The position numbers and the translations under genes were made by a program. Below, piece by piece: positions 1 to 64,000 of a stretch of DNA of 64,000 bases. The notes beneath the pieces were generated by a model, which was not told where the DNA came from, did not search any database, and was given only the letters and a program-made list of their open reading frames with translations. The stretch covers positions 3,100,001 to 3,164,000 of the forward strand of contig OZ004587.1 in NCBI GenBank assembly GCA_963924555.1, read 5' to 3'. The DNA comes from Crambe crambe. Lineage: Eukaryota; Porifera; Demospongiae; Poecilosclerida; Crambeidae. Within the stretch, counting starts at the first letter, position 1. Each line of letters begins with the position of its first letter.

Positions 1-404
1 TTCCGAAGATTATTACTCCAAATGCACTTGAAATCACTCCATATGCAACAGAGATCCCACAACCAGCCATGTATAAGAACATAAGAAGGAATTGAAGAAT
101 TATCATCTGCATGGTAGCATGAGCATACTCAAAGTCTTAACCAGCTAAGACCAATTGCTATAATTACACACTATGCAATACTCACAATGACATGGAATAC
201 TGTAGCGTTAGCATTCAGACAACGGATGTTACAAACCCTTAGAATCACGGCGAGGAGCTCCACTAAAGTAGCAAGTGAAGATAGGGCCACTAGGAATCCA
301 AAGGGTCCAAGGAATGATGGTATTGAGTTTCCCCTGGAAACTGCAAGATCAATAGCTATCCCCAGAGCAGCTGTTCCACTGGCTAAGGCTGGGACTGAAC
401 CAAA
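1..404 (-). CDS. Four-helix membrane protein gene, partial (copy 1, two exons)
   Basis: Two exons of a small multi-pass membrane protein, cut by the window start. Exon 186-404 follows an acceptor (TTTTTGCAG) and ends at a GTGAGT donor. It encodes FGSVPALA followed by a long hydrophobic stretch (FGFLVALSSLATLVELLAVI). The next exon, 106 down to 1, begins MIILQFLLMFLYMAGCGISV and continues off the window. Both introns are phase 0. The same exon pair recurs at 20327-20551 and 20089-20214 with conserved splice sites and mostly silent or conservative differences, which supports both as coding. The first exon with the start codon was not found. Topology resembles MARVEL-type tetraspan proteins, but no diagnostic motif is visible, so no function is assigned. 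It is part of the 1-5250 segmental duplication. Confidence 0.6.
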
Positions 405-880
405 CTGCAAAAATATGTAGCTATAATATTATAGTAAGAGAAATGCAGGGCATTGTGGGGTGAGCCTGTGGAAAAATATGCAATATTGAATCCAAAACTC
501 AACTTGGCACAGAGAATCGATACCTTAAAGGTACAGTCTTGATCCTTTAAATGCTGAATAAATATTTGCTTTTGGTCGATTGGCCAATAGGCACTAGACA
601 CTTTTTTGATCAAACTGTAACGTGCAGCTGTTACACTTGCAGCTCGGAAGCAATGTGTTGTTTTTTTTTGTGCTTGTGCATGTTATTGTGGATTGCTTGA
701 TATGTGGTTCAAAGTACTTCTGCATGTTATTATGGATTGCTTGATATGATGTGGTTCAAATATAGTGAGTGTGCACAGCGAGCGAGCTGGTTCTCAGGTC
801 ATAACTCATTGAAATCGTATAAATATATATGTCTACACTCCAAAATGCCCCAGACTACATAATTATGATAGGTGTCATAG

Positions 881-1701
881 CATAGATTGTATAGACTACG
901 TAACCGGGATTGGAAACGCAATATAAACTGCCTGGCCACTCCTCAATGCGCATGCCCACATTAATTAATACAACAAGAAAAAAGACAATAATAATCAAAT
1001 TTGGGTATTAAGTGTGCAGCCATTGATCCTGGTGATTTCTTTCAGGTTCTTCTTCACCTCTGCACCTTCTTGTACTCTGCCCGAACTATAAGTGAAGATT
1101 TTGAAGCCTCCCTATCTGTTCATCATCCCTGAGGACTATAATATTAAAAATTAATGTACTCTAATCATTGAGCTTTTTCTCGGCAAGGGAATGTACACAT
1201 TTGGAAAGCATAGGTGGAGGGCATGAAGGAATAACTACTTGTTATGAATATAAATTGGGGTCACTAGAAACAACTTCACCTTTTCAAAAAAGGTACGCAA
1301 AGACACACCCAGCAAATGTGAACTATTGGCTGAAACTCTTGAATACATGTAAAGTTCACTACAATTTAGGTATGAGGGCATGAAGTAGAGTGTATACTAA
1401 ACTCTGAAACTGTAAGTTGCAAATTTATTCTTTCATGTAAGGAGATACAGCACAGGTACACAAAGCCAAAACAGGCTAAAACAGGCTGGTGTATGCAGCA
1501 AAAAATTTGCTTTTTTCACGAGTAAGGTGGTGAAGTTACTAGCAATACTATGGACTTACTTCTGAACTTCGAGAGGTCGATTCCTCCACGTTAGGCTTTT
1601 TCAGCTCTTCCATGCACCGCAAGACGGATTGTACCGCGCAGGTTGTATTGTTGCTATGGGGCGTTTCCAATCCCGGTTACGTAGTCTATACAATCTATAT
1701 G
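881..1701. mobile_element. Non-autonomous inverted-repeat transposon, P-like ends
   Basis: An 821-bp element bounded by about 40-bp inverted repeats. The left end reads CATAGATTGTATAGACTACG and the right end is its reverse complement with one 2-bp insertion (CATATAGATTG). Both continue into GTAACCGGGATTGGAAACGC. A 7-bp direct repeat, GTCATAG, flanks it at 874-880 and 1702-1708 and is read as the target duplication. The CATAGAT terminus and 7-bp duplication match the larger P-type element at 10746-16111. No transposase is encoded. A short minus-strand stretch inside (about 1020-1110) is open and coding-like, but it is not recognised. Confidence 0.75.
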
Positions 1702-1708
1702 GTCATAG

Positions 1709-4700
1709 TGTACTGTGTGCATAATCCGCATGTTCCAATTGTAATTGATCTTGATTGTTTTCTACAGCAATCATCTTAGGCTTATCGAAGTAGGCGGTAA
1801 GCTGCCTGCATGGTTGGAACCACTCCTTATATGGCTGTCTCCGACAGCAATATCTTAGCTGAAAAGCACAAAATTAATGAGTTGGATTGAGCCTATCAGC
1901 TATGTACTTTAATTACTTGCTCACTCGCTGTCAAATGTTGCATATCGCCCTAGTAATAATCATATAGCTAGCTGTGATTAAGAAAGGATTATAATCTGTA
2001 GAAACATACAATCATTGCTGAAATCCTGGTGCATATTTCAACTTGTCCTGTTGGAAATGAACAGATAGCACAACAACACATCTCTCACTTGGAATATGAC
2101 TGGAATTTTTTTTTTGTCCTATATTGAAGCATGAAAGTATGTAATAATCTTGGAATAGCCATGAAATGAAGTATTATGATGTAGCTGAAATGAAAATACT
2201 ACTGTAGGAATGCTTGTTAAACTTTGTTGTCAAATAACTACTGGTATCATAACAAGAGTGACTCCATAACTCCCGAGTTACTCATGGTTCCCAGTTAGGC
2301 CTAAATGATTTCTCCTGTCACTCCTGACTAAACTTATGATGCAAATGACCCCTCCCATTGAATTTGTTGCAAGGGGACTCAGAGTCATTGCCTCCTGAGA
2401 CTGGTTAGGACACAGTGACTCCTTAATTTATAAAAATCTCACTAGCTTGCTCTTCAGTTTAATCCTCAACACATACATAGCATGGCATTGGTGGAGGAAC
2501 CTATGAGACCAAAAGGGCAACTGCCTGGCTTTAATCATTACTCATGTGGCTACTGCAGTTAGTTAAAGCTAGCACCATAAAGTCTTCTTCAGGGGTATGG
2601 GGAAAGAATTAGGAACTGAATTTAGAAATATATCCTACTGCATGTAAGTTACATGGGCTGGGATCCACTGTATCACTATGTGGCTATGAGCTTATTAGCA
2701 CATCATGCTTTCTATACTGAAGCCATAAATATTAACACCAAAGCAATATTGTGAGTTTAATATAATAAAATGAAAACATAGTAATTAGCTATTGGAGTGC
2801 ATCCTGTATGTGGTGCTCCAGTTATCATCAGAATGCAATTATATAAATGCTTATGGTAAACCCTAAATGTTTTATAGGAGCATAATGGCAGATGTGTGTA
2901 CATGTGGAGGAAGAATACTGTTGACACTTGGGCTTCTATAAGTGAAATAAAACTATTCTGTTGCCTACATCCAGAATGCAAAACCAGTGAACCTTTTCAC
3001 TATTATACCATTTCATTTTCAGAATTTCCCTGGCTAGCTGCATGAATTCCTACACTTATAAGCATTGTTTAGCTTTATGTGCATGCAGCTGGCACAGAAT
3101 CCTTTATAGGTAGTCTAGATTGTAGGACTGTGTAAACACTTACCATTTACTTTGTAGCATTATACGTAGTTACTACTTGTAAAAATAAAAGTGCATCTAT
3201 AGTGTATGTATTCAGTGTGCGTTGCACACCTAGTGTGTGTGTGTTTGTTTAGTGTGCATATAAAGTTTCTGTTTTTACAGCGTCATCATCTTGTGCTCAT
3301 TACCTTATGATACATGAACCCCATACACTCCCTTCCTTTTATTTGCACAAAAAACAATGACATGCATGGCACCAGTGAGTGTGGTATGCCAATAAATGTA
3401 GTGCTTGTAGATTAGTAAGGAATGATGGAATATTCCTCTTATGATGCTATTCACACTGATCAGAAGTGTGCTATGAATTATCTATGTCAAGTCCAATGTA
3501 TGGGTATGGATTTAACTGACTTCTAGCATGGAGTAAGGTATAAGGGAGCAGCATATTATTTCCAGTCACTCTTCAGCACTAACAGATTCATTAGCACTCT
3601 ACTTCTAAACTACAACAGTGATGACTACCAAATATTTCTATGAATATAATAATCCCTAAACTAGTCTGCATCCACTCCACTATGTAGCCAAAAAAAATTA
3701 TTTCAATACATCATGCATAATAGCTAAGTGGCTAATTTTGGTCATCTTTGAACTTTCATTATAAACTTTTTTCTATGACTGCATGTACTAAAAAGATTTC
3801 TTAGCTATATATAATTTATACTTAATACTACATACATGCGGATTGATATTGGAAAGGGAAAACTGGCAAAAGATCTGGATGAGAAATATAAAGGTAACTA
3901 CACTGATTCTTGATTTCTCTGATATTTTCCACGTTTGTTCTTATTCAAACTATCCCACCCACACAAATACAACCTCTAGTTGCATGCACCATCTGCTGTG
4001 GTGGATTATCACACTCAGATTTTACCTAGTACTGTGGAAAAGATTATAGTTTGTACAGTATTTTTTGGATAACACTGATTGTGATGATTCAATTGAGGTG
4101 ACCAGAATTACACTGACCGGAATTATACACCCTCCTTACTTCACTGGAATGGTTAGCATGTAGCATGCAGAATTACGTATGCTTTTTGAGTAGGGCACAT
4201 GTATAGTAGTGCATATTGCAGTGAACTTACTGATAATGGGCTACATGCAGTATGAGCATGCAGCTTCAAAAAGTTTGTAATACTGCTTTAATCGGATCTT
4301 AACTCCAGGGGAACTACCTCTATTAAACAAAAAGGCTTCCATACATTGCTACTTAGATTGCATGACTCCACACAGTAAATAGACACAGAGCGTACTGGGA
4401 ACACCCTTGGGTACTTTGATACATTCCATGTGTGCTTCATTGGTACTCAACTAGCTGAGGAAGCACCCAAATAATTAGCAACTCGTGCCAATTTAGCTAA
4501 CACTTTTTGTCCCTCAAGGACAACCAAATAGATATTGCATTTTAGAGAAAATGCTGTAATGTGAACATTATTTCCAGTTACACCTGCACAAAAATTAGTG
4601 GGCAGAGTTTTGTCATGCAAAACAGCCAACAAGATACCAAAGGTAGCATAGATTGTTTATTATAAGCTTATGAACTGTAAAAGCCTATAGGCTGGAAATT

Positions 4701-5250
4701 AAGCCTATGGTGATTTTCCACATGACTCTGCTGTAGCTTTCATGGCTGACTAGCTGGTTCAAATTCCATAGCTAATGAGCTACCTACATAGAGAAGAGAA
4801 TATGGCGTCCTGCTAACCTCACTGCACTATCTGTGTTTTCCTAGCGAACTAGCTGGAAGATGGCATATAATTTTTGGCTCTAGTACAGTTGTAGTAAGTA
4901 TACTCTAGAGGGCCTGTAAGAACAGAAACATTACAACTTAGTATCTATAGGCCTATGCATAGTTGCATGGCTATAGACTACCAATGAAATATATAGCTAA
5001 GATGGATCAAGGGTTTTTGACCACTGGGTTTGTTTTGTTTTTTTCTTAGGTTCAATAACCTTTTAATACGCAGGCTTGACTTAAACCTGAATAATTATTT
5101 TAACAGCCTAAATTTAAACCATAACTCGAACTCCTTTATTTTAGTAGCTAGTTATAGCTAGTTGCTGACCTTTTTAGAATTCTTCAATCGCACTAGACCT
5201 CCCAAATGACAATTAAATAACGATTGCTACTGCATTTGCAATTGGGCCAC
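1709..5250. repeat. Segmental duplication unit 1 (partner 20.6-25.0 kb)
   Basis: No gene is recognised here. Long blocks recur in the same order at 20.9-25.0 kb. These include 1990-2480 with 20925-21330, 2790-2900 with 21670-21760, 4580-4720 with 24300-24470, and 5160-5215 with 24930-24985. A short block at about 4085-4125 recurs inverted at about 24050-24090. Identity by eye is high in blocks, with many indels. ORFs here are short and not shared between the copies, so they are treated as chance. Confidence 0.7.
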
Positions 5251-5409
5251 TTAATTTAGTTTCATGTAACTGGATGCGGGCATGCGCACTCGAACTCGCC
5301 CCCCACCGCAATCTAAAATACGCTTATTGCATACTTACGTTTTCTTGAAGCCATAAAACGCTCTTGCTGGCTCCGCATAAGGCTATCCGTGACGGGTGAT
5401 GGTCATTCT

Positions 5410-5830
5410 GTTATAGTAAGGGCGTAGCTAGTCTCGCTAGCCAGCCGCACTTTTGTTTTTGCGAGAGGGATTGACATACGACAGAATCTATGTTGCGCGT
5501 GGCTCATAAGCATGCAATTATCTGGCCGGCCTGCCATGTGTCTCTACCGGAAAGTTCTATCAGTGCAGCAATCTCTGCTGCTGCCAACAAGTTGGACTAT
5601 CAAGCAAGCAAGATTTATAGCTTTGTTTCGGGAAGCATTGTGTATCTTCCAACGGGTAGGTCAGAATAGTTAGCTATAGACTAGTTGGACTGCAAGACCT
5701 TTCTTGGCGCTTGAGTCGGCCATGCTACGCCTGAGTAAGCTCATATATCTATGATCTCAGACGGACCTGATTTTTAATTGTGTGCGCACTTGTAAATTAT
5801 TATCCCACAAGTCACGTGATTGAAAGTGAC
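5410..5830. repeat. Interspersed repeat, copy 1 of 3
   Basis: Shares a long block with 33800-34030 and 42685-43150. The order is: a GTCTCGCTAGCCAGCCGCAC start, a conserved core (GCTGCCAACAAGTTGG, then ATCAAGCAAGCAAG), a CTTCCAACRGGTAGGT junction, GACTGCAAGACCTTTCTTGG, and an end near TCCCACAAGTCACGTGAT. A reading frame is open through the core here, but it is frameshifted in the other copies, so it is treated as transposon sequence and not a gene. Confidence 0.7.
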
Positions 5831-6049
5831 ATTCTCTCAGGGAGCCCTTTGGGCCTTCATTGCAGCCTTGGAGTCAGTGCGTGAATAGTATTAAATGCTC
5901 GCTGCGCTCGCTCCCTTGCATGCAGGAGCCTTATAATACATAGGCCAGCGAACTGGCCTATGAGGTCAAAGGTCAGCTCAGCACAGCAATCAACCCGCTG
6001 AACCGCCTTCGGCGGGTCGATACACCGTGACTTCGTCCCCAGTCTCTCA

Positions 6050-6550
6050 TGTGTGCACGGAAGGGGGGGAGGGGAAGAAAGAGAGCCTGGTACACACTGG
6101 CTGCGCATCATATGCTCAGGTTTTTCACAGAAATATGTGAATTTGTAATTCTTCGGTTCATTCTACGTACAAATGCGTAATACAAATGATGTCATTGATT
6201 TATAATGTCTACAATTCCTAGTGGTAGTAGCAGTGCTAGTTTGAAGAAGACAGATTTGGATTAGCGATCTCTCCTTGAAGGATAAGCCTGTCAATCAGAG
6301 CCGTTTGCGAAGGAAGCAGCATATTCCTAAATCCTCCCTTTTGTGATGGAACACCAGTATAACCAACTTGACGCTTCCAAGAGCTGCACTCTACTGATAG
6401 TTTCTCCTGATGTATTGGTAGATTGTACATCGAAGCATCATTGCGCATCATAATTATATAACGTGCTGGGCAGCAAAAGTCGCACGTGATGAAATTTACA
6501 ATCACCCTCTCTTTCTTCCCCTCCCCCCCTTCCATGCGCATGCAAGAGCA
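6050..6550. mobile_element. Putative MITE with purine-rich inverted repeats
   Basis: A purine-rich block at about 6058-6090 (GGAAGGGGGGGAGGGGAAGA and following AAGAGAG) is matched by its reverse complement at about 6505-6540. This gives about 30-bp inverted repeats around a 420-bp interior. ORFs across it are not recognised. No target duplication could be fixed, so the ends are approximate. Confidence 0.45.
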
Positions 6551-6690
6551 TGGAGATGAGGCTAACATGCAATCAGGATCTAATTAGCCTTGGAGCCGGA
6601 GGCAGAGCCAGCAAGAAAAACATGCATTGAAGCCACCAAGAGAGTGTTCTTCGTACTATCAGCATACGTTTCTGCCACATCCACTCAATC

Positions 6691-6879
6691 ATGACCAACC
6701 TCCTCTCATCTCTTATCATCTTCTCTCTCTCTCTCATTCACGTAGGTGCTGCAAAGAGTCTTGTATTCACTTATGTGTCATACAAGCAAAAGATTTTTAT
6801 CCATACCCATAAGAATGGATGTGGTCAATATTCTACACTAAATAATGGCTATTGCTTGCTTCGCATTTCTGGCCTATAA
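6691..6879 (+). CDS. Possible small secreted peptide (62 aa), doubtful
   Basis: The reading frame begins MTNLLSSLIIFSLSLIHVGA, which resembles a signal peptide, and continues for about 40 polar residues to a stop. The same DNA recurs at about 27465-27650 in the flank of the intact beta-helix gene. There the hydrophobic core is shortened by a TCTC-repeat deletion and the frame is not kept. That argues against a conserved peptide. A GTAGGT donor-like site lies directly after the signal-like part, so it could alternatively be a first exon. Confidence 0.2.
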   Translation: MTNLLSSLIIFSLSLIHVGAAKSLVFTYVSYKQKIFIHTHKNGCGQYSTLNNGYCLLRISGL

Positions 6880-7079
6880 ATGATTGTGCTCTGTACAAGA
6901 GGGGAACATCAACCTCATACCCATGCAGTGAGCCTGTGAGGTATCAGGACTGGTCACTAGCTGAGCTAATTCATTAAATTTTTTGCTAGTATTAGAGGAA
7001 ATTTTGGAGCCACTTTAAAAACCCACCTGAAATCAGAATTGGATAGTTATTTTTATAATTTAAATCCCCTTCAAAGTAA

Positions 7080-8560
7080 ATAAAATCAAACCATATCTAG
7101 GAATCTGAGACCACACACAGTAACAGCTACAGTTAAAATTAAAAATAATGTGCAAGGTTCTTCAATCAATGATTCCCATAGGTTAATGACTGAGTGTGTT
7201 ACATATCTGGGATCTGAAGGAGGAACGAGTGGAGCTCTTTCAGCATCACTCACATTTTTAAATCTCCTTAGAAAATAGGCTAATTTTGAAGTGAATTTAA
7301 GCCACACTTGATTTGGCAATGTACAGGAGATGGAAATGATAATAGATGATCCCTACCATGATCACAAATACCATTCCAACAAGTGAATAAACCAGTGCCA
7401 AAGAGTTTATTTTGTTGGATGTGAGAGAATAATCAGGTTCAAGTAGACCAAAGCTTCTATGGCATTGACATAAAAACTCTTATAAATTTTGACAGAGAAC
7501 CAAGCAATGACTATTAAAGCAGTAAATGTTGTGATGATGGCTAGAAGGCTATTGTCAGTTCCGCCAATTGAATGAGAAAATGATGTAGAGGGAGACCAGT
7601 CCAGTAATGTGTGTGTTTCTCATAGGGAGCATAGTAGGAGTCTAGTAGTGGCTTCATCCTAATCATGAACCAATGGAGGCATCTATTCTCAGAGAAATAA
7701 TAGAGCTTGTAACCCAAAAGAAGAAAGATGGTGTAAGGAAGAAAGAAGAAAGCAATGAATATGGAGCCGACTACTGCTAGTATCAGGTGCTGTGACTTCA
7801 AGTAATGTATATTGGCATCCTTAAACCATGCACTGACTTTCTTATTGCCTGGATACTCTAATTGTACTGAAGAGAAAATTTCGATGAGAGTTTTCAATAT
7901 TTTAGTGTAGGACATGAGTAAGAGAGTAGCCAGGACAGCTATAGGGTTGTGTGACCAGTGAAAGATATATACTGATGATGCTTCTGCTGTTATTGCTCCA
8001 CCAACAGATCCATTATTTTTACTCATGGTCGTATTTCCGATACAGCTAACATTGCTTCTGTAAATGAATATGGCAGTTCCTGAATTGCCTGTAACAGTGA
8101 TGTCATGGTATGTTACTCTAGTCAATTTAGTAACTACAGCTCCACCAGTATGTGAAGCTGAGTTGTTGTTTAAGTTTGGTGACAATGCAGTACATTTTCA
8201 CTGTTCAAAGTAAATACTACCAGCTTCTACTGCAAAATTGTTACTAAATTTATTATTTTTATTGAACAGTTCTGATTGAGATGCATAAATGGCACCTCCT
8301 CTGTCCTTTGCACTATTTCCAATGAAGAGATTTCCATTTAAATTGATGTTACTATTATCTGTTATAAGCATAGCTCCACCATCGTATGCAGTGTTTCCAA
8401 TAAAGTTGCAGTTTTCAATAGTGACATTAGAGTGACTCAAATATACTGCTCTCATTAAGCATTTAGCTTGATCATTTTGAAATTTCACATCAAGAAACAA
8501 AAATTTATTGCCATTAATGATACTCAGAACTGATGAGTTTTTCTGTATTCCATCAGTAAA
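7080..8560 (-). pseudogene. Truncated beta-helix/multi-TM membrane protein (copy 1)
   Basis: A decayed copy of the gene at 28340-31888. It retains the GGA-repeat region (8198-8500 and the first part of 7541-8185), then jumps directly into the C-terminal transmembrane region. About 1.75 kb corresponding to 29180-30925 of the intact copy is missing, with the junction near 7947-7955 at a TGTGACCAGTG stretch. The reading frame is broken at about 8190 by a stop, and near 7540 by loss of a stretch present in the intact copy. The N-terminal signal region beyond 8560 is absent. The C-terminal tail (DAERAPLVPPSDPRYVTHSV) is preserved at 7086-7319. It is not expected to make a functional protein. Confidence 0.9.
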
Positions 8561-8823
8561 TGAATGCAGAAGAATAATAGGGTGGCAATACTATAATGGC
8601 ATAGAGTTTCACCTTTGGATGGTGACTGGCCTGTTTGATCTTTTTGGGGGGCCTGACCTCTTTCTGCCAAACAGTGTCCTTTTACAAGTGATAAAAATGT
8701 ACTTAAGGGGCATTTTTAAGTTTTGAGGTCACATATATTCCTCCTGGCTTGAAACAGTTCGTGCACCTTCTGTATCCAGAATATTATTACAGCCATAGTA
8801 GTTATAATTATAGATATTAATAC

Positions 8824-9565
8824 CTGTCATTAGGTCCTTTGGTGACTCTCTCAAGGTCATAATTTGTCGTAATCAGATCCTTTACTTCAATATCTTCACG
8901 AGATTTACCAAGAGAGCAATATAAAATATTGTGTTCTTCCACTCCAACATCACTGAACTGATAAGAAATAAACATGTATCATATGTAGCTGGGGAAAGAA
9001 ATGACTTAGAATAGATGAAACAGTCACAGTCATTATGAGTATACCTCTTTGGTTCCTCCATTATGGCAAAAAGTGCAATATGACTGACTTAAATATGAGA
9101 AGGTAAGGAGTGCATCTTCCTGCATAAAAATGAAATTGAGAGCTCCATAGTTTCATTATTAATCTAGATAGTATCAGTGTGTTAAACTACTTACGTTAAT
9201 ACATTCTGTCAATTTGTTTATTAAGCACTGCAAACCTTCAGCAGCATCCTGTTGTGCAGAACCAACTAGGCTACTCTTGAGCATGGACTAGAAGAAAAAT
9301 TGTTTAAGTAATAAACGATTTCAGATTTTGTCACCTTTAAGCATAGAATATTCACTGATTGATGCATGTCCAATGACTTACAGATATCACAATACTCAGC
9401 CTGGACTTCATTGGTGCTTCTCATACCTTTTGGTATCATATTTTATAGCTAGTTACATCATGGTATTTGCAGAACTTACCATGGAGGAAGTGATGAATAT
9501 TTGTTCCATTTATTAATAACTGTATGCATGATATCAACCAACAACTGTTCTCTTTGTTGGTAATT
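8824..9565 (-). CDS. USP-like (peptidase C19) deubiquitinase gene fragment, five exons
   Basis: Five short exons with good GT..AG sites: 9480-9565, 9335-9426, 9195-9287, 9045-9119 and 8824-8957. All four junctions keep one open frame. Exon 1 carries NKENSCWLISCIQLL, resembling the USP Cys box (NxxNxCxxxSxxQxL). Exon 3 carries GSAQQDAAEGLQCL, resembling the QQDAxEFL box about 65 residues later. Exon 4 carries a CTFC zinc-ribbon half. The His box and second CxxC were not found; sequence below 8824 runs into the beta-helix pseudogene, so the gene is probably 3'-truncated. An upstream ATG exon with a proline run (9848 down to 9642) may be its start, but the frame does not join cleanly. It lies just downstream of the integrase gene on the same strand. 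Active-site Cys is present; activity is doubtful because the end is missing. Confidence 0.55.
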
Positions 9566-9922
9566 CTACAGTATTTTTTCTGGTTGAGTTGGGAGTGAAG
9601 GTGGAGGAAGTTTATTAGTTAACCTTCACTTACCACATTGCTTAACGTAAGTTTTTCTTCAGAGATGGCACAGAATTTCTTTGCAGGAGGGGGAAGTTCA
9701 TAAACGTAGCAATAGTAGTAGCTGCAGCAATAGCAGGGGGAGGAGGAGGAGGAGGAGGAGGAGGAGGAATTTCAGATTTTGGACATGAAGGAATGCCTTC
9801 AATTTTAACAAGAAAGCTATGACCCCATGGAACTGTTGTATCATACATAACACTTTAGCTTTTGATATGGGTCCAACTATAAATTATTTAACACCCTTGT
9901 ATTATTAGCTAGTGAAATTAAC

Positions 9923-10717
<795 letters not shown>

Positions 10718-11702
10718 TCTTAAGTGTTTGGTTAGTTCGTTCATCCATAGATAATACAGTACCTCCAGTGGATATGAAATGCCCGCGTATACGGATGATA
10801 TACGGAGTTTTTGCGGAATAATCACTGTAACGCTTGACGACGATGTTCTAACTGCAACTGCAGCGCAGTTCTGTCCATTTCTCACTTTTCCTTTTCACTC
10901 CATGCAACTCTAGTGCGCGGAATTCACTAATATAATAGTCGAGTAAGTGAATGTTACTTAGTTTATAGCTTAAAACTACACCAAAAAATTAAGGGAGATG
11001 GTATTATATAGTTACTTGGACTGAAATAATACTTTTGTTAGATTATAATTATCATGCATTGAAAAAAAGAGCAACCTGAAAATCCTTACCTTGTGGGAGA
11101 CCGGGAGAAAGTAAAAACAAATGAAAAATATTGTTATGGTGGTTAAAAATAGCAACTCAAGACTCAATAATGGCTGACATGTTTGTTAGATTTTCGTCCA
11201 CATGATAATGTTGGGATAGCAATTTTTCACATCTTTATACAGTTAAAGGGTCAGTGCACCGGGAGAAAGTGTCATTTTCAGGGACTAGTCACTCCTTCAC
11301 ACTTTGTGGCACTATCAAAACACACATGCTGTCTCTATGTAGCTAATTGAAAAATTGCCTATGGCATAATTCAGTATTTGGACCATAAAAATGGCAACAA
11401 AGTTACAATAGCAACATTAATGTATCATTCAACCATTGGCATGCATAACTTAGTTCTAGGGACTGGCACATTATGCTTTTTTGCTTCCCTTATTCTATTC
11501 TTTAATTCCAGCTTTAGTAAGTCATTATTCTTTTTTTACTGACCTATTATTCTTTCATACCTTAAATAGCTAGCCATTTGCTTCTCACTATCACTAGCAG
11601 ACAAGTTTGGTCAAGTGTGTAGTCTCACACGTGCAGCTTTAAGGTAAATACAGGGGGCTTAGCTAGCTAGTTGTATAAATCTTGAGATTAGATACTGTAG
11701 CA

Positions 11703-14636
11703 ATGGAAAACCATTATACCAAATTTCGCAAAAGACGAAAAAAAGGAGCCAGATCAAGGTTTGATCAAAGGAAAAAAAAAACAGGACAAGGAAAACACTC
11801 CAATACCAACTCCTACCAGATGCTCACTACAGCCAAGCCTTCTACCTGGAAGATGGCAAGTGAATGTTGATACTACCAGCAACAGAATTCACTACTTCAA
11901 TATTGAAGAAGGAAGAGCCAGTGAGATGTGCCGAGTGGCATCCTCTATTACTGTACATAAAGACTGTTCATGGAGTGTTTTCTTTAGAGAAAAAAAATTT
12001 CTTCAAGCAATTCAATACTGTCTAGGTTTCCTGAGCACATCCATAAACCAGATATGCTGTTAGACTTAATTTCATCAGTGAACGAGGTAGCTTTGTGCCC
12101 AGGAAATCCAGAAGAGATGTGCTAAGGAAAAGGAAGAATGAAAATATGAGTGGAGAGAGGGGATTTGGTCCAATTATTGGTTACATAGATGAGAGTACTT
12201 TTCAAGGTATCTAATATAATATGTAGTATAGTGTCATGCATACTATTTTTCTAGCAACTGTGCGGAGTACTGATTGTGACGTGATTGGTGGAGCTGGTAG
12301 ATGTAAGTCATGCTCTCAGCTAAGACCTGCACTAAGGACAGCTGTATGCCGGCAAAAGAAAGTATCAACTGAAAATTTCAATCAACGCACATCTACAAGT
12401 AGCCATGCAACATATCATAGTCTCACATCTGAAGAAAAGGACAAAAGATTGAGGAATATCCACCACTCCCTCATTGAAACCAGGAAGAAAAACACAAAAT
12501 TAGAGAGCAGGATTAGCAGATTAATCAATGATCAAGCAATTAGTCTTGAAGACAATGATGCAGCAGATATAATTTCACTCATATCAGATGTGCATCCAGT
12601 TGTTCAAGATAGCTTTCCACCAGATAGTCCCCAAAGAATTTTTTGGGATCAGCAGTTACTTTACAATAGAGTAGCTGACACGAGGCAGATGAGATGGGAC
12701 CCACTTATCATCAGATTTGCTCTAAATCTAAAGTATTTATCGACCTCTGCATACAGAGCATTACGTAAAAGTGGTATCATCCATTTGCCAAGTGAACGAA
12801 CATTGTCAGATTACACACACTGGTCTTCCTCTCAAACCAGCATTAATCTGGACTACATTGAAGAGTTTATAAGAATGATGCAGGATGTAACCACTTCTCA
12901 CTTCCAGTGTGCTTTGTCTATGGATGAAATGAAAATAAAAAGTGGTTTAGTGTTTGATAAACATAACGGTTCTTTAGTTGGCTTTGTTGATCTTGGAGAG
13001 GTCAATCATTCTATTGAAACACTAATGAATGGAGAGGATGAAAAGGGAACTCAGCTTGCTGATGCATATGTGTTTATGGCAAGGGCAGTTTTTAAGCCAT
13101 CGTTATCAATGCCAGTTGCCCATTACTTTAGCTTGAATTTGAAAGGTATGATCTAGCATATAAAGTAAGAGTATGAGAAACTAATTAAACAATAATTATT
13201 GAGATAATTATATCACTGTTATAGCTACTTGTGTAATTATAATTGTTTAGTTACTTAGTGATTCCTTTTTATATAGTTCCCACCACCACGTATTTTCAGT
13301 TGAGCATTTATAGCTACTATGCAATGCAATGTAGGTGCATGTTTACTATCACTCCATTATGTAGGTGAAGAGATATATCCACTTGCATGGGAAGTGATCG
13401 AAGCACTTGAGATGTATGATATACCTGTTGTCTCACTTACAAGTAATGGAGCCAAGCCAAACAGAAAATTTTATAGAATTTGCCAAGCTGGGAGAAGATT
13501 GGTACCATTCAAATCTATCAATCCCTTCCAGAAAAATCAGGATATCTTTTTTTTCTGTGATGTACCTCACCTTTTGAAGACTGCCCGAAATTGCTTCAGC
13601 AATTCATTTTCTCATTCCTGCAGTCGAAAGATGCAAGTAATAACCATAGCCATAGCTATATAGGCATTGCATGTGGTACCATTTACTTATTGTGGATTTG
13701 CAGAAAAATGGCCAAGCTATTTCTTGGAAATGGATAGAACACCTCTACCTCACTGAAAACTCAAGTGATACACCTGGTGTTCAGATGTGTCATAAGCTTA
13801 CGAAGGATCATGTGTGGCTTACTTCTTTTACCAGGATGAGGGTCTACTTAGCAGCCCAAGTTAGTCAATAATGATTACTATTGATCTTGGCTACATATAA
13901 TTATTGTTGTGCAGGTGATGAGCGAAACTGTTGCATGTGGTTTACAGATGCTGAATGAAGAGAATACTCGGGAAACACGCATCTTTATCAGGATGATGGA
14001 TAAATTTTTTGATTGCCTCAATGTAAAAGGTCCAATGATGGGTATTTTGAAAAGAAAAGAGAATTTGAATCCATACTCTAGTCATAGAGACGAGAGATTT
14101 GAGGTATGATAATGCAAATCAATTGACTGATAGCTAGTATAGCTAATGTAACCCTACAGTGGCTATTTTCTGGGCTATTTGAAAGAGTGGGAAGATGAGT
14201 GTAAGTCTCTCCCTGTAAGGAGGAAAGAGCAAATGAAATGCTGCTTGAGCAGGGAAACACTAGAAGGATTGAAGATTACAGGTAAGACTAATGATTGTGT
14301 ATAATTGTGTAGCTACATTTATTGTGGTTTCTAGTCAACTCTTTCACTGAATTGGGTCCAAACTTACTGAAGTTGGAAGGAGTGAAGTATCTTCTAAGCG
14401 AAGTTTTCTCCCAGGACCCTTTAGAACACTATTTCAGTCGACAACGTCACAGAGGAGGAAGTTGTGATAACCCATCAGCATATCAAATTCCATACAATGC
14501 CTCTACTTTAGTGCAGCAGAGATCCGTTTATAGGGATTTAAAAACAATGAATGTGCAGGCAGATGAAGAATACAATTTGCAGGTAGCTTCAGAACCACTT
14601 AGAAAAAAGGCACGCAGACATGCATCAAAACTTTAG
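11703..14636 (+). pseudogene. P-element/THAP9-family transposase gene, degenerate
   Basis: Seven exons are proposed: 11703-12206, 12255-13145, 13365-13636, 13704-13859, 13915-14103, 14160-14281 and 14335-14636. Family motifs appear in order: FWDQQLLYNR, SAYRALRKSGIIHLPSERTL, LSMDEMKIKSGLV (first RNase H aspartate), PLAWEVIEALE, LTSNGAKPNRKF, PHLLKTARN and DPLEHYFSRQR with RGG-CDNPSA (last acidic residues present). The usual TSDG aspartate appears as N, possibly a catalytic loss. No THAP zinc finger precedes it; the N-terminus is a basic stretch (HYTKFRKRRKK). Exon 1 has frameshifts near the A-run at 11770, near 12025 and near 12115. Exon 6 is one base out of frame. The protein would cut and paste the element in the nucleus; this copy is unlikely to do so. 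Confidence 0.85.
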
Positions 14637-14733
14637 TCACCCTTGAATTAGTTCACACATTAGCTAGCTATAACACACACTCAAATTAATGCCAATAATG
14701 ATTAGTAATGATGATGATGACGACATGATATAT

Positions 14734-15945
14734 TCAAACAGTTACACTTTCTTTTTTGGTTGTGGCAAGTGATTTTCTAGTTCCTTTTGCATACTTTTTC
14801 TCAAATTTCATAGTCCATCCTTTAGCAAATGAAAAGCCACGGATGGTAACCTATAATTCCGTAATCACTGAGAGAAGTTCTATGCTATATTTTTCGAATT
14901 TGGATGGAATATCCCCAGCAATTATTTCCCAACATTCCATAATGTCATAACTATTAAGAACATGTTCACACACAGCCCCAATTAGATCAGTACTCTTGTG
15001 ATATTCTGCTTGGATACTAGATATGTTTAAGTAGTGACGTACCACCATTTCGATGGATTCAATCAAACTAAAAACATCATCACTGATATGGTACAGGCCA
15101 CCTCTGTCAATCAACTCCATCCAAAGAGTGCTGTATTGTGATGGAGATTCTGGATCACCTGGCTGTTCGAGTGCCTTCATTTTTCAAGTGTATGGACAAA
15201 CAACTTATGCTTCTGCTGAATTTTATTGTTTTTATAGGATCGTCTATATTTTTTCAGTAGCTTAACTGCAATGTAACCAGCCATGTATCTGATGGAGTTA
15301 CTTTCGATCAATGTGAGTGGTCTAACTTTGCATTCAGCCCGTTGTTTCAATGAATCAGATGTACGTTTGATGAACATTTTTAGTCCTCTGTCTAATAAAA
15401 CCTGCAGTGTGAATTCACCCTCCTTAGTATACATATCAGGAATACTCTAATTGATAAATGTAGTCCATGCAAGCTGAATGTTTTCTTGAACCCGTAGTTT
15501 ATGAAATGCTGACCATATTGCAACATGCAAGACTGAAGGCAGCCTATGCTTATTTCCACATTCAATACATTTGTTCAACTCTGAAATAAGAAGGCTTGCA
15601 ATGCTGATGATTGTAGAATGGTCCAAATCCTGTATGCATTCCAGGAGCTCTCCTATTCTTTTCCCTTTTGGAGAACGCTTAATTAATTCTTCTTTTAATA
15701 TATTAAATACTGTAGAGAGGAAAAGATCACAACATTCATGTTCCCCCATGGATTTCTCACTGGTTGCTACTTCTTGTATCACAGATTGTGTCTGCATAAT
15801 GATAATAAATAAAATTGTTGCACTAAAACTATAAACATACATTTTTCTTAGTAACTAAAATAATTTCTTTGCATCCATTTTCTTCAATCTCTTCTTCAAA
15901 TAAACTTCCTTCACTCTCTGTCTCAATATCACTATTTGACTCCAT
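14734..15945 (-). pseudogene. Unknown second protein of the P-type transposon, decayed
   Basis: Exon 1 (15945-15841) starts MESNSDIETESEG and is acidic. A 49-bp intron (GTATGT...TTATGCAG) leads to exon 2, from 15791. The frame runs through SVIQEVATSEKSMGEHECCD, a leucine-rich helical stretch, and TQ..AWTTFIN. It then meets a single in-frame TAG (about 15447), continues with SIPDMYTKEGEF, LIESNSIRYMAGYIAVKLL and LFVHTLEK, and has a one-base frameshift at an A-run near 15178. Next come YSTLWMELIDRGGLYHISDD and ECWEIIAGDI, a TAG at about 14851, and VTIRGFSFAKGW with a lysine-rich tail to the stop at 14734-14736. Total length would be about 385 residues. It is not a transposase by motif and I do not recognise a named domain. 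It may be an accessory factor encoded with the transposase. Confidence 0.65.
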
Positions 15946-16111
15946 GAGCCGGCCGTCTCCAGTGCTAGTGGCTATTCCGCCATAGAAACCCGTAATTTAC
16001 TATTGTATCCGTGCGCGTAGTCCGTGACCGCGCGTTACAGTGATTGAATTGCCACAATGATTAAAATCCGGAAACATTTCACATCCATACGGAGTATTTA
16101 TATTATCTATG

Positions 16112-17092
16112 GTTCATCTAAGCCATTTGATTGTGGATGGTATGGTGAGGTAATCCGCATTTTGACCATAAACCTTTGATGAAGTGTTTCAATAAGCTTT
16201 CAATATAAAAAGATTAACTTTACAAGGAAATTAACAGTCAGCTATTATAAAAAAATACCTGATTCGTAAACTCCTTTCCCTGATCACAAATAATGCTCAC
16301 AGGAGCTCCATGTCTATAATACACCTTGTAAATAGCTTTGGCCACTGAGATTGCTGATTTATCTTCTATCGGCACTGCTTCAAAATAGTCTGTCATTGTG
16401 AGGATATATGAGAAATTGGCACTTTTTTGAAAAGGACCATTCCAACCAGATACCACACCTGTGGCTCAACAGCTACTGGTTGAAGCTCAACTACAGCTTT
16501 TTTGAGCTGTGATGCATTCCTTTGGCACCTGTCACATCTCTTGATCTGCAGAAGTAGAACCAATTAAGGTCCCTCAGAATCAGTTAGTACATAGCATTGA
16601 TAAATCAACAGAAATCCACACTGGATAACTGTAAACACACACGGGTAATGCCTGCACACCCATTAAAGAACTATATATTTATAAGGAAGAAATATCATGG
16701 GAGGAAATTACCGTATTATTACCTATAAAAACTTTTCTTTACCATGTAACAAAAAGTGAACCTATGCTTAAACACAAACCTTTTCTTCAATTTCTTTGTA
16801 GTAGAGAGGCCAATAGTATCTTTCCTTTATCTTACTCATGATAGCATCCCTCCCTCTGTGACCACCAGTAGTCAAATGACATTCTAAAAAAGCCCTTTCA
16901 GTTTCTTCTTTACCACATAGTACTAAACAATTAAAGGAAGTGCCATCAGGTCTTTTCAAAAGTGAGAAGTTCGTGCTACGAAGGAGTAGTATCCATTTTT
17001 CGTAGCACGAACTTCTCACTTTTGCTGTATCCAAGGGGATATTTTCCATCATTAATATACAGGTACAGAGCTTCATATTTTTTATCATCCAT
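16112..17092 (-). pseudogene. Integrase gene, 5' part (split by the P-type element)
   Basis: Exon 1 starts at ATG 17092 (MDDKKYEALYLYINDGKYPL), typical of GIN-1 and Ginger-like integrases. It includes the HH half of the zinc finger (HLTTGGHRGRDA, YYWPLYY) and ends at a donor at 16779. Exon 2 (16545-16259) supplies the CxxC half (IKRCDRCQRN), then the rve core: TMTDYFEAVP (first D) and CDQGKEFTNQ (second D). Exon 3 (from 16196) carries the TSPYHPQSNGL motif up to the P-element insertion. The E of the DDE triad lies at the insertion. The frame breaks within exon 1 at a 26-bp palindrome and once in exon 2 near 16440. The sequence is therefore decayed apart from the transposon insertion. Confidence 0.85.
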
Positions 17093-17099
17093 GTTTGAA

Positions 17100-17565
17100 G
17101 GATAGATGAAAGCCAACTCAGAAGATAGATTTTTTCATCCCACTAGCTATAGAACTTTACAATAAACTGACTACAACTAGAATGCTTCTATTTATATAAA
17201 AATCACCAAGACAAGAAAAAACATGCACCGAGTGTAAAAACAAGAAAAGACATGTACAAAACCAAAACCACTACAAGGATTACATAGTGCACAAACAGCA
17301 CAAATCAAGAAATAAGAAAAAACTTGTCCAAAGCTGGCCACACAGCAACTGTTGTTGCTGTTGTTTTACCTCAGTGGTGGGTGTGGTCACACAAGTAGGC
17401 ATGCATATGGATTGAAACTGAGCATCCTCAGTCATAGTTACTCATGCATGCATGAGAGGGCCCTAGGGAAGAATGCTTATATGAGATGGTTGCAGACACT
17501 TAAGAAAATTGAGAAAAATTAGACCTTATGATATACTTTTGCTTCAACATCAATTTCGTTCACTT
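17100..17565. other. Upstream flank of the integrase gene
   Basis: AT-rich sequence directly upstream of the integrase start codon. No gene is recognised. It is the likely location of the 5' end of the integrase element, but no inverted terminal repeat partner was found near 8.6-9.9 kb. Confidence 0.4.
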
Positions 17566-17569
17566 CACC

Positions 17570-18370
17570 TTAGGTTTCTTTTAGTGAAGGAATAAGCAGG
17601 GGAAACACATACAGTGATATGTGTTCCCCTGACATGAAATTTGCAGCAAAGATAGTGACATTATAGCTTATACCTCTTAGAAATAAGCAGGAAAACATAT
17701 CACTGATCAGAGCAAAGGGATTATACAATGTCAGGGGAACACATATCACTCCCTTCATGAAACCTCGGGTAAGATTTACCTCATGTCAGGAAAGGGTATA
17801 CACTGATCAGGAATGTACGTATAATCCCTTCACTTCAGATTTTATGTCAGGGGAATGCATATGTTTCCCTTGCAAATTCCTTCACTAAATTCAAGTGAGG
17901 TATTTATTGCACATTCATGCTTTGAATAATATTATCATGACTTAGTACATGGTGGCAATATTTCAAGAGGCCATAGGCTGAGTGGAATATTATGCCCAAC
18001 CAAGGGTAAGTAATAAATCTGATATTCAGCAAAATAATGATCAGGAATATAACTATAATCTCTTTGCTGCCAACTTCGTGTCAAGGGAACGCATATCACT
18101 GATCAGGGATATGTGTTTCCCCTGCTTATTCCTTCACAAAAGAAACCTCTGGTGAATATTACCTTACATATGTCAGGGTAGGAATGTATAATCCCTTTGC
18201 TGCAAATTTCATGTCATGGGAACGCACATCGATAATAATTGTGTTTCCCCTGCTTATTCCTTCACTAAAAGAAATCTCTGGTGAGGAATAATTGATTTTA
18301 CCTTATATCAGGAAAGGGTACACTGATCAGGGATGTGTATTTCTTTTGCTGCAAATTTCATGTCTGCTTA
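17570..18370. repeat. Degenerate tandem repeat, unit about 120-170 bp
   Basis: Recurring blocks appear in the same order: a CACTGATCAGGG(A)ATGTGT part, TTTCCCCTGCTTATTCCTTCA, AAGAAACCTCTGGTGA, TTACCT..TATGTCAGG, then AATCCCTTTGCTGCAAATTT and CATGTCA. At least five incomplete units run from 17570 to 18370 with variable spacing. It resembles a decayed satellite. Nothing coding is supported. Confidence 0.65.
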
Positions 18371-19250
18371 TTTCAATCTCTGTAAAAATTAATGTCAAGA
18401 AACTCCTCCAAAATTTTATTTCATTCAAAACAAACAACGACAAAAAGAAGCTCACACAAGCTACTAGAATTATTATAAATCGGCACCTATTCAGGGATAG
18501 TGCTGTGTCTCTCTGAAAGGTAAGCAGCATTAACTCTTGGAGTCGACATAATTATCTGAGGTATCAGGCATACAGGATGTGGCATATAACATTGCAACAA
18601 AATGTTAGCAGTCTTTCATTTAAAGGTAAAGTGATATGAAGTTAGTGTTAATCCTCAACCCACACATAAGGCCCCAATAGTTCTAAATGTACAATTGTCA
18701 GTATAAATCGATGTGTGCATTAAATTTCAGATGCTGAGCAGGAGATCAACTGGAGGTGTTATTAATTAAAGGACTCCATTCCCAGTTAAAAAAATAAAGA
18801 CAATATAAGGAGCAGGGCCCAAAGGATGTCCAATAAAGAAATTGGATCATGTGCATGTGATTTTTGCAAGTATTGGCATCATTGCTCAGTGCATGTGCAA
18901 AGGTGTCCGTGTATCTGTTACATCCACCCTGCAGCCAGTAACAAAGAAAATACAGAAAGAAGGCAAGATTTTCCACAACCGATTATTATGATTCATTATG
19001 TGCTACCTGTGTACTTAAGATAGCAAGCTTCAATTTCACATAAATAAGATCCAAAATTTGTTTTTCCTCTTGGGCTCTTCATCTGGTATGTTTTCAGATT
19101 ATGCACGTGCTTGCAAGTGCTAACTGTATAATCAATATCATGTGCAGCAGCAAGATAAATTTCTTCTAAATTCAACTAACTATAGCTATGATAACTATAT
19201 TGTTACACTATCATAGTATGTTGAGAGTTAAACAGCACTGAGAGCCATGT
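18371..19250. other. Intergenic, nothing recognised
   Basis: ORFs at 18292-18530 and 18746-19023 on both strands overlap each other. They lack splice context and recognisable motifs, and are taken as chance. Confidence 0.5.
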
Positions 19251-19255
19251 GTCAA

Positions 19256-20551
19256 TTATGCATAAGCTTTAATCTCGTGCTCCTCGACCAATGGCTCATT
19301 CCAATTCAAAGCTGGAAACAAGATATCCCACACTGCCAGAAATCCAAAGAAGAATATGGATATGAAGCAGAATGCCTATATCATAATGATCACATACATC
19401 AATTAATACAAAATAATAACTAGCAATGATAATTTGGGGAGACAAGGTAGCTAGCTATGACTATCACAATAGGAGCAGACACTATACACATGAAACCAAT
19501 ACCCTTTATGTGTTGTGAAATCATAGCTAGGTGTGTATTAACTCACTTCTGAATTACAGACATCCAGCTAGAGTGTTTTCATTCAGTAAAAATGGTCAGG
19601 GAAAATGTAACAATGATATGGAATTACCAGTTAAATGGCAGTAGAATGCCAAATTCATTACATAGACTTTGCATCCAGAGAAAACCATAGGGGCAGTGGA
19701 GGTACCTGTCCCTGTATTCCACAGGGATACAGAAGAAATTCAGTCATATAATAGCTATTTTCCTTCACCTAAAGTATGTAGCTATATACTAATGAGGAAA
19801 TCGAGAAGGCAGGCTGACAGGGATTTGTAGCTGCATGCAATTACCCTATTTTGAGCATTAATTTTTTTATCACTATGGCCCCTGTTTAACTTTTATGAGA
19901 CTCTTCAAGGTAAATGCTCATAGTTAGTGTTCATTCCATCCTACCATTCCATTGCACCAAATCTAATTGTGATCGTTCAATCCCTTGCAATGGCATAATT
20001 ATTTTTAGGTGTCAAGTCCTCCCTCCCTCTTCATTCTCACTCTTTCTCTCTCCTCCCTCCCTCCACTAGTTATCTCAAGTTAACTTACTGCACAGATATA
20101 CAGTGGTATTGCAAAGAAAAGTCCTCCAACTGTAAGTGAAATCAATCCATATGCAACAGAGATCCCACAACCAGCCATGTACAAAAACATAAGAAGGAAC
20201 TCGAGTATTATCATCTGCATGGTGAAAAAAATTACTTTAGTTCATGATTTGTAGCAGCACACTCAGAATCTCAGCTAGCTAGCCATTGCTATAAATATAT
20301 ATATAGAATGTAGTGAGATTACTCACAATGACATGGAATACTGCATGTTTGGCGCTGAGACAAACCCTTAGAATGACAGCAAAGAGCTCCACTAAAATAG
20401 CGAGGGAAGATAGGGCCACCAAGAATCCAAAGGGTCCAAGGAGCACTTCAACTCTTGATATTGTCCTTCCCTGAGTAGCTGCAACATCAATAGCTGTTGT
20501 GGTTAATCCGAGGGCAGCTGCTCCACAGGCTAAGGCTGGGACTGAACCAAA
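19256..20551 (-). CDS. Four-helix membrane protein gene, 3' three exons (copy 2)
   Basis: Three exons with canonical sites, all introns phase 0: 20327-20551 (75 codons), 20089-20214 (42 codons) and 19256-19375 (39 codons plus stop). Together they give about 156 residues. Hydrophobic segments are FGSVPALACGAAALGL, FGFLVALSSLAILVELFAVI, the FLLMFLYMAGCGISVAYG stretch continuing to FFAIPLYICA, and FCFISIFFFGFLAVWDILF. The last is followed by a short acidic tail, NEPLVEEHEIKAYA. This fits a four-pass membrane protein with a cytosolic C-terminus. The exon with the start codon upstream of 20551 was not found. It is the better-preserved partner of the exons at 1-404. A MARVEL-like fold is possible but not shown by a diagnostic motif. 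Confidence 0.65.
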
Positions 20552-22044
20552 CTAATAAATAAGACATAAAGTAGAAATGAAAAGAAAATCTGTATTGATG
20601 TGATAGCTAAAGGTTGTTGTTCCCTGATTTTGATACCCCACCACTGGGGTAGAGAGAAGAGAGATGATTTGGCTTAGGGGCCCGATTTATGTAGCTATTA
20701 GGTAGCACACAAATAATATTGGAGAACGAGATAAGCCTTGTGTACTAGCAAGGAGATGAAGTGACAAGCCAGCTTATTGTAATTGTAAGAGTCAAAGCAA
20801 ATATTTTATTTGTATTTTATTTTCACTTTATGGAAGGTCATAGCTAGCTAATTCTTAAGCCAATAACCAATTTATCTGGAGGGCCTGTGGCCTATTTCTA
20901 CATGGTGACAACATTTAAACATACAATCATTGATGAAATCCTGGTGCATATTTCAACTCGTCCTGTTGGGAATGAACAGATAGCACAGCAACACATCTCT
21001 CACTTGGAACTTGACTGGAATTGTTTTGTCCTATATACATTGAAGCATTGAAGTGATGATCCATGAAATAAATGAAAATACCACTGTTTGGATTACTGTA
21101 GGAAAGCTTGTTGAAATTTGTTGATATAACTAATGGTGTCATAGTCAAGAGTTACTCCTTAACTCCCAGGTAGCTCGTGATTTTCAGTTATCACCCCTTG
21201 TGCAAATGACTCCTCCCCTTTGCTGCAATTTTATAGGGGACTCGCCCTCCTGAGCCTGGTTAGGGCACAGTGACTCCTTAATTTATAAACATCTCACTAG
21301 CTTGCTCTTTAGTTTAATTAAATTGAATGTCCTCAATGCATAGCATGGCATTGGTGGAGGACTTGAACTCATGAAGCCAAAGGGGCATCCCCCCTCCTGC
21401 ACTGTCCACTTTTGGCAAGTGTATTATTCATGTGGCTACTGCAGTTAACTTGTCAGTAACTAAGCTAGCGCTATAAAGTCTTCTTCCCAAGCCACCATGC
21501 ATGGATAAGGGGGAAAGATGCAAAAAGGCCTGGTTACAAGCCTAACTAATCAGCTCTTCAAGGAACTGAATATCCTACATGTAAGTGCCATAAATGTTGT
21601 TTACATGGGCTGGGTAGATTCCATAAAATTACACCAAAGCTATTGTGGCTTTGTGGGTCATTGTAATTATCAGAGAGCATCCTGTATGTGGTGCTGCAGC
21701 TATCATCAGAATGCAATTATATAAGTGCTTATGGTGCCAGGGCAAAATCCTTGGCAGATGGAGGAGGAATACTGTTGACACTTGGGCAGGCCCTACCTAG
21801 AAGTTTTGAGAGGGGGGTTCCTTGCGTATTCCATAAAATTACACCAAAGCTATTGTGGCTTTGTGGGTCATTATAATTATCAGAGAGCATCCTGTATGTG
21901 GTGCTGCAGTTATCATCAGAATGCAATTATATAAGTGCTTATGGTGCCAGGGCAAAGTCCTTGGCAGATGTATGTATATGTGGAGGAGGAATAATAAAAG
22001 TGTACGCTGCATTGTATAGGGACTTTTCAGTGTGCATTGCACAC

Positions 22045-22047
<3 letters not shown>

Positions 22048-22107
<60 letters not shown>
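22048..22107. repeat. GT dinucleotide microsatellite
   Basis: About 30 uninterrupted GT units. The translated CVCVCV and THTHTH reading frames over it are artefacts. Confidence 0.97.
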
Positions 22108-22109
<2 letters not shown>

Positions 22110-22462
22110 TTGAGGGGGTTTTAAAGCAGAAACAATGAAAAAATATAACTTTGGAAATAATCTTGTCCACTGCACTGCAGTGGGAGGGCTGTGAATGATG
22201 CAATAGTCACCGAGGCGGAGCTGAGGCATCATTCACTGCCCGACCACGAGGTTTCTAAACCATCTATACTGGTCACTAACCGGGTGTCGGAGCGTAGAAT
22301 GTCCCCCCGGACAGTCTACACTAGTTTAGGGACATTCTACAATAGTGTAGGATGTCCTCTCTAGTGTGAAATGTCCCACCTCCAAAGCGATAGCGAAGAG
22401 ACAAAAAAAAAAAGGAAGAGCCTGGACTTAACTTATGATCAGGTTGTAGCTTAGTTAATAAG

Positions 22463-22634
22463 TAAGGTAAAGTGGGGATATTTCGAACAGCGGGGCTATT
22501 CTGAGCGGTCAAATATTTTCAAAACTCTGCTCTATTTCTACTATTATAATCCTCCAGCATTGAGCTCAGAAGCCTCAGTAGTTTCAGAGATATTTGAATT
22601 ACCCGCCATTCGGAATAGCCCCACTTTGCCTTAA
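22463..22634. mobile_element. Fold-back MITE, about 170 bp
   Basis: The left arm TAAGGTAAAGTGGGGATATT pairs with the right arm AATAGCCCCACTTTGCCTTA. The arms continue imperfectly inward. No coding sequence. Confidence 0.65.
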
Positions 22635-24606
22635 CTGTATTATTAATTACATTCTACTGCCTATATGATTATGTATAAAGCTTACTATATTGTCCAGAAT
22701 TAGCTAGCTAGTTCAAAGAATGAAGAATGCAAAAATCAAGTCCAGTGTTGTCAGCCAAAAGGTAGCTATAAGTTATCACACTAGCTCATAATAGTTATAA
22801 TAATTATTGATTTGACAAAAGGATCATGAAAATTCAGTGTTGGATAAAACATTTGAAGATAACAGTAGCTACTGATTCCATTGTCACTGCTGCACAACAG
22901 AACATGTTGGAGGTTCAGATAGCTAGCTAAAGTGAAACATGGTCAGGCTTCTTAATGACTACATAAAAAACTGAGTTCAGGAGATATTAATTTTAGACGT
23001 TCTAGCTACAGTGTATAACAGATTTTCAAAAATAAGGTTAGGTTCAACTATTGAGTAGCCCTAGGGCCCTAGTGTAGAATGTTCTATAGGACAATTTCTA
23101 CACTATGACACCGGCATAAAATGGACAGTTCTAGAGGTGCTGAACAAATTACTAGTTTAGCTGAGCTCGTAGTAAAAGATTGGGCTGTTGATCACTGCCA
23201 AGATTTATAACAACTACAAGCTTCTCAGATTCAGATCTTTTTAGCTTCTAATCAACAGCTAAGCTAGTAACTTGTTCACCATCTCTAGAGCTATCCATTT
23301 TGCCATTCAGACATTTTTTGGTTGTTGTTATTGATTTTTGTAACTTTTCTGGTTCCCTGCAATAACTGCTTACTCATGCATGTCCTGCATGTAGGTCTCT
23401 ATTTTTCAAAAAATAGTGACCAGTCACTATTAGGCCACTATTTATAGAATCCTAGTTTCCTGTCCAAGAAGACATCCACAAGTGCTGTGGGCGGGAGGTT
23501 ATTATAATTATTCTATTATTGTTTCGTTGTTTGTCTCAAAGATCCTGTCTTCATTATTCACCACGGGTTTTCCCAAAAAGAGCTGTTTGTAAAGCCAGAT
23601 TTACTGCGCGCATGAGCAGTGGCAGTAATAATATTTTTTGATGCAGTGACATTTTCAATACGCGGGCAGTGGACAGGAAACAATCATTCTATTAATAGTT
23701 GCCTTAATGTCATTTAGATACCTGACCACTGTAATCTGATGCACTATGCTATATAGTCAAAGAAAATTATGTGTAAAATTAGTAACTGTTGAGTATCAAT
23801 GAAGCACCCATGCAATGTATCAAGTATTCATTCCCAGTACACGCTTTGTCCTGTGTGGAGTCATGTAATTTAAGTAGCTACAAAATTATATGGAAGCCTC
23901 TCTGTTCAATTGAGGTAAAGCAGTGTTACAAACATTTTAACTATTTGCTCATAGCCCATGCATCTTTCATTATCAGTAAGTCCATTGCAATATGCACTAC
24001 TACAAGGAAACATGGATGCTAAATATTCCAGTGAGGTAAGTAATTTCAGTCGGTGTAATTCTGGTCACCTCAATTGAATCATGAAGCAAGAGAACTCCTG
24101 AAGCTAAGATGTAGCTACACTTAGCTACCTGCTACACTTGGCTACAACAGAAACTTATTCTGGATCAAGTGCTTATTCTCTTCTCCAGTTGCTTCCTTTC
24201 ATATCATAAGGTGTTGTGATTTTCACTTACAGCAAAGCCAATCAAGTAGCTGTACCTTCTCTTATTTTACCATACTATAAACTATAATCTTTTCCAAAAT
24301 CAGTGGGCAGAGTTTCAAACTAGAGTCATGCTAATTTCTTGCTTCCTAAACACCAACTAAAGCCCAGAGAGAGCAACAAGATACTAAAGCCTTTAGGGTA
24401 GCATAGATTGTTTATTATAAGCTTACAAACTACATGTAGATAAAAGCATACTTAGGCTGGAAATTAAGCCTACACCAGGGGAGTACCCCCAGATTATGCA
24501 ATTGATCATAGTAGGCTAGCATTAATAAACAACCTACCCCACCTACAGCTACAGATGAAGCGATAATCCTTGATGTGAATCCCTATGGCTACTAATTTTT
24601 CCACTC

Positions 24607-24634
24607 CCTCCCCCCCCCCCCCCCCCCCCCCCCC
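24607..24634. repeat. Poly-C tract
   Basis: A run of about 26 C in an otherwise AT-rich stretch. The proline-run ORF over it is an artefact. A comparable poly-G run lies at 27938-27960. Confidence 0.95.
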
Positions 24635-25059
24635 TTCACCAGTGTTGTACCGAAAATCCATTTTTATCAAAAATCAGGAAATTTTGAAAATTTGGCTTCC
24701 AGAGGTGCATCAAAAGTGGGCAATGCCCTGCCCCCATTCCTACACCCCTGTGTACGGGCCTGTGGCTACCAATGAAATATAGCTAAGTTACCACTGGCAT
24801 GCGTTTTTGACCGCTGGCTATTCCTTTTAGCTAAGTGGCTAGCTATGCCAGGTTTATTTTAACTTTAAGAGCAAAATTCCTTATTATAAAAGTTTAGTTA
24901 TTTTAGTAGCTATAGCTAGCTAGCGGACTACATCAACTGACCTTTTTAGAATTCTTCAAACCGACTAGACCTCGCAAATGACTGCAATTGCAATAAGCAA
25001 TTTCCGCCAGGATTGGCCACTCCTTATTGCGCATGCCCGTATTTGATATCGAGCTAAGT

Positions 25060-25640
25060 CATGACGTCAACTGTCCGTTGTCTGAAAGTTAACACTGCAG
25101 TATTCCTTGTCGTTGTGAGTATTGCAATGGGTCTTAGCTGCTTAAGACTTTGAGTATGCGGGATTGCTGGATTCCTGGCCAAGTATTGTTGCCCTTTTTT
25201 TGTTCATTTTATTTCCTCGCGCTCGGGGAATCGGGAGGGAAGTGCAGGCAGGAGTTTCTGTTGCGCTGGAGGCAGGCAGGAGAACTGGCCACAGCACAGG
25301 GGCAGCAGCAGCAGCAAGAATTTCAACAAAAGGATCAGAACGGAGTGCTTGGAGGTAGCGAATTAAAATTCCAAGCATCTGGAGATATAGCTAAAAGTAG
25401 TAATAATGGTAATACATAGCTCAGTAGCTTTTAGTGTGAGTGCACAGCTGATTCAGCAGACGATTGAGCTAGCCCGGTGTAGTTCTTCGGTCATCAGTTC
25501 AGAAGCGAACGTGACCATGAACGATGCAGAGGAACCAGAGCTCAGCGAGTCTGGTCCTCAAGAAGCACTTTTAAAGTTTGGATTCATTAATGGAACAGAG
25601 AAAGGGCATAGCAAAATTGAATGGCTATAAAACAGAGGAT
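25060..25640 (+). other. GC-richer island with possible exons
   Basis: Base composition rises here against the AT-rich surroundings. Two plus-strand open stretches occur. The first is 25150-25408, with a CAG/CAA-rich part encoding QGQQQQQEFQQ, ending at a GTAATA donor-like site. The second is 25450-25629, after a GTGCACAG acceptor-like site, encoding ARCSSSVISSEANVTMNDAE and then EPELSESG. The frames do not join across the proposed intron. It may be a promoter/first-exon remnant; no product is assigned. Confidence 0.25.
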
Positions 25641-25924
25641 GTCAAAAATGAGGTGACCTATATTACTCTTTGGCTAGAACACTGATTCTTATACTGATAT
25701 CGAACGGCTATGACTTCCAATTTTAACATAGTCTGAAGGAAATAAGAAAAAAAATGTGGCATAAATCAAAGTTGTGGGGCATAAAACTAGTCACTTTTCA
25801 AAAAGTAGGAAGTATGCTTCCTACAAAAGTGCAGATATGTGTAAAGTTTCCCACAAAATTGAAGAGGAATGAGCGTCTCTAGCACTTGGATAAAAGTGAA
25901 ATTAGACTGATCCACCAGTAGCAT

Positions 25925-26112
25925 ATTGGAACATTTCCTCCACACACAAAATGTTGGAACACTTCATGCACACACAAAGTGTTGGACAGTTCCTGCATAC
26001 ACAAAATGCTGGAACAGTTCCAGCAGACACAAAGTGCCGGAACACTTCCTGCACACACTGCTGCTCCAAAGTGCTGGAACAGTTCCTGCACACATTGCCG
26101 CTCCAAGTGCTG
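25925..26112. repeat. Minisatellite, unit about 27 bp
   Basis: Six to seven imperfect units of the form TGGAACAGTTCCTGCACACA followed by CAAAGTGC run head to tail. Several of the units contain the palindrome GGAACAGTTCC or a variant. ORFs in both directions read as Cys/Ser-rich repeats and are artefacts. Confidence 0.85.
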
Positions 26113-26179
26113 TAAAGAAGAACAGTGGTGATGAGACAGTGGTGCCTAGCAATAACTATTAGCCTTATACTTATGTTTA

Positions 26180-28330
26180 CAACATCTGCATTCGGATTTG
26201 ACGTCCATCTAAGAAAAAGAATGCTGTAGACACTACATCTCTACAAGACATTCGGTTGTATGGCTTGGCTTTGAACTGACTAAGAAGGGGGCCCAAGTCC
26301 TACAAGCAAACATGCACTAGCTATAGCTATAGCTATATATCTTCCCGATATTATATACAATGTTGTGTAATATTATAGTGGTAGCTATGTGCCTTGTCCC
26401 ACTTCCTGCATTAATTTTAAACTTCCTATATCTAGGCTAAATTTCCTGCATTTAGCCTTTTTTTCATTTCCTTCAGACTATGTTTTTGTGTAGAACCACA
26501 TATCCAAAGTGGTCTTGTATAATTATTGTGACCCATTATATGGAACCAGACCAAGTGTACTCTTTCTCACCATTATATATTTACTAGCTAAAAGGATAAG
26601 TACACTGAACTTGTAGTTTGGAGTATTTAAAGTGAGTAGGTATATAGCTATGGGGATGAAACAAATCATAGAAGCAGTTGTAACTAGTTCGACATGTGTA
26701 TATCTTCCTGCTGTATAATCTTTGTGATTTTGCATCATTCAGAGATGCATATACTTATTGTTAATTCTCTTGCATGATTTGCAAAACCCTTTGTTGGCTA
26801 CATATTCTAGTTAGAACTCAGGGAGAAGAGTTACAATATTGAAATCATGCATAAAGTTGCTTGGCTGTCAAAGTGGGTGTACCCACAATTGGAATACACA
26901 ATAATTATGATCTCACCATGTTGCTTTATGTGTAGGAAATTGCATAGCTATGTACATCACAGTTCTTTCAGGTAGCTAGATGAATAGCTAAAACTCACCA
27001 GAAGAAGAGACCCTAGACATTGCTTAGCCCCTTATTGCATTTAATGTAAGATATGCACCTTATTGCAAGAATGAGAGTAGTAATAGGCTAGTTATATAAT
27101 TGGGTCTAGCTATGTTGGACCACCCAGTCTCCAACAGAAATTGACCTAAATTCTGGTAAGAGTTGATACGCTGTACTGTAAGTATAAAGCACTCAAACAT
27201 AGCGTAAGTCTCGCAAGCCAGACCCCTTACCCACCCACCAGCACGCGCAAAGGGTCTGCCTATCGATATATCATGTCATAGCGTACCTTTGACAATGAAA
27301 TAGGTAAAGGGTAGCTAGGGCTGATTTTCAAGAAAAAAACTTGATAAACTAACTTCAAGCTTACTTATCAAAATTTTCTGCCAGAGACATCCAACTGATT
27401 GCTTAACCCCTTGCTATGCATGCGCATCGGGGCAATCACTTTCAAAGCTCCACTCTGACTCAATCATGACCAACCTCCTCTCATCTCTTGTCATCTTCAC
27501 ATAGGTGCTGCAAAGACAATAAAATCAGCTAAGTCATCTTATGTCACCATAATTATTCAATGCCCAGAAGAATGGATGTGGTCAATATTCTACACTAAAT
27601 AATTCCACTTTCATGGCTATTGCTTGCTTCACATTTTTTGGCCTATAAACGATTGTGCTCTGTACAAGAGGGGAAACATCAACCCCATCATTAAATTTTT
27701 TGCTGGTATTAGAAGAAATTTTGGAACCATAAAGAAAAAAACCCACCTGAAATCAGAATTGGGATGTAGGACTAGAACTTCAAGGTTCTTGGGTTTCTAC
27801 GCTTAAAGCCTTAAAAGGAAATAGCCAAAAATGCTTAAATTCATAATACTTAGAAGTATTTTTAAATGCTTGGATCCTAAAAATATACTACTTAGAAATA
27901 TTTTTTGTCCTAAAACTCTTTCTTTTGGCAATATCTTGGGGGGGGGGGGGGGGGGGGGGGAAGCTGGGTCAGTTTGGGGGGGAAGTTGAGCTATTTGGAG
28001 GGGAAGTTTCCCCTGCACCCCCCTCCTTAGATGAAACCCTGAAAATGTTCTTATATAACTACGCTTGTTATCTAGACAATGCATACGCCTATGGATATTA
28101 TGTTACCATGTCAATAGCATGTCATTATATAAACACTATTTCCTTAAGGCTGATTTAAGGTCGAAACAGTGGTTTATTTCATAAGCTAATTTATGAGAAC
28201 TAATTCTATTGAATTTTTTATCATATTAGCTGAGAAAAATAAGCAGAGTTTGGATATAATTCAAATGCCCTTCAAAATAAAACCATATCTAGGAACCTGA
28301 GACAACACACAGTAACAGCTACACAGTTAA
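26180..28330. other. Downstream flank of the intact beta-helix gene
   Basis: No gene is recognised. The part from about 26900 to 26980 resembles 51500-51570, and about 27440-27760 resembles 6640-7030, so this flank was duplicated with the gene family. A poly-G run is at 27938-27960. The right half of a MITE seen complete at 33548-33796 lies at about 27960-28042 (ending TAGATGAAACCCTG). Confidence 0.55.
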
Positions 28331-28339
28331 ACTTAAAAA

Positions 28340-31300
28340 TCATGTGCAAGGTTCTTCAATCAATGATTCCCGTAGGTTAATGACTGAGTGTGTTACATAT
28401 CTGGGGTCTGAAGGAGGAACAAGTGGAGCTCTTTCAGCATCACTCACATTAAATCTCCTTATAAAATAGGCTAATTTTGAAGTGAATTTAAGCCACACTG
28501 TTGATTTGGCAATGTACAGGAGATGGAAATGATAATAGATAATCCCTACCATGATCACAAATACCATTCCAACAAGTGAATAAACCAGTGCCAAAGAGTT
28601 TATTTTGTTGGATGTTGCAGCTGAGAGAATAATCAGGTTCAAGTAGACCAAAGCTTCTATGGCATTGACATAAAAACTCTTATAAATTTTGACAGAGAAC
28701 CAAGCAATGACTATTAAAGCAGTAAATGTTGTGATGATGGCTAGAAGGCTATTGTCAGTTCCTCCAATTGAATCAAATGAGAAAATGATGTAGAGAGCAC
28801 AGCGAACCAACAGAAGGAGACCAGTCCAGTAACGTGTGTGTTTCTCATAGGGAGCATAGTAGGAGTCTAGTAGTGGCTTCATCCTAATCATGAACCAATG
28901 GATGCATCTATTCTCTGAGAAATAATAGAGCTTGTAACCCAAAAGAAGAAAGATGGTGTAAGGAAGAAAGAAGAAAGCAATGAATATGGAGCCGACTACT
29001 GCTAGTATCAGGTGCTGTGACTTCAAGTAATGTATATTAGCATCCTTAAACCATGCACTGACTTTCTTATTATCCGGGTACTCCAATTGTACTGAAGAGA
29101 AAATTTCAATGAGAGTTTTCAATATTTTAGTATAGGACATGAGTAATAGAGTAGCCAGGACAGCTATAGGGTTGGACCCTATTAATTTAGTAATAAAGGT
29201 GGAGTACCTACTTGTAATGATTATCAAGCTTAGCAAGATCCAGATGTAGATAGGAAAGACAAATTGGAGCCAAGTATGTGCATATGCGTCCATTCCATGA
29301 TAGAAGCAGGTTGATATGCCAAGGTCTAGATTCATCCAGGCTATAAACACTGTTAAGACATTGATGTCTGGCTTGAGAAATAAGATGGTTTTGTTGGCCT
29401 GCACGATGTTAGCATAGAGTATAATGCTGTTTATCATTCCAGTGGCCACTGTCAGTCTGAGGATGGAGAGGAAGGCAGCTAGAATAATTCCAGCAGCAGC
29501 AAAAGCAATCAAAAGAAGTATGTAGTTGTTAGAACACTTTTGACACCTAGAATTACCAAGCATGAGGCTGTGATTGGTAGCACAAGCTCCACAAAGTTTT
29601 CCACTGTGATTGAAGTCACACTGAACATCTGGTTGTCTCAAAGTGAAGTTAACATCAACAGTCTTGCAGTAGTCGATTGGACATGACCGATATAAAATCA
29701 AGCCTTGGTAACTGCCATTACTGAAGTGTGCAGTACCTACCCAAAATTTAGAGCCATTTTTTCTGGTTATGTAGTTTTCTTCATCATACACAGTGCATTC
29801 TGCATCATACATTTGGAGTCGTTCTTCACATACACATTGATCAAGTGATTTAGCGAATCCATATGGACAATGTAGAAAGATTACTTCAATATTGGCTACA
29901 GCCAGTCCTGTATCTCGACAAGTTTTATCTGGATAAAGCTTCATCACCTCCTTTTCTTCAGTAGAATACATGTTATAGGATAAAGTGGTACAGTTTGCTG
30001 TGAGATTTCTTGTATTCTGGTTCAGTCCTAGTCTTGCTGTTTTCCCCACTTCAGTTATTAATGCTGGTGCAGTGATAGTGTTTCCTTGTGATAATGCCAG
30101 AACAGACACATTAAATCTGCAGCCTCTGATGGTGGATATACTTCTATTTTCTAAACAGTTATATTCAAGATCATTTCTACAAAAGCATAATGTAAATGCT
30201 TCAGATGATATTGTATTAGTTCCATTGGTGCCATTTGGTTCAATATGGAGGATGTGATAGTCCATTACTATATTGTAAAGTAAGTCATACTGGACTATAT
30301 TTTCATGAGTATCAATAACATGACACTTGTCCATTAGACCTCCATAAATGAACTGTCCATCAATGCCAGCTGAATCATTGTATGAATGTATTTCATAAAG
30401 AGTGGACTTGCTGCTTTGACTGAATTTGAAGTTTTCTAATTCTAGAAAACAATCTGGAAGTGAGGTTAAAACTTCCTCCTTTTGACCATAGTGTTTTGCA
30501 ACAAAGTTGCACTGAAAGTAATTAATGTTGTCCATATGAAATATAGCACCACCATAATATTTAGCACTGTTGTGTAGCATGATAATTGATGAATTTTGCT
30601 TCAAAATTACATTTGAGTCTCTCAAATACATGGCTCCTCCCATCTCTCCCCAGTTGGACTCGAAAGTGGTGATTTCACAAATAGTGATGCAGCTTCTTCC
30701 TGTTAAAGAAATTGCTCCACCATAACAAGAAGTGCAGTTGTTATTCTTAAAGAAGACGGATCCATTCAACAGTAATTCTGTATGCACTGTTCCCAGAATA
30801 GCTCCACCACCTTCAGTCGTAGCATTGTTATTAACAAAAATTGTGACTCCAGAGAATATGAAAGCTACTCTTACTAATCCAGCAACAGCTCCACCTTCTA
30901 CTTCAGCATAGTTTCCTTCAAAGAGTGTGTGACCAGTGAAGGATACCAATGATGCTTCTGCTGTTATTGCTCCACCAACAGATCCGTTATTTTTACTCAT
31001 CGTCGTATTTCCGATAAAGCTAACAGTGCTTCTGTAAATGAATATGGCAGTCCCTGAATTACCTGTAACAGTGATGTTGTGGTATGTTACTCTTGTCAAT
31101 TTAGTAACTACGGCTCCACCAGTATGTGAAGCTGAGTTGTTGATGAAGTTTGCTGACAATGCAGTACATTTGCACTGTTCAAAGTAAATGCTACCAGCTT
31201 CTACTGCAAAATTGTTACTAAATTTGTTATTTTTACTGAACAGTTCTGATTGAGATGCATAAATGGCACCTCCTCTGTCCTTTGCACTATTTCCAATGAA

Positions 31301-31888
31301 GAGATTTCCATTTAAAGTGATGTTACTATTATCTGTTATAAGCATAGCTCCACCATTGTATGCTGTGTTTCCAATAAAGTTGCAGTTTTCAATAGTGACA
31401 TTAGAGTGATTCAAATATACTGCTCTCATTGAGCATTGAGCTTGATCATTTTGAAATTTCACATCAAGAAACAAAAATTTATTGCCATTAATGATACTCA
31501 GAACTGATGAGTTTTTCTGTGTTCCACCAGTAAATGCTAACGTCATACCTTGAAGTGTTAAATTTGAAACATCTTCGCATTGAATGGCCACATTAATCTT
31601 GCACAGTGCAGAATCAGCACTTCTTCCTTTGAGAATAATACTACACACATTTCTAAGGAGGATAGTAGTGCGAGTACTATGCACTCCATCTAAGAATAGA
31701 AAAGTAGATCCGGTAGTGAAGTATTGGCTTTGCTCTGCAGCGTACTGGTTTAGAGTGAGACATGGTAGACTGTTACAGCTTGCAGATAAATTATCTGGCT
31801 TCACATAATAAATATTTACTAAAGAAGCATTCAGCACTAGTGCCAGTATTGTCACAAGCTTCAAAGCAAACATGATTGATAACCTCAA
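28340..31888 (-). CDS. Large secreted/membrane beta-helix protein with about ten TM helices (POMP-like)
   Basis: A single uninterrupted 1182-codon frame. It starts with a signal peptide (MRLSIMFALKLVTILALVLN). Residues about 60-460 form a parallel beta-helix-like region with nine GGA(I/V/M) motifs alternating with FxxN motifs (for example FIGNSAKDRGGAI and FESNWGEMGGAMYL), the hallmark of chlamydial-type polymorphic outer membrane repeats. There are many NxS/T glycosylation sites. A cysteine-rich segment with CGAC and CQKC precedes about ten hydrophobic segments from residue 789 to about 1120. A cytosolic tail (DAERAPLVPPSDPRYVTHSV to EEPCT) ends it. The likely site is the plasma membrane, with the helix outside. 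Its function is unknown; adhesion or recognition are only guesses. Three decayed relatives lie in the window at 7080-8560, 48180-49137 and 52080-55737. Confidence 0.9.
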   Translation of the reverse strand: MRLSIMFALKLVTILALVLNASLVNIYYVKPDNLSASCNSLPCLTLNQYAAEQSQYFTTGSTFLFLDGVHSTRTTILLRNVCSIILKGRSADSALCKINVAIQCEDVSNLTLQGMTLAFTGGTQKNSSVLSIINGNKFLFLDVKFQNDQAQCSMRAVYLNHSNVTIENCNFIGNTAYNGGAMLITDNSNITLNGNLFIGNSAKDRGGAIYASQSELFSKNNKFSNNFAVEAGSIYFEQCKCTALSANFINNSASHTGGAVVTKLTRVTYHNITVTGNSGTAIFIYRSTVSFIGNTTMSKNNGSVGGAITAEASLVSFTGHTLFEGNYAEVEGGAVAGLVRVAFIFSGVTIFVNNNATTEGGGAILGTVHTELLLNGSVFFKNNNCTSCYGGAISLTGRSCITICEITTFESNWGEMGGAMYLRDSNVILKQNSSIIMLHNSAKYYGGAIFHMDNINYFQCNFVAKHYGQKEEVLTSLPDCFLELENFKFSQSSKSTLYEIHSYNDSAGIDGQFIYGGLMDKCHVIDTHENIVQYDLLYNIVMDYHILHIEPNGTNGTNTISSEAFTLCFCRNDLEYNCLENRSISTIRGCRFNVSVLALSQGNTITAPALITEVGKTARLGLNQNTRNLTANCTTLSYNMYSTEEKEVMKLYPDKTCRDTGLAVANIEVIFLHCPYGFAKSLDQCVCEERLQMYDAECTVYDEENYITRKNGSKFWVGTAHFSNGSYQGLILYRSCPIDYCKTVDVNFTLRQPDVQCDFNHSGKLCGACATNHSLMLGNSRCQKCSNNYILLLIAFAAAGIILAAFLSILRLTVATGMINSIILYANIVQANKTILFLKPDINVLTVFIAWMNLDLGISTCFYHGMDAYAHTWLQFVFPIYIWILLSLIIITSRYSTFITKLIGSNPIAVLATLLLMSYTKILKTLIEIFSSVQLEYPDNKKVSAWFKDANIHYLKSQHLILAVVGSIFIAFFFLPYTIFLLLGYKLYYFSENRCIHWFMIRMKPLLDSYYAPYEKHTRYWTGLLLLVRCALYIIFSFDSIGGTDNSLLAIITTFTALIVIAWFSVKIYKSFYVNAIEALVYLNLIILSAATSNKINSLALVYSLVGMVFVIMVGIIYYHFHLLYIAKSTVWLKFTSKLAYFIRRFNVSDAERAPLVPPSDPRYVTHSVINLRESLIEEPCT

Positions 31889-31899
31889 AATCTCACACT

Positions 31900-33480
31900 A
31901 ACCAAAGAGCAACAGACTTTATAGCTACAAGCTATACACCCAAAAATAACTTCAATACTACATAATATTTTACAAAACAAATTACAGTTTGTTTATTTAT
32001 CAAATAAAGCATGTAACTTATTCATTCAGTTACCTTACAAACACTAGTTAATTGTGGGAACTGAAAGGTCTAAGAAATGCAAAAGGTAAACATTATCATT
32101 ATGCAAACAGTCTAGCTCTATAGTTGTTTGTCTTGCTGAAAAACTTGATATAATTAAGAAATTCAAACTGCTAGCATTCAGGGAACTACTGGTAGCTATA
32201 TGTAATAATTATTATATATAGCAATGATAAATAGCAGTAAGTTGAGCACTAAAAAGTGAAGGTGCAAAAGTGATGGTCAGCTGACTCCTACATTTCAAAA
32301 TGACAAGGGTTGCTTTATATGCTTAAAAAGTTAGAGCAGAATCTGCATATGTCAGATACAGCGAAACTTTATGGTGGTGGTCTTTTACAGAGGTCAAAAT
32401 CAATGGTACCAGCACTAGCTATATACAACCAAGTGATCTAGAAAGAGAGGTGGTCTCTGAATAGAGTGATTTCTTAATACATATCGCTATAAGATGACTG
32501 GCCTTTCACTGGTGACTTAACTTCCCTCTGACAGATATTGAACGATCCCTTTCTTATAGCAATTAGCTAACATCACACAGAAACTTGCTGGAGTTCCACA
32601 CACTTCCATTATGCTTATACAGTACAGATTTTCTTCTAAATAATCTACAATACATCTTAACTATACTATAAATGTGCATAATTATGTGGGTATGAATAGC
32701 TATATGCACACCATTAATTTATATATTCAATTTGGAAATGAATAACTCTAGAGTTTCAGGCTTTCCTCTGCATGTTCCACATTACCATCTTTAGGCATAC
32801 CCCCTTGGCTAAACTTCTACCAAGAAATATAGTTTAAACAGTGAAAATGAAACTGTTTCTTAGTGGGTATGCGGGTAAATATATATTGTATATGCGAATT
32901 CCTAAGTAAGATTGATTAGAATATTCAATTTGGAAATAACTCTACTAGCTATCTCAAAGAGTTTCAGGCTTTCCTTGTGTTCCACATTGCCATGTTTAGT
33001 AAACAACAAAAATGAAACTGTTTTTCAATTGTAATTTGTAAAAACAACTGACTGCATGTAGGTTACATGCATCACTTGTGCATTGGTTGTGAGCTGGTGC
33101 TATGAATACCTTACCAGAGAAATTTACAGTTTATTGGGCATTCAAGCATCTGAAAACAGAAACTGTTTGCTTTATAAAAATTAATGTAAGCAAATCAAAT
33201 TGACGTCCCATCCTCCCATTCAGTAAGAAAGGGATCAAGGGCTAGTAGTATCAGAGCACTCTCTATGTAGGGATGACCTATGACCCTCCATAACAAAATG
33301 AAGTTGGATTTTCTCAGAAAACAGTAAGTTGTAGCTGCTATGACTGCTTACACTGTATTTTATGTACATTCTTATCATGCAGGAGAGTTTGGAGGCTGAA
33401 AGACTACGAGCTGGAGAAAAATTGGGCCGCGCTATAGCTATATTCTATAATATGAATGTGTAGCATTTTACCCCGACCAG
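31900..33480. repeat. Upstream flank of the intact beta-helix gene, duplicated
   Basis: Collinear with 49138-50300. Shared blocks include 32270-32320 with 49148-49215, 32700-33020 with 49560-49870, and 33030-33300 with 49890-50140. The promoter of the intact gene is expected within the first few hundred bases, but no defined element is seen. No ORF is supported. Confidence 0.65.
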
Positions 33481-33547
33481 TGTGGCATTGAAAGCAAAGC
33501 AATTATCTTAACTGCCATGGCTGGCTGTGAGTGTCTCTGGCGGAACA

Positions 33548-33796
33548 CAGGGTTTCATCTAGGAATTTCACCTTGGGAGGGAAGCTCATCAATCAAATGG
33601 CCTGAGGGTGTAGGAGGGGGATGTTCGTGCAAAGTGCGATGGCAAAAATGCCCTTAATTGCTCCCTTTGGTGATGACATGTAACAACCTGTGGTCACCAA
33701 AGGGAGTAGCCTTGGGGGAAAGTTGGTTAGTTTAGGGGAGAAGATTGAGGGTTTGGGGGGAAGCTTCCCCTGCACCCCCCAGTAGATGAAACCCTG
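33548..33796. mobile_element. MITE, about 250 bp
   Basis: CAGGGTTTCATCTA at the left end pairs with TAGATGAAACCCTG at the right end. The interior is G-rich near the right end (GGGGGGAAGCTTCCCCTGCA). A partial copy lies at about 27940-28042. Confidence 0.7.
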
Positions 33797-33799
33797 GAA

Positions 33800-34030
33800 C
33801 ATCTCTACTCGGAGAGTTCTGTCAGTGCAGCGATCTCTGCTTGCTGCCAACAAGTTGGGCTATCAAGCAAGCAAGATTTAGAGCTTTGTTTCGGGAAGCA
33901 TTGTGTGTCTTCCAACAGGTAGGTTGGACTACAAGACCTTTCTTGGCACTTCACTTGGCCATGCTACGCCTGAGTACAGCTATGATCTCAGCTGATTTTT
34001 AATTGTGTGTGCACACGTACGCACATGTGG
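33800..34030. repeat. Interspersed repeat, copy 2 of 3
   Basis: The same core as at 5550-5760 and 42850-43040 (GCTGCCAACAAGTTGG, CTTTGTTTCGGGAAGCATTG, CTTCCAACAGGTAGGT), shorter and frameshifted. Confidence 0.7.
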
Positions 34031-34039
34031 TAAATTACT

Positions 34040-34930
34040 AGAGATGCTCGTTTAGCATTAGTTGGGCGAGCGAGCAGCCAGTGGTCATTTCAATGTACTC
34101 CTTCCTCACTTATGATTATATAGCCTCAACAATGACTTTGTTTTCAATATCTATTCAGGTTAACTGACTTGGTACATTCCCAGTTAGCATCAGAGAGTGT
34201 TGCGGGCCAGGGACAAGGATCCCAGAATACATGGTAGCCTATCTCTCGGGAATAGCGTCTTAAGAGACATTTTCCGTCATCTTAAGATTTGCCATTTTGG
34301 GGACGGTTCAGGTGCAAAAATGGCATAAAAGCACCATGAACCCACTCAGCTCCACTCCATCTCCTGTAGAATAGGTTGCACATTGTAATAAGCTATATAT
34401 AATTATAGTCCAGATTAATGTGATATCCTGTGGTTTTTGTTTTTTTTTGTTTTTGTTTTTTTTTCCCCTCAAAATTTATTTGGAGGGAGTGAAGAGCTAT
34501 ATAGCTAGCTATAAATATTTTATACACATGGACCTAAAATTAATGGTATCTGCCCATGACAGCTAGAGAATTACCAGCTGAAGCTGCACTCAAACTGCAG
34601 AGCTGGCATGCACTGCATGCTCTGCACAATCAGAAACACACTGCCCATTAAAATTTTTTCCCCACATTTTTTTCCCCGAAATACTAGGTAATGATGAAAC
34701 AAACAAACAAACAAAAAAAAAACTACAGCAACACAAAACAAAAAAAAAAGGCTGGCTATTATAAAAGACCGTCCAGTTTAGGGGATAGGGTTGGCTGGCG
34801 GTGCAGCCATAGACTTGCATTCCCGCGTGCACCACAGAGCATTAAAACTTCAAAATTCAAAACTTCAAAACTTCAAAATTTCATTGTAAAGCCCGCAAGG
34901 GATACATACAGAGAGAACATAATGTGAAAT
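34040..34930. other. Intergenic with A- and T-rich runs
   Basis: Homopolymer-rich (TTTTTTTTGTTTTTGTTTTT near 34440-34465 and AAACAAACAAAC near 34700). No gene is recognised. A short CTTCAAAA direct repeat is at 34848-34880. Confidence 0.5.
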
Positions 34931-34939
34931 AACCAGGCT

Positions 34940-35625
34940 TATGTGACATGATACAATAACTTGCTAAAGAGTTGTGTGCAATATTCTTCTAAGTGATAGT
35001 GCCTTTTCAAAGGTTTCCTCGCAAGGAGTTGTGAGAAGGTGCAGCAGGTGCTTGAGTTCGCAGCCGAGATGAACCTTGGTGATGTGATCCACAGGAAGGT
35101 TGCTCCTGCCGTACTTGTGCCCACACATAGGACAGGCAAAATCATCTGTGAACACTGGGATGATGATAACGCGAAGGACTGTGGCAATTGCCCTGGCGCC
35201 TCGAATACCTTGCTCCCTGGCCTCATCCCATAGTCTCATCTAACTAATATCACGGGAGAGAGCAGCAAGGTTCTCACGTGAAGACACTAGGGACCAAATG
35301 TGGTCACGATCAGCAGCCTGGAGTTTGTCTTTGACTGCTCTCAGGGTGAGATGATTTTCAAAATTCTCTTCTTGCTTGCAAAATAACTTCTGTCAGATTG
35401 GTCTTATAAACCTGCTCCAGGAACTTGCACTGCTGAATCACTAGTGGCTCAGAATCTTTCTCCCTCAGACAGTTGAATACCTCCACACTGATGAACACCT
35501 TTTTGGGGTGTAGGAGACGCCAGAGAAAACTGATCTTGCAGTGAAGGATACGAAGTCTCATAGTAGGCCACTGGAGTGCAACTAGTAGTGGGATGAGATT
35601 TGTGGCTAGCGCGCGCGAGACCAAT
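34940..35625 (-). mobile_element. Non-LTR retrotransposon 3' remnant
   Basis: A nearly continuous minus-strand frame reads LRILHCKISFLWRLLHPKKV, VIQQCKFLEQVYKTNLTEVI, DRDHIWSLVSSRENL, then a stop, then MRLWDEAREQGIRGARAIAT and a zinc-finger-like CPMCGHKYGRSNLPVDHITKVH. This order matches the C-terminal end of LINE reverse transcriptases, which carry a CxxC...H zinc finger. The catalytic reverse transcriptase part is not present, so it is a 5'-truncated dead copy. Confidence 0.55.
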
Positions 35626-35639
35626 CTAGCTGGACCACG

Positions 35640-36730
35640 CCCGTCCAGCTAGATAGCTAGCCCAGATGCAGATAGTAGATTGGATGCCAGAAGTTTAATA
35701 GTTTACCCTGGTGAGTCTGCGTTGAAGCTAGATGCGTATCACCCTTTAAGTAGGCGTTTTCAGTTGGTAGTGGGGGATACAGTGAGAGTAACCGGTTAAG
35801 TGAGAACTTCCTATAAAACATGCTAAATAATTTGCTTTGAAAAGTGGGGGAGGGAGAGTTTGTGCCCTTCTGGGAGGTTAGATAGCAGTTCTGAAAATTT
35901 CTTTCTCGAAGGAACTAGAATGCCCAAACTAACTAAATTTCATGATCCATAATTTAAAAAAAGGGTCTGTAGGTAGGCAAGTTAAAAAAATCGACCTTTC
36001 ACCCCATATTTTGTAGCAAATAACATTAAGACATTCAATAAAATATAAAGGAACAGCATTGCCTTCACTATAACAAAAACAAATAGGAAGTGCTACAGCA
36101 TATTTTAGTTCTTAGGGCAGGAGGAAAGACTCTTTCACTAGCTCTTTCCATCTAAACATCACTTGCAGAGTATTCTCTTCGCTGCCCAGCCTGCTGAGAA
36201 AAAAATAGCCTGTCTGAGAAGAAAAATAATAACCAGCTGCATGTAACAAGAGATCATAAATTTAATAGTAACATGAAATCCAGTCAGCCTGACCAAAAGG
36301 ACATAGCTTTGTTCCTCTTTTTTAGCTTCAGCTTTTCTGGCTTGGCAGAAGACACTCCAAAGTCTTTACCTACCAAACTACAGCTGAAATGTGTCTCTTT
36401 CATAGCCTAACAACAAAAAGAAATGCAATATGATTAGGCTTTAATATGTGACACTCACACACTTCCCCTGCCCACCAAGAGGGTTAGAATATAGCCAAGC
36501 AAAGCTTACTTCTAGATAACCTAGTTTGTAGGCCATCCCCTGTTGTTGACTGGGGGAAGCTCTTTCAATGATTGAAATTAACGCTTGAAAGTCCTTGATA
36601 GCGCTTTTGTACTACCTGTCAGCTGGCATGTATTCTGCTGTTCATAGCTTACTCTCTGGCTTCATAGATAAAAGAACAAAATAACAATCAAAGCTGGATT
36701 GTATGATCAAACCAAGGTGCATGAATAAAC
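35640..36730. other. Intergenic, nothing recognised
   Basis: Starts with a short hairpin (AATCTAGCTGGACCACGCCC against GTCCAGCTAGAT at about 35622-35655). No conserved motif or splice structure was seen. Confidence 0.45.
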
Positions 36731-36736
36731 CAAGGT

Positions 36737-37006
36737 GTACAGAGGTTTTAGGGAATCTTGTAAAAATTGGTCGTTAGGCCTCAGACTACTACGCATGCGC
36801 ACTGCTTGAATTTTGGAAATTGTGCTCAGATTTGGAAAGGACTTTAGAGAAATAAGCTTTGAAGAGCTAGCTAGTGACTGTTCTAGTATAGTTCTAACCT
36901 ATTAGCATGCCATTCACCTTTTCCAGTGAGATTTTCGAGGCTCAAAAGTTGAGCATGCCAAGAATGCACACTCAGCATTTTGCAAGATTCCCTAAAACCT
37001 CTGTAC
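36737..37006. mobile_element. MITE, about 270 bp
   Basis: GTACAGAGGTTTTAGGGAAT with following CTTG at the left pairs with CAAG then ATTCCCTAAAACCTCTGTAC at the right, a perfect 24-bp inverted repeat. The outermost TA could be the target duplication of a mariner-like element. Confidence 0.75.
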
Positions 37007-37395
37007 CTGTATAATACCAAAAAATACATTCTTCTATAGTTCTTTTTTTTTTTATAATGAACCTGAAGCACTGCTAGCTTGAGGCAAACTAATGCTTTTA
37101 TTTCATTGCTAGTGCATATCAATGGTAATGTAACAATTTTTTTATTGGATTGCATCCAGAGAGAGGCCAGTAACTAGGTCATAAATTAACACTGCATGCA
37201 TGCATACAGTGCAGTTAGTTTAGTATCACTTTTCAGCTAGAAATTTTGGAGCTAGACTGGTAACGAGCTATGGCTATTTATAAATTTGGATTCCATATTT
37301 TGTTTTCCGTTCTTCTAGAAATGTCCCAAACTCTGAGGAATTTATTGCTCCATATTACATTTCGTGTAGCATTTTACATCTTTGTATACTTCACT

Positions 37396-37485
37396 ATGGA
37401 GGGTGGAGAGATTCTTGAAGAAGGATGTATTGCAGATAATATTGAAAGAAAACTTGAAACCATTGTTAAAGGAGAAGCCGGACAG
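37396..37485 (+). CDS. Possible first exon, 30 codons
   Basis: An ATG opens MEGGEILEEGCIADNIERKL and then ETIVKGEAGQ, ending at GACAG|GTATTC, a plausible donor. The composition looks like protein, but no downstream exon was found before the transposon-rich region that follows, and no family is recognised. Confidence 0.2.
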
Positions 37486-37644
37486 GTATTCAGTTATGAT
37501 TGTAGATGATTATTCAATGAGGATGTGTGTAGGTGCTATAGATATCTAAGTGCTTTGAAGCACTCACTGTCAATGCCTAGTTATAACACAAACATGAACA
37601 TTCTTGTATTTTTCTCTTTTATATTCAGCTTAAAAAATCTTTTT

Positions 37645-37687
37645 AAAACCAACGTTTCGGCTATGTCTCAGCCTTCTTCAGGGTTTT
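37645..37687 (-). ncRNA. Hammerhead-ribozyme-like motif
   Basis: On the minus strand the order is AAAACC, CTGAAGA, stem AGGCT/AGCC around GAGACAT, GAAAC, GTT, GGTTTT. CTGAAGA and GAAA match the two conserved hammerhead core strands (CUGANGA and GAAA). AAAACC/GGTTTT would form stem I. Stem III would be the minimal ACGT palindrome. Minimal hammerheads of this kind are known from Penelope-like retroelements. No reverse transcriptase is seen beside it, so it may be a solitary remnant. Confidence 0.4.
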
Positions 37688-38189
37688 ATGATTATAAAAA
37701 TTAAATAAACAAAAATCTCTTAAGCTGACTTGCTAGTGTGGGGATGCAGAGCAGAGAACAACAGTATCATTTTACAACGACTTCCAAAATCGCCGTTTTC
37801 ATCTGATCGTTCATCATCATCATCAAACAACTTATTTCAGAAATGGTTCATTCAAATGCTATAATTCATATACCAATCTACTCAGAAATGACTGCGCTAT
37901 AATCCTTTACCTTTAAATTGACATGTTCAAAAATAACACGTCATTTTCCAACTTGTTAGTTTCAGCCTACAACGAGGCAGACATTTTTATGCCCCGCCCG
38001 TACACGTGATTCTTGGACCTTGACCTCGCATCTGACTAGTGAATATGATGAAATCTCCAATGAACTACATAGCTACAATACATGAACTTTAACTTTTGAT
38101 AGCATCACAGCATCCAGTTACTTAAAATAATAGAGCATTACATCAAAAAAGATGATGAACAAGTAAAGGGGGAAAATGCTTATTCTAAA

Positions 38190-38430
38190 TAAGTAGGGAT
38201 GGCTGTGTGCGGTTCAAAAAAGTTCAGCAACAAGAGAGTGAACTTCAGTGAAGTAACCCCTTACCCATCACCAACTACGAGGTAACTATTCCTACTTCAC
38301 TCCCTTTATAATTTATCTCATCATGGGAGTGAAAGGGGAGTAGGAATGAAGTGAAGTAGTGAAGTAGTGAATATAATCACTAAGAAAAACCTGAGTGCAA
38401 AAAATTTCTAAAATTGTAAGTAGGGATGGC
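38190..38430. repeat. Fold-back repeat with GTAGGGATGGC ends
   Basis: AAGTAGGGATGGC occurs at both ends (38200 and 38420). Between them CTATTCCTACTTCACTCCC pairs with GGGAGTGAAAGGGGAGTAGGAAT. Related to the larger element at 38876-39262. Confidence 0.5.
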
Positions 38431-38875
38431 CCCAAAATGTATCACTGCAGCATCATAAAAAAATCTAGCTTGATTATGTACTTTGACAGTTTGCAAGTCA
38501 GCTGCAGACTAGCTAAGCATCAAGTGGGCGCAGTTTCCCTAAAAAGGGTGTGGTTAGGCATGGCCGGGTAAATTTTTTTTTGTGCACAAGCATGTGGATA
38601 TTTTACTATGAGCCTCCATCTATGTGCCCTCCCCTTCCACCACTGTTGATTGCTTAGCTAGCTATCTATTCTGGTCAGATAGCCACTCCTCGGTATAGAT
38701 GCTCATCCTACATGGCTGTATGTGTAGCACTTTACCATGACAGTGTGTGCACCTCCAACTACGCAAATTTTGTTAATAATCTTCCATATCCAGTGCTACG
38801 TACTTACAAAAGAGGAAGATTAAAAAGTTATGAATAATAGCTATTACAAAGAAAAAGAATGGAAACAAGTGAGCG

Positions 38876-39262
38876 CGCAAAATTTCTTCTAAATAAGAAG
38901 TGAAGTAGGGATAGCCATAAATTTAGCTGCATTCCTATCACTCCTATATACCTTCCTAATTTCAATAACCACGCCTATATATATCACCCAACTTAAATCC
39001 CTCCCCCTTCAGCAATAAGTGAGTCAAGTAACCCCTTACCTGTACCCATCACCAAACTCAAGAATCACAGCAATAATATTATTACAAAACTACTATTCCT
39101 ACTTCACTCCTTATTGCTGAAGGGGGAGTGAAGAGTAGGGATTTAAGTTGGGTGATATATATAGGTGTGGTTATTGAAATTAGGAGGGTATATAGAGGAA
39201 TGCAGCTAAATTTTATGGCTATCCCTACTTCACTTATTATTTAGAAGAAATTTTTTACGCTC
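38876..39262. mobile_element. Long fold-back element, arms about 140 bp
   Basis: The left arm (38880-39015) runs from AAATTTCTTCTAAATAAGAA to CCCTCCCCCTTCAGCAATAA. The right arm (39110-39260) is its near-perfect reverse complement. Transcripts across it would fold into one long hairpin. No coding content. Confidence 0.8.
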
Positions 39263-39390
39263 ATCAGAGAGGAAGCTCTCTCTCTATGTAGGGATGTTGT
39301 GTACGCCGCATATAGACTAATACAAAAGTGAAATTCTATTTCTGATGCTTAGACTTAACAAAAGCTACTATGAATGATTAATATATAGGT

Positions 39391-39520
39391 AAGACACTGG
39401 CAACGAGGTTCTTCATGGAATAAAAATCCGAAGGGATGATGTATAATAATTACCAAGGCAGAGCCGAGGTGATTATTATTTCATCCGTGGGGATATTTAT
39501 TCTGTCGTTGCCAGTGTCTT
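39391..39520. mobile_element. Short MITE, about 130 bp
   Basis: AAGACACTGGCAACGA at the left pairs with TCGTTGCCAGTGTCTT at the right, and the whole interior is partly self-complementary. It contains a CAAGGCAGAGCCGAGG centre similar to the CACCGAGGCGGAGCTGAGG hairpin at 22209-22227. Confidence 0.75.
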
Positions 39521-39529
39521 GGTTATTTA

Positions 39530-41400
39530 GACAGGAGAAAGACAAAGAAGAGTGCTGACAGAAACAATGCCAGCAAGTCAAGAAAGTGCAGCAGAGCACT
39601 ACAGTAAGCCTATAGACAGCATCTAACGAGGTGCCAAAGACTCAAGAAGCTACAGCAAACTGGAGAGAGGCAATCAAAGCAGAGTGTGCCAGCAAGTCAA
39701 TAAAGTGTAGTAGAGGGGAAGAGGAGAGAAGCAGCCAGATAAAATGAAGTTAAGACCCAGTTGCAGCAGGGAAGAAAAGACAAACAGGAGAGAGTTAGAG
39801 AAAAACAAGGCAGAGGAGCTGACAGAACAATGCCAGCCAGACAAATGAAGCAAGTAACTGTAACAGAGGGAGAGAAGAGAAGCAGGGAGCTGACAGAAGC
39901 AAGTCAAAAGGCTGTAGCACAAACAGCAAAGTGGAGGAGGCACTGCCAGCCAAGTCAAAAAGCTGCAGCAGAAAAGCTAGAAGGAGAGAAGCAAGGAGCT
40001 GATGAAAAAAAGTCAGTTAGGGTACAGAGAGCCACTGAGAAAGGGAGTGAGAAAGAAAAGGAAGCAAAAGAGCAACATGCACAAACTGAATCTCAAGGGG
40101 AGAGAGGAAGAAAAAGGCAGAGAAGCAGAAGAGCAACACAAACTTGAACTGCAAGAGGCAGCGAAACTGAAGAGCAGAGCTAAGCAAAAGAGAGAGGCAA
40201 GTACAAATCAGCGGCAATACTACAAACAAGAGAATTGCTTTCATAGCCAGCAGCTGTAAGAGGAGTATGAGCTATTGCAGGTGCATGGAGCTTTTGACTT
40301 CAGTCACCAAGGGAAGGAAAGAAGGAATGACATACATGCAGTAATAATGTGATAGTATTCTTCCTCCCACATTATATAAATCCATGTAGCTAGCTATATT
40401 GAACGCATGCATCGTCAATTGAAATACATTTTAATTGGTAGCTAAAAGTGCATGCATGCTTTAACTACTTGAAAGATCCCCAACATGTATACATTTAAAC
40501 ACAAAATCACAGGATTCCTGCGGGTATCCTCTAGTTATTACCATATGAGTAGATATTTTCGAGGAATTAAAATTTCGTGAATATCTTAGATTATAAAAAT
40601 TTCAAGGATTTTAATTTTGCGTTGCAATATATCACTCGTGCGCAGTGTAAAAAAATTGTTACATTTGGTGATCATGAGCAAGGATGACCAGTTTTAGTTA
40701 CCCTTCAATGGTTAGGGAATTTCATGTCTATAGGAAGCTTCAAATGGCGAAGTTCTGCTGTTCTGAAGTGATGTTGAAATACTTGTAGAGAGCCATCTGG
40801 AAAGATCGAGGTCAAAGTACTCCGTAATGACTAATGCGCATGCGCTAAAATTAATGGGCTTTTTTTTTTCAAATGTTAAAAATTCCGTGACAGTACTCAA
40901 CTAACTTGGAAGCCTTTTTTTTTTTTTTTTTTCAATAATATGCATGCATGTATTTCATATCCAATTATTCAAAACTATACTATTGCTCAGCTAGCTACCT
41001 CTATATGTGTGTGCTAGATTGTAGACTACTCTATCAACTCAGGGATTTTAGATTCACCCACCATCTACTGGTAGATTCATCTGCACCTACCTCCAAGATA
41101 CACTCAACACTTCAAGCCTTGACTCGATAAATAATCATTGGGCTTACTCAGCATTCACATAGAAGAATGAACTCTTGCATTTATGCATACATACATAATA
41201 CCATAAAGAGAGAAAAAAAGACCAGAAACAATTAAGGGGGAAACATTTCCGTGAAATGATATAGGGATGACCATTGCTCAGAAAAGTAAAGGTAGGGGTG
41301 AAGGATCAATCTTTGTTCTGTATATCCAGCCAACATATGTCTGGTAGCTTCAGATCATAGTGCAGTAATAAAGGGATTGTTGGCTGGGTATACAGAACAA
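39530..41400. other. Purine-rich tract and unassigned sequence
   Basis: From about 39530 to 40260 the plus strand is strongly purine-rich and translates in two frames to Lys/Glu/Gln-rich low-complexity peptides. No domain is visible in either frame and no frame is preferred. The rest, to 41400, holds a T-run at about 40914-40932 and no recognised gene. Confidence 0.45.
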
Positions 41401-41404
41401 AGAT

Positions 41405-41985
41405 AAGTCCCATTTCCATATTTTTCAGGAAGTCAGTTATGCCTACACTTACAGATCCTTTCTGTATGATGTTTGGGTTTGATTTCATGTCTTTATCATC
41501 CAGTTAGCTCCCAGTGGCTTAATAACACTTAATCGGAGATTGGCTGGAACCATTTCTGTTGATGCATCAAGTTGTTTAGAGATTTTCTGGGCATACCATT
41601 CCTGAAACTGTCTGCGTAAGAAAGCTTTAACTGGCTTGTTGACACTAACATCCAAAGTTTGTAGCTGGTCTGTGCAGTTGGCTGGTATGATTACCAAATT
41701 GATATGATTTTCTTCCGGGAGTCTGAAAATACCATCAGTTAATTGATCAAAAATCACAAGTGCACGATAATCATCTCTGAGCTTCCTTGTTACTTTATTG
41801 TAGGAAGACAATGACTTATTGTACCTTTATAAATGAGTGGTGGAAGAAAGTCACCACTGAGTGTTCCAGCTAAAACCGCTGTAATCTGTCATTTATCATC
41901 AGCTGCAACAATCTCCACTCTCTTTGATCCCAGTTGATCACTAGGTCATGTGGAATTTCTATATGCGAAAGGATCATGAAGTTAC
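41405..41985 (-). mobile_element. Tigger/pogo-type transposase remnant
   Basis: On the minus strand the fragments follow the order of pogo-superfamily DDE transposases: IPHDLVINWDQ (first catalytic D), QITAVLAGTLSGDFLPPLIY, RALVIFDQLTDG (second D), IIPANCTDQLQTLDVSVNKP, FLRRQFQEWYA, VIKPLGANWM, then MKSNPNIIQKG. Stops and frameshifts interrupt it near 41900, 41810 and 41486. The N-terminal DNA-binding part was not found. It is a dead copy. Confidence 0.8.
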
Positions 41986-42686
41986 AGCCATCAAAGAAGA
42001 TTATAGATTTAGACAGTGTTTGTTGACGCTATTTTGGAGGAGTTGGAGTGGATTCATCATCTTCTGCATTGTTTTCCAGATGTAAGCAGTTTGGTTGAGC
42101 CTGTAGCAAGAATAGAAGAGATACAGAGTCTTTGTATTGAGGGAAGCCACACTCATTCCAGACTAACCCTACATGGAGAGTGCTACCACACTCTCTGCTC
42201 CTCCAGTTCCTCAGCTTCAGGCTCCTCAATATCCTTCTGAACAGGTTTCAGTGCTTTTGTCTATCATGTGTGTCCTTACTCCGCACCTTCTCTCAACTGA
42301 CTCCAAAGAATTTATCGTCCAAGTTTTGAAATGGCTCCTCTTCTGCATCACAGGAGACTCCCAACTGGTTAGCTTTGCTTCAGAAAGTCTATCCTTCTGT
42401 TGTAGTAGTAGCAAGGACATTAGGTGACTGTAGATTAAGGCCCAGTAGTTCTCCCAGCTCTAGCACATCTGTGACCTGTCCCCAACAAGACATCCATTGG
42501 TAGAGAGCCAGCTGCTTCTTTAATCCCAATGGTCTGTCCATCCACAGTGACTTCAACCTGTGCTAAATGATAAAGGACTGTATCATTATGAGTACATTAT
42601 ATAGCAACGGCTTCCCCCTACAAGATTTTTCTCTTCTGACTAGGTCCCAAGTTGGATGAATATTGGTCCTTCTGATAACAATTAGT

Positions 42687-43231
42687 CTCGCTAGCCAGCC
42701 GCACTTTTTTTTTTACGAGGGAGGGGGGAAAAAGTACGTCTGGTAACGATTGCCAGGTTTTCTTGACATACGACAGAATGTTGTTGCCACCACAAAATTT
42801 CAATAACGCACGTGTGCGCTTAGCTCATAAGCAATCATCTGGCCAGCTGCAAGTGTCTCTACTCAGAGAATTTTGTCAGTGCAATCTCTGCTGCTGCCAA
42901 CAAGTTGGGCTATCAAGCAAGCAGTTTTGTCTCAGGAAGCATTGTGTGTCTTCCAACAGGTAGGTCAGAATAGCTAGCTATAGACTAGTTGGACTGCAAG
43001 ACCTTTCTTGGAGCTTGAATCGGCCATGCTATGCCTGAGTACGGCTTGATCTCAGCTAGGTTTAGCTATAGACGGATCTGATTTTTTAATTGTTGCGCAC
43101 CCGCATGTGGTAAATTATTATCCCACAAGTCACGTGATGCACATTCTTTGAAAGAACGGAAACTTGGCGATTATTACCAGACGTATTTTTCCCCTTCCCT
43201 CCTCGCAAAAAATACGTCTGGCGCGCGAGAT
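42687..43231. mobile_element. Interspersed repeat, copy 3 of 3, with inverted ends
   Basis: The most complete copy. Near the left end ACGAGGGAGGGGGGAAAAAG with following TACGTCTGG pairs with CCAGACGTA then TTTTTCCCCTTCCCTCCTCG near the right end, so this family is probably a MITE. The outer ends (AGTCTCGC... and ...GCGCGAGATT) are also loosely complementary. Confidence 0.65.
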
Positions 43232-43314
43232 TATATAATACTCTGTATCCTTCAGATTTTTTTTTTTGACTTTAAGCAGCAACTTCTCTCTTTCTTTATT
43301 TCTAGCTTTCCATT

Positions 43315-43538
43315 GGGCATCTGTCGACAGTCTCTTGCAATGTGTCCCAGGTTCTTACATTTGTTGCATTGAATAGATCATCTATTTTCTTGCAGCTTCT
43401 TGTCACTTTCCCGGCCACTCTCCTTCTGAAATTCTTGTATTGCAGCCATGAATCATCTGCAAGTTTACAAGCTTCCTCACTTATCTTTGGTTTCTGCTCT
43501 TTCACAAATACTCTGGCATCTTCAGCAAAGGTACTCAT
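43315..43538 (-). mobile_element. Retroelement gag remnant with CCHC knuckle
   Basis: The minus strand reads EDARVFVKEQKPKISEEACK then LADDSWLQYKNF, resembling the end of a SCAN/gag capsid helix region. In a shifted frame it continues CNKCKNLGHIARDCRQMPNG, a perfect CX2CX4HX4C zinc knuckle. The frame change shows decay. No protease or polymerase is adjacent. Confidence 0.6.
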
Positions 43539-43549
43539 TGCTCAAAAAT

Positions 43550-44200
43550 AATCTGATTCAATAGAATTAGTTCTCATAAAAAACCTTCACTGGCACCAGT
43601 GCCCTCGGCCCTAGGTCCAGAACTGCCTACTGGCACCAGTGCCCCCAGAACAGCCTACAGAATAACTATTACTGGCACCAGTACCCCTCCAGAATGGCCT
43701 ACAGAGTAACCATCACTGCCTTGGGCCTACCTCCAGAACAGCCTACATTGTATTCTTTACTTCTACAGATTTCTTACTGAAGGGGAGAGGTACATTATTT
43801 GCAAACCTTACAATTGAAGTAAAACAAGACTTGCACGTATACACTGGTTAGCATCTCATCTCTGTCTGCAATCAAGGCTTGTGAGAAAGCTAAAGAACTC
43901 AGCTTGCACGTGTTCTTCGATTGTACAGTAAAGATCGTTAACATGAAGATAGTAGTACAATTTCTGACCTGATGTGCAGTCCAAAATAAAGCAGGGTTAG
44001 GCGCTCTAAGTTAATAGCATGGAGAAGGATGAAGGTACTTTAGAGATCTGTGATGGTAGCGAAGTGCTGAGATACGCAGGGAAGAAATGCGCTTTGATTA
44101 TTTAGATTATATTACGTGTTTTTTTTTGTTTGTTTTTTTTGTTGTTTTTTTGTTTTTTTTTCTACTGGGTATGTAATTTGGTATATTTTTTGCAAATACA
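43550..44200. other. Upstream region of the NERD-helicase gene
   Basis: Contains a threefold direct repeat of ACTGGCACCAGT(G/A)CCC (about 43590-43690). A possible 5' exon (ATGGAGAAGGATGAAG at 44019, followed by a GTACTT donor-like site) does not join in frame to the ATG at 44202. T-runs at 44118-44160 and TGCAAATACAG just before 44202 look like an intron end. Confidence 0.4.
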
Positions 44201-44201
44201 G

Positions 44202-46757
44202 ATGATACCAGCAAAGGTCTTGGGTGCCCCACAATTGTTTCTTCACAAGCGTTTTCCCACATGGAAAGAAGATAAGAAAACGTATATGATACCTCCAGTT
44301 TTTATAGCAAAGGGTCATCATCAGATAGGTATAGAAGGTTCAGTTCCCTATTCTGATACGGGAGAGCTTGGAGAAAGTATCATCTATGATTTGCTTAGAC
44401 AGTTAGGAGAGTTGAAAAACATTGGCATGTTTGTCATCCATGGATTTGAGTTGAAAGATATACCTAAGTGGAATAAAAAGGTGTGTCAAACTGAAGACTA
44501 CTTGGTGCCTGATATACTGTCAAAGACTGGGGAGTGTGATTTCATCATCTTCCATCACACTCTAGGTGTGATTTCCCTTGAAGTGAAGAATTATTCGAAA
44601 ATGTGGAACAGTGTGGTATTGGATGCTGAAAATCAACTTGAAATTAGTCATGAGCTAATCAAGAAGCTTGCTACTTATAATGCCAATGAAGACAGTTTTG
44701 ATCTTACCCACAGAAAGGTGATTGCAATGCCATCCACTAAGATGTCTGAGTTTAATCGTGGGGAGTTTTCTAGTTTGCAAGGTGATACTCTTCTTTTATT
44801 TAAAGAGGATTCTGACAGTATTGAGTCATTTCTAAAATGGTGGAATGAAGCTATTGAAAGCCCAAATATAGTTCAAATATCACAACATGGTAAAATATCA
44901 TATGAACAAGCACTATCTTATACTCTGATGATTCGGCATCTTGGCCCAGTGACAGAGAGTGAATTTATGGCCAATCTCCACCAGTCTTTAGTTTCTCAAA
45001 AGTTCCATGGCAAGAAAGCCTATCCACAAATTCTTGAGAGTCACTTTCCTAATCTTTTTAAATGGTGTAAGGATGTTCTCAGCAAAAAAGATGAAGCCTT
45101 CAATTTTGGGGAGGGAGAACCAGAAGAACAAAAAGAAGCTTTTATGAAGCACCACAAATTGAGTGCTAAAGACCTAAGAGGCACGAAGGGGATCAAGCTT
45201 GTCAATAGATTATTGAAACATAAGAAATACATTGCTGGAGATGAACCTTCTGTGATCGATGAAACGATTGCTGTACTTTTCGCAGACACATATTTACTCT
45301 TTTTTGAAAATATTGTGCGTTTCATCAATGCTATGCGACATGTATGGAATGAGGTCAAAGAACAAAATGCCAAAGAGTATTCAAAAGAGCAGGTGGCCCA
45401 TCCATTCTTAAAACTTGAGTCACTTACTGACTTGAACACTCTAGATCGGCACCTATCCAAGTTTACCTTCATTGAAGGTGACGAACCAGGCATGGTTGAT
45501 AAATACCTCTTTGAAACACTTACATGCCAGATGAGACTCAAGCATGCTCACCTTCCCCTTATTCTAACCTCTGAGCAGCTGGCAGTATTTGAAGGGCCTT
45601 ACAAACAATTGATCATAGGCCCACCAGGTAGTGGCAAGACAGAATTGATGAAATTCAAAGCTCTAGAGCTTGAAATTAAGATGAAAGCCTGTAAGGAAGA
45701 AGAGAGAATTTTATACATTGTAGCCAATGGATCTCCAGATGACAATGAAGGGTCCCTGCTTTTCTATCATATCAAGGATTTTTTCAAAAAATCCACTCTG
45801 GTTGACGTTATCGTTGTAGTCATACAGCAAGAATTTCCAGTACATATGGAGCATACCATGTCAGAGCTCAGACTAAAGATTAAAGAATATGGCCATGTCT
45901 TCATTGATGAATATTGGATTGGTTCTAAACCAGCTGAACATAAAATTATACTGGAATTAGTGAATAATATACCAGGCTATGTATGGATTAGCTCTGTTTT
46001 TGACTACAACCAAGAGATGATTTTGTCAAATGAAAGAATGATAACTCGTACTAAACCACTTTTAATGAGCTTGGAGGAAAATGGTGGGGTTATCAACCAC
46101 ATCACTCAAGTTTTAAGAGCTACCAACAATATAATTAATCTTGAGAGAGGATACAGTGATAAATATCAGAACCGCTCGTACCCATATGGAACTAGACAGA
46201 TTCTTGGTCACTCCCTAGAAGGTTTGCCTATAACTTGGGCTGTTGAAGAAAGTGTGGATGGAATGTACAGCAAATGTGTTAACATCATTGACAGTGCCAT
46301 GAGAAATGTCATTTCCCTTGATGCAATTCGTCGAGAAAAGCTTACTCTGGATCCTGCAGACATCATCATTATAAACTTTGCTATTCGAACCAATGCTTCA
46401 CTTAATGCAGAACAGTCTCTGCAGAAATACTTGGAGGACAAGGATGTTCCTTATTGGACTGTTGGAGGAAACTTAAAGGCATTTATGGACTGTAAAAGGG
46501 GAGAAGTGACTTTGTTGCAATCATTCACAAGAAAAGTGTCATCATACCTTGATGGTGTTGAATGGCCCATGGTAATTGTTATACTGCCTTCTGGCTTATT
46601 GCTAAACACTGCTAAACTAGCAAAAGGTGCAGAAGAACTCAGAAATTACGATCCTTATATTTCCTTTTTCCGCACTATGATTAAATTAGTAGTTATATCT
46701 GATAAGTGGAAAAGTAGTGAAGAATTTTTAGCTGATATAGCACTGAAGTCTAAATAG
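44202..46757 (+). CDS. NERD-domain protein with SF1-helicase-like ATPase, 851 aa
   Basis: A long single exon. The upstream extension rich in F is probably intron, because TGCAAATACAG directly precedes ATG 44202; that ATG (MIPAKVLGAP) is taken as the start. Residues about 50-135 resemble a NERD nuclease-related domain: GELGESIIYDLLRQL, then ECDFIIFHHTLGVISLEVKN (D and ExK of the restriction-like core). Residues about 473-480 are a Walker A motif (GPPGSGKT). VFIDEYW near 565 is a Walker B, with late motifs such as NHITQVLRATNNI and PADIIIINFAIRTNASLN. The arrangement suggests a nucleic-acid-dependent ATPase/helicase with a nuclease-like N-terminus. Its pathway is unknown; a role in responses to foreign nucleic acid is speculation. 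The frame is intact across 2.5 kb in a transposon-rich area, implying selection. Confidence 0.75.
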   Translation: MIPAKVLGAPQLFLHKRFPTWKEDKKTYMIPPVFIAKGHHQIGIEGSVPYSDTGELGESIIYDLLRQLGELKNIGMFVIHGFELKDIPKWNKKVCQTEDYLVPDILSKTGECDFIIFHHTLGVISLEVKNYSKMWNSVVLDAENQLEISHELIKKLATYNANEDSFDLTHRKVIAMPSTKMSEFNRGEFSSLQGDTLLLFKEDSDSIESFLKWWNEAIESPNIVQISQHGKISYEQALSYTLMIRHLGPVTESEFMANLHQSLVSQKFHGKKAYPQILESHFPNLFKWCKDVLSKKDEAFNFGEGEPEEQKEAFMKHHKLSAKDLRGTKGIKLVNRLLKHKKYIAGDEPSVIDETIAVLFADTYLLFFENIVRFINAMRHVWNEVKEQNAKEYSKEQVAHPFLKLESLTDLNTLDRHLSKFTFIEGDEPGMVDKYLFETLTCQMRLKHAHLPLILTSEQLAVFEGPYKQLIIGPPGSGKTELMKFKALELEIKMKACKEEERILYIVANGSPDDNEGSLLFYHIKDFFKKSTLVDVIVVVIQQEFPVHMEHTMSELRLKIKEYGHVFIDEYWIGSKPAEHKIILELVNNIPGYVWISSVFDYNQEMILSNERMITRTKPLLMSLEENGGVINHITQVLRATNNIINLERGYSDKYQNRSYPYGTRQILGHSLEGLPITWAVEESVDGMYSKCVNIIDSAMRNVISLDAIRREKLTLDPADIIIINFAIRTNASLNAEQSLQKYLEDKDVPYWTVGGNLKAFMDCKRGEVTLLQSFTRKVSSYLDGVEWPMVIVILPSGLLLNTAKLAKGAEELRNYDPYISFFRTMIKLVVISDKWKSSEEFLADIALKSK

Positions 46758-46759
46758 AT

Positions 46760-48180
46760 GCATGTATGTAATTATTGTGGCTTATGTAAATTGTATAATG
46801 CTAGCCTATTATTGTTTTGTTTGTTGTCTATAATTATTGTTGCATAATTTCTGCATAACTTCTGACTAAGTATGATAACCCATGGCCTCCCATAAGCAAA
46901 TACTGAGGGTTTACAAAGGAAAGATGCACGTCATAAAAGCAACCAGACTGATACAATGTACAGCAAAATGATATGAAGTAACTCCAAGAAGTAAACTGTA
47001 TACTCTGTGGTGATAAGTGAGTCACATAGCTACCTAACAGTCCATGAATGTCTGCCACATTCCCAATATGTAACAGAAATTCAGTGGTATTTTAGTGTGC
47101 AGCTCTTCATTTATAACTGGAAATATAGGTACATGTACTTAGTCTGGCATTGACTACAACTTTATATATTAGTTCATATGATCCTTAGATATATTCTTAC
47201 TTTGTTATCATGATGATATCTAATGTGTGTTATCTCATTTGACCTCCACACCAAACTGCAATAGAGACCCGTGTGGCCAAACATAAAGATATTATATGGA
47301 GACTCTTCTGAGTCTCTATGCAATGTAAATTGCTCTCAGTTTAATGATCTGTGGCAGACTATAAAACTATATGCTGCAAGAACACCAATATTATAACAAC
47401 ACTAGCTATATATATATATCACTCTGAACTCCAGGAGTTTGCTGAGTTGTCGTATGCCACTTTCAAGTTCCCTTTCTAGGGAAAGTGGGATGTGATAACT
47501 CGGCAGACTCCTGCAGTTCAGAGTGACAATCTAGTGTTGTTTTATATGGCTAATTGCACATCTGAAACCTTGCAGTCACAAAATTTAAACTTTCAAATTT
47601 ATGCTGTTGATTCCATCAATGGTGTTCCTCTTTCGCTTTTTTTATTAAAGCAAACAAGCAGCAACGTCTGCCAGTTCAGGTCATTATAATAATAAGCATG
47701 AGGTAATTGCACGACATAAAGCCGACTACAGTTTCAAATGCAATTGTGACAGTCGAGGGTAGAAATCAAATGTTGTTCGTGTTTTAGTCAAAGTTTATTT
47801 TTGTCATGACTGATGCTTTACAATAAAATTTTCGAACTTTTTTTTTTTTCAAAAGTAGAAACCGTGAATAAAGTTTGATTTCTATGCTTGACTGTCACAA
47901 TTATATCTACCAAAATTGCACTCAAAATTAATCTTATGGTAGTATAGTGGCTATCAGCTAGCATAAGGATATAGCTCAAAAGTAGAGCCAGTTTAGATAA
48001 TCAGAGAGTACTGGCACGGATGGCCTGTCACAGTAAAATTGGTCCCCCCCCCCTAATGTGGTCCCTCAGGTGAAAAATGGTCCCCCAGACAAAGTATAAT
48101 ATCATCAGTAGTCCCCCCAGACTATTATAAATGGTCCCCCTATGAAATAAATAGTTTCCCACCAAGGATTAATTAAAGTT
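46760..48180. other. Intergenic with a fold-back element
   Basis: No gene is recognised. The MITE at 47397-47540 is listed separately. At 48010-48175 there are four or more GGTCCCCC(C/T)-type motifs spaced irregularly, apparently low-complexity. Confidence 0.5.
47397..47540. mobile_element. Fold-back MITE, about 145 bp
   Basis: ACAACACTAG then CACTCTGAACTCCAGGAGT on the left pairs with ACTCCTGCAGTTCAGAGTG then CTAGTGTTGT on the right. The centre (AAGTTCCCTTTCTAGGGAAAG) is also self-complementary. Confidence 0.75.
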
Positions 48181-49137
48181 TCATCACCCCCTTTTCTTCA
48201 GTAGAATACATGTTATAGGATAAATCAGTGCAGTTTGCTGTGAGATTTCGTCAGTCCTAGTCTTGCTGTTTTCCCCACTTCAGCTATTAATACTGGTGCA
48301 GTAATAGTGTTTCCTCCAGAACAGACACATTAAATCTGCTGCCTCTGATTGTGGATATACTTCTATTTTCTAAACAGTCATATTCCAGATCATCACAAAA
48401 ACATAATGTATAAGCTTCAGATGATATTAGTTCCATTGGTGCCATTTGGTTCAATATGGAGAATGTGGTATTCATCATTACTATATTCTACAGTAAGTCG
48501 TACTGGACTATATTTTCATGAGTATCAATAACACTACACTTGTCCATCAGACTTCCATAGATTAACTGTCCGTCAATGCCAGTACGAATGTATTTCATAA
48601 AGAGTGGATTTATTACTTTGACTGAATTTTAGATTCTCTAATTCCAGAAAACACTCAGGAAGCCGGATAAACTTCTCTCGGTATGTACTTATTACAAAAC
48701 TGCACTGATATTTATTAATATTATCCATATGGAATATAGCACCTCCATAATATTTAGCTCTGTTGTGTAGTGTGACAATTGATGAATGTTGTTGCAAAAT
48801 TATATTTGAATCTCTCAAATACATGGCTCTTCCCATCTCTCCCCAGTTGGACTCAAAGGTCACAAATAGTGATGTGACTTCTATCTGTTAAAGCAATTGC
48901 TCCACCACAACATGAAGTGCAGTTGTTATTCTTGAAGAGGACAGATCCATTCAACAGTAATTCTGTATTTATGGCTCCTAGAATAGCTCCACCACCACCT
49001 TCTTTCACATGGTTATTGACAATAAATGTTACTCCAGAGAATGTGAAAGTTACTTTGAAAAATCCAGCAATAGCTCCACCTTCTACTTCAGCAGAGTTTC
49101 CTTCAAAGAGTGTGTGACCAGTGAAGGATATTGATGA
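48180..49137 (-). pseudogene. Beta-helix gene fragment (copy 3, partial)
   Basis: Corresponds to about 29945-30940 of the intact gene. It retains MTFESNWGEMGRAMYLRDSN and the downstream part with RSISTIRGSRFNVSV, but the two pieces are out of frame. It ends sharply where similarity to the upstream flank of the intact gene begins (49138), so the 5' half of the gene is deleted. At about 48710-48730 it keeps the uninterrupted TTTATTAATATTATCC that corresponds to the insertion site of the MITE at 53936-54528. Confidence 0.85.
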
Positions 49138-51080
49138 TTAAAAAAGGTATGATGAGTCAGAAGACTCCTACATTTCAGAATGATATAAGGGAATTAACCC
49201 TTGCTTTATAAAGCAGAGCAACTTCCTTGAGAATCTGAATGTCAGATACAGTGAAACCTGTCTATATCAACCACTACTGGGCCACAAAAGGCACTCTCTA
49301 TAATGGAGGTGGTCTTTCGAGGTCAAAATCAATGGTACCAGCACTATACCTAAATAACCAAGTGATCTATAAAGAGAGGTAGTTTCTGAATAGGGTGATC
49401 TCTTGATACATGCCATCAGATATTGAAAGATCCCTTTCTTATAGCAATTCACATCACAGAAACTTGCTGGAGTTCCACACACTTCCATTATGCTTATACA
49501 GTACAGATTTTCTTCTAAAAAATCTACAATACATCTTAACTATAGCTAATGTGTATAATTATGTGGGTATGAATAATGTATGTATATGTGCACCATTAAT
49601 TTATGTATTCAATTTGGAAATAAATAAGTCTGGAGTTTCACCTTAGCTAAACTTCTACCAAGAAATATGTAGTTTAAACAGTAAAAATGAAACTGTTTCT
49701 TAGCGTGTATGCGGGTAAATATATATGTATATGCATCCATTTTAGAAATAATTCCTAAGTATAGGATATGATTAGCAATTTGGAAATAACTCTACTAGCT
49801 ATCTCAAAGAATTTCAGGCTTTCCTTGTGTTCCACATTGCCATGTTTAGTAAATAACAAAAATGAAACTGTTTTTCAATTGGAATTTGTAAAAACAACTG
49901 ACTGCATGTAGGTTACATGCATCACTTGTGCATTGGTTGTGAGCTGGTGCTATGAATAGCTTACCAGAGAAATTTACAGTTTATTGGGCATTCAAGCATC
50001 TGAAAACAGAAACTGTTTGTTTGCTTTATAAAATGTATGACTGTTGATTAATCAAATTGTTTGTGGGACTTCCCCTTAGTAAGAAAGGGATCAAGGGCTA
50101 ATAGTATCAGAGCACTCTCTATGTAGGGATGACCTATGAAGTCAGGAAACAGTAAGTTGTAGCTGCTATGACTGCTTACCCTGTATTTTATGTAGCTACA
50201 TTCTTATCATGCAGGAGAATTTTGGAGGCTGAAAGACTATGAGCTGGAGAAAAATTGGGCCCCACTGTGGCTATGTTTTATATATGAAATGTGTAGCATT
50301 TTACCCTAACCAGTGTGCCATCGGTTTAGGGCGTAGTTACAGTGGACTATACGCCATTAAATTTAATTTAATTATACATGCATGCAAAAGCAGAAGGGTC
50401 CACTGTATTAAGCGAGGTGTGTGCTGCATTATACACACTCACTCTCCAAATGACAGTGATACATGCAAGGTCACAAGTGTGATTGTTAAATGAAATCACA
50501 GTTATTATGATTGTCATGTAGTAGCTACTGAACATCGGCCATCAACCCCACATATCTAAAAATCCTGGATCCATCAGCCCTGCCAGAGTGATAATTGATC
50601 AAGATACATTGATTCAGTTTCCAAAGCAAGAATATGACTACATGTATAATGAACAGAGAAAATTAATAATGTTCTAATAATTATTACCTACTTGCTAGCT
50701 ATTATTTTTATAAGTTCATATAAAGCACACAAATTATAGGCAAGGTTTTTGTTCCGTCTGCTACTGGGAGGGTAAGTAAGTTTCAAATTACTTCTGGTTG
50801 AGCAGGATATGGCGCAGGATCTAGGAGTCCCTGTTGTAGGACATTTTGTGTTGGATAGGGTATGGGATTATATCAGCTGTGTTTCTGGCATTGGAAATCT
50901 TTGGATTGAAGCTGCTGCATACTTGATAAATATGTAGCTGGCTAGCTACCACAAGTTCTATAAGCTTGTATGATTTCAGTCACACATACCCTGTGTCTAC
51001 AAATCACTGAAATCTGCATAATAATAATTATAGAAATAAGGTGTCTAACATTAATGTAAGTTATTGATTTGGGGTTGCAC
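49138..51080. repeat. Duplicated flank and unassigned sequence
   Basis: 49138-50300 is collinear with 31900-33480. From 50300 to 51080 no gene is certain. A proline/glutamine-rich open stretch on the minus strand (about 50900-50805, IPYPTQNVLQQGLLDPAPYP) may be a 3' exon of the secreted peptide at 51085-51237, but the frame could not be joined. Confidence 0.5.
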
Positions 51081-51084
51081 TTAC

Positions 51085-51237
51085 ATCAGTGTAAGGTACA
51101 TTGCTACAGCTGTTGAGGTTGCCCCGAATTGCAACTCGCTGAAGGCATTGGATATTAGCTGCAGATGGTAGTGGTATTTGGGAGGTAGCCACTGCTAGCA
51201 CACAGAATAGAACTATTCCTGCCAGAAAGATCTTCAT
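51085..51237 (-). CDS. Secreted cysteine-containing peptide, first exon
   Basis: A 51-codon exon from ATG 51237 to a GAT|GTAAGT donor. It begins with a clear signal peptide (MKIFLAGIVLFCVLAVATSQ, cleavage likely near TSQ). The mature start is IPLPSAANIQCLQRVAIRGN then LNSCSNVPYTD, with two cysteines. A 24-bp in-phase candidate second exon (51014-50991, ISVICRHR) lies between AG and GTATGT sites, but the rest of the gene is unresolved. No family is recognised. It is probably a small secreted protein. Confidence 0.5.
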
Positions 51238-51239
51238 TT

Positions 51240-52080
51240 CTTCACTGTAGCTATAGAGAAGTGATCAGGGAGCAACTCTCAGTCTCAGAATTGTCTATAT
51301 TTTCCAGTATTAACTAAACATGCAACAACTGCTGAAATGCTCAAGCACAAACCTTTTTCAATAAGATTAGCTAATCATTGATACCATGGACCACACATAC
51401 ATGTATGTTACTCTTTGTCTTTTCACTCTCATTCACTTGCACATGCACACAACTTGCTACACAATATGAAGTGCTATCTAATGAAACTACAAACATGCAC
51501 AAATTTTTCACTCTCACCATGTTTTAATTATGTAGTAAGAAATTGCATAGCTATATGTACATCACAGGTATGAATAAACAAGCTGATGTCTATAGCTAAT
51601 GCTACACTCCTATAGCTACTTCATCATTCTCTAACCTTAAGAGACTAAGAGGTTGGAAGACCTGATTGCTTCCGAAAAAAAGTACTCAACTTTCAAGTAG
51701 AGCTGCCATGATCCATGGCAATAGCTATGTCAGCAACCGATTGAGGCAAGTGTCTTGATCAAGCAAGCAGAAACTAATCTTGCCTCAGACAATTCTATCC
51801 CACCAGTTTGTCACATTTTCACATCCAAGTTATTACAATTACAACAATCGGCACTTCTTCATTCTTTACTTCTACATTGTGCATGTGAATCACATGAGCG
51901 ATCTGTGCATTCTTGCATGGTTAATACCTGGAGCATTGGTATGCTGGTGTTAGAGGAAATTTTGGAACCGTTACCTAGCTTTGTTGGTAAAACAAATGGC
52001 ATTCACCTTAATTGGATGGTTTGCTTTATAATTCAAATGCCCTTAAAAAATAATTTTTAAATAGGAGACCACATGCTACA
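51240..52080. other. Intergenic; part of the duplicated 3' flank
   Basis: 51500-51570 matches 26900-26980, and 51940-51975 matches 6975-7010 and 27705-27735 (TTAGAGGAAATTTTGGAACC). No gene is supported. Confidence 0.5.
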
Positions 52081-55000
52081 TAGCTACTTGGTTGGTTAAA
52101 AGTCATGTGCAAGGTTCTTCCATTAACAATTCCCGTAGGGTTATAACTGATTTCGTCACATATCTGGCATCTGAAGGATGAACAAGTGGAGCTCTTTCAG
52201 CATCAGTCACATTTCTCAATTTCTTCCTGATGACAGTTAATTTTGAAGTGAATTTAAGCCACAATGTTGATTTGGTGATGTACAGGAGGTGAAAACGATA
52301 ATAGATGACCCCCAACATGATGGCAAATACCATTCCAATAAACCAGTACTAAAGAGTTGACTTTAGAATAATCAGATTCAAGTAGACCGAAGCTTCTATG
52401 GCATTGACATAAAAACTCTTATAGATTTTGACAGAGAACCAAGCGATGACTAAAATAACAGTAAATGTAGTGATCATGGCTAGAAGGCTATTGTCAGTTC
52501 CTCCAATTGAATCAAATGAGAAAATGATGTAGAGAGCACAGCGAACCAACAGAAGGAGACCACCAGTAATGTGTGTGTTTCTCATAGGGAGCATAGTAGG
52601 AGTCTAGTAGCGGCTTCATCCTAATCATGAACCAATGGATGCATCTATTCTCTGAAAAATAATAGAGCTTGTAGCCCAAAAGAAGAAAGATGGTGTAAAG
52701 AAGAAAGAAGAAAGCAATGAATATGGAGCCGACTACTGCTAGTATCAGGTGCTGTGACTTCAAGTAAGGCATATTGGCATCCTTAAACTGACTTTCTTAT
52801 TGTCCGGGTACTCCAATTGTACTGAAAAGTAAATTTCAATGAAAGTTTTCAATATTTTAGTGTATGACATGAGTAATAGAGTAGCCAGGACAGCTATAGG
52901 GTTGGACCCTATTAATTTAGTAATAAAGGTGGAGTACCTACTTGTAATGATTATCAAGCTTAGCAAGATCCAGATGTAGATAGGAAAGACAAATTGGAGC
53001 CAAGTATGTGCATATGCGTCCATTCCATGATAGAAACAGGTTGGCATGCCAAGGTCTAGATTCATCCAGGCTATAAGCACTGTTAAGACATTGATGTCTG
53101 GCTTGAGAAAAAAGATAGGTTTGTTAGCCTGCACAATGTTAGCATAGAGTATAATGCTGTTTATCATTCCAGTGGCTACTGTCAGTCTGAGGACAGAGAG
53201 GAAGGCAACTAGAATAATTCCAGCAGCAGCAAAAGCAATCAGAAGAAGTATGTGCTCGTTAGAACACTTTTGACACCTACAATTACCAAGCATGAGGCTG
53301 TGATTGGTAGCACAAGCTCCACAAAGCTTTCCACAGTGATTGAAGTTGCACTGAACATCTGGTTATCTCAAGGTGATGTTAACATCAGTGGTCTTGCAGT
53401 AGTCAATAGGACATATTGACCCACATAAAATCAAGCCTTGGTAACTGCCATTACTAGAGTATACTGCACCCACCCAGAATTGGAGCCATTTTTCCTCATG
53501 ATGTAGTTTTGTTCATCATACACAGTGCATTCTGCATTATACTTTCGTAGTCGTTCTTCACAACCACATCGATCAAGCAATTTAGCGAAGCCTTCTGGAC
53601 AAGGTAGAAAGATTACTTCAATACTGGCTACAGCCAGTCCTGTATCTCGACAAGATTCATCTGGATAAAGTTTCATCACCTCCTTTTCTTCAGTAGAATA
53701 CATGTTATAGGATAAATCAGTGCAGTTTGCTGAGAGATTTCTTGTATTCTGGTTCAGACCTCCATAGATGAACTGTCCATCAATGCCAGCCGAATCATTA
53801 CATGAATGTATTTCATAAAGAGTGGATTTATTACTTTGACTGAATTTTAGATTCTCTAATTCCAGAAAACACTCAGGAAGCTGAATTAACTTCCCTCGGT
53901 ATGTACTTACTGCAAAACTGCACTGATATTTATTAAGGGTGCAGGCACACTCCGCCCACGTATGGTTGCTAGGGAAAATTAACTTAAAAACTATTCATGA
54001 TAGAAATTTCTAACTTGCACCATGTTATTGAGTATCAGAATAGTACTACATACACAAAAAATAAAGGAGGACCAATCAAAATGACTGATGTTATGACTGA
54101 TTCCATTCTCAAGGTAAACTCCGTTACATCTCAATGAACACTTGGAATCAATGGTTGATTTTTGATATACAGCTTCTTATACTTATTGCCATAAAAATTA
54201 CATTTAGTTTTTGTCAATTCACATTCTACTTTTCAATTTATCCATATAGGATCTTGTGTCCTGCACATTCTGTACTAGCTATAAACTAAAGCAAAATGTA
54301 ACTTTTTAGACCTTATCAAGTAGTTGCCATATGCAAAATATTGGCCCATTCCCATGCATAGTTTCTGAGTTGCAATGACTTGTTCATTATTCATGCTAGC
54401 ATGGATTTTACATGTGCCAAAGCAGCAGCTGCTATTGTGTTTACTATCTGTTATTTTAGCGCGGTAGTGTTTGTGGTTAATTAGTGCTTGTACTAGCGCA
54501 TGCCTTGGTTACTATGTGCCTGCACCCTTAATATTATCCATATGGAATATAACATCTCCATAAAGTGTAGCTCTGTTGTATAATGTGACAATTGATGAAT
54601 GTTGTTGCAAAATTATATTTGAATCTCTCAAATACATGGCTCCTCCCATCTCTCCCCAGTTGGACTCAAAGGTGACACTGTCACAAACAGTGATGTGACT
54701 TTTATCTGTTGAAGCAATTGCTCCGCAGTTATTATTCTTGAAGAGGACAGATCCATTCAACAGTAATTTTATATTTATGGGCTCCACCACCACCTTCTTT
54801 CACATTGTTATTGATAAAAATTGTTACTCCAGAGAATATGAAAGCTACTCTGAAAAATCCAGCAACAGCTCCACCTACTACTTCAGCATAGTTTCCTTCA
54901 AAGAGTGTGTGACCAGTGAAGGATATTGATGATGCTTCTGCTGTTATTGCTCCACTTATTTTTACTCATTGTCGTATTTCCGATAAGCTAACATTGCTTC

Positions 55001-55737
55001 TGTAAATGAACATGGCAGTCCCTGAATTGCCTGTAACAGTGACGTTGTAGTATGTTATATTAGTTAACAGAATAGACATAGCTCCACCATGTGATCCACC
55101 AGAACTTGAAGCTGAATTATTAATGAAAATTCTCTACCTTTGCATTGATCATAATAAATCCCACCAGCTATTGCTGCAAAATTATCACGTTATTTTTGTT
55201 GAACAGTTCTGCATAAATGGCACCTCCTTCGTTCTTTGCACTATTTCCAGTGAAGAAATTTCCATTTAAAATGATGTTACTATCATCTGATACAAACATA
55301 GCTCCACCATTGTATGCCTTGTTTCTAGTAAAGTTGCAATTTTCAACAGTGGCATTGGAGTGATTCAAATATACTGCTTTCATTAGGTATTTACATTATT
55401 TTGAAAGTTCATATTATTGTATAGCTATTAGTAACATTCAGAGCTGATGAGTTTTCTGTGTTCCACCAGTAAATGCTAACGTCATATCTTGAAGTGTTAA
55501 GTCAGTAACATTTTCACAGTGAATGGCCACATTAATCTTGCACAGTGCAGAATCAGTGCCTCTTCCTTTGAGAATAATACTATACATTTCTAAGGAGGAT
55601 AGTAGTGCGAGTACTATGCACTTGGTCTAAGAATAGAAACCGGTAGTGAAATATTGATTTTGCTCTGCAGCGTACTGGTTTAGAGTCAGACATGGTAGAC
55701 TGTTACAGCTTGCAGATAAGTTGTCTGGCTTCACATA
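52080..55737 (-). pseudogene. Beta-helix/multi-TM membrane protein (copy 4, long pseudogene)
   Basis: Covers nearly the whole length of the 1182-residue gene in the same order, broken into many frames. Pieces are the tail (52103-52333), TM region (52349-53293), Cys-rich part (53431-53703), GGA repeats (54512-54950 and 55168-55383) and part of the N-terminal region (to 55737). There are several deletions, including one at 53755 that joins sequence about 600 bp apart in the intact copy. A 593-bp MITE is inserted at 53936. The signal peptide and start codon are missing; similarity stops at 55737. It is not functional. Confidence 0.9.
53936..54528. mobile_element. MITE inserted in the beta-helix pseudogene (TA target)
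   Basis: A 593-bp insertion with 14-bp ends AGGGTGCAGGCACA and their inverse TGTGCCTGCACCCT, flanked by TA at 53934-53935 and 54529-54530. Relative copy 48180-49137 keeps the empty site, so ends and target duplication are exact. TA duplication suggests mobilisation by a Tc1/mariner-type transposase. No coding content. Confidence 0.92.
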
Positions 55738-55739
55738 TT

Positions 55740-57870
55740 TGTGGGAAATTAGCAAATTAGAAGGAGAGCTAGCTAGCTATGTACTGTGGATGGTTGTTCA
55801 TAAGGGAGCCTGACATCATTATTGAAGGTAAACCATAGAACAAACTTCCCCTAATTGTCTGACAGCTAATCTGTGATGGACAGTATTATATTGGACACGA
55901 GAATGAGTATCTATACAATGTTAGGCACCAAGGGCAGAGCCCTAAGTGTCATTCAAGTGATCAACTGGCTTAGTCAACAGCATAATTATAAAGTCACTGT
56001 GTAGCTATAGTTTTATATACACCACAATGACCTATAATTAAAAACAGCAGTGATCTAAATGTTGATTAAGTGGTTCAAAATACTTAAGTCCTCAAAAGAT
56101 ATGACTATTAAATTTGCACATAATTACAGCCATCAATTCTTCATAATGATAAATCTGATCGTAGCTATGGCTGTTTAGACTCCATTGCAATATATTGACC
56201 TTCAGTATGTATACTGTTGCAGATACTAAAGTCAACAGTATTAGCTAAATAACTTACAAGTTCATGACCTTGAGGTACCTTAAGGCACTATTATGAATTG
56301 TATTGAAATATTGCTTTTTGTTTTATAAGAGACATGTAGCTAGGTAAGTGTTACTTGAAGTAACAGCTCTGATTTGTTTCATTCCCCACTTTGAACTTCT
56401 ACATAGCTCCAAAAGAAGATAACCTGAAGTACCTTTGTATATGAACTCTATATACAATGAGGAGGCTCAAGGCTGAGTCCCAAGTGTGTTCTATAGCTAC
56501 CTATCGAGGCCAGGATGATAATTGTCCTGGCCTCGTGGATATGATTAAGCTAGCTGCTGCTTAAAGTGGCCAACTCTGTGAGTGATCTATACAGGATTTG
56601 CATGGGAAACAAACAATGCCAAGAAATATAGATTTACTGTCCTACCAAAACCACGAATGATAATTCTTGGCCACACATGCTAGTATTAGATTAATTTGTT
56701 TGTGATAGTCTTGAGATTTCATACTTATCTTTCCAATACATGATTATTGTATAAATTCTTTTGCATGATTAAATCTAGTTACATCTTTGATGCATAGCAT
56801 AATTCTGAAACTCTCAATTAGGGAGAAGATTTGAAACCATAATAACTAATTAGCTATCATTCACTTTTAAGTTGTATGGAATGTTATCTTATACAATCTT
56901 TCAGGCAAATAATTAGTGATGAAAACAACCTCATATCCTGAAGAACTCTAGCTATCTATGTAGCAATGATCAGATGCAAGCTCAAAGACAAGGAGCTACC
57001 CCTTTTATACCCATGGCCTCCCTACCTGCTACCGCATAATATCAAGATGACATCCTAGGTGGGCATTCTTGCCTTCAGTGTAGAGCTACTTTGTTACTTG
57101 TCAGGGTTGGTGGCACTCATCTTCACTTACACATACTCGATTATAAGCATGATCATTAGTCCCCGTTAATATTAATTAGCTAGCTATAGTAGGAAATTGC
57201 ATACTGCTACCATGAGAGCATAGATACTATATACTACATGCATGGGATTCAAAACGGGTGCAGTGGCAGAGATACTGGGGGCAGGGGGGCTCTAGCCCCC
57301 CCCCCCCCCCCACTTTTTTTGTTGTGGTGTTTCTGCCCCTATTGTGCCATATCCTTATCCAAGGTTTCCTGGAGAAATTCTTGCTTATATTGCACGTTGT
57401 GGACATCGGCTTCAGGAGGTTCAGGGAAGGCAGTATACAAAAATTTAATACCAAAGTTTCATGTTATGGTGATTAGTTTTTAAAATGGTGTAGCTACTCT
57501 AATATCTCACGTAGAGCTCATGGTAAACAGTTTTTAACTGTATTTAGAGTAATATAACACTACTGTGGCAGAGCAAACAAACTGGATGTTTAACTTTAGT
57601 GATATTTCCCACATTACTGTTAGTGTTAGCTAAAATGTCTGCAACTCCACATAGCTAAAATGCCTATCATATGTACTTAGAATTAATCTTTATTCTAAAT
57701 GAACAGTTCAAAAAAATCAAGTAACCCCTTATCACACCACACCAGTAATATACAAGCTAGCTAAATGCAGCTAACTACGTATATTCTTTGGCTCAGGATC
57801 CACGAGACCAGTGCAATTTGAATTTCCCGCTCTTTCTGCATCCGTAAGAGCTGAGTCAGCAACTTCAGAA
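55740..57870. other. Intergenic, no gene recognised
   Basis: Contains a short hairpin (ACGAGGCCAGGACAATTATC against the inverse at 56503-56535) and a poly-C run at about 57296-57311. ORFs over the poly-C run are artefacts. Confidence 0.5.
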
Positions 57871-57876
57871 TTATAC

Positions 57877-58368
57877 TACCGTAGTCACTGTAATTCAAGC
57901 GCCAGAAAATAATAATTCCATGTAGGCGTGGCGCTTAGCTTATGGCTAAAAAAATGCACTTCCTCTGGGCGTGGCGCTTAAATTACAGTGGCGCTTAGTT
58001 AATTGTAGCTTATCTGGACTGCAAAAACGTGGAGATGGCTGCTAGCAGTGCCAATCACTTTCAGTTGTCATTCAGCAGTGTTGTGAGGGGATTTCACGTG
58101 TATCAGGCAGTTTGGACCCCAGTGCTCAATGCTGAATACCTAACACAGCAAGAACATGGCAAAAAAGCTCTTGATGGAAGTCTGCTTGGACGATATCACC
58201 TCTCAAAAAAGCTGCTTCAATAATGACCACGTGGGTTGCATTTATTTAAGCGCCGCCTAAAAATAATACAGGAAGAGGTGTGGCGCTTTTCTAACAACTA
58301 ATAAAATGTGATTAGTTGCTAGCTGGCGCTTAAATTATAGTGGCGCTTGAATTACAGTGACTACGGTA
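57877..58368. mobile_element. Inverted-repeat transposon carrying a short ORF
   Basis: A perfect 28-bp terminal inverted repeat: TACCGTAGTCACTGTAATTC plus AAGCGCCA at 57877-57904 and its reverse complement at 58341-58368. Subterminal GTGGCGCTTAAATTACAGTG motifs recur inside. The 492-bp interior contains a 64-codon plus-strand ORF (58029-58223). Confidence 0.9.
58029..58223 (+). CDS. Short ORF inside the transposon, possibly a captured host exon
   Basis: 64 codons. The part FSSVVRGFHVYQAVWTPVLN resembles the VRGYHVY..W.P opening of a HIRAN-like domain present in various animal proteins (from memory, not searched). The rest is not recognised. Its base composition is less AT-rich than the element around it. 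The ORF may be a captured fragment without function. Confidence 0.35.
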   Translation: MEMAASSANHFQLSFSSVVRGFHVYQAVWTPVLNAEYLTQQEHGKKALDGSLLGRYHLSKKLLQ

Positions 58369-58450
58369 ATAGCTAGTTGGGAGTTTAAGATCAGTCTGGA
58401 AAGTCAGGGACTTCTATTCAGACCACCGATACATAGTACGCTCAACTGAA

Positions 58451-60433
58451 ATGGTAAGAGTCCCTATGCAAACATGGAGTGGGTAATTTTATTATACTAG
58501 TGCTCTGACTTGTAGGTTAAATTTTATGATCCTCTGGCTACATTTGACTGGACAAGATGTGGGTCATTACCTTCTGCAGTGGAAGATCCTCATTGTGTGC
58601 TGTTACAGGGTAGGATTTGTGTCGGAGGTTACTTGGAATACTTGGAAGAGAAAGATCATGCAAAGGTCTTCATCTCCTCCACTGATATTAGCTCATGGTC
58701 TGAACTGGCCACACCCACTTATTGGTATGCCCTCACCACCTACCACTCCCAACTGGTAGTAGTTGGAGGGAAGGAACTGGCTACTGGCAAAGTGACTAAT
58801 AAGTTGTGGACTTATGATGCAGATATGAATTGGTACTCTTCACTGCCTCCAATGCAGACAAGACGTATTGATGCATCAGCTGTGACTTTTGGGAGTGGTG
58901 AATGTTTGGTGGTGTGTGGTGGTGTAGGTCCAAATGAGCAAGTAATAGCAACAGCAGAAGTAATGATAGAAAAGGAGTGGTATTCTCTTCAACCCTTACC
59001 TATTTCCTGCTCCCGTATCAAGTCCACTATCCTTAATGGGAATCTATACTTGATGGGAGGAGGAACTCAACGTGACTCTGTGTTTTATTGCAATTTAGGC
59101 TCACTGCTGGCTCAACAGTCTTCCACCTCCTTGTGGAATGAGTTAAACTGTTTTAATATGCTGTCCAGCTGTGTGGCCTTTTCAGGTCATTTGGTATCCA
59201 CAGGAGGATTTTCTGTTAGCTCCATTGGTGACAGATCTCGTAAGATCCATGCCTTCTCCCCTCTCAATCATTCATGGGTACATATAGGAGACATGCCACA
59301 CCCACTAGCCCGTGCAGGCACCATAGTCTTCCCTACTGGAGAGTTAGTTGTGCTCGGAGGATCTGGCATGCATCTAAGCAGTGCTGTGTTCAAAGCCTCC
59401 TTAAAAGGTATTACTAATCTTGACCCTGTAACCATTACTATGTAGTTTTTTTTCTAGTTAAACCTTTTGATGTTGAGAGCAAATTCAGTCTGAGTGCTCT
59501 TGCAAAACTAGAAGAAGCGGCAGGAATCAAAATTATGGGGTCTTTAGCAGAAATAATCCCACAAATTATAAAAGCTGCTGAAATACCAATGGAGGATCCT
59601 CTGGAAGCATATATGACTGAATTGGATTGTGTGGAAGTTTTTTTAGAGACATGGCTATCTGGTAGGAGTCCTCGTCCCTCAACCTGGAGGTCACTACTAC
59701 AAGTACTGAGAGAGGTAGGACTGGAGGAACTCTGTCAGCAGGTGGAGGACTGTTTCCATGGTGAGCCTATTTCAGAGCTCTATTTAGGGATGACCTATGA
59801 CACTCCATAGAACTACAGTAGAACCTCAACTTGACCAGTTAACCAAACAGTGATTTTGTTGCTCACACCCGCAACGACACCTACAATTTACTAACCCCGT
59901 TCAAATACCATTAGCCTCAGCGATATGAACATTTCTCTGTTATGAATACCAAAGGGTTCGTAACTCTGAGGTCCTATACTGTTATGATAATCACACTAGC
60001 TATAATTATTGAGGTAGCTTTTGGCCGCACACTTGGAAACAAGACAAACCTCTCAATAAAAGACACTCTAAAAAAAGAACTTTTGTATATACACTCTATA
60101 TTTAATAACCTCTGAAAGGCTTCTCTACAAGATAAAAGGCTGGGTTCCAAATGCATGTGTCCATTATTCGAAGTTCCACTGTAGCTAGCATATGTAAGGA
60201 TTTCCTCAACTTTCTCATCAGTATTCTAACTTACATTTATAGATCGAGTAGAGTCATTGGAGAAGTTGTGTAGGTCAGTGGTTATTTCAAGTTTACTGGA
60301 ACAGAGAACCCTCCAGCCTGATCTACTGCATTTTGAACTCCCCAACTCCATCCCCACGAGTATCAAACATTCAATCTCTCAGATCCTAGATGCACACATC
60401 AACCCAACTGCAAACCAACCCAAATATAGCTAG
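58451..60433 (+). CDS. Kelch-repeat protein with C-terminal Death domain, 462 aa
   Basis: Four exons: 58451-58453 (the ATG alone), 58516-59407, 59458-59760 and 60243-60433, with sites ATG|GTAAGA, AAAG|GTATT and CATG|GTGAGC. The protein starts MVKFYDPLATFDWTRCGSLP. Residues to about 298 hold kelch-type blades with GG pairs and spaced W/Y (LVVVGGKELATGKVTNKLWT, LVVCGG, LYLMGGG, LVVLGGSG). Residues about 322-400 form a Death-fold domain (VFLETWLSGRSPRPSTWRSL followed by LQVLREVGLEELCQQVEDCF). The last exon gives a 63-residue tail. It is probably a cytosolic adaptor: the propeller binds a partner and the Death domain recruits apoptosis or immune signalling proteins. If intron 3 is retained, translation ends instead at 59810. 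Support is good for the domains and moderate for the last exon. Confidence 0.75.
59761..60242. other. Proposed intron 3 of the kelch-Death gene
   Basis: Starts GTGAGC and ends TTTATAG. Its first part (59780-59812, GAGCTCTATTTAGGGATGAC then CTATGACACTCCATA) matches repeat sequence at 33258-33295 and 50108-50137. This supports it being non-coding repeat rather than a C-terminus. Confidence 0.5.
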
Positions 60434-60434
60434 C

Positions 60435-62600
60435 TAGCTAGCTGTCCTAACCAACCAATGATTCAAGCTAACCCAGTGACCCATGCCTTTTGGAGATCAA
60501 CATCATCTAGAAGGGTGAAAGTGCCAGCAGTAGATGTTGTCACAGATATAATACTGTTGTTAAAAATAATTATGGGCAACAGGGGGTAAACCAACTTATG
60601 AATGCACAGAACAAAAATTATAATGATGACCCTGGGGCAACAAGGTTCCATTTGTGTTATGAATGGTCTTGGCAAGGGCTAAAACAAGATGGAAAAATAT
60701 AACAAATGAAGTGTTTAACAAGTAGGACTAAGGGAACCATTCCAGGCTACTTCTCTCCTAGCCATGAAAATGGAGGTGGAGATGTGCAGCATCCAGCAAT
60801 GATTCGAGTGAACCTTTGTTGATTGAAGAAAACAGTTTGTGTAAGGAGGATAGAGTTCCAGGTTAAAGGCCCGATTTCCATTGCTACATCCATGAGACTC
60901 TAGGTCACTTAGATGGGCCTTCTTCATGAACTCCAGTGAGTTGAAGGGGACGGTTAATACTAGTACGAACACCTTCTTGCTGTCACCCACAAAAACGATA
61001 TCAGAAGTTGTCTGTATCTGGGGGTTGATTGATGGCAGATTGTCAGTGGCCCTGCATCCGTCTAGGTCACCATATAAACGAGTGGACAACTGTCCTTATC
61101 CTCAGAGCTGCTTCAGACACTTTCCCCACCCCTCTAAACGCTGGAGATAATTATAAGGCAGATAAGAGTTGCTGTATCTCTGCTCCTCACCAACACCAAC
61201 ATTTTACACATTTTGAATGCATGCCTGTCCAACAGGGTCATTACACTTGGCTCCAAAGGACACACATCTAAAAGCTTCTTTTGCACAATGAGCTTGCACA
61301 GGTTGTCATTCCTCCACTGCCTTGGCTTTGGTGGTCCTTGGTAAAGTTGACCTATTAATTACTTTGATGGAATCAATTGATTTCTAGCTGAAGAGCATTT
61401 GAGATACTGGTATCTCCATATCTCGGAGAAGTAGAGAGAGAGGCAATTTCTTCAATTACTGCGTCCTTGGATACTGTGACCACCGACAGATGATTTTGCT
61501 TTGTTGAGTAGTTGCAAAGGAATGGGATGTTTAATACATAGGAATGATAGAACATTTTGTAGCCAGGGCCTCTGCCTTCTTCATGGTCTTCTGCATTATT
61601 TTATTCCAAGGAATATTAGTGCTCTTTGGTCAGAGGTTGGAGTCATCAAAAAATCTGCTGTTATGCATTAGCTGAATGCTTCATGAAGTTAGACAGCTTA
61701 TCTACAAGCTGTCACAGTACAGGAGTTGAAATGGTAACTAAACACACTAGCCTAGTCCTAAACATAAAAAGTCAATCATACCCTCACTCCATTCGGATTC
61801 CTAGACATAAAACCAAATCATAGCCTCACTTCATTTGGATTGCTATGTATGTCTAGGAATCCAAATGGAGTGAGGCTATGATCTAGCTACTTTTTCGTGA
61901 TTCTATGTCTAGGAATCCAAATGGAGTGAGGCTATGATCTAGCTACTTTTTCGTGATTCTATGTCTAGGAATCCAAATGGAGTGAGGCTATGATCTAGCT
62001 ACTTTGTCGTGATCTTGTCTAGCTAGAATCACAAAAAAGTAGATTATAGCCTCACTTCATTTCATGATTTGGATTCCTACATAAAGTCAATCATAGCCTC
62101 ACGAATCACTAATGAACTAGCCAATCATAGTTGTAGCTATCAGGCATGAATTAGAGTGGCTTCTTCATTGTGCCATTCTCTACCAAATGCGAGATTACTC
62201 CCAACCTTGCAACTTGATCAAGAGCCCAGAGAATTATCACACACACCAACAGTCACTCACCAACCCATCAATAAACTTGGATATAACAATCAGAGGTCAG
62301 TCACTAAGAGCCAATTACAGCAAATTCACTTCATTCTATAGCTACATCCTCAAAAGTCATAATTGAATATCAGACTGATTTTGTACCTTTGTACCCATGG
62401 ATTAAAAGTGGGTTATATTAACTGGGCCAAGTGTTACATGCATCTTTTTTTTCTTTCTTTTTCTCTTTTTTTTTTTTTTTTTTTGGGGGGGGGGAGCATA
62501 CGTAGGATGGCAGATCTCTGAGCTGTATTATAGTGTACCAAAAGAGAGTATCAAAAACCAAGAAAATAAACAAAAATAAAAACTGAATATAGTACGGTGC
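60435..62600. other. Intergenic; retroelement trace and repeat cluster
   Basis: On the minus strand, 61089 down to about 60840 reads INPQIQTTSDIVFVGDSKKV then FVLVLTVPFN, and EFMKKAHLSDLESHG. This resembles the endonuclease-like tail found beside some sponge and coral retroelements (low confidence). The palindromic repeat cluster at 61760-62100 is listed separately. T- and G-runs lie at 62449-62494. Confidence 0.35.
61760..62100. repeat. 56-bp tandem repeat with inverted partial units
   Basis: Three direct units start at 61851, 61907 and 61963 (GTCTAGGAATCCAAATGGAG then TGAGGCTATGATCTAGCTAC and TTTTTCGTGATTCTAT), with almost no differences. Inverted partial units (ATCATAGCCTCACTTCATTT then GGATTCCTA) flank both sides, at 61765-61840 and 62040-62100. 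The whole array can fold on itself. Confidence 0.9.
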
Positions 62601-62610
62601 TGGATACAAA

Positions 62611-64000
62611 TTATCCAATCAAATTTAACGAGTCAGAATCAAGGAGTTTTACAAACTTGATGGAACTGTCCTTCAGACAGCAGAGAATGTATGCCTTTTC
62701 AGTCCAAAAAGATGAAGCAGACATACTATAAATTTCAGTTGTGAAGCACAAACGTGAAATTTCATTTCCACTGCTGACTTCATTGACTACAACAAAACCA
62801 GAGTGTGTATCTCGACAGCACACATACTTCTCTTGCTTGATAAAGTGGAGATCAAGAATGATCTTTTCAATCTGAGGCTTGATACGCTGCTGTAGTTCAC
62901 CAGTAACACCATCCCAGATTATAATTTCACCTTTTTCATCACCAGATGCAATGAGACATTCACTGAGTGAGAAAGCAACTCGCATAACTCCAGAATTGTG
63001 GCTAGTCATTTCAGCTATTATGTCACCAGAGAGGCCATCATAAAGGTGCACAGACTTATCCATGCTGCAAGAAACAATACGTCTACCTTGAGAAGAGTAA
63101 CATACCTGTTCTATACTGTCACTGTGACGTTTAAGGGGGATCATATGTACTCTGAAGTCTCTGCCACTAGTATTATGTATATGCCACATCATGATAACTC
63201 CATCCATATCAGCTGATACAAATCTGTCACCACTAGGTGAAAACTCTGTGAAAGTTATCAAGCTCTCATGCATATCAAACTCTTTAACGTTTTCCATGTT
63301 ATCGCCATGCCAGACAAAGAGGTCACCATTGCCTGTACCTCCTACTACAATTCCACTTACTGACACTGCACAGTGACAGATATCACTCGGAGAAGACTCA
63401 TCAGGATGATCGCGACCAATGGGAAGATTCTTTTGTTTTCTGTGGATGAGATCTCTGATTTTTGTCAAATTCTCTACTTGCCATACCTCAATGTAACACC
63501 TGTCTCCATATGTTAGCAACAACTTGCCATCAGCAGAAACCCTCAGTAGGTAGCCACCAACACTCCCAAGAACAGAGGACTGTAATCTATTCCGTGAAAC
63601 ATCCCATAAGCAAAGGCTCTTCCCTCCCAAAGTAATAGCAAGCTCTTTTTCTGGTAAGATAATTGAGGTGTTGGCAACATTAGGATGAATAGTACTGCAG
63701 GATTCATCCTGGTCTTCAGTATTCAGTGCAAGAGAATCCAAATCATAAATTCGAGCTGTATTTCCGACAATGCATACAATGCCAGAGTTATTATCAAACA
63801 GGCATTGCGACAGAGGATTTGACGACCCATCAGGATTAACAGAAACTGTGCAAGTGAATGTGAAATCCTTAATGGTAAATACCTGCAGATAGCCATTGGT
63901 TGTTCCAGCAGCCAAGTATTGACTGCTAGGTGAAAAGGAGCAATCAGTGAAATTGCCTTTAAGGCTATCAGGACTGAACATACAAATGAATCTGAGGGCT
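62611..64000 (-). CDS. WD40-repeat protein, C-terminal part (runs off the window)
   Basis: An open frame of at least 456 residues, still open at the window end, so the start lies outside. WD40 blades are recognisable: CSFSPSSQYLAAGTTNGYLQ, LGGKSLCLWDVSRN, LLTYGDRCYIEVWQV, VVGGTGNGDLFVWHG, FTEFSPSGDRFVSADMDGVI (then MMWHI), VCYSSQGRRIVSCSMDKSVH (then LYDG) and VAFSLSECLIASGDEKGEII (then IWDG). The stop follows VKLLDSDSLNLIG. In animals such C-terminal propellers sit on Apaf-1/NACHT-type sensors, telomerase-associated proteins and others. The part that would decide this is missing. The AG at about 63992 could be the acceptor of this last exon. Confidence 0.85.
   Translation of the reverse strand, partial: ALRFICMFSPDSLKGNFTDCSFSPSSQYLAAGTTNGYLQVFTIKDFTFTCTVSVNPDGSSNPLSQCLFDNNSGIVCIVGNTARIYDLDSLALNTEDQDESCSTIHPNVANTSIILPEKELAITLGGKSLCLWDVSRNRLQSSVLGSVGGYLLRVSADGKLLLTYGDRCYIEVWQVENLTKIRDLIHRKQKNLPIGRDHPDESSPSDICHCAVSVSGIVVGGTGNGDLFVWHGDNMENVKEFDMHESLITFTEFSPSGDRFVSADMDGVIMMWHIHNTSGRDFRVHMIPLKRHSDSIEQVCYSSQGRRIVSCSMDKSVHLYDGLSGDIIAEMTSHNSGVMRVAFSLSECLIASGDEKGEIIIWDGVTGELQQRIKPQIEKIILDLHFIKQEKYVCCRDTHSGFVVVNEVSSGNEISRLCFTTEIYSMSASSFWTEKAYILCCLKDSSIKFVKLLDSDSLNLIG

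Follow-up and report, generated by a model that had tools for sequence, protein, structure and literature searches.

Structure of the element in the window

The window analysed here, 64,000 nucleotides of the Crambe crambe genome, holds an element of 5,366 bp at positions 10746-16111. Both ends carry the same exact 11-bp terminal inverted repeat (TIR), CATAGATAATA, at 10746-10756 on the plus strand and 16101-16111 on the minus strand, and a gapped and weaker match extends through the terminal 80-88 bp. Each end also has a 14-bp subterminal inverted repeat, AATCACTGTAACGC, placed at 75-88 bp on the left (10820-10833, plus strand) and at 67-80 bp on the right (16032-16045, minus strand), counted from the respective terminus, and the combination of TIRs and subterminal inverted repeats is a feature of the P superfamily. 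The element is flanked by exact copies of GTTCATC at 10739-10745 and 16112-16118, a 7-bp target-site duplication (TSD). Both the matching ends and the duplication had been proposed by a sequence-only reading of this DNA and were recovered here.

Among 140 candidate end pairs from the window and the collected loci, 17 were bordered by an identical 7-bp duplication and none by an identical duplication of 6, 8 or 9 bp. Removal of overlapping loci left 14 such pairs, three of which represent other families with related ends. The TSD is 7 bp in all 14 non-redundant pairs that have one, rather than the 8 bp of the P superfamily, and it varies in sequence, unlike the TTAA target duplication of Kolobok. 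When the two window flanks were joined with a single TSD and searched against the genome as an empty-site query, two of the 14 rows returned were the window's own halves, and the query spanned the junction at 12 other genomic places with 93-96% identity, so related empty sites exist. An element with matching ends, a TSD, empty sites and two genes is thereby confirmed. It is inserted in a dispersed repeat, with flanking frames at 10313-10564 and 16238-16465 (both minus strand) that look integrase-like by eye.

The first gene, T, occupies the plus strand and encodes a transposase in seven exons separated by six introns, with all splice sites placed by eye; at least six introns had been noted. 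Exon 1 (11703-12206) covers a non-THAP N-terminal region, and exon 2 (12255-13145) a C..C motif, the HTH region, the first half of RNase H and the first catalytic Asp (in SMDEM). The second catalytic position and a DVPH motif fall in exon 3 (13365-13636). The GTP-binding domain is matched in exon 4 (13704-13859) at 22.0 bits, alone below the cut-off, and in exon 5 (13915-14103) at 29.1 bits; exon 6 (14160-14281) is supported by the alignment with intact relatives. Exon 7 (14335-14636) contains RNaseH_C with a DPLE motif and ends soon after in a stop, without a C-terminal domain. In Pfam, RNaseH_N, the GTP-binding domain and RNaseH_C exceeded their cut-offs in the window exons, HTH reached 22.3 bits against a cut-off of 23, and THAP gave no match, in line with the earlier identification of a P/THAP9-family transposase lacking a THAP finger.

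The second gene, B, lies on the minus strand in convergent orientation, its stop 97 bp from that of T, as had been described, and has two exons by eye. Exon 1 (15841-15945) encodes a short acidic N-terminus and matches positions 3127-3228 of locus L033, and exon 2 (14734-15791) encodes an N-terminal helical domain followed by what its relatives indicate is a P-transposase C-terminal domain.

Aligned with intact relatives, T exon 1 of the window is scattered over three frames and contains stops. The second catalytic Asp, present in L033 and L036, is replaced by Asn at about 13445-13447, and B is interrupted by two in-frame stops and shifts frame once relative to the intact L033 protein. Owing to these defects, neither protein is made whole by this copy, which is decayed and coding-dead. 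The element had been called complete, and this is right for its structure (ends, TSD and two genes) and wrong for its coding capacity.

Related copies and the pairing of the two genes

The genome holds 47 matches to the left-end DNA and 53 to the right-end DNA, many of them partial. Eight full-length two-gene copies of 5.05-5.96 kb, each with its own exact 7-bp TSD, were found: the window element and those at L034, L035, L036, L037, L038, L040 and L046. In each of these copies, both genes lie within one set of terminal repeats. At L036, the first 35 bases are identical between the two ends. The B genes of L036, L037 and L038 are identical over 345 codons; in T exon 2, L036 and L039 differ at 2 sites over 294 codons, and a 320-aa B product of another family occurs with 100% identity (rounded) at 8 places. 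This near-identity suggests that the element families moved recently.

Between L033 and L036, 36% of nonsynonymous sites in B differ versus 88% of synonymous sites, and the corresponding values for T exon 2 are 23% and 82%. Purifying selection acts on both genes, and the lower nonsynonymous difference in each implies that both are kept as proteins.

Several loci show other states of these elements. At L050:7132-8515, the window element has a non-autonomous relative of 1,384 bp, with TSD CCTATAC, which keeps the start of gene B. At L047:1576-1593, CATAGATAATTATCTATG stands between AGTAGAG and AATAGAG and resembles an excision footprint in which the inner parts of both ends are lost; it was the only footprint among 57 loci checked, and none was present in the window. 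An outer element at L034:1255-8112 has related ends (CATAGATATTAGACACGG) and a 7-bp TSD of its own; a two-gene element sits inside it as a nested insertion, and it also contains more B-like fragments. At L049:6553-8559, a 668-aa frame, retrotransposon-like by eye, directly adjoins a two-gene element.

The association of T and B was assessed across at least 158 T loci, merged from a window-exon search (138 pieces) and a PF21787 search (150 pieces), and at least 166 B loci, merged from four B queries. Among the matches listed, B lies within 8 kb in convergent orientation at 102 of the 158 T loci, only in tandem at three, and not within that distance at 53; from the other side, 102 of the 166 listed B loci are convergent with T, five are tandem only and 59 lack T. 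Matched T and B pieces in the 102 listed convergent pairs are separated by a median gap of 1,377 bp. The number of convergent T loci had risen from 88 to 102 with two extra B queries and a distance limit of 8 instead of 6 kb. When B was placed at random on contigs of approximate size, 4 T loci had a neighbour on average and never more than 12 in 1,000 trials, and chance pairing is rejected against the 102 convergent loci found. L048:3757-9108, where a B-like gene lies upstream of T on the same strand, accounts for two of the three T loci listed as tandem.

Seven of the 59 B loci lacking T were inspected. L047, L051 and L052 hold transposase remnants and L042 is an internal deletion within the same ends; no transposase was seen at L043, L044 and L045. 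Some of the 53 unpaired T loci may be single-gene relatives. The sequence-only reading had named copies without the second gene, or a B found mainly outside such elements, as evidence against a two-gene unit. Among the matches listed, the 102 of 158 T loci with a convergent B speak against that outcome, and the 59 of 166 B loci without T, with the five that have it only in tandem, speak for it. Its proposal of a distinct two-gene, THAP-less lineage gains support from the 102 convergent pairs at the 158 listed T loci together with the eight TSD-closed copies, and such a lineage of P-like elements would be defined by shared layout and sequence.

Affinities of the T and B proteins

The intact T of L036, 803 aa after splicing by hand, matches RNaseH_N (82 bits), GBD (68 bits) and RNaseH_C (26 bits), as well as HTH (PF12017) at 23.2 bits against a cut-off of 23. 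The RNase H catalytic domain with its GTP-binding insertion is thus recognized by Pfam in both the window exons and the spliced L036 protein. Neither THAP (PF05485) nor the C-terminal domain (PF12596) matched L036 T at E values up to 1. A T profile matches the Drosophila P transposase 6p5a_A at 3.8e-7, and the catalytic D, D, E and D(2)H of L036 T are found in SMDEM, SDGAK, DVPH and DPLE, with SMDEM and SDGAK aligning with 6p5a_A residues 230 and 303 as counted by hand on the alignment. DPLE falls inside the RNaseH_C match and supplies the Glu that we take to be the last catalytic residue; the chain ends about 65 residues past this motif. For zebrafish THAP9, passages of PMC10983969 place the last catalytic Glu at residue 679 and put helices at 920-929, close to the C-terminus.

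Of 30 THAP matches genome-wide, 29 were compared with the 158 listed T loci, the nearest being 8.5 kb away, and the 30th lies 100 bp from one of these 29. The N-terminal region of T is conserved in L036 (6140-6665, minus strand) and its relatives, with a CPGN-like motif, followed by RCKSC in L036, and no THAP; it had no Pfam match in either the window exon or L036.

For B, no Pfam family scored above cut-off, and PDB sequence searches returned nothing or two coatomer chains at E values of 0.2 and 0.93. Both a sequence profile and a comparison of folds pick the P C-terminal domain, each with a modest statistic when taken singly, and in the latter a wide gap separates this domain from the next match. 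On these two comparisons, made with relatives, B is most likely a P-transposase C-terminal domain. Residues 1-150 had no outstanding match in the VIA-align listing, and a basic tail ends the protein in all eight sequences counted. The B of the A2 family is 22-27% identical to that of L036 in six of seven rows and 44% in the seventh. No relatives of B were found in viral contigs, and none of T in viral contigs or prokaryote genomes, in collections that exclude animal genomes. Unnamed proteins resembling B and T also occur in cnidarians and molluscs.

A probable P-like transposase in two chains

Taken together, we think it probable that the window element is a coding-dead member of a P-like cut-and-paste lineage in which the transposase is split into two polypeptides from convergent genes. 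T would be the catalytic subunit, with its own N-terminal region instead of THAP, an HTH, and an RNase H interrupted by a GTP-binding insertion. B would be the second subunit, in which an acidic tail and a helical domain of roughly 150 residues accompany a Drosophila P-type C-terminal domain. T would bind the element ends and cut. By analogy with the Drosophila domain that acts within one chain, B would join in trans and grip the looped single-stranded transposon end and, through its basic C-terminal tail, the target DNA. The extra helical domain (residues 1-150) could dock and thereby stand in for the covalent link. In Drosophila P, the C-terminal domain sits on a flexible linker, and a domain held in that way could also come as a separate subunit. 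A broader version of this reading, put forward tentatively and with less confidence than the split itself, is that a deep P-type lineage has an obligate two-subunit transposase with the C-terminal domain in trans, a state that is possibly ancestral and from which single-chain P/THAP9 arose by fusion and THAP capture.

B could instead descend from the P C-terminal domain and serve as a repressor or regulator that is dispensable for transposition. In Drosophila, the same P sequence gives rise to two repressors, one of 66 kDa and KP (passages of PMC7776569), and a separate B gene could be dosed independently. We consider this unlikely, because T ends about 65 residues past DPLE and no other source of a C-terminal domain is seen in the element, and because B is retained across divergent families such as A2 and adjoins T at 102 of the 166 B loci among the matches listed. 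Slightly less probable still is that B is an unrelated accessory protein, as KolX is in Kolobok, with the profile and fold matches reflecting chance helical similarity. Accessory genes are known in several Kolobok lineages (passages of PMC9587614) and the single statistics for B are modest, but two methods agree on one domain of one superfamily, the fold match by a wide margin. That T and B are neighbours through nested insertion of two unrelated elements is rejected as having next to no probability: nesting does occur, as around the inner element at L034, but there are 102 listed convergent pairs with their 1,377-bp median spacing, and a single set of ends and one TSD enclose both genes in eight copies.

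P is the textbook eukaryotic transposon, with a transposase known as one chain, and Galileo of Drosophila is not known to carry a second gene. The P-like lineage shares several features with Drosophila P and zebrafish Pdre2-THAP9, namely an HTH, a GTP-binding insertion in RNase H, short TIRs and subterminal inverted repeats, and the TIRs of Pdre2 likewise start with CATA (passages of PMC10983969). In those systems a single chain carries both THAP and the C-terminal domain and the TSD is 8 bp, according to passages of PMC7776569 and PMC10983969, whereas the lineage of the window element has no THAP, a 7-bp TSD and the C-terminal domain, together with an extra helical domain, on an opposite-strand gene. 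As both THAP and a same-chain C-terminal domain are missing, we call it P-like with a split transposase, not a P element proper. Galileo shares membership of the P superfamily and a mostly 7-bp TSD, but differs by its long TIRs and THAP domain (passages of PMC4168063).

Two convergent genes inside TIRs and TSDs are also the layout of RAGL/ProtoRAG (passages of PMC7204232). These elements differ in their RAG1L/RAG2L proteins, kelch-PHD partner and 5-bp TSD, and no sequence relation was seen; in place of a RAG1-like core and a kelch/PHD partner, T has P-type Pfam domains and B has none above cut-off. Kolobok Kol0 with KolX likewise joins a DDE transposase to a second gene, which represents accessory gene recruitment in another superfamily (passages of PMC9587614), but has a TTAA target, another transposase and a KolX with a P2X7 ballast fold. 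The titles and abstract openings of the top-ranked literature matches, from outside Repbase and most subscription journals, contained no description of a two-gene or split P transposase.

The proposed assignment of B points to what a large protein family may be, a family that lies beyond the reach of any Pfam model at cut-off. If the DNA-holding domain is indeed a separate protein, it would provide a natural test of that domain's role, and the lineage would be a second convergent two-gene cut-and-paste system alongside RAG1L-RAG2L. If the split state is the older one, THAP9 and Drosophila P would have originated by fusion.
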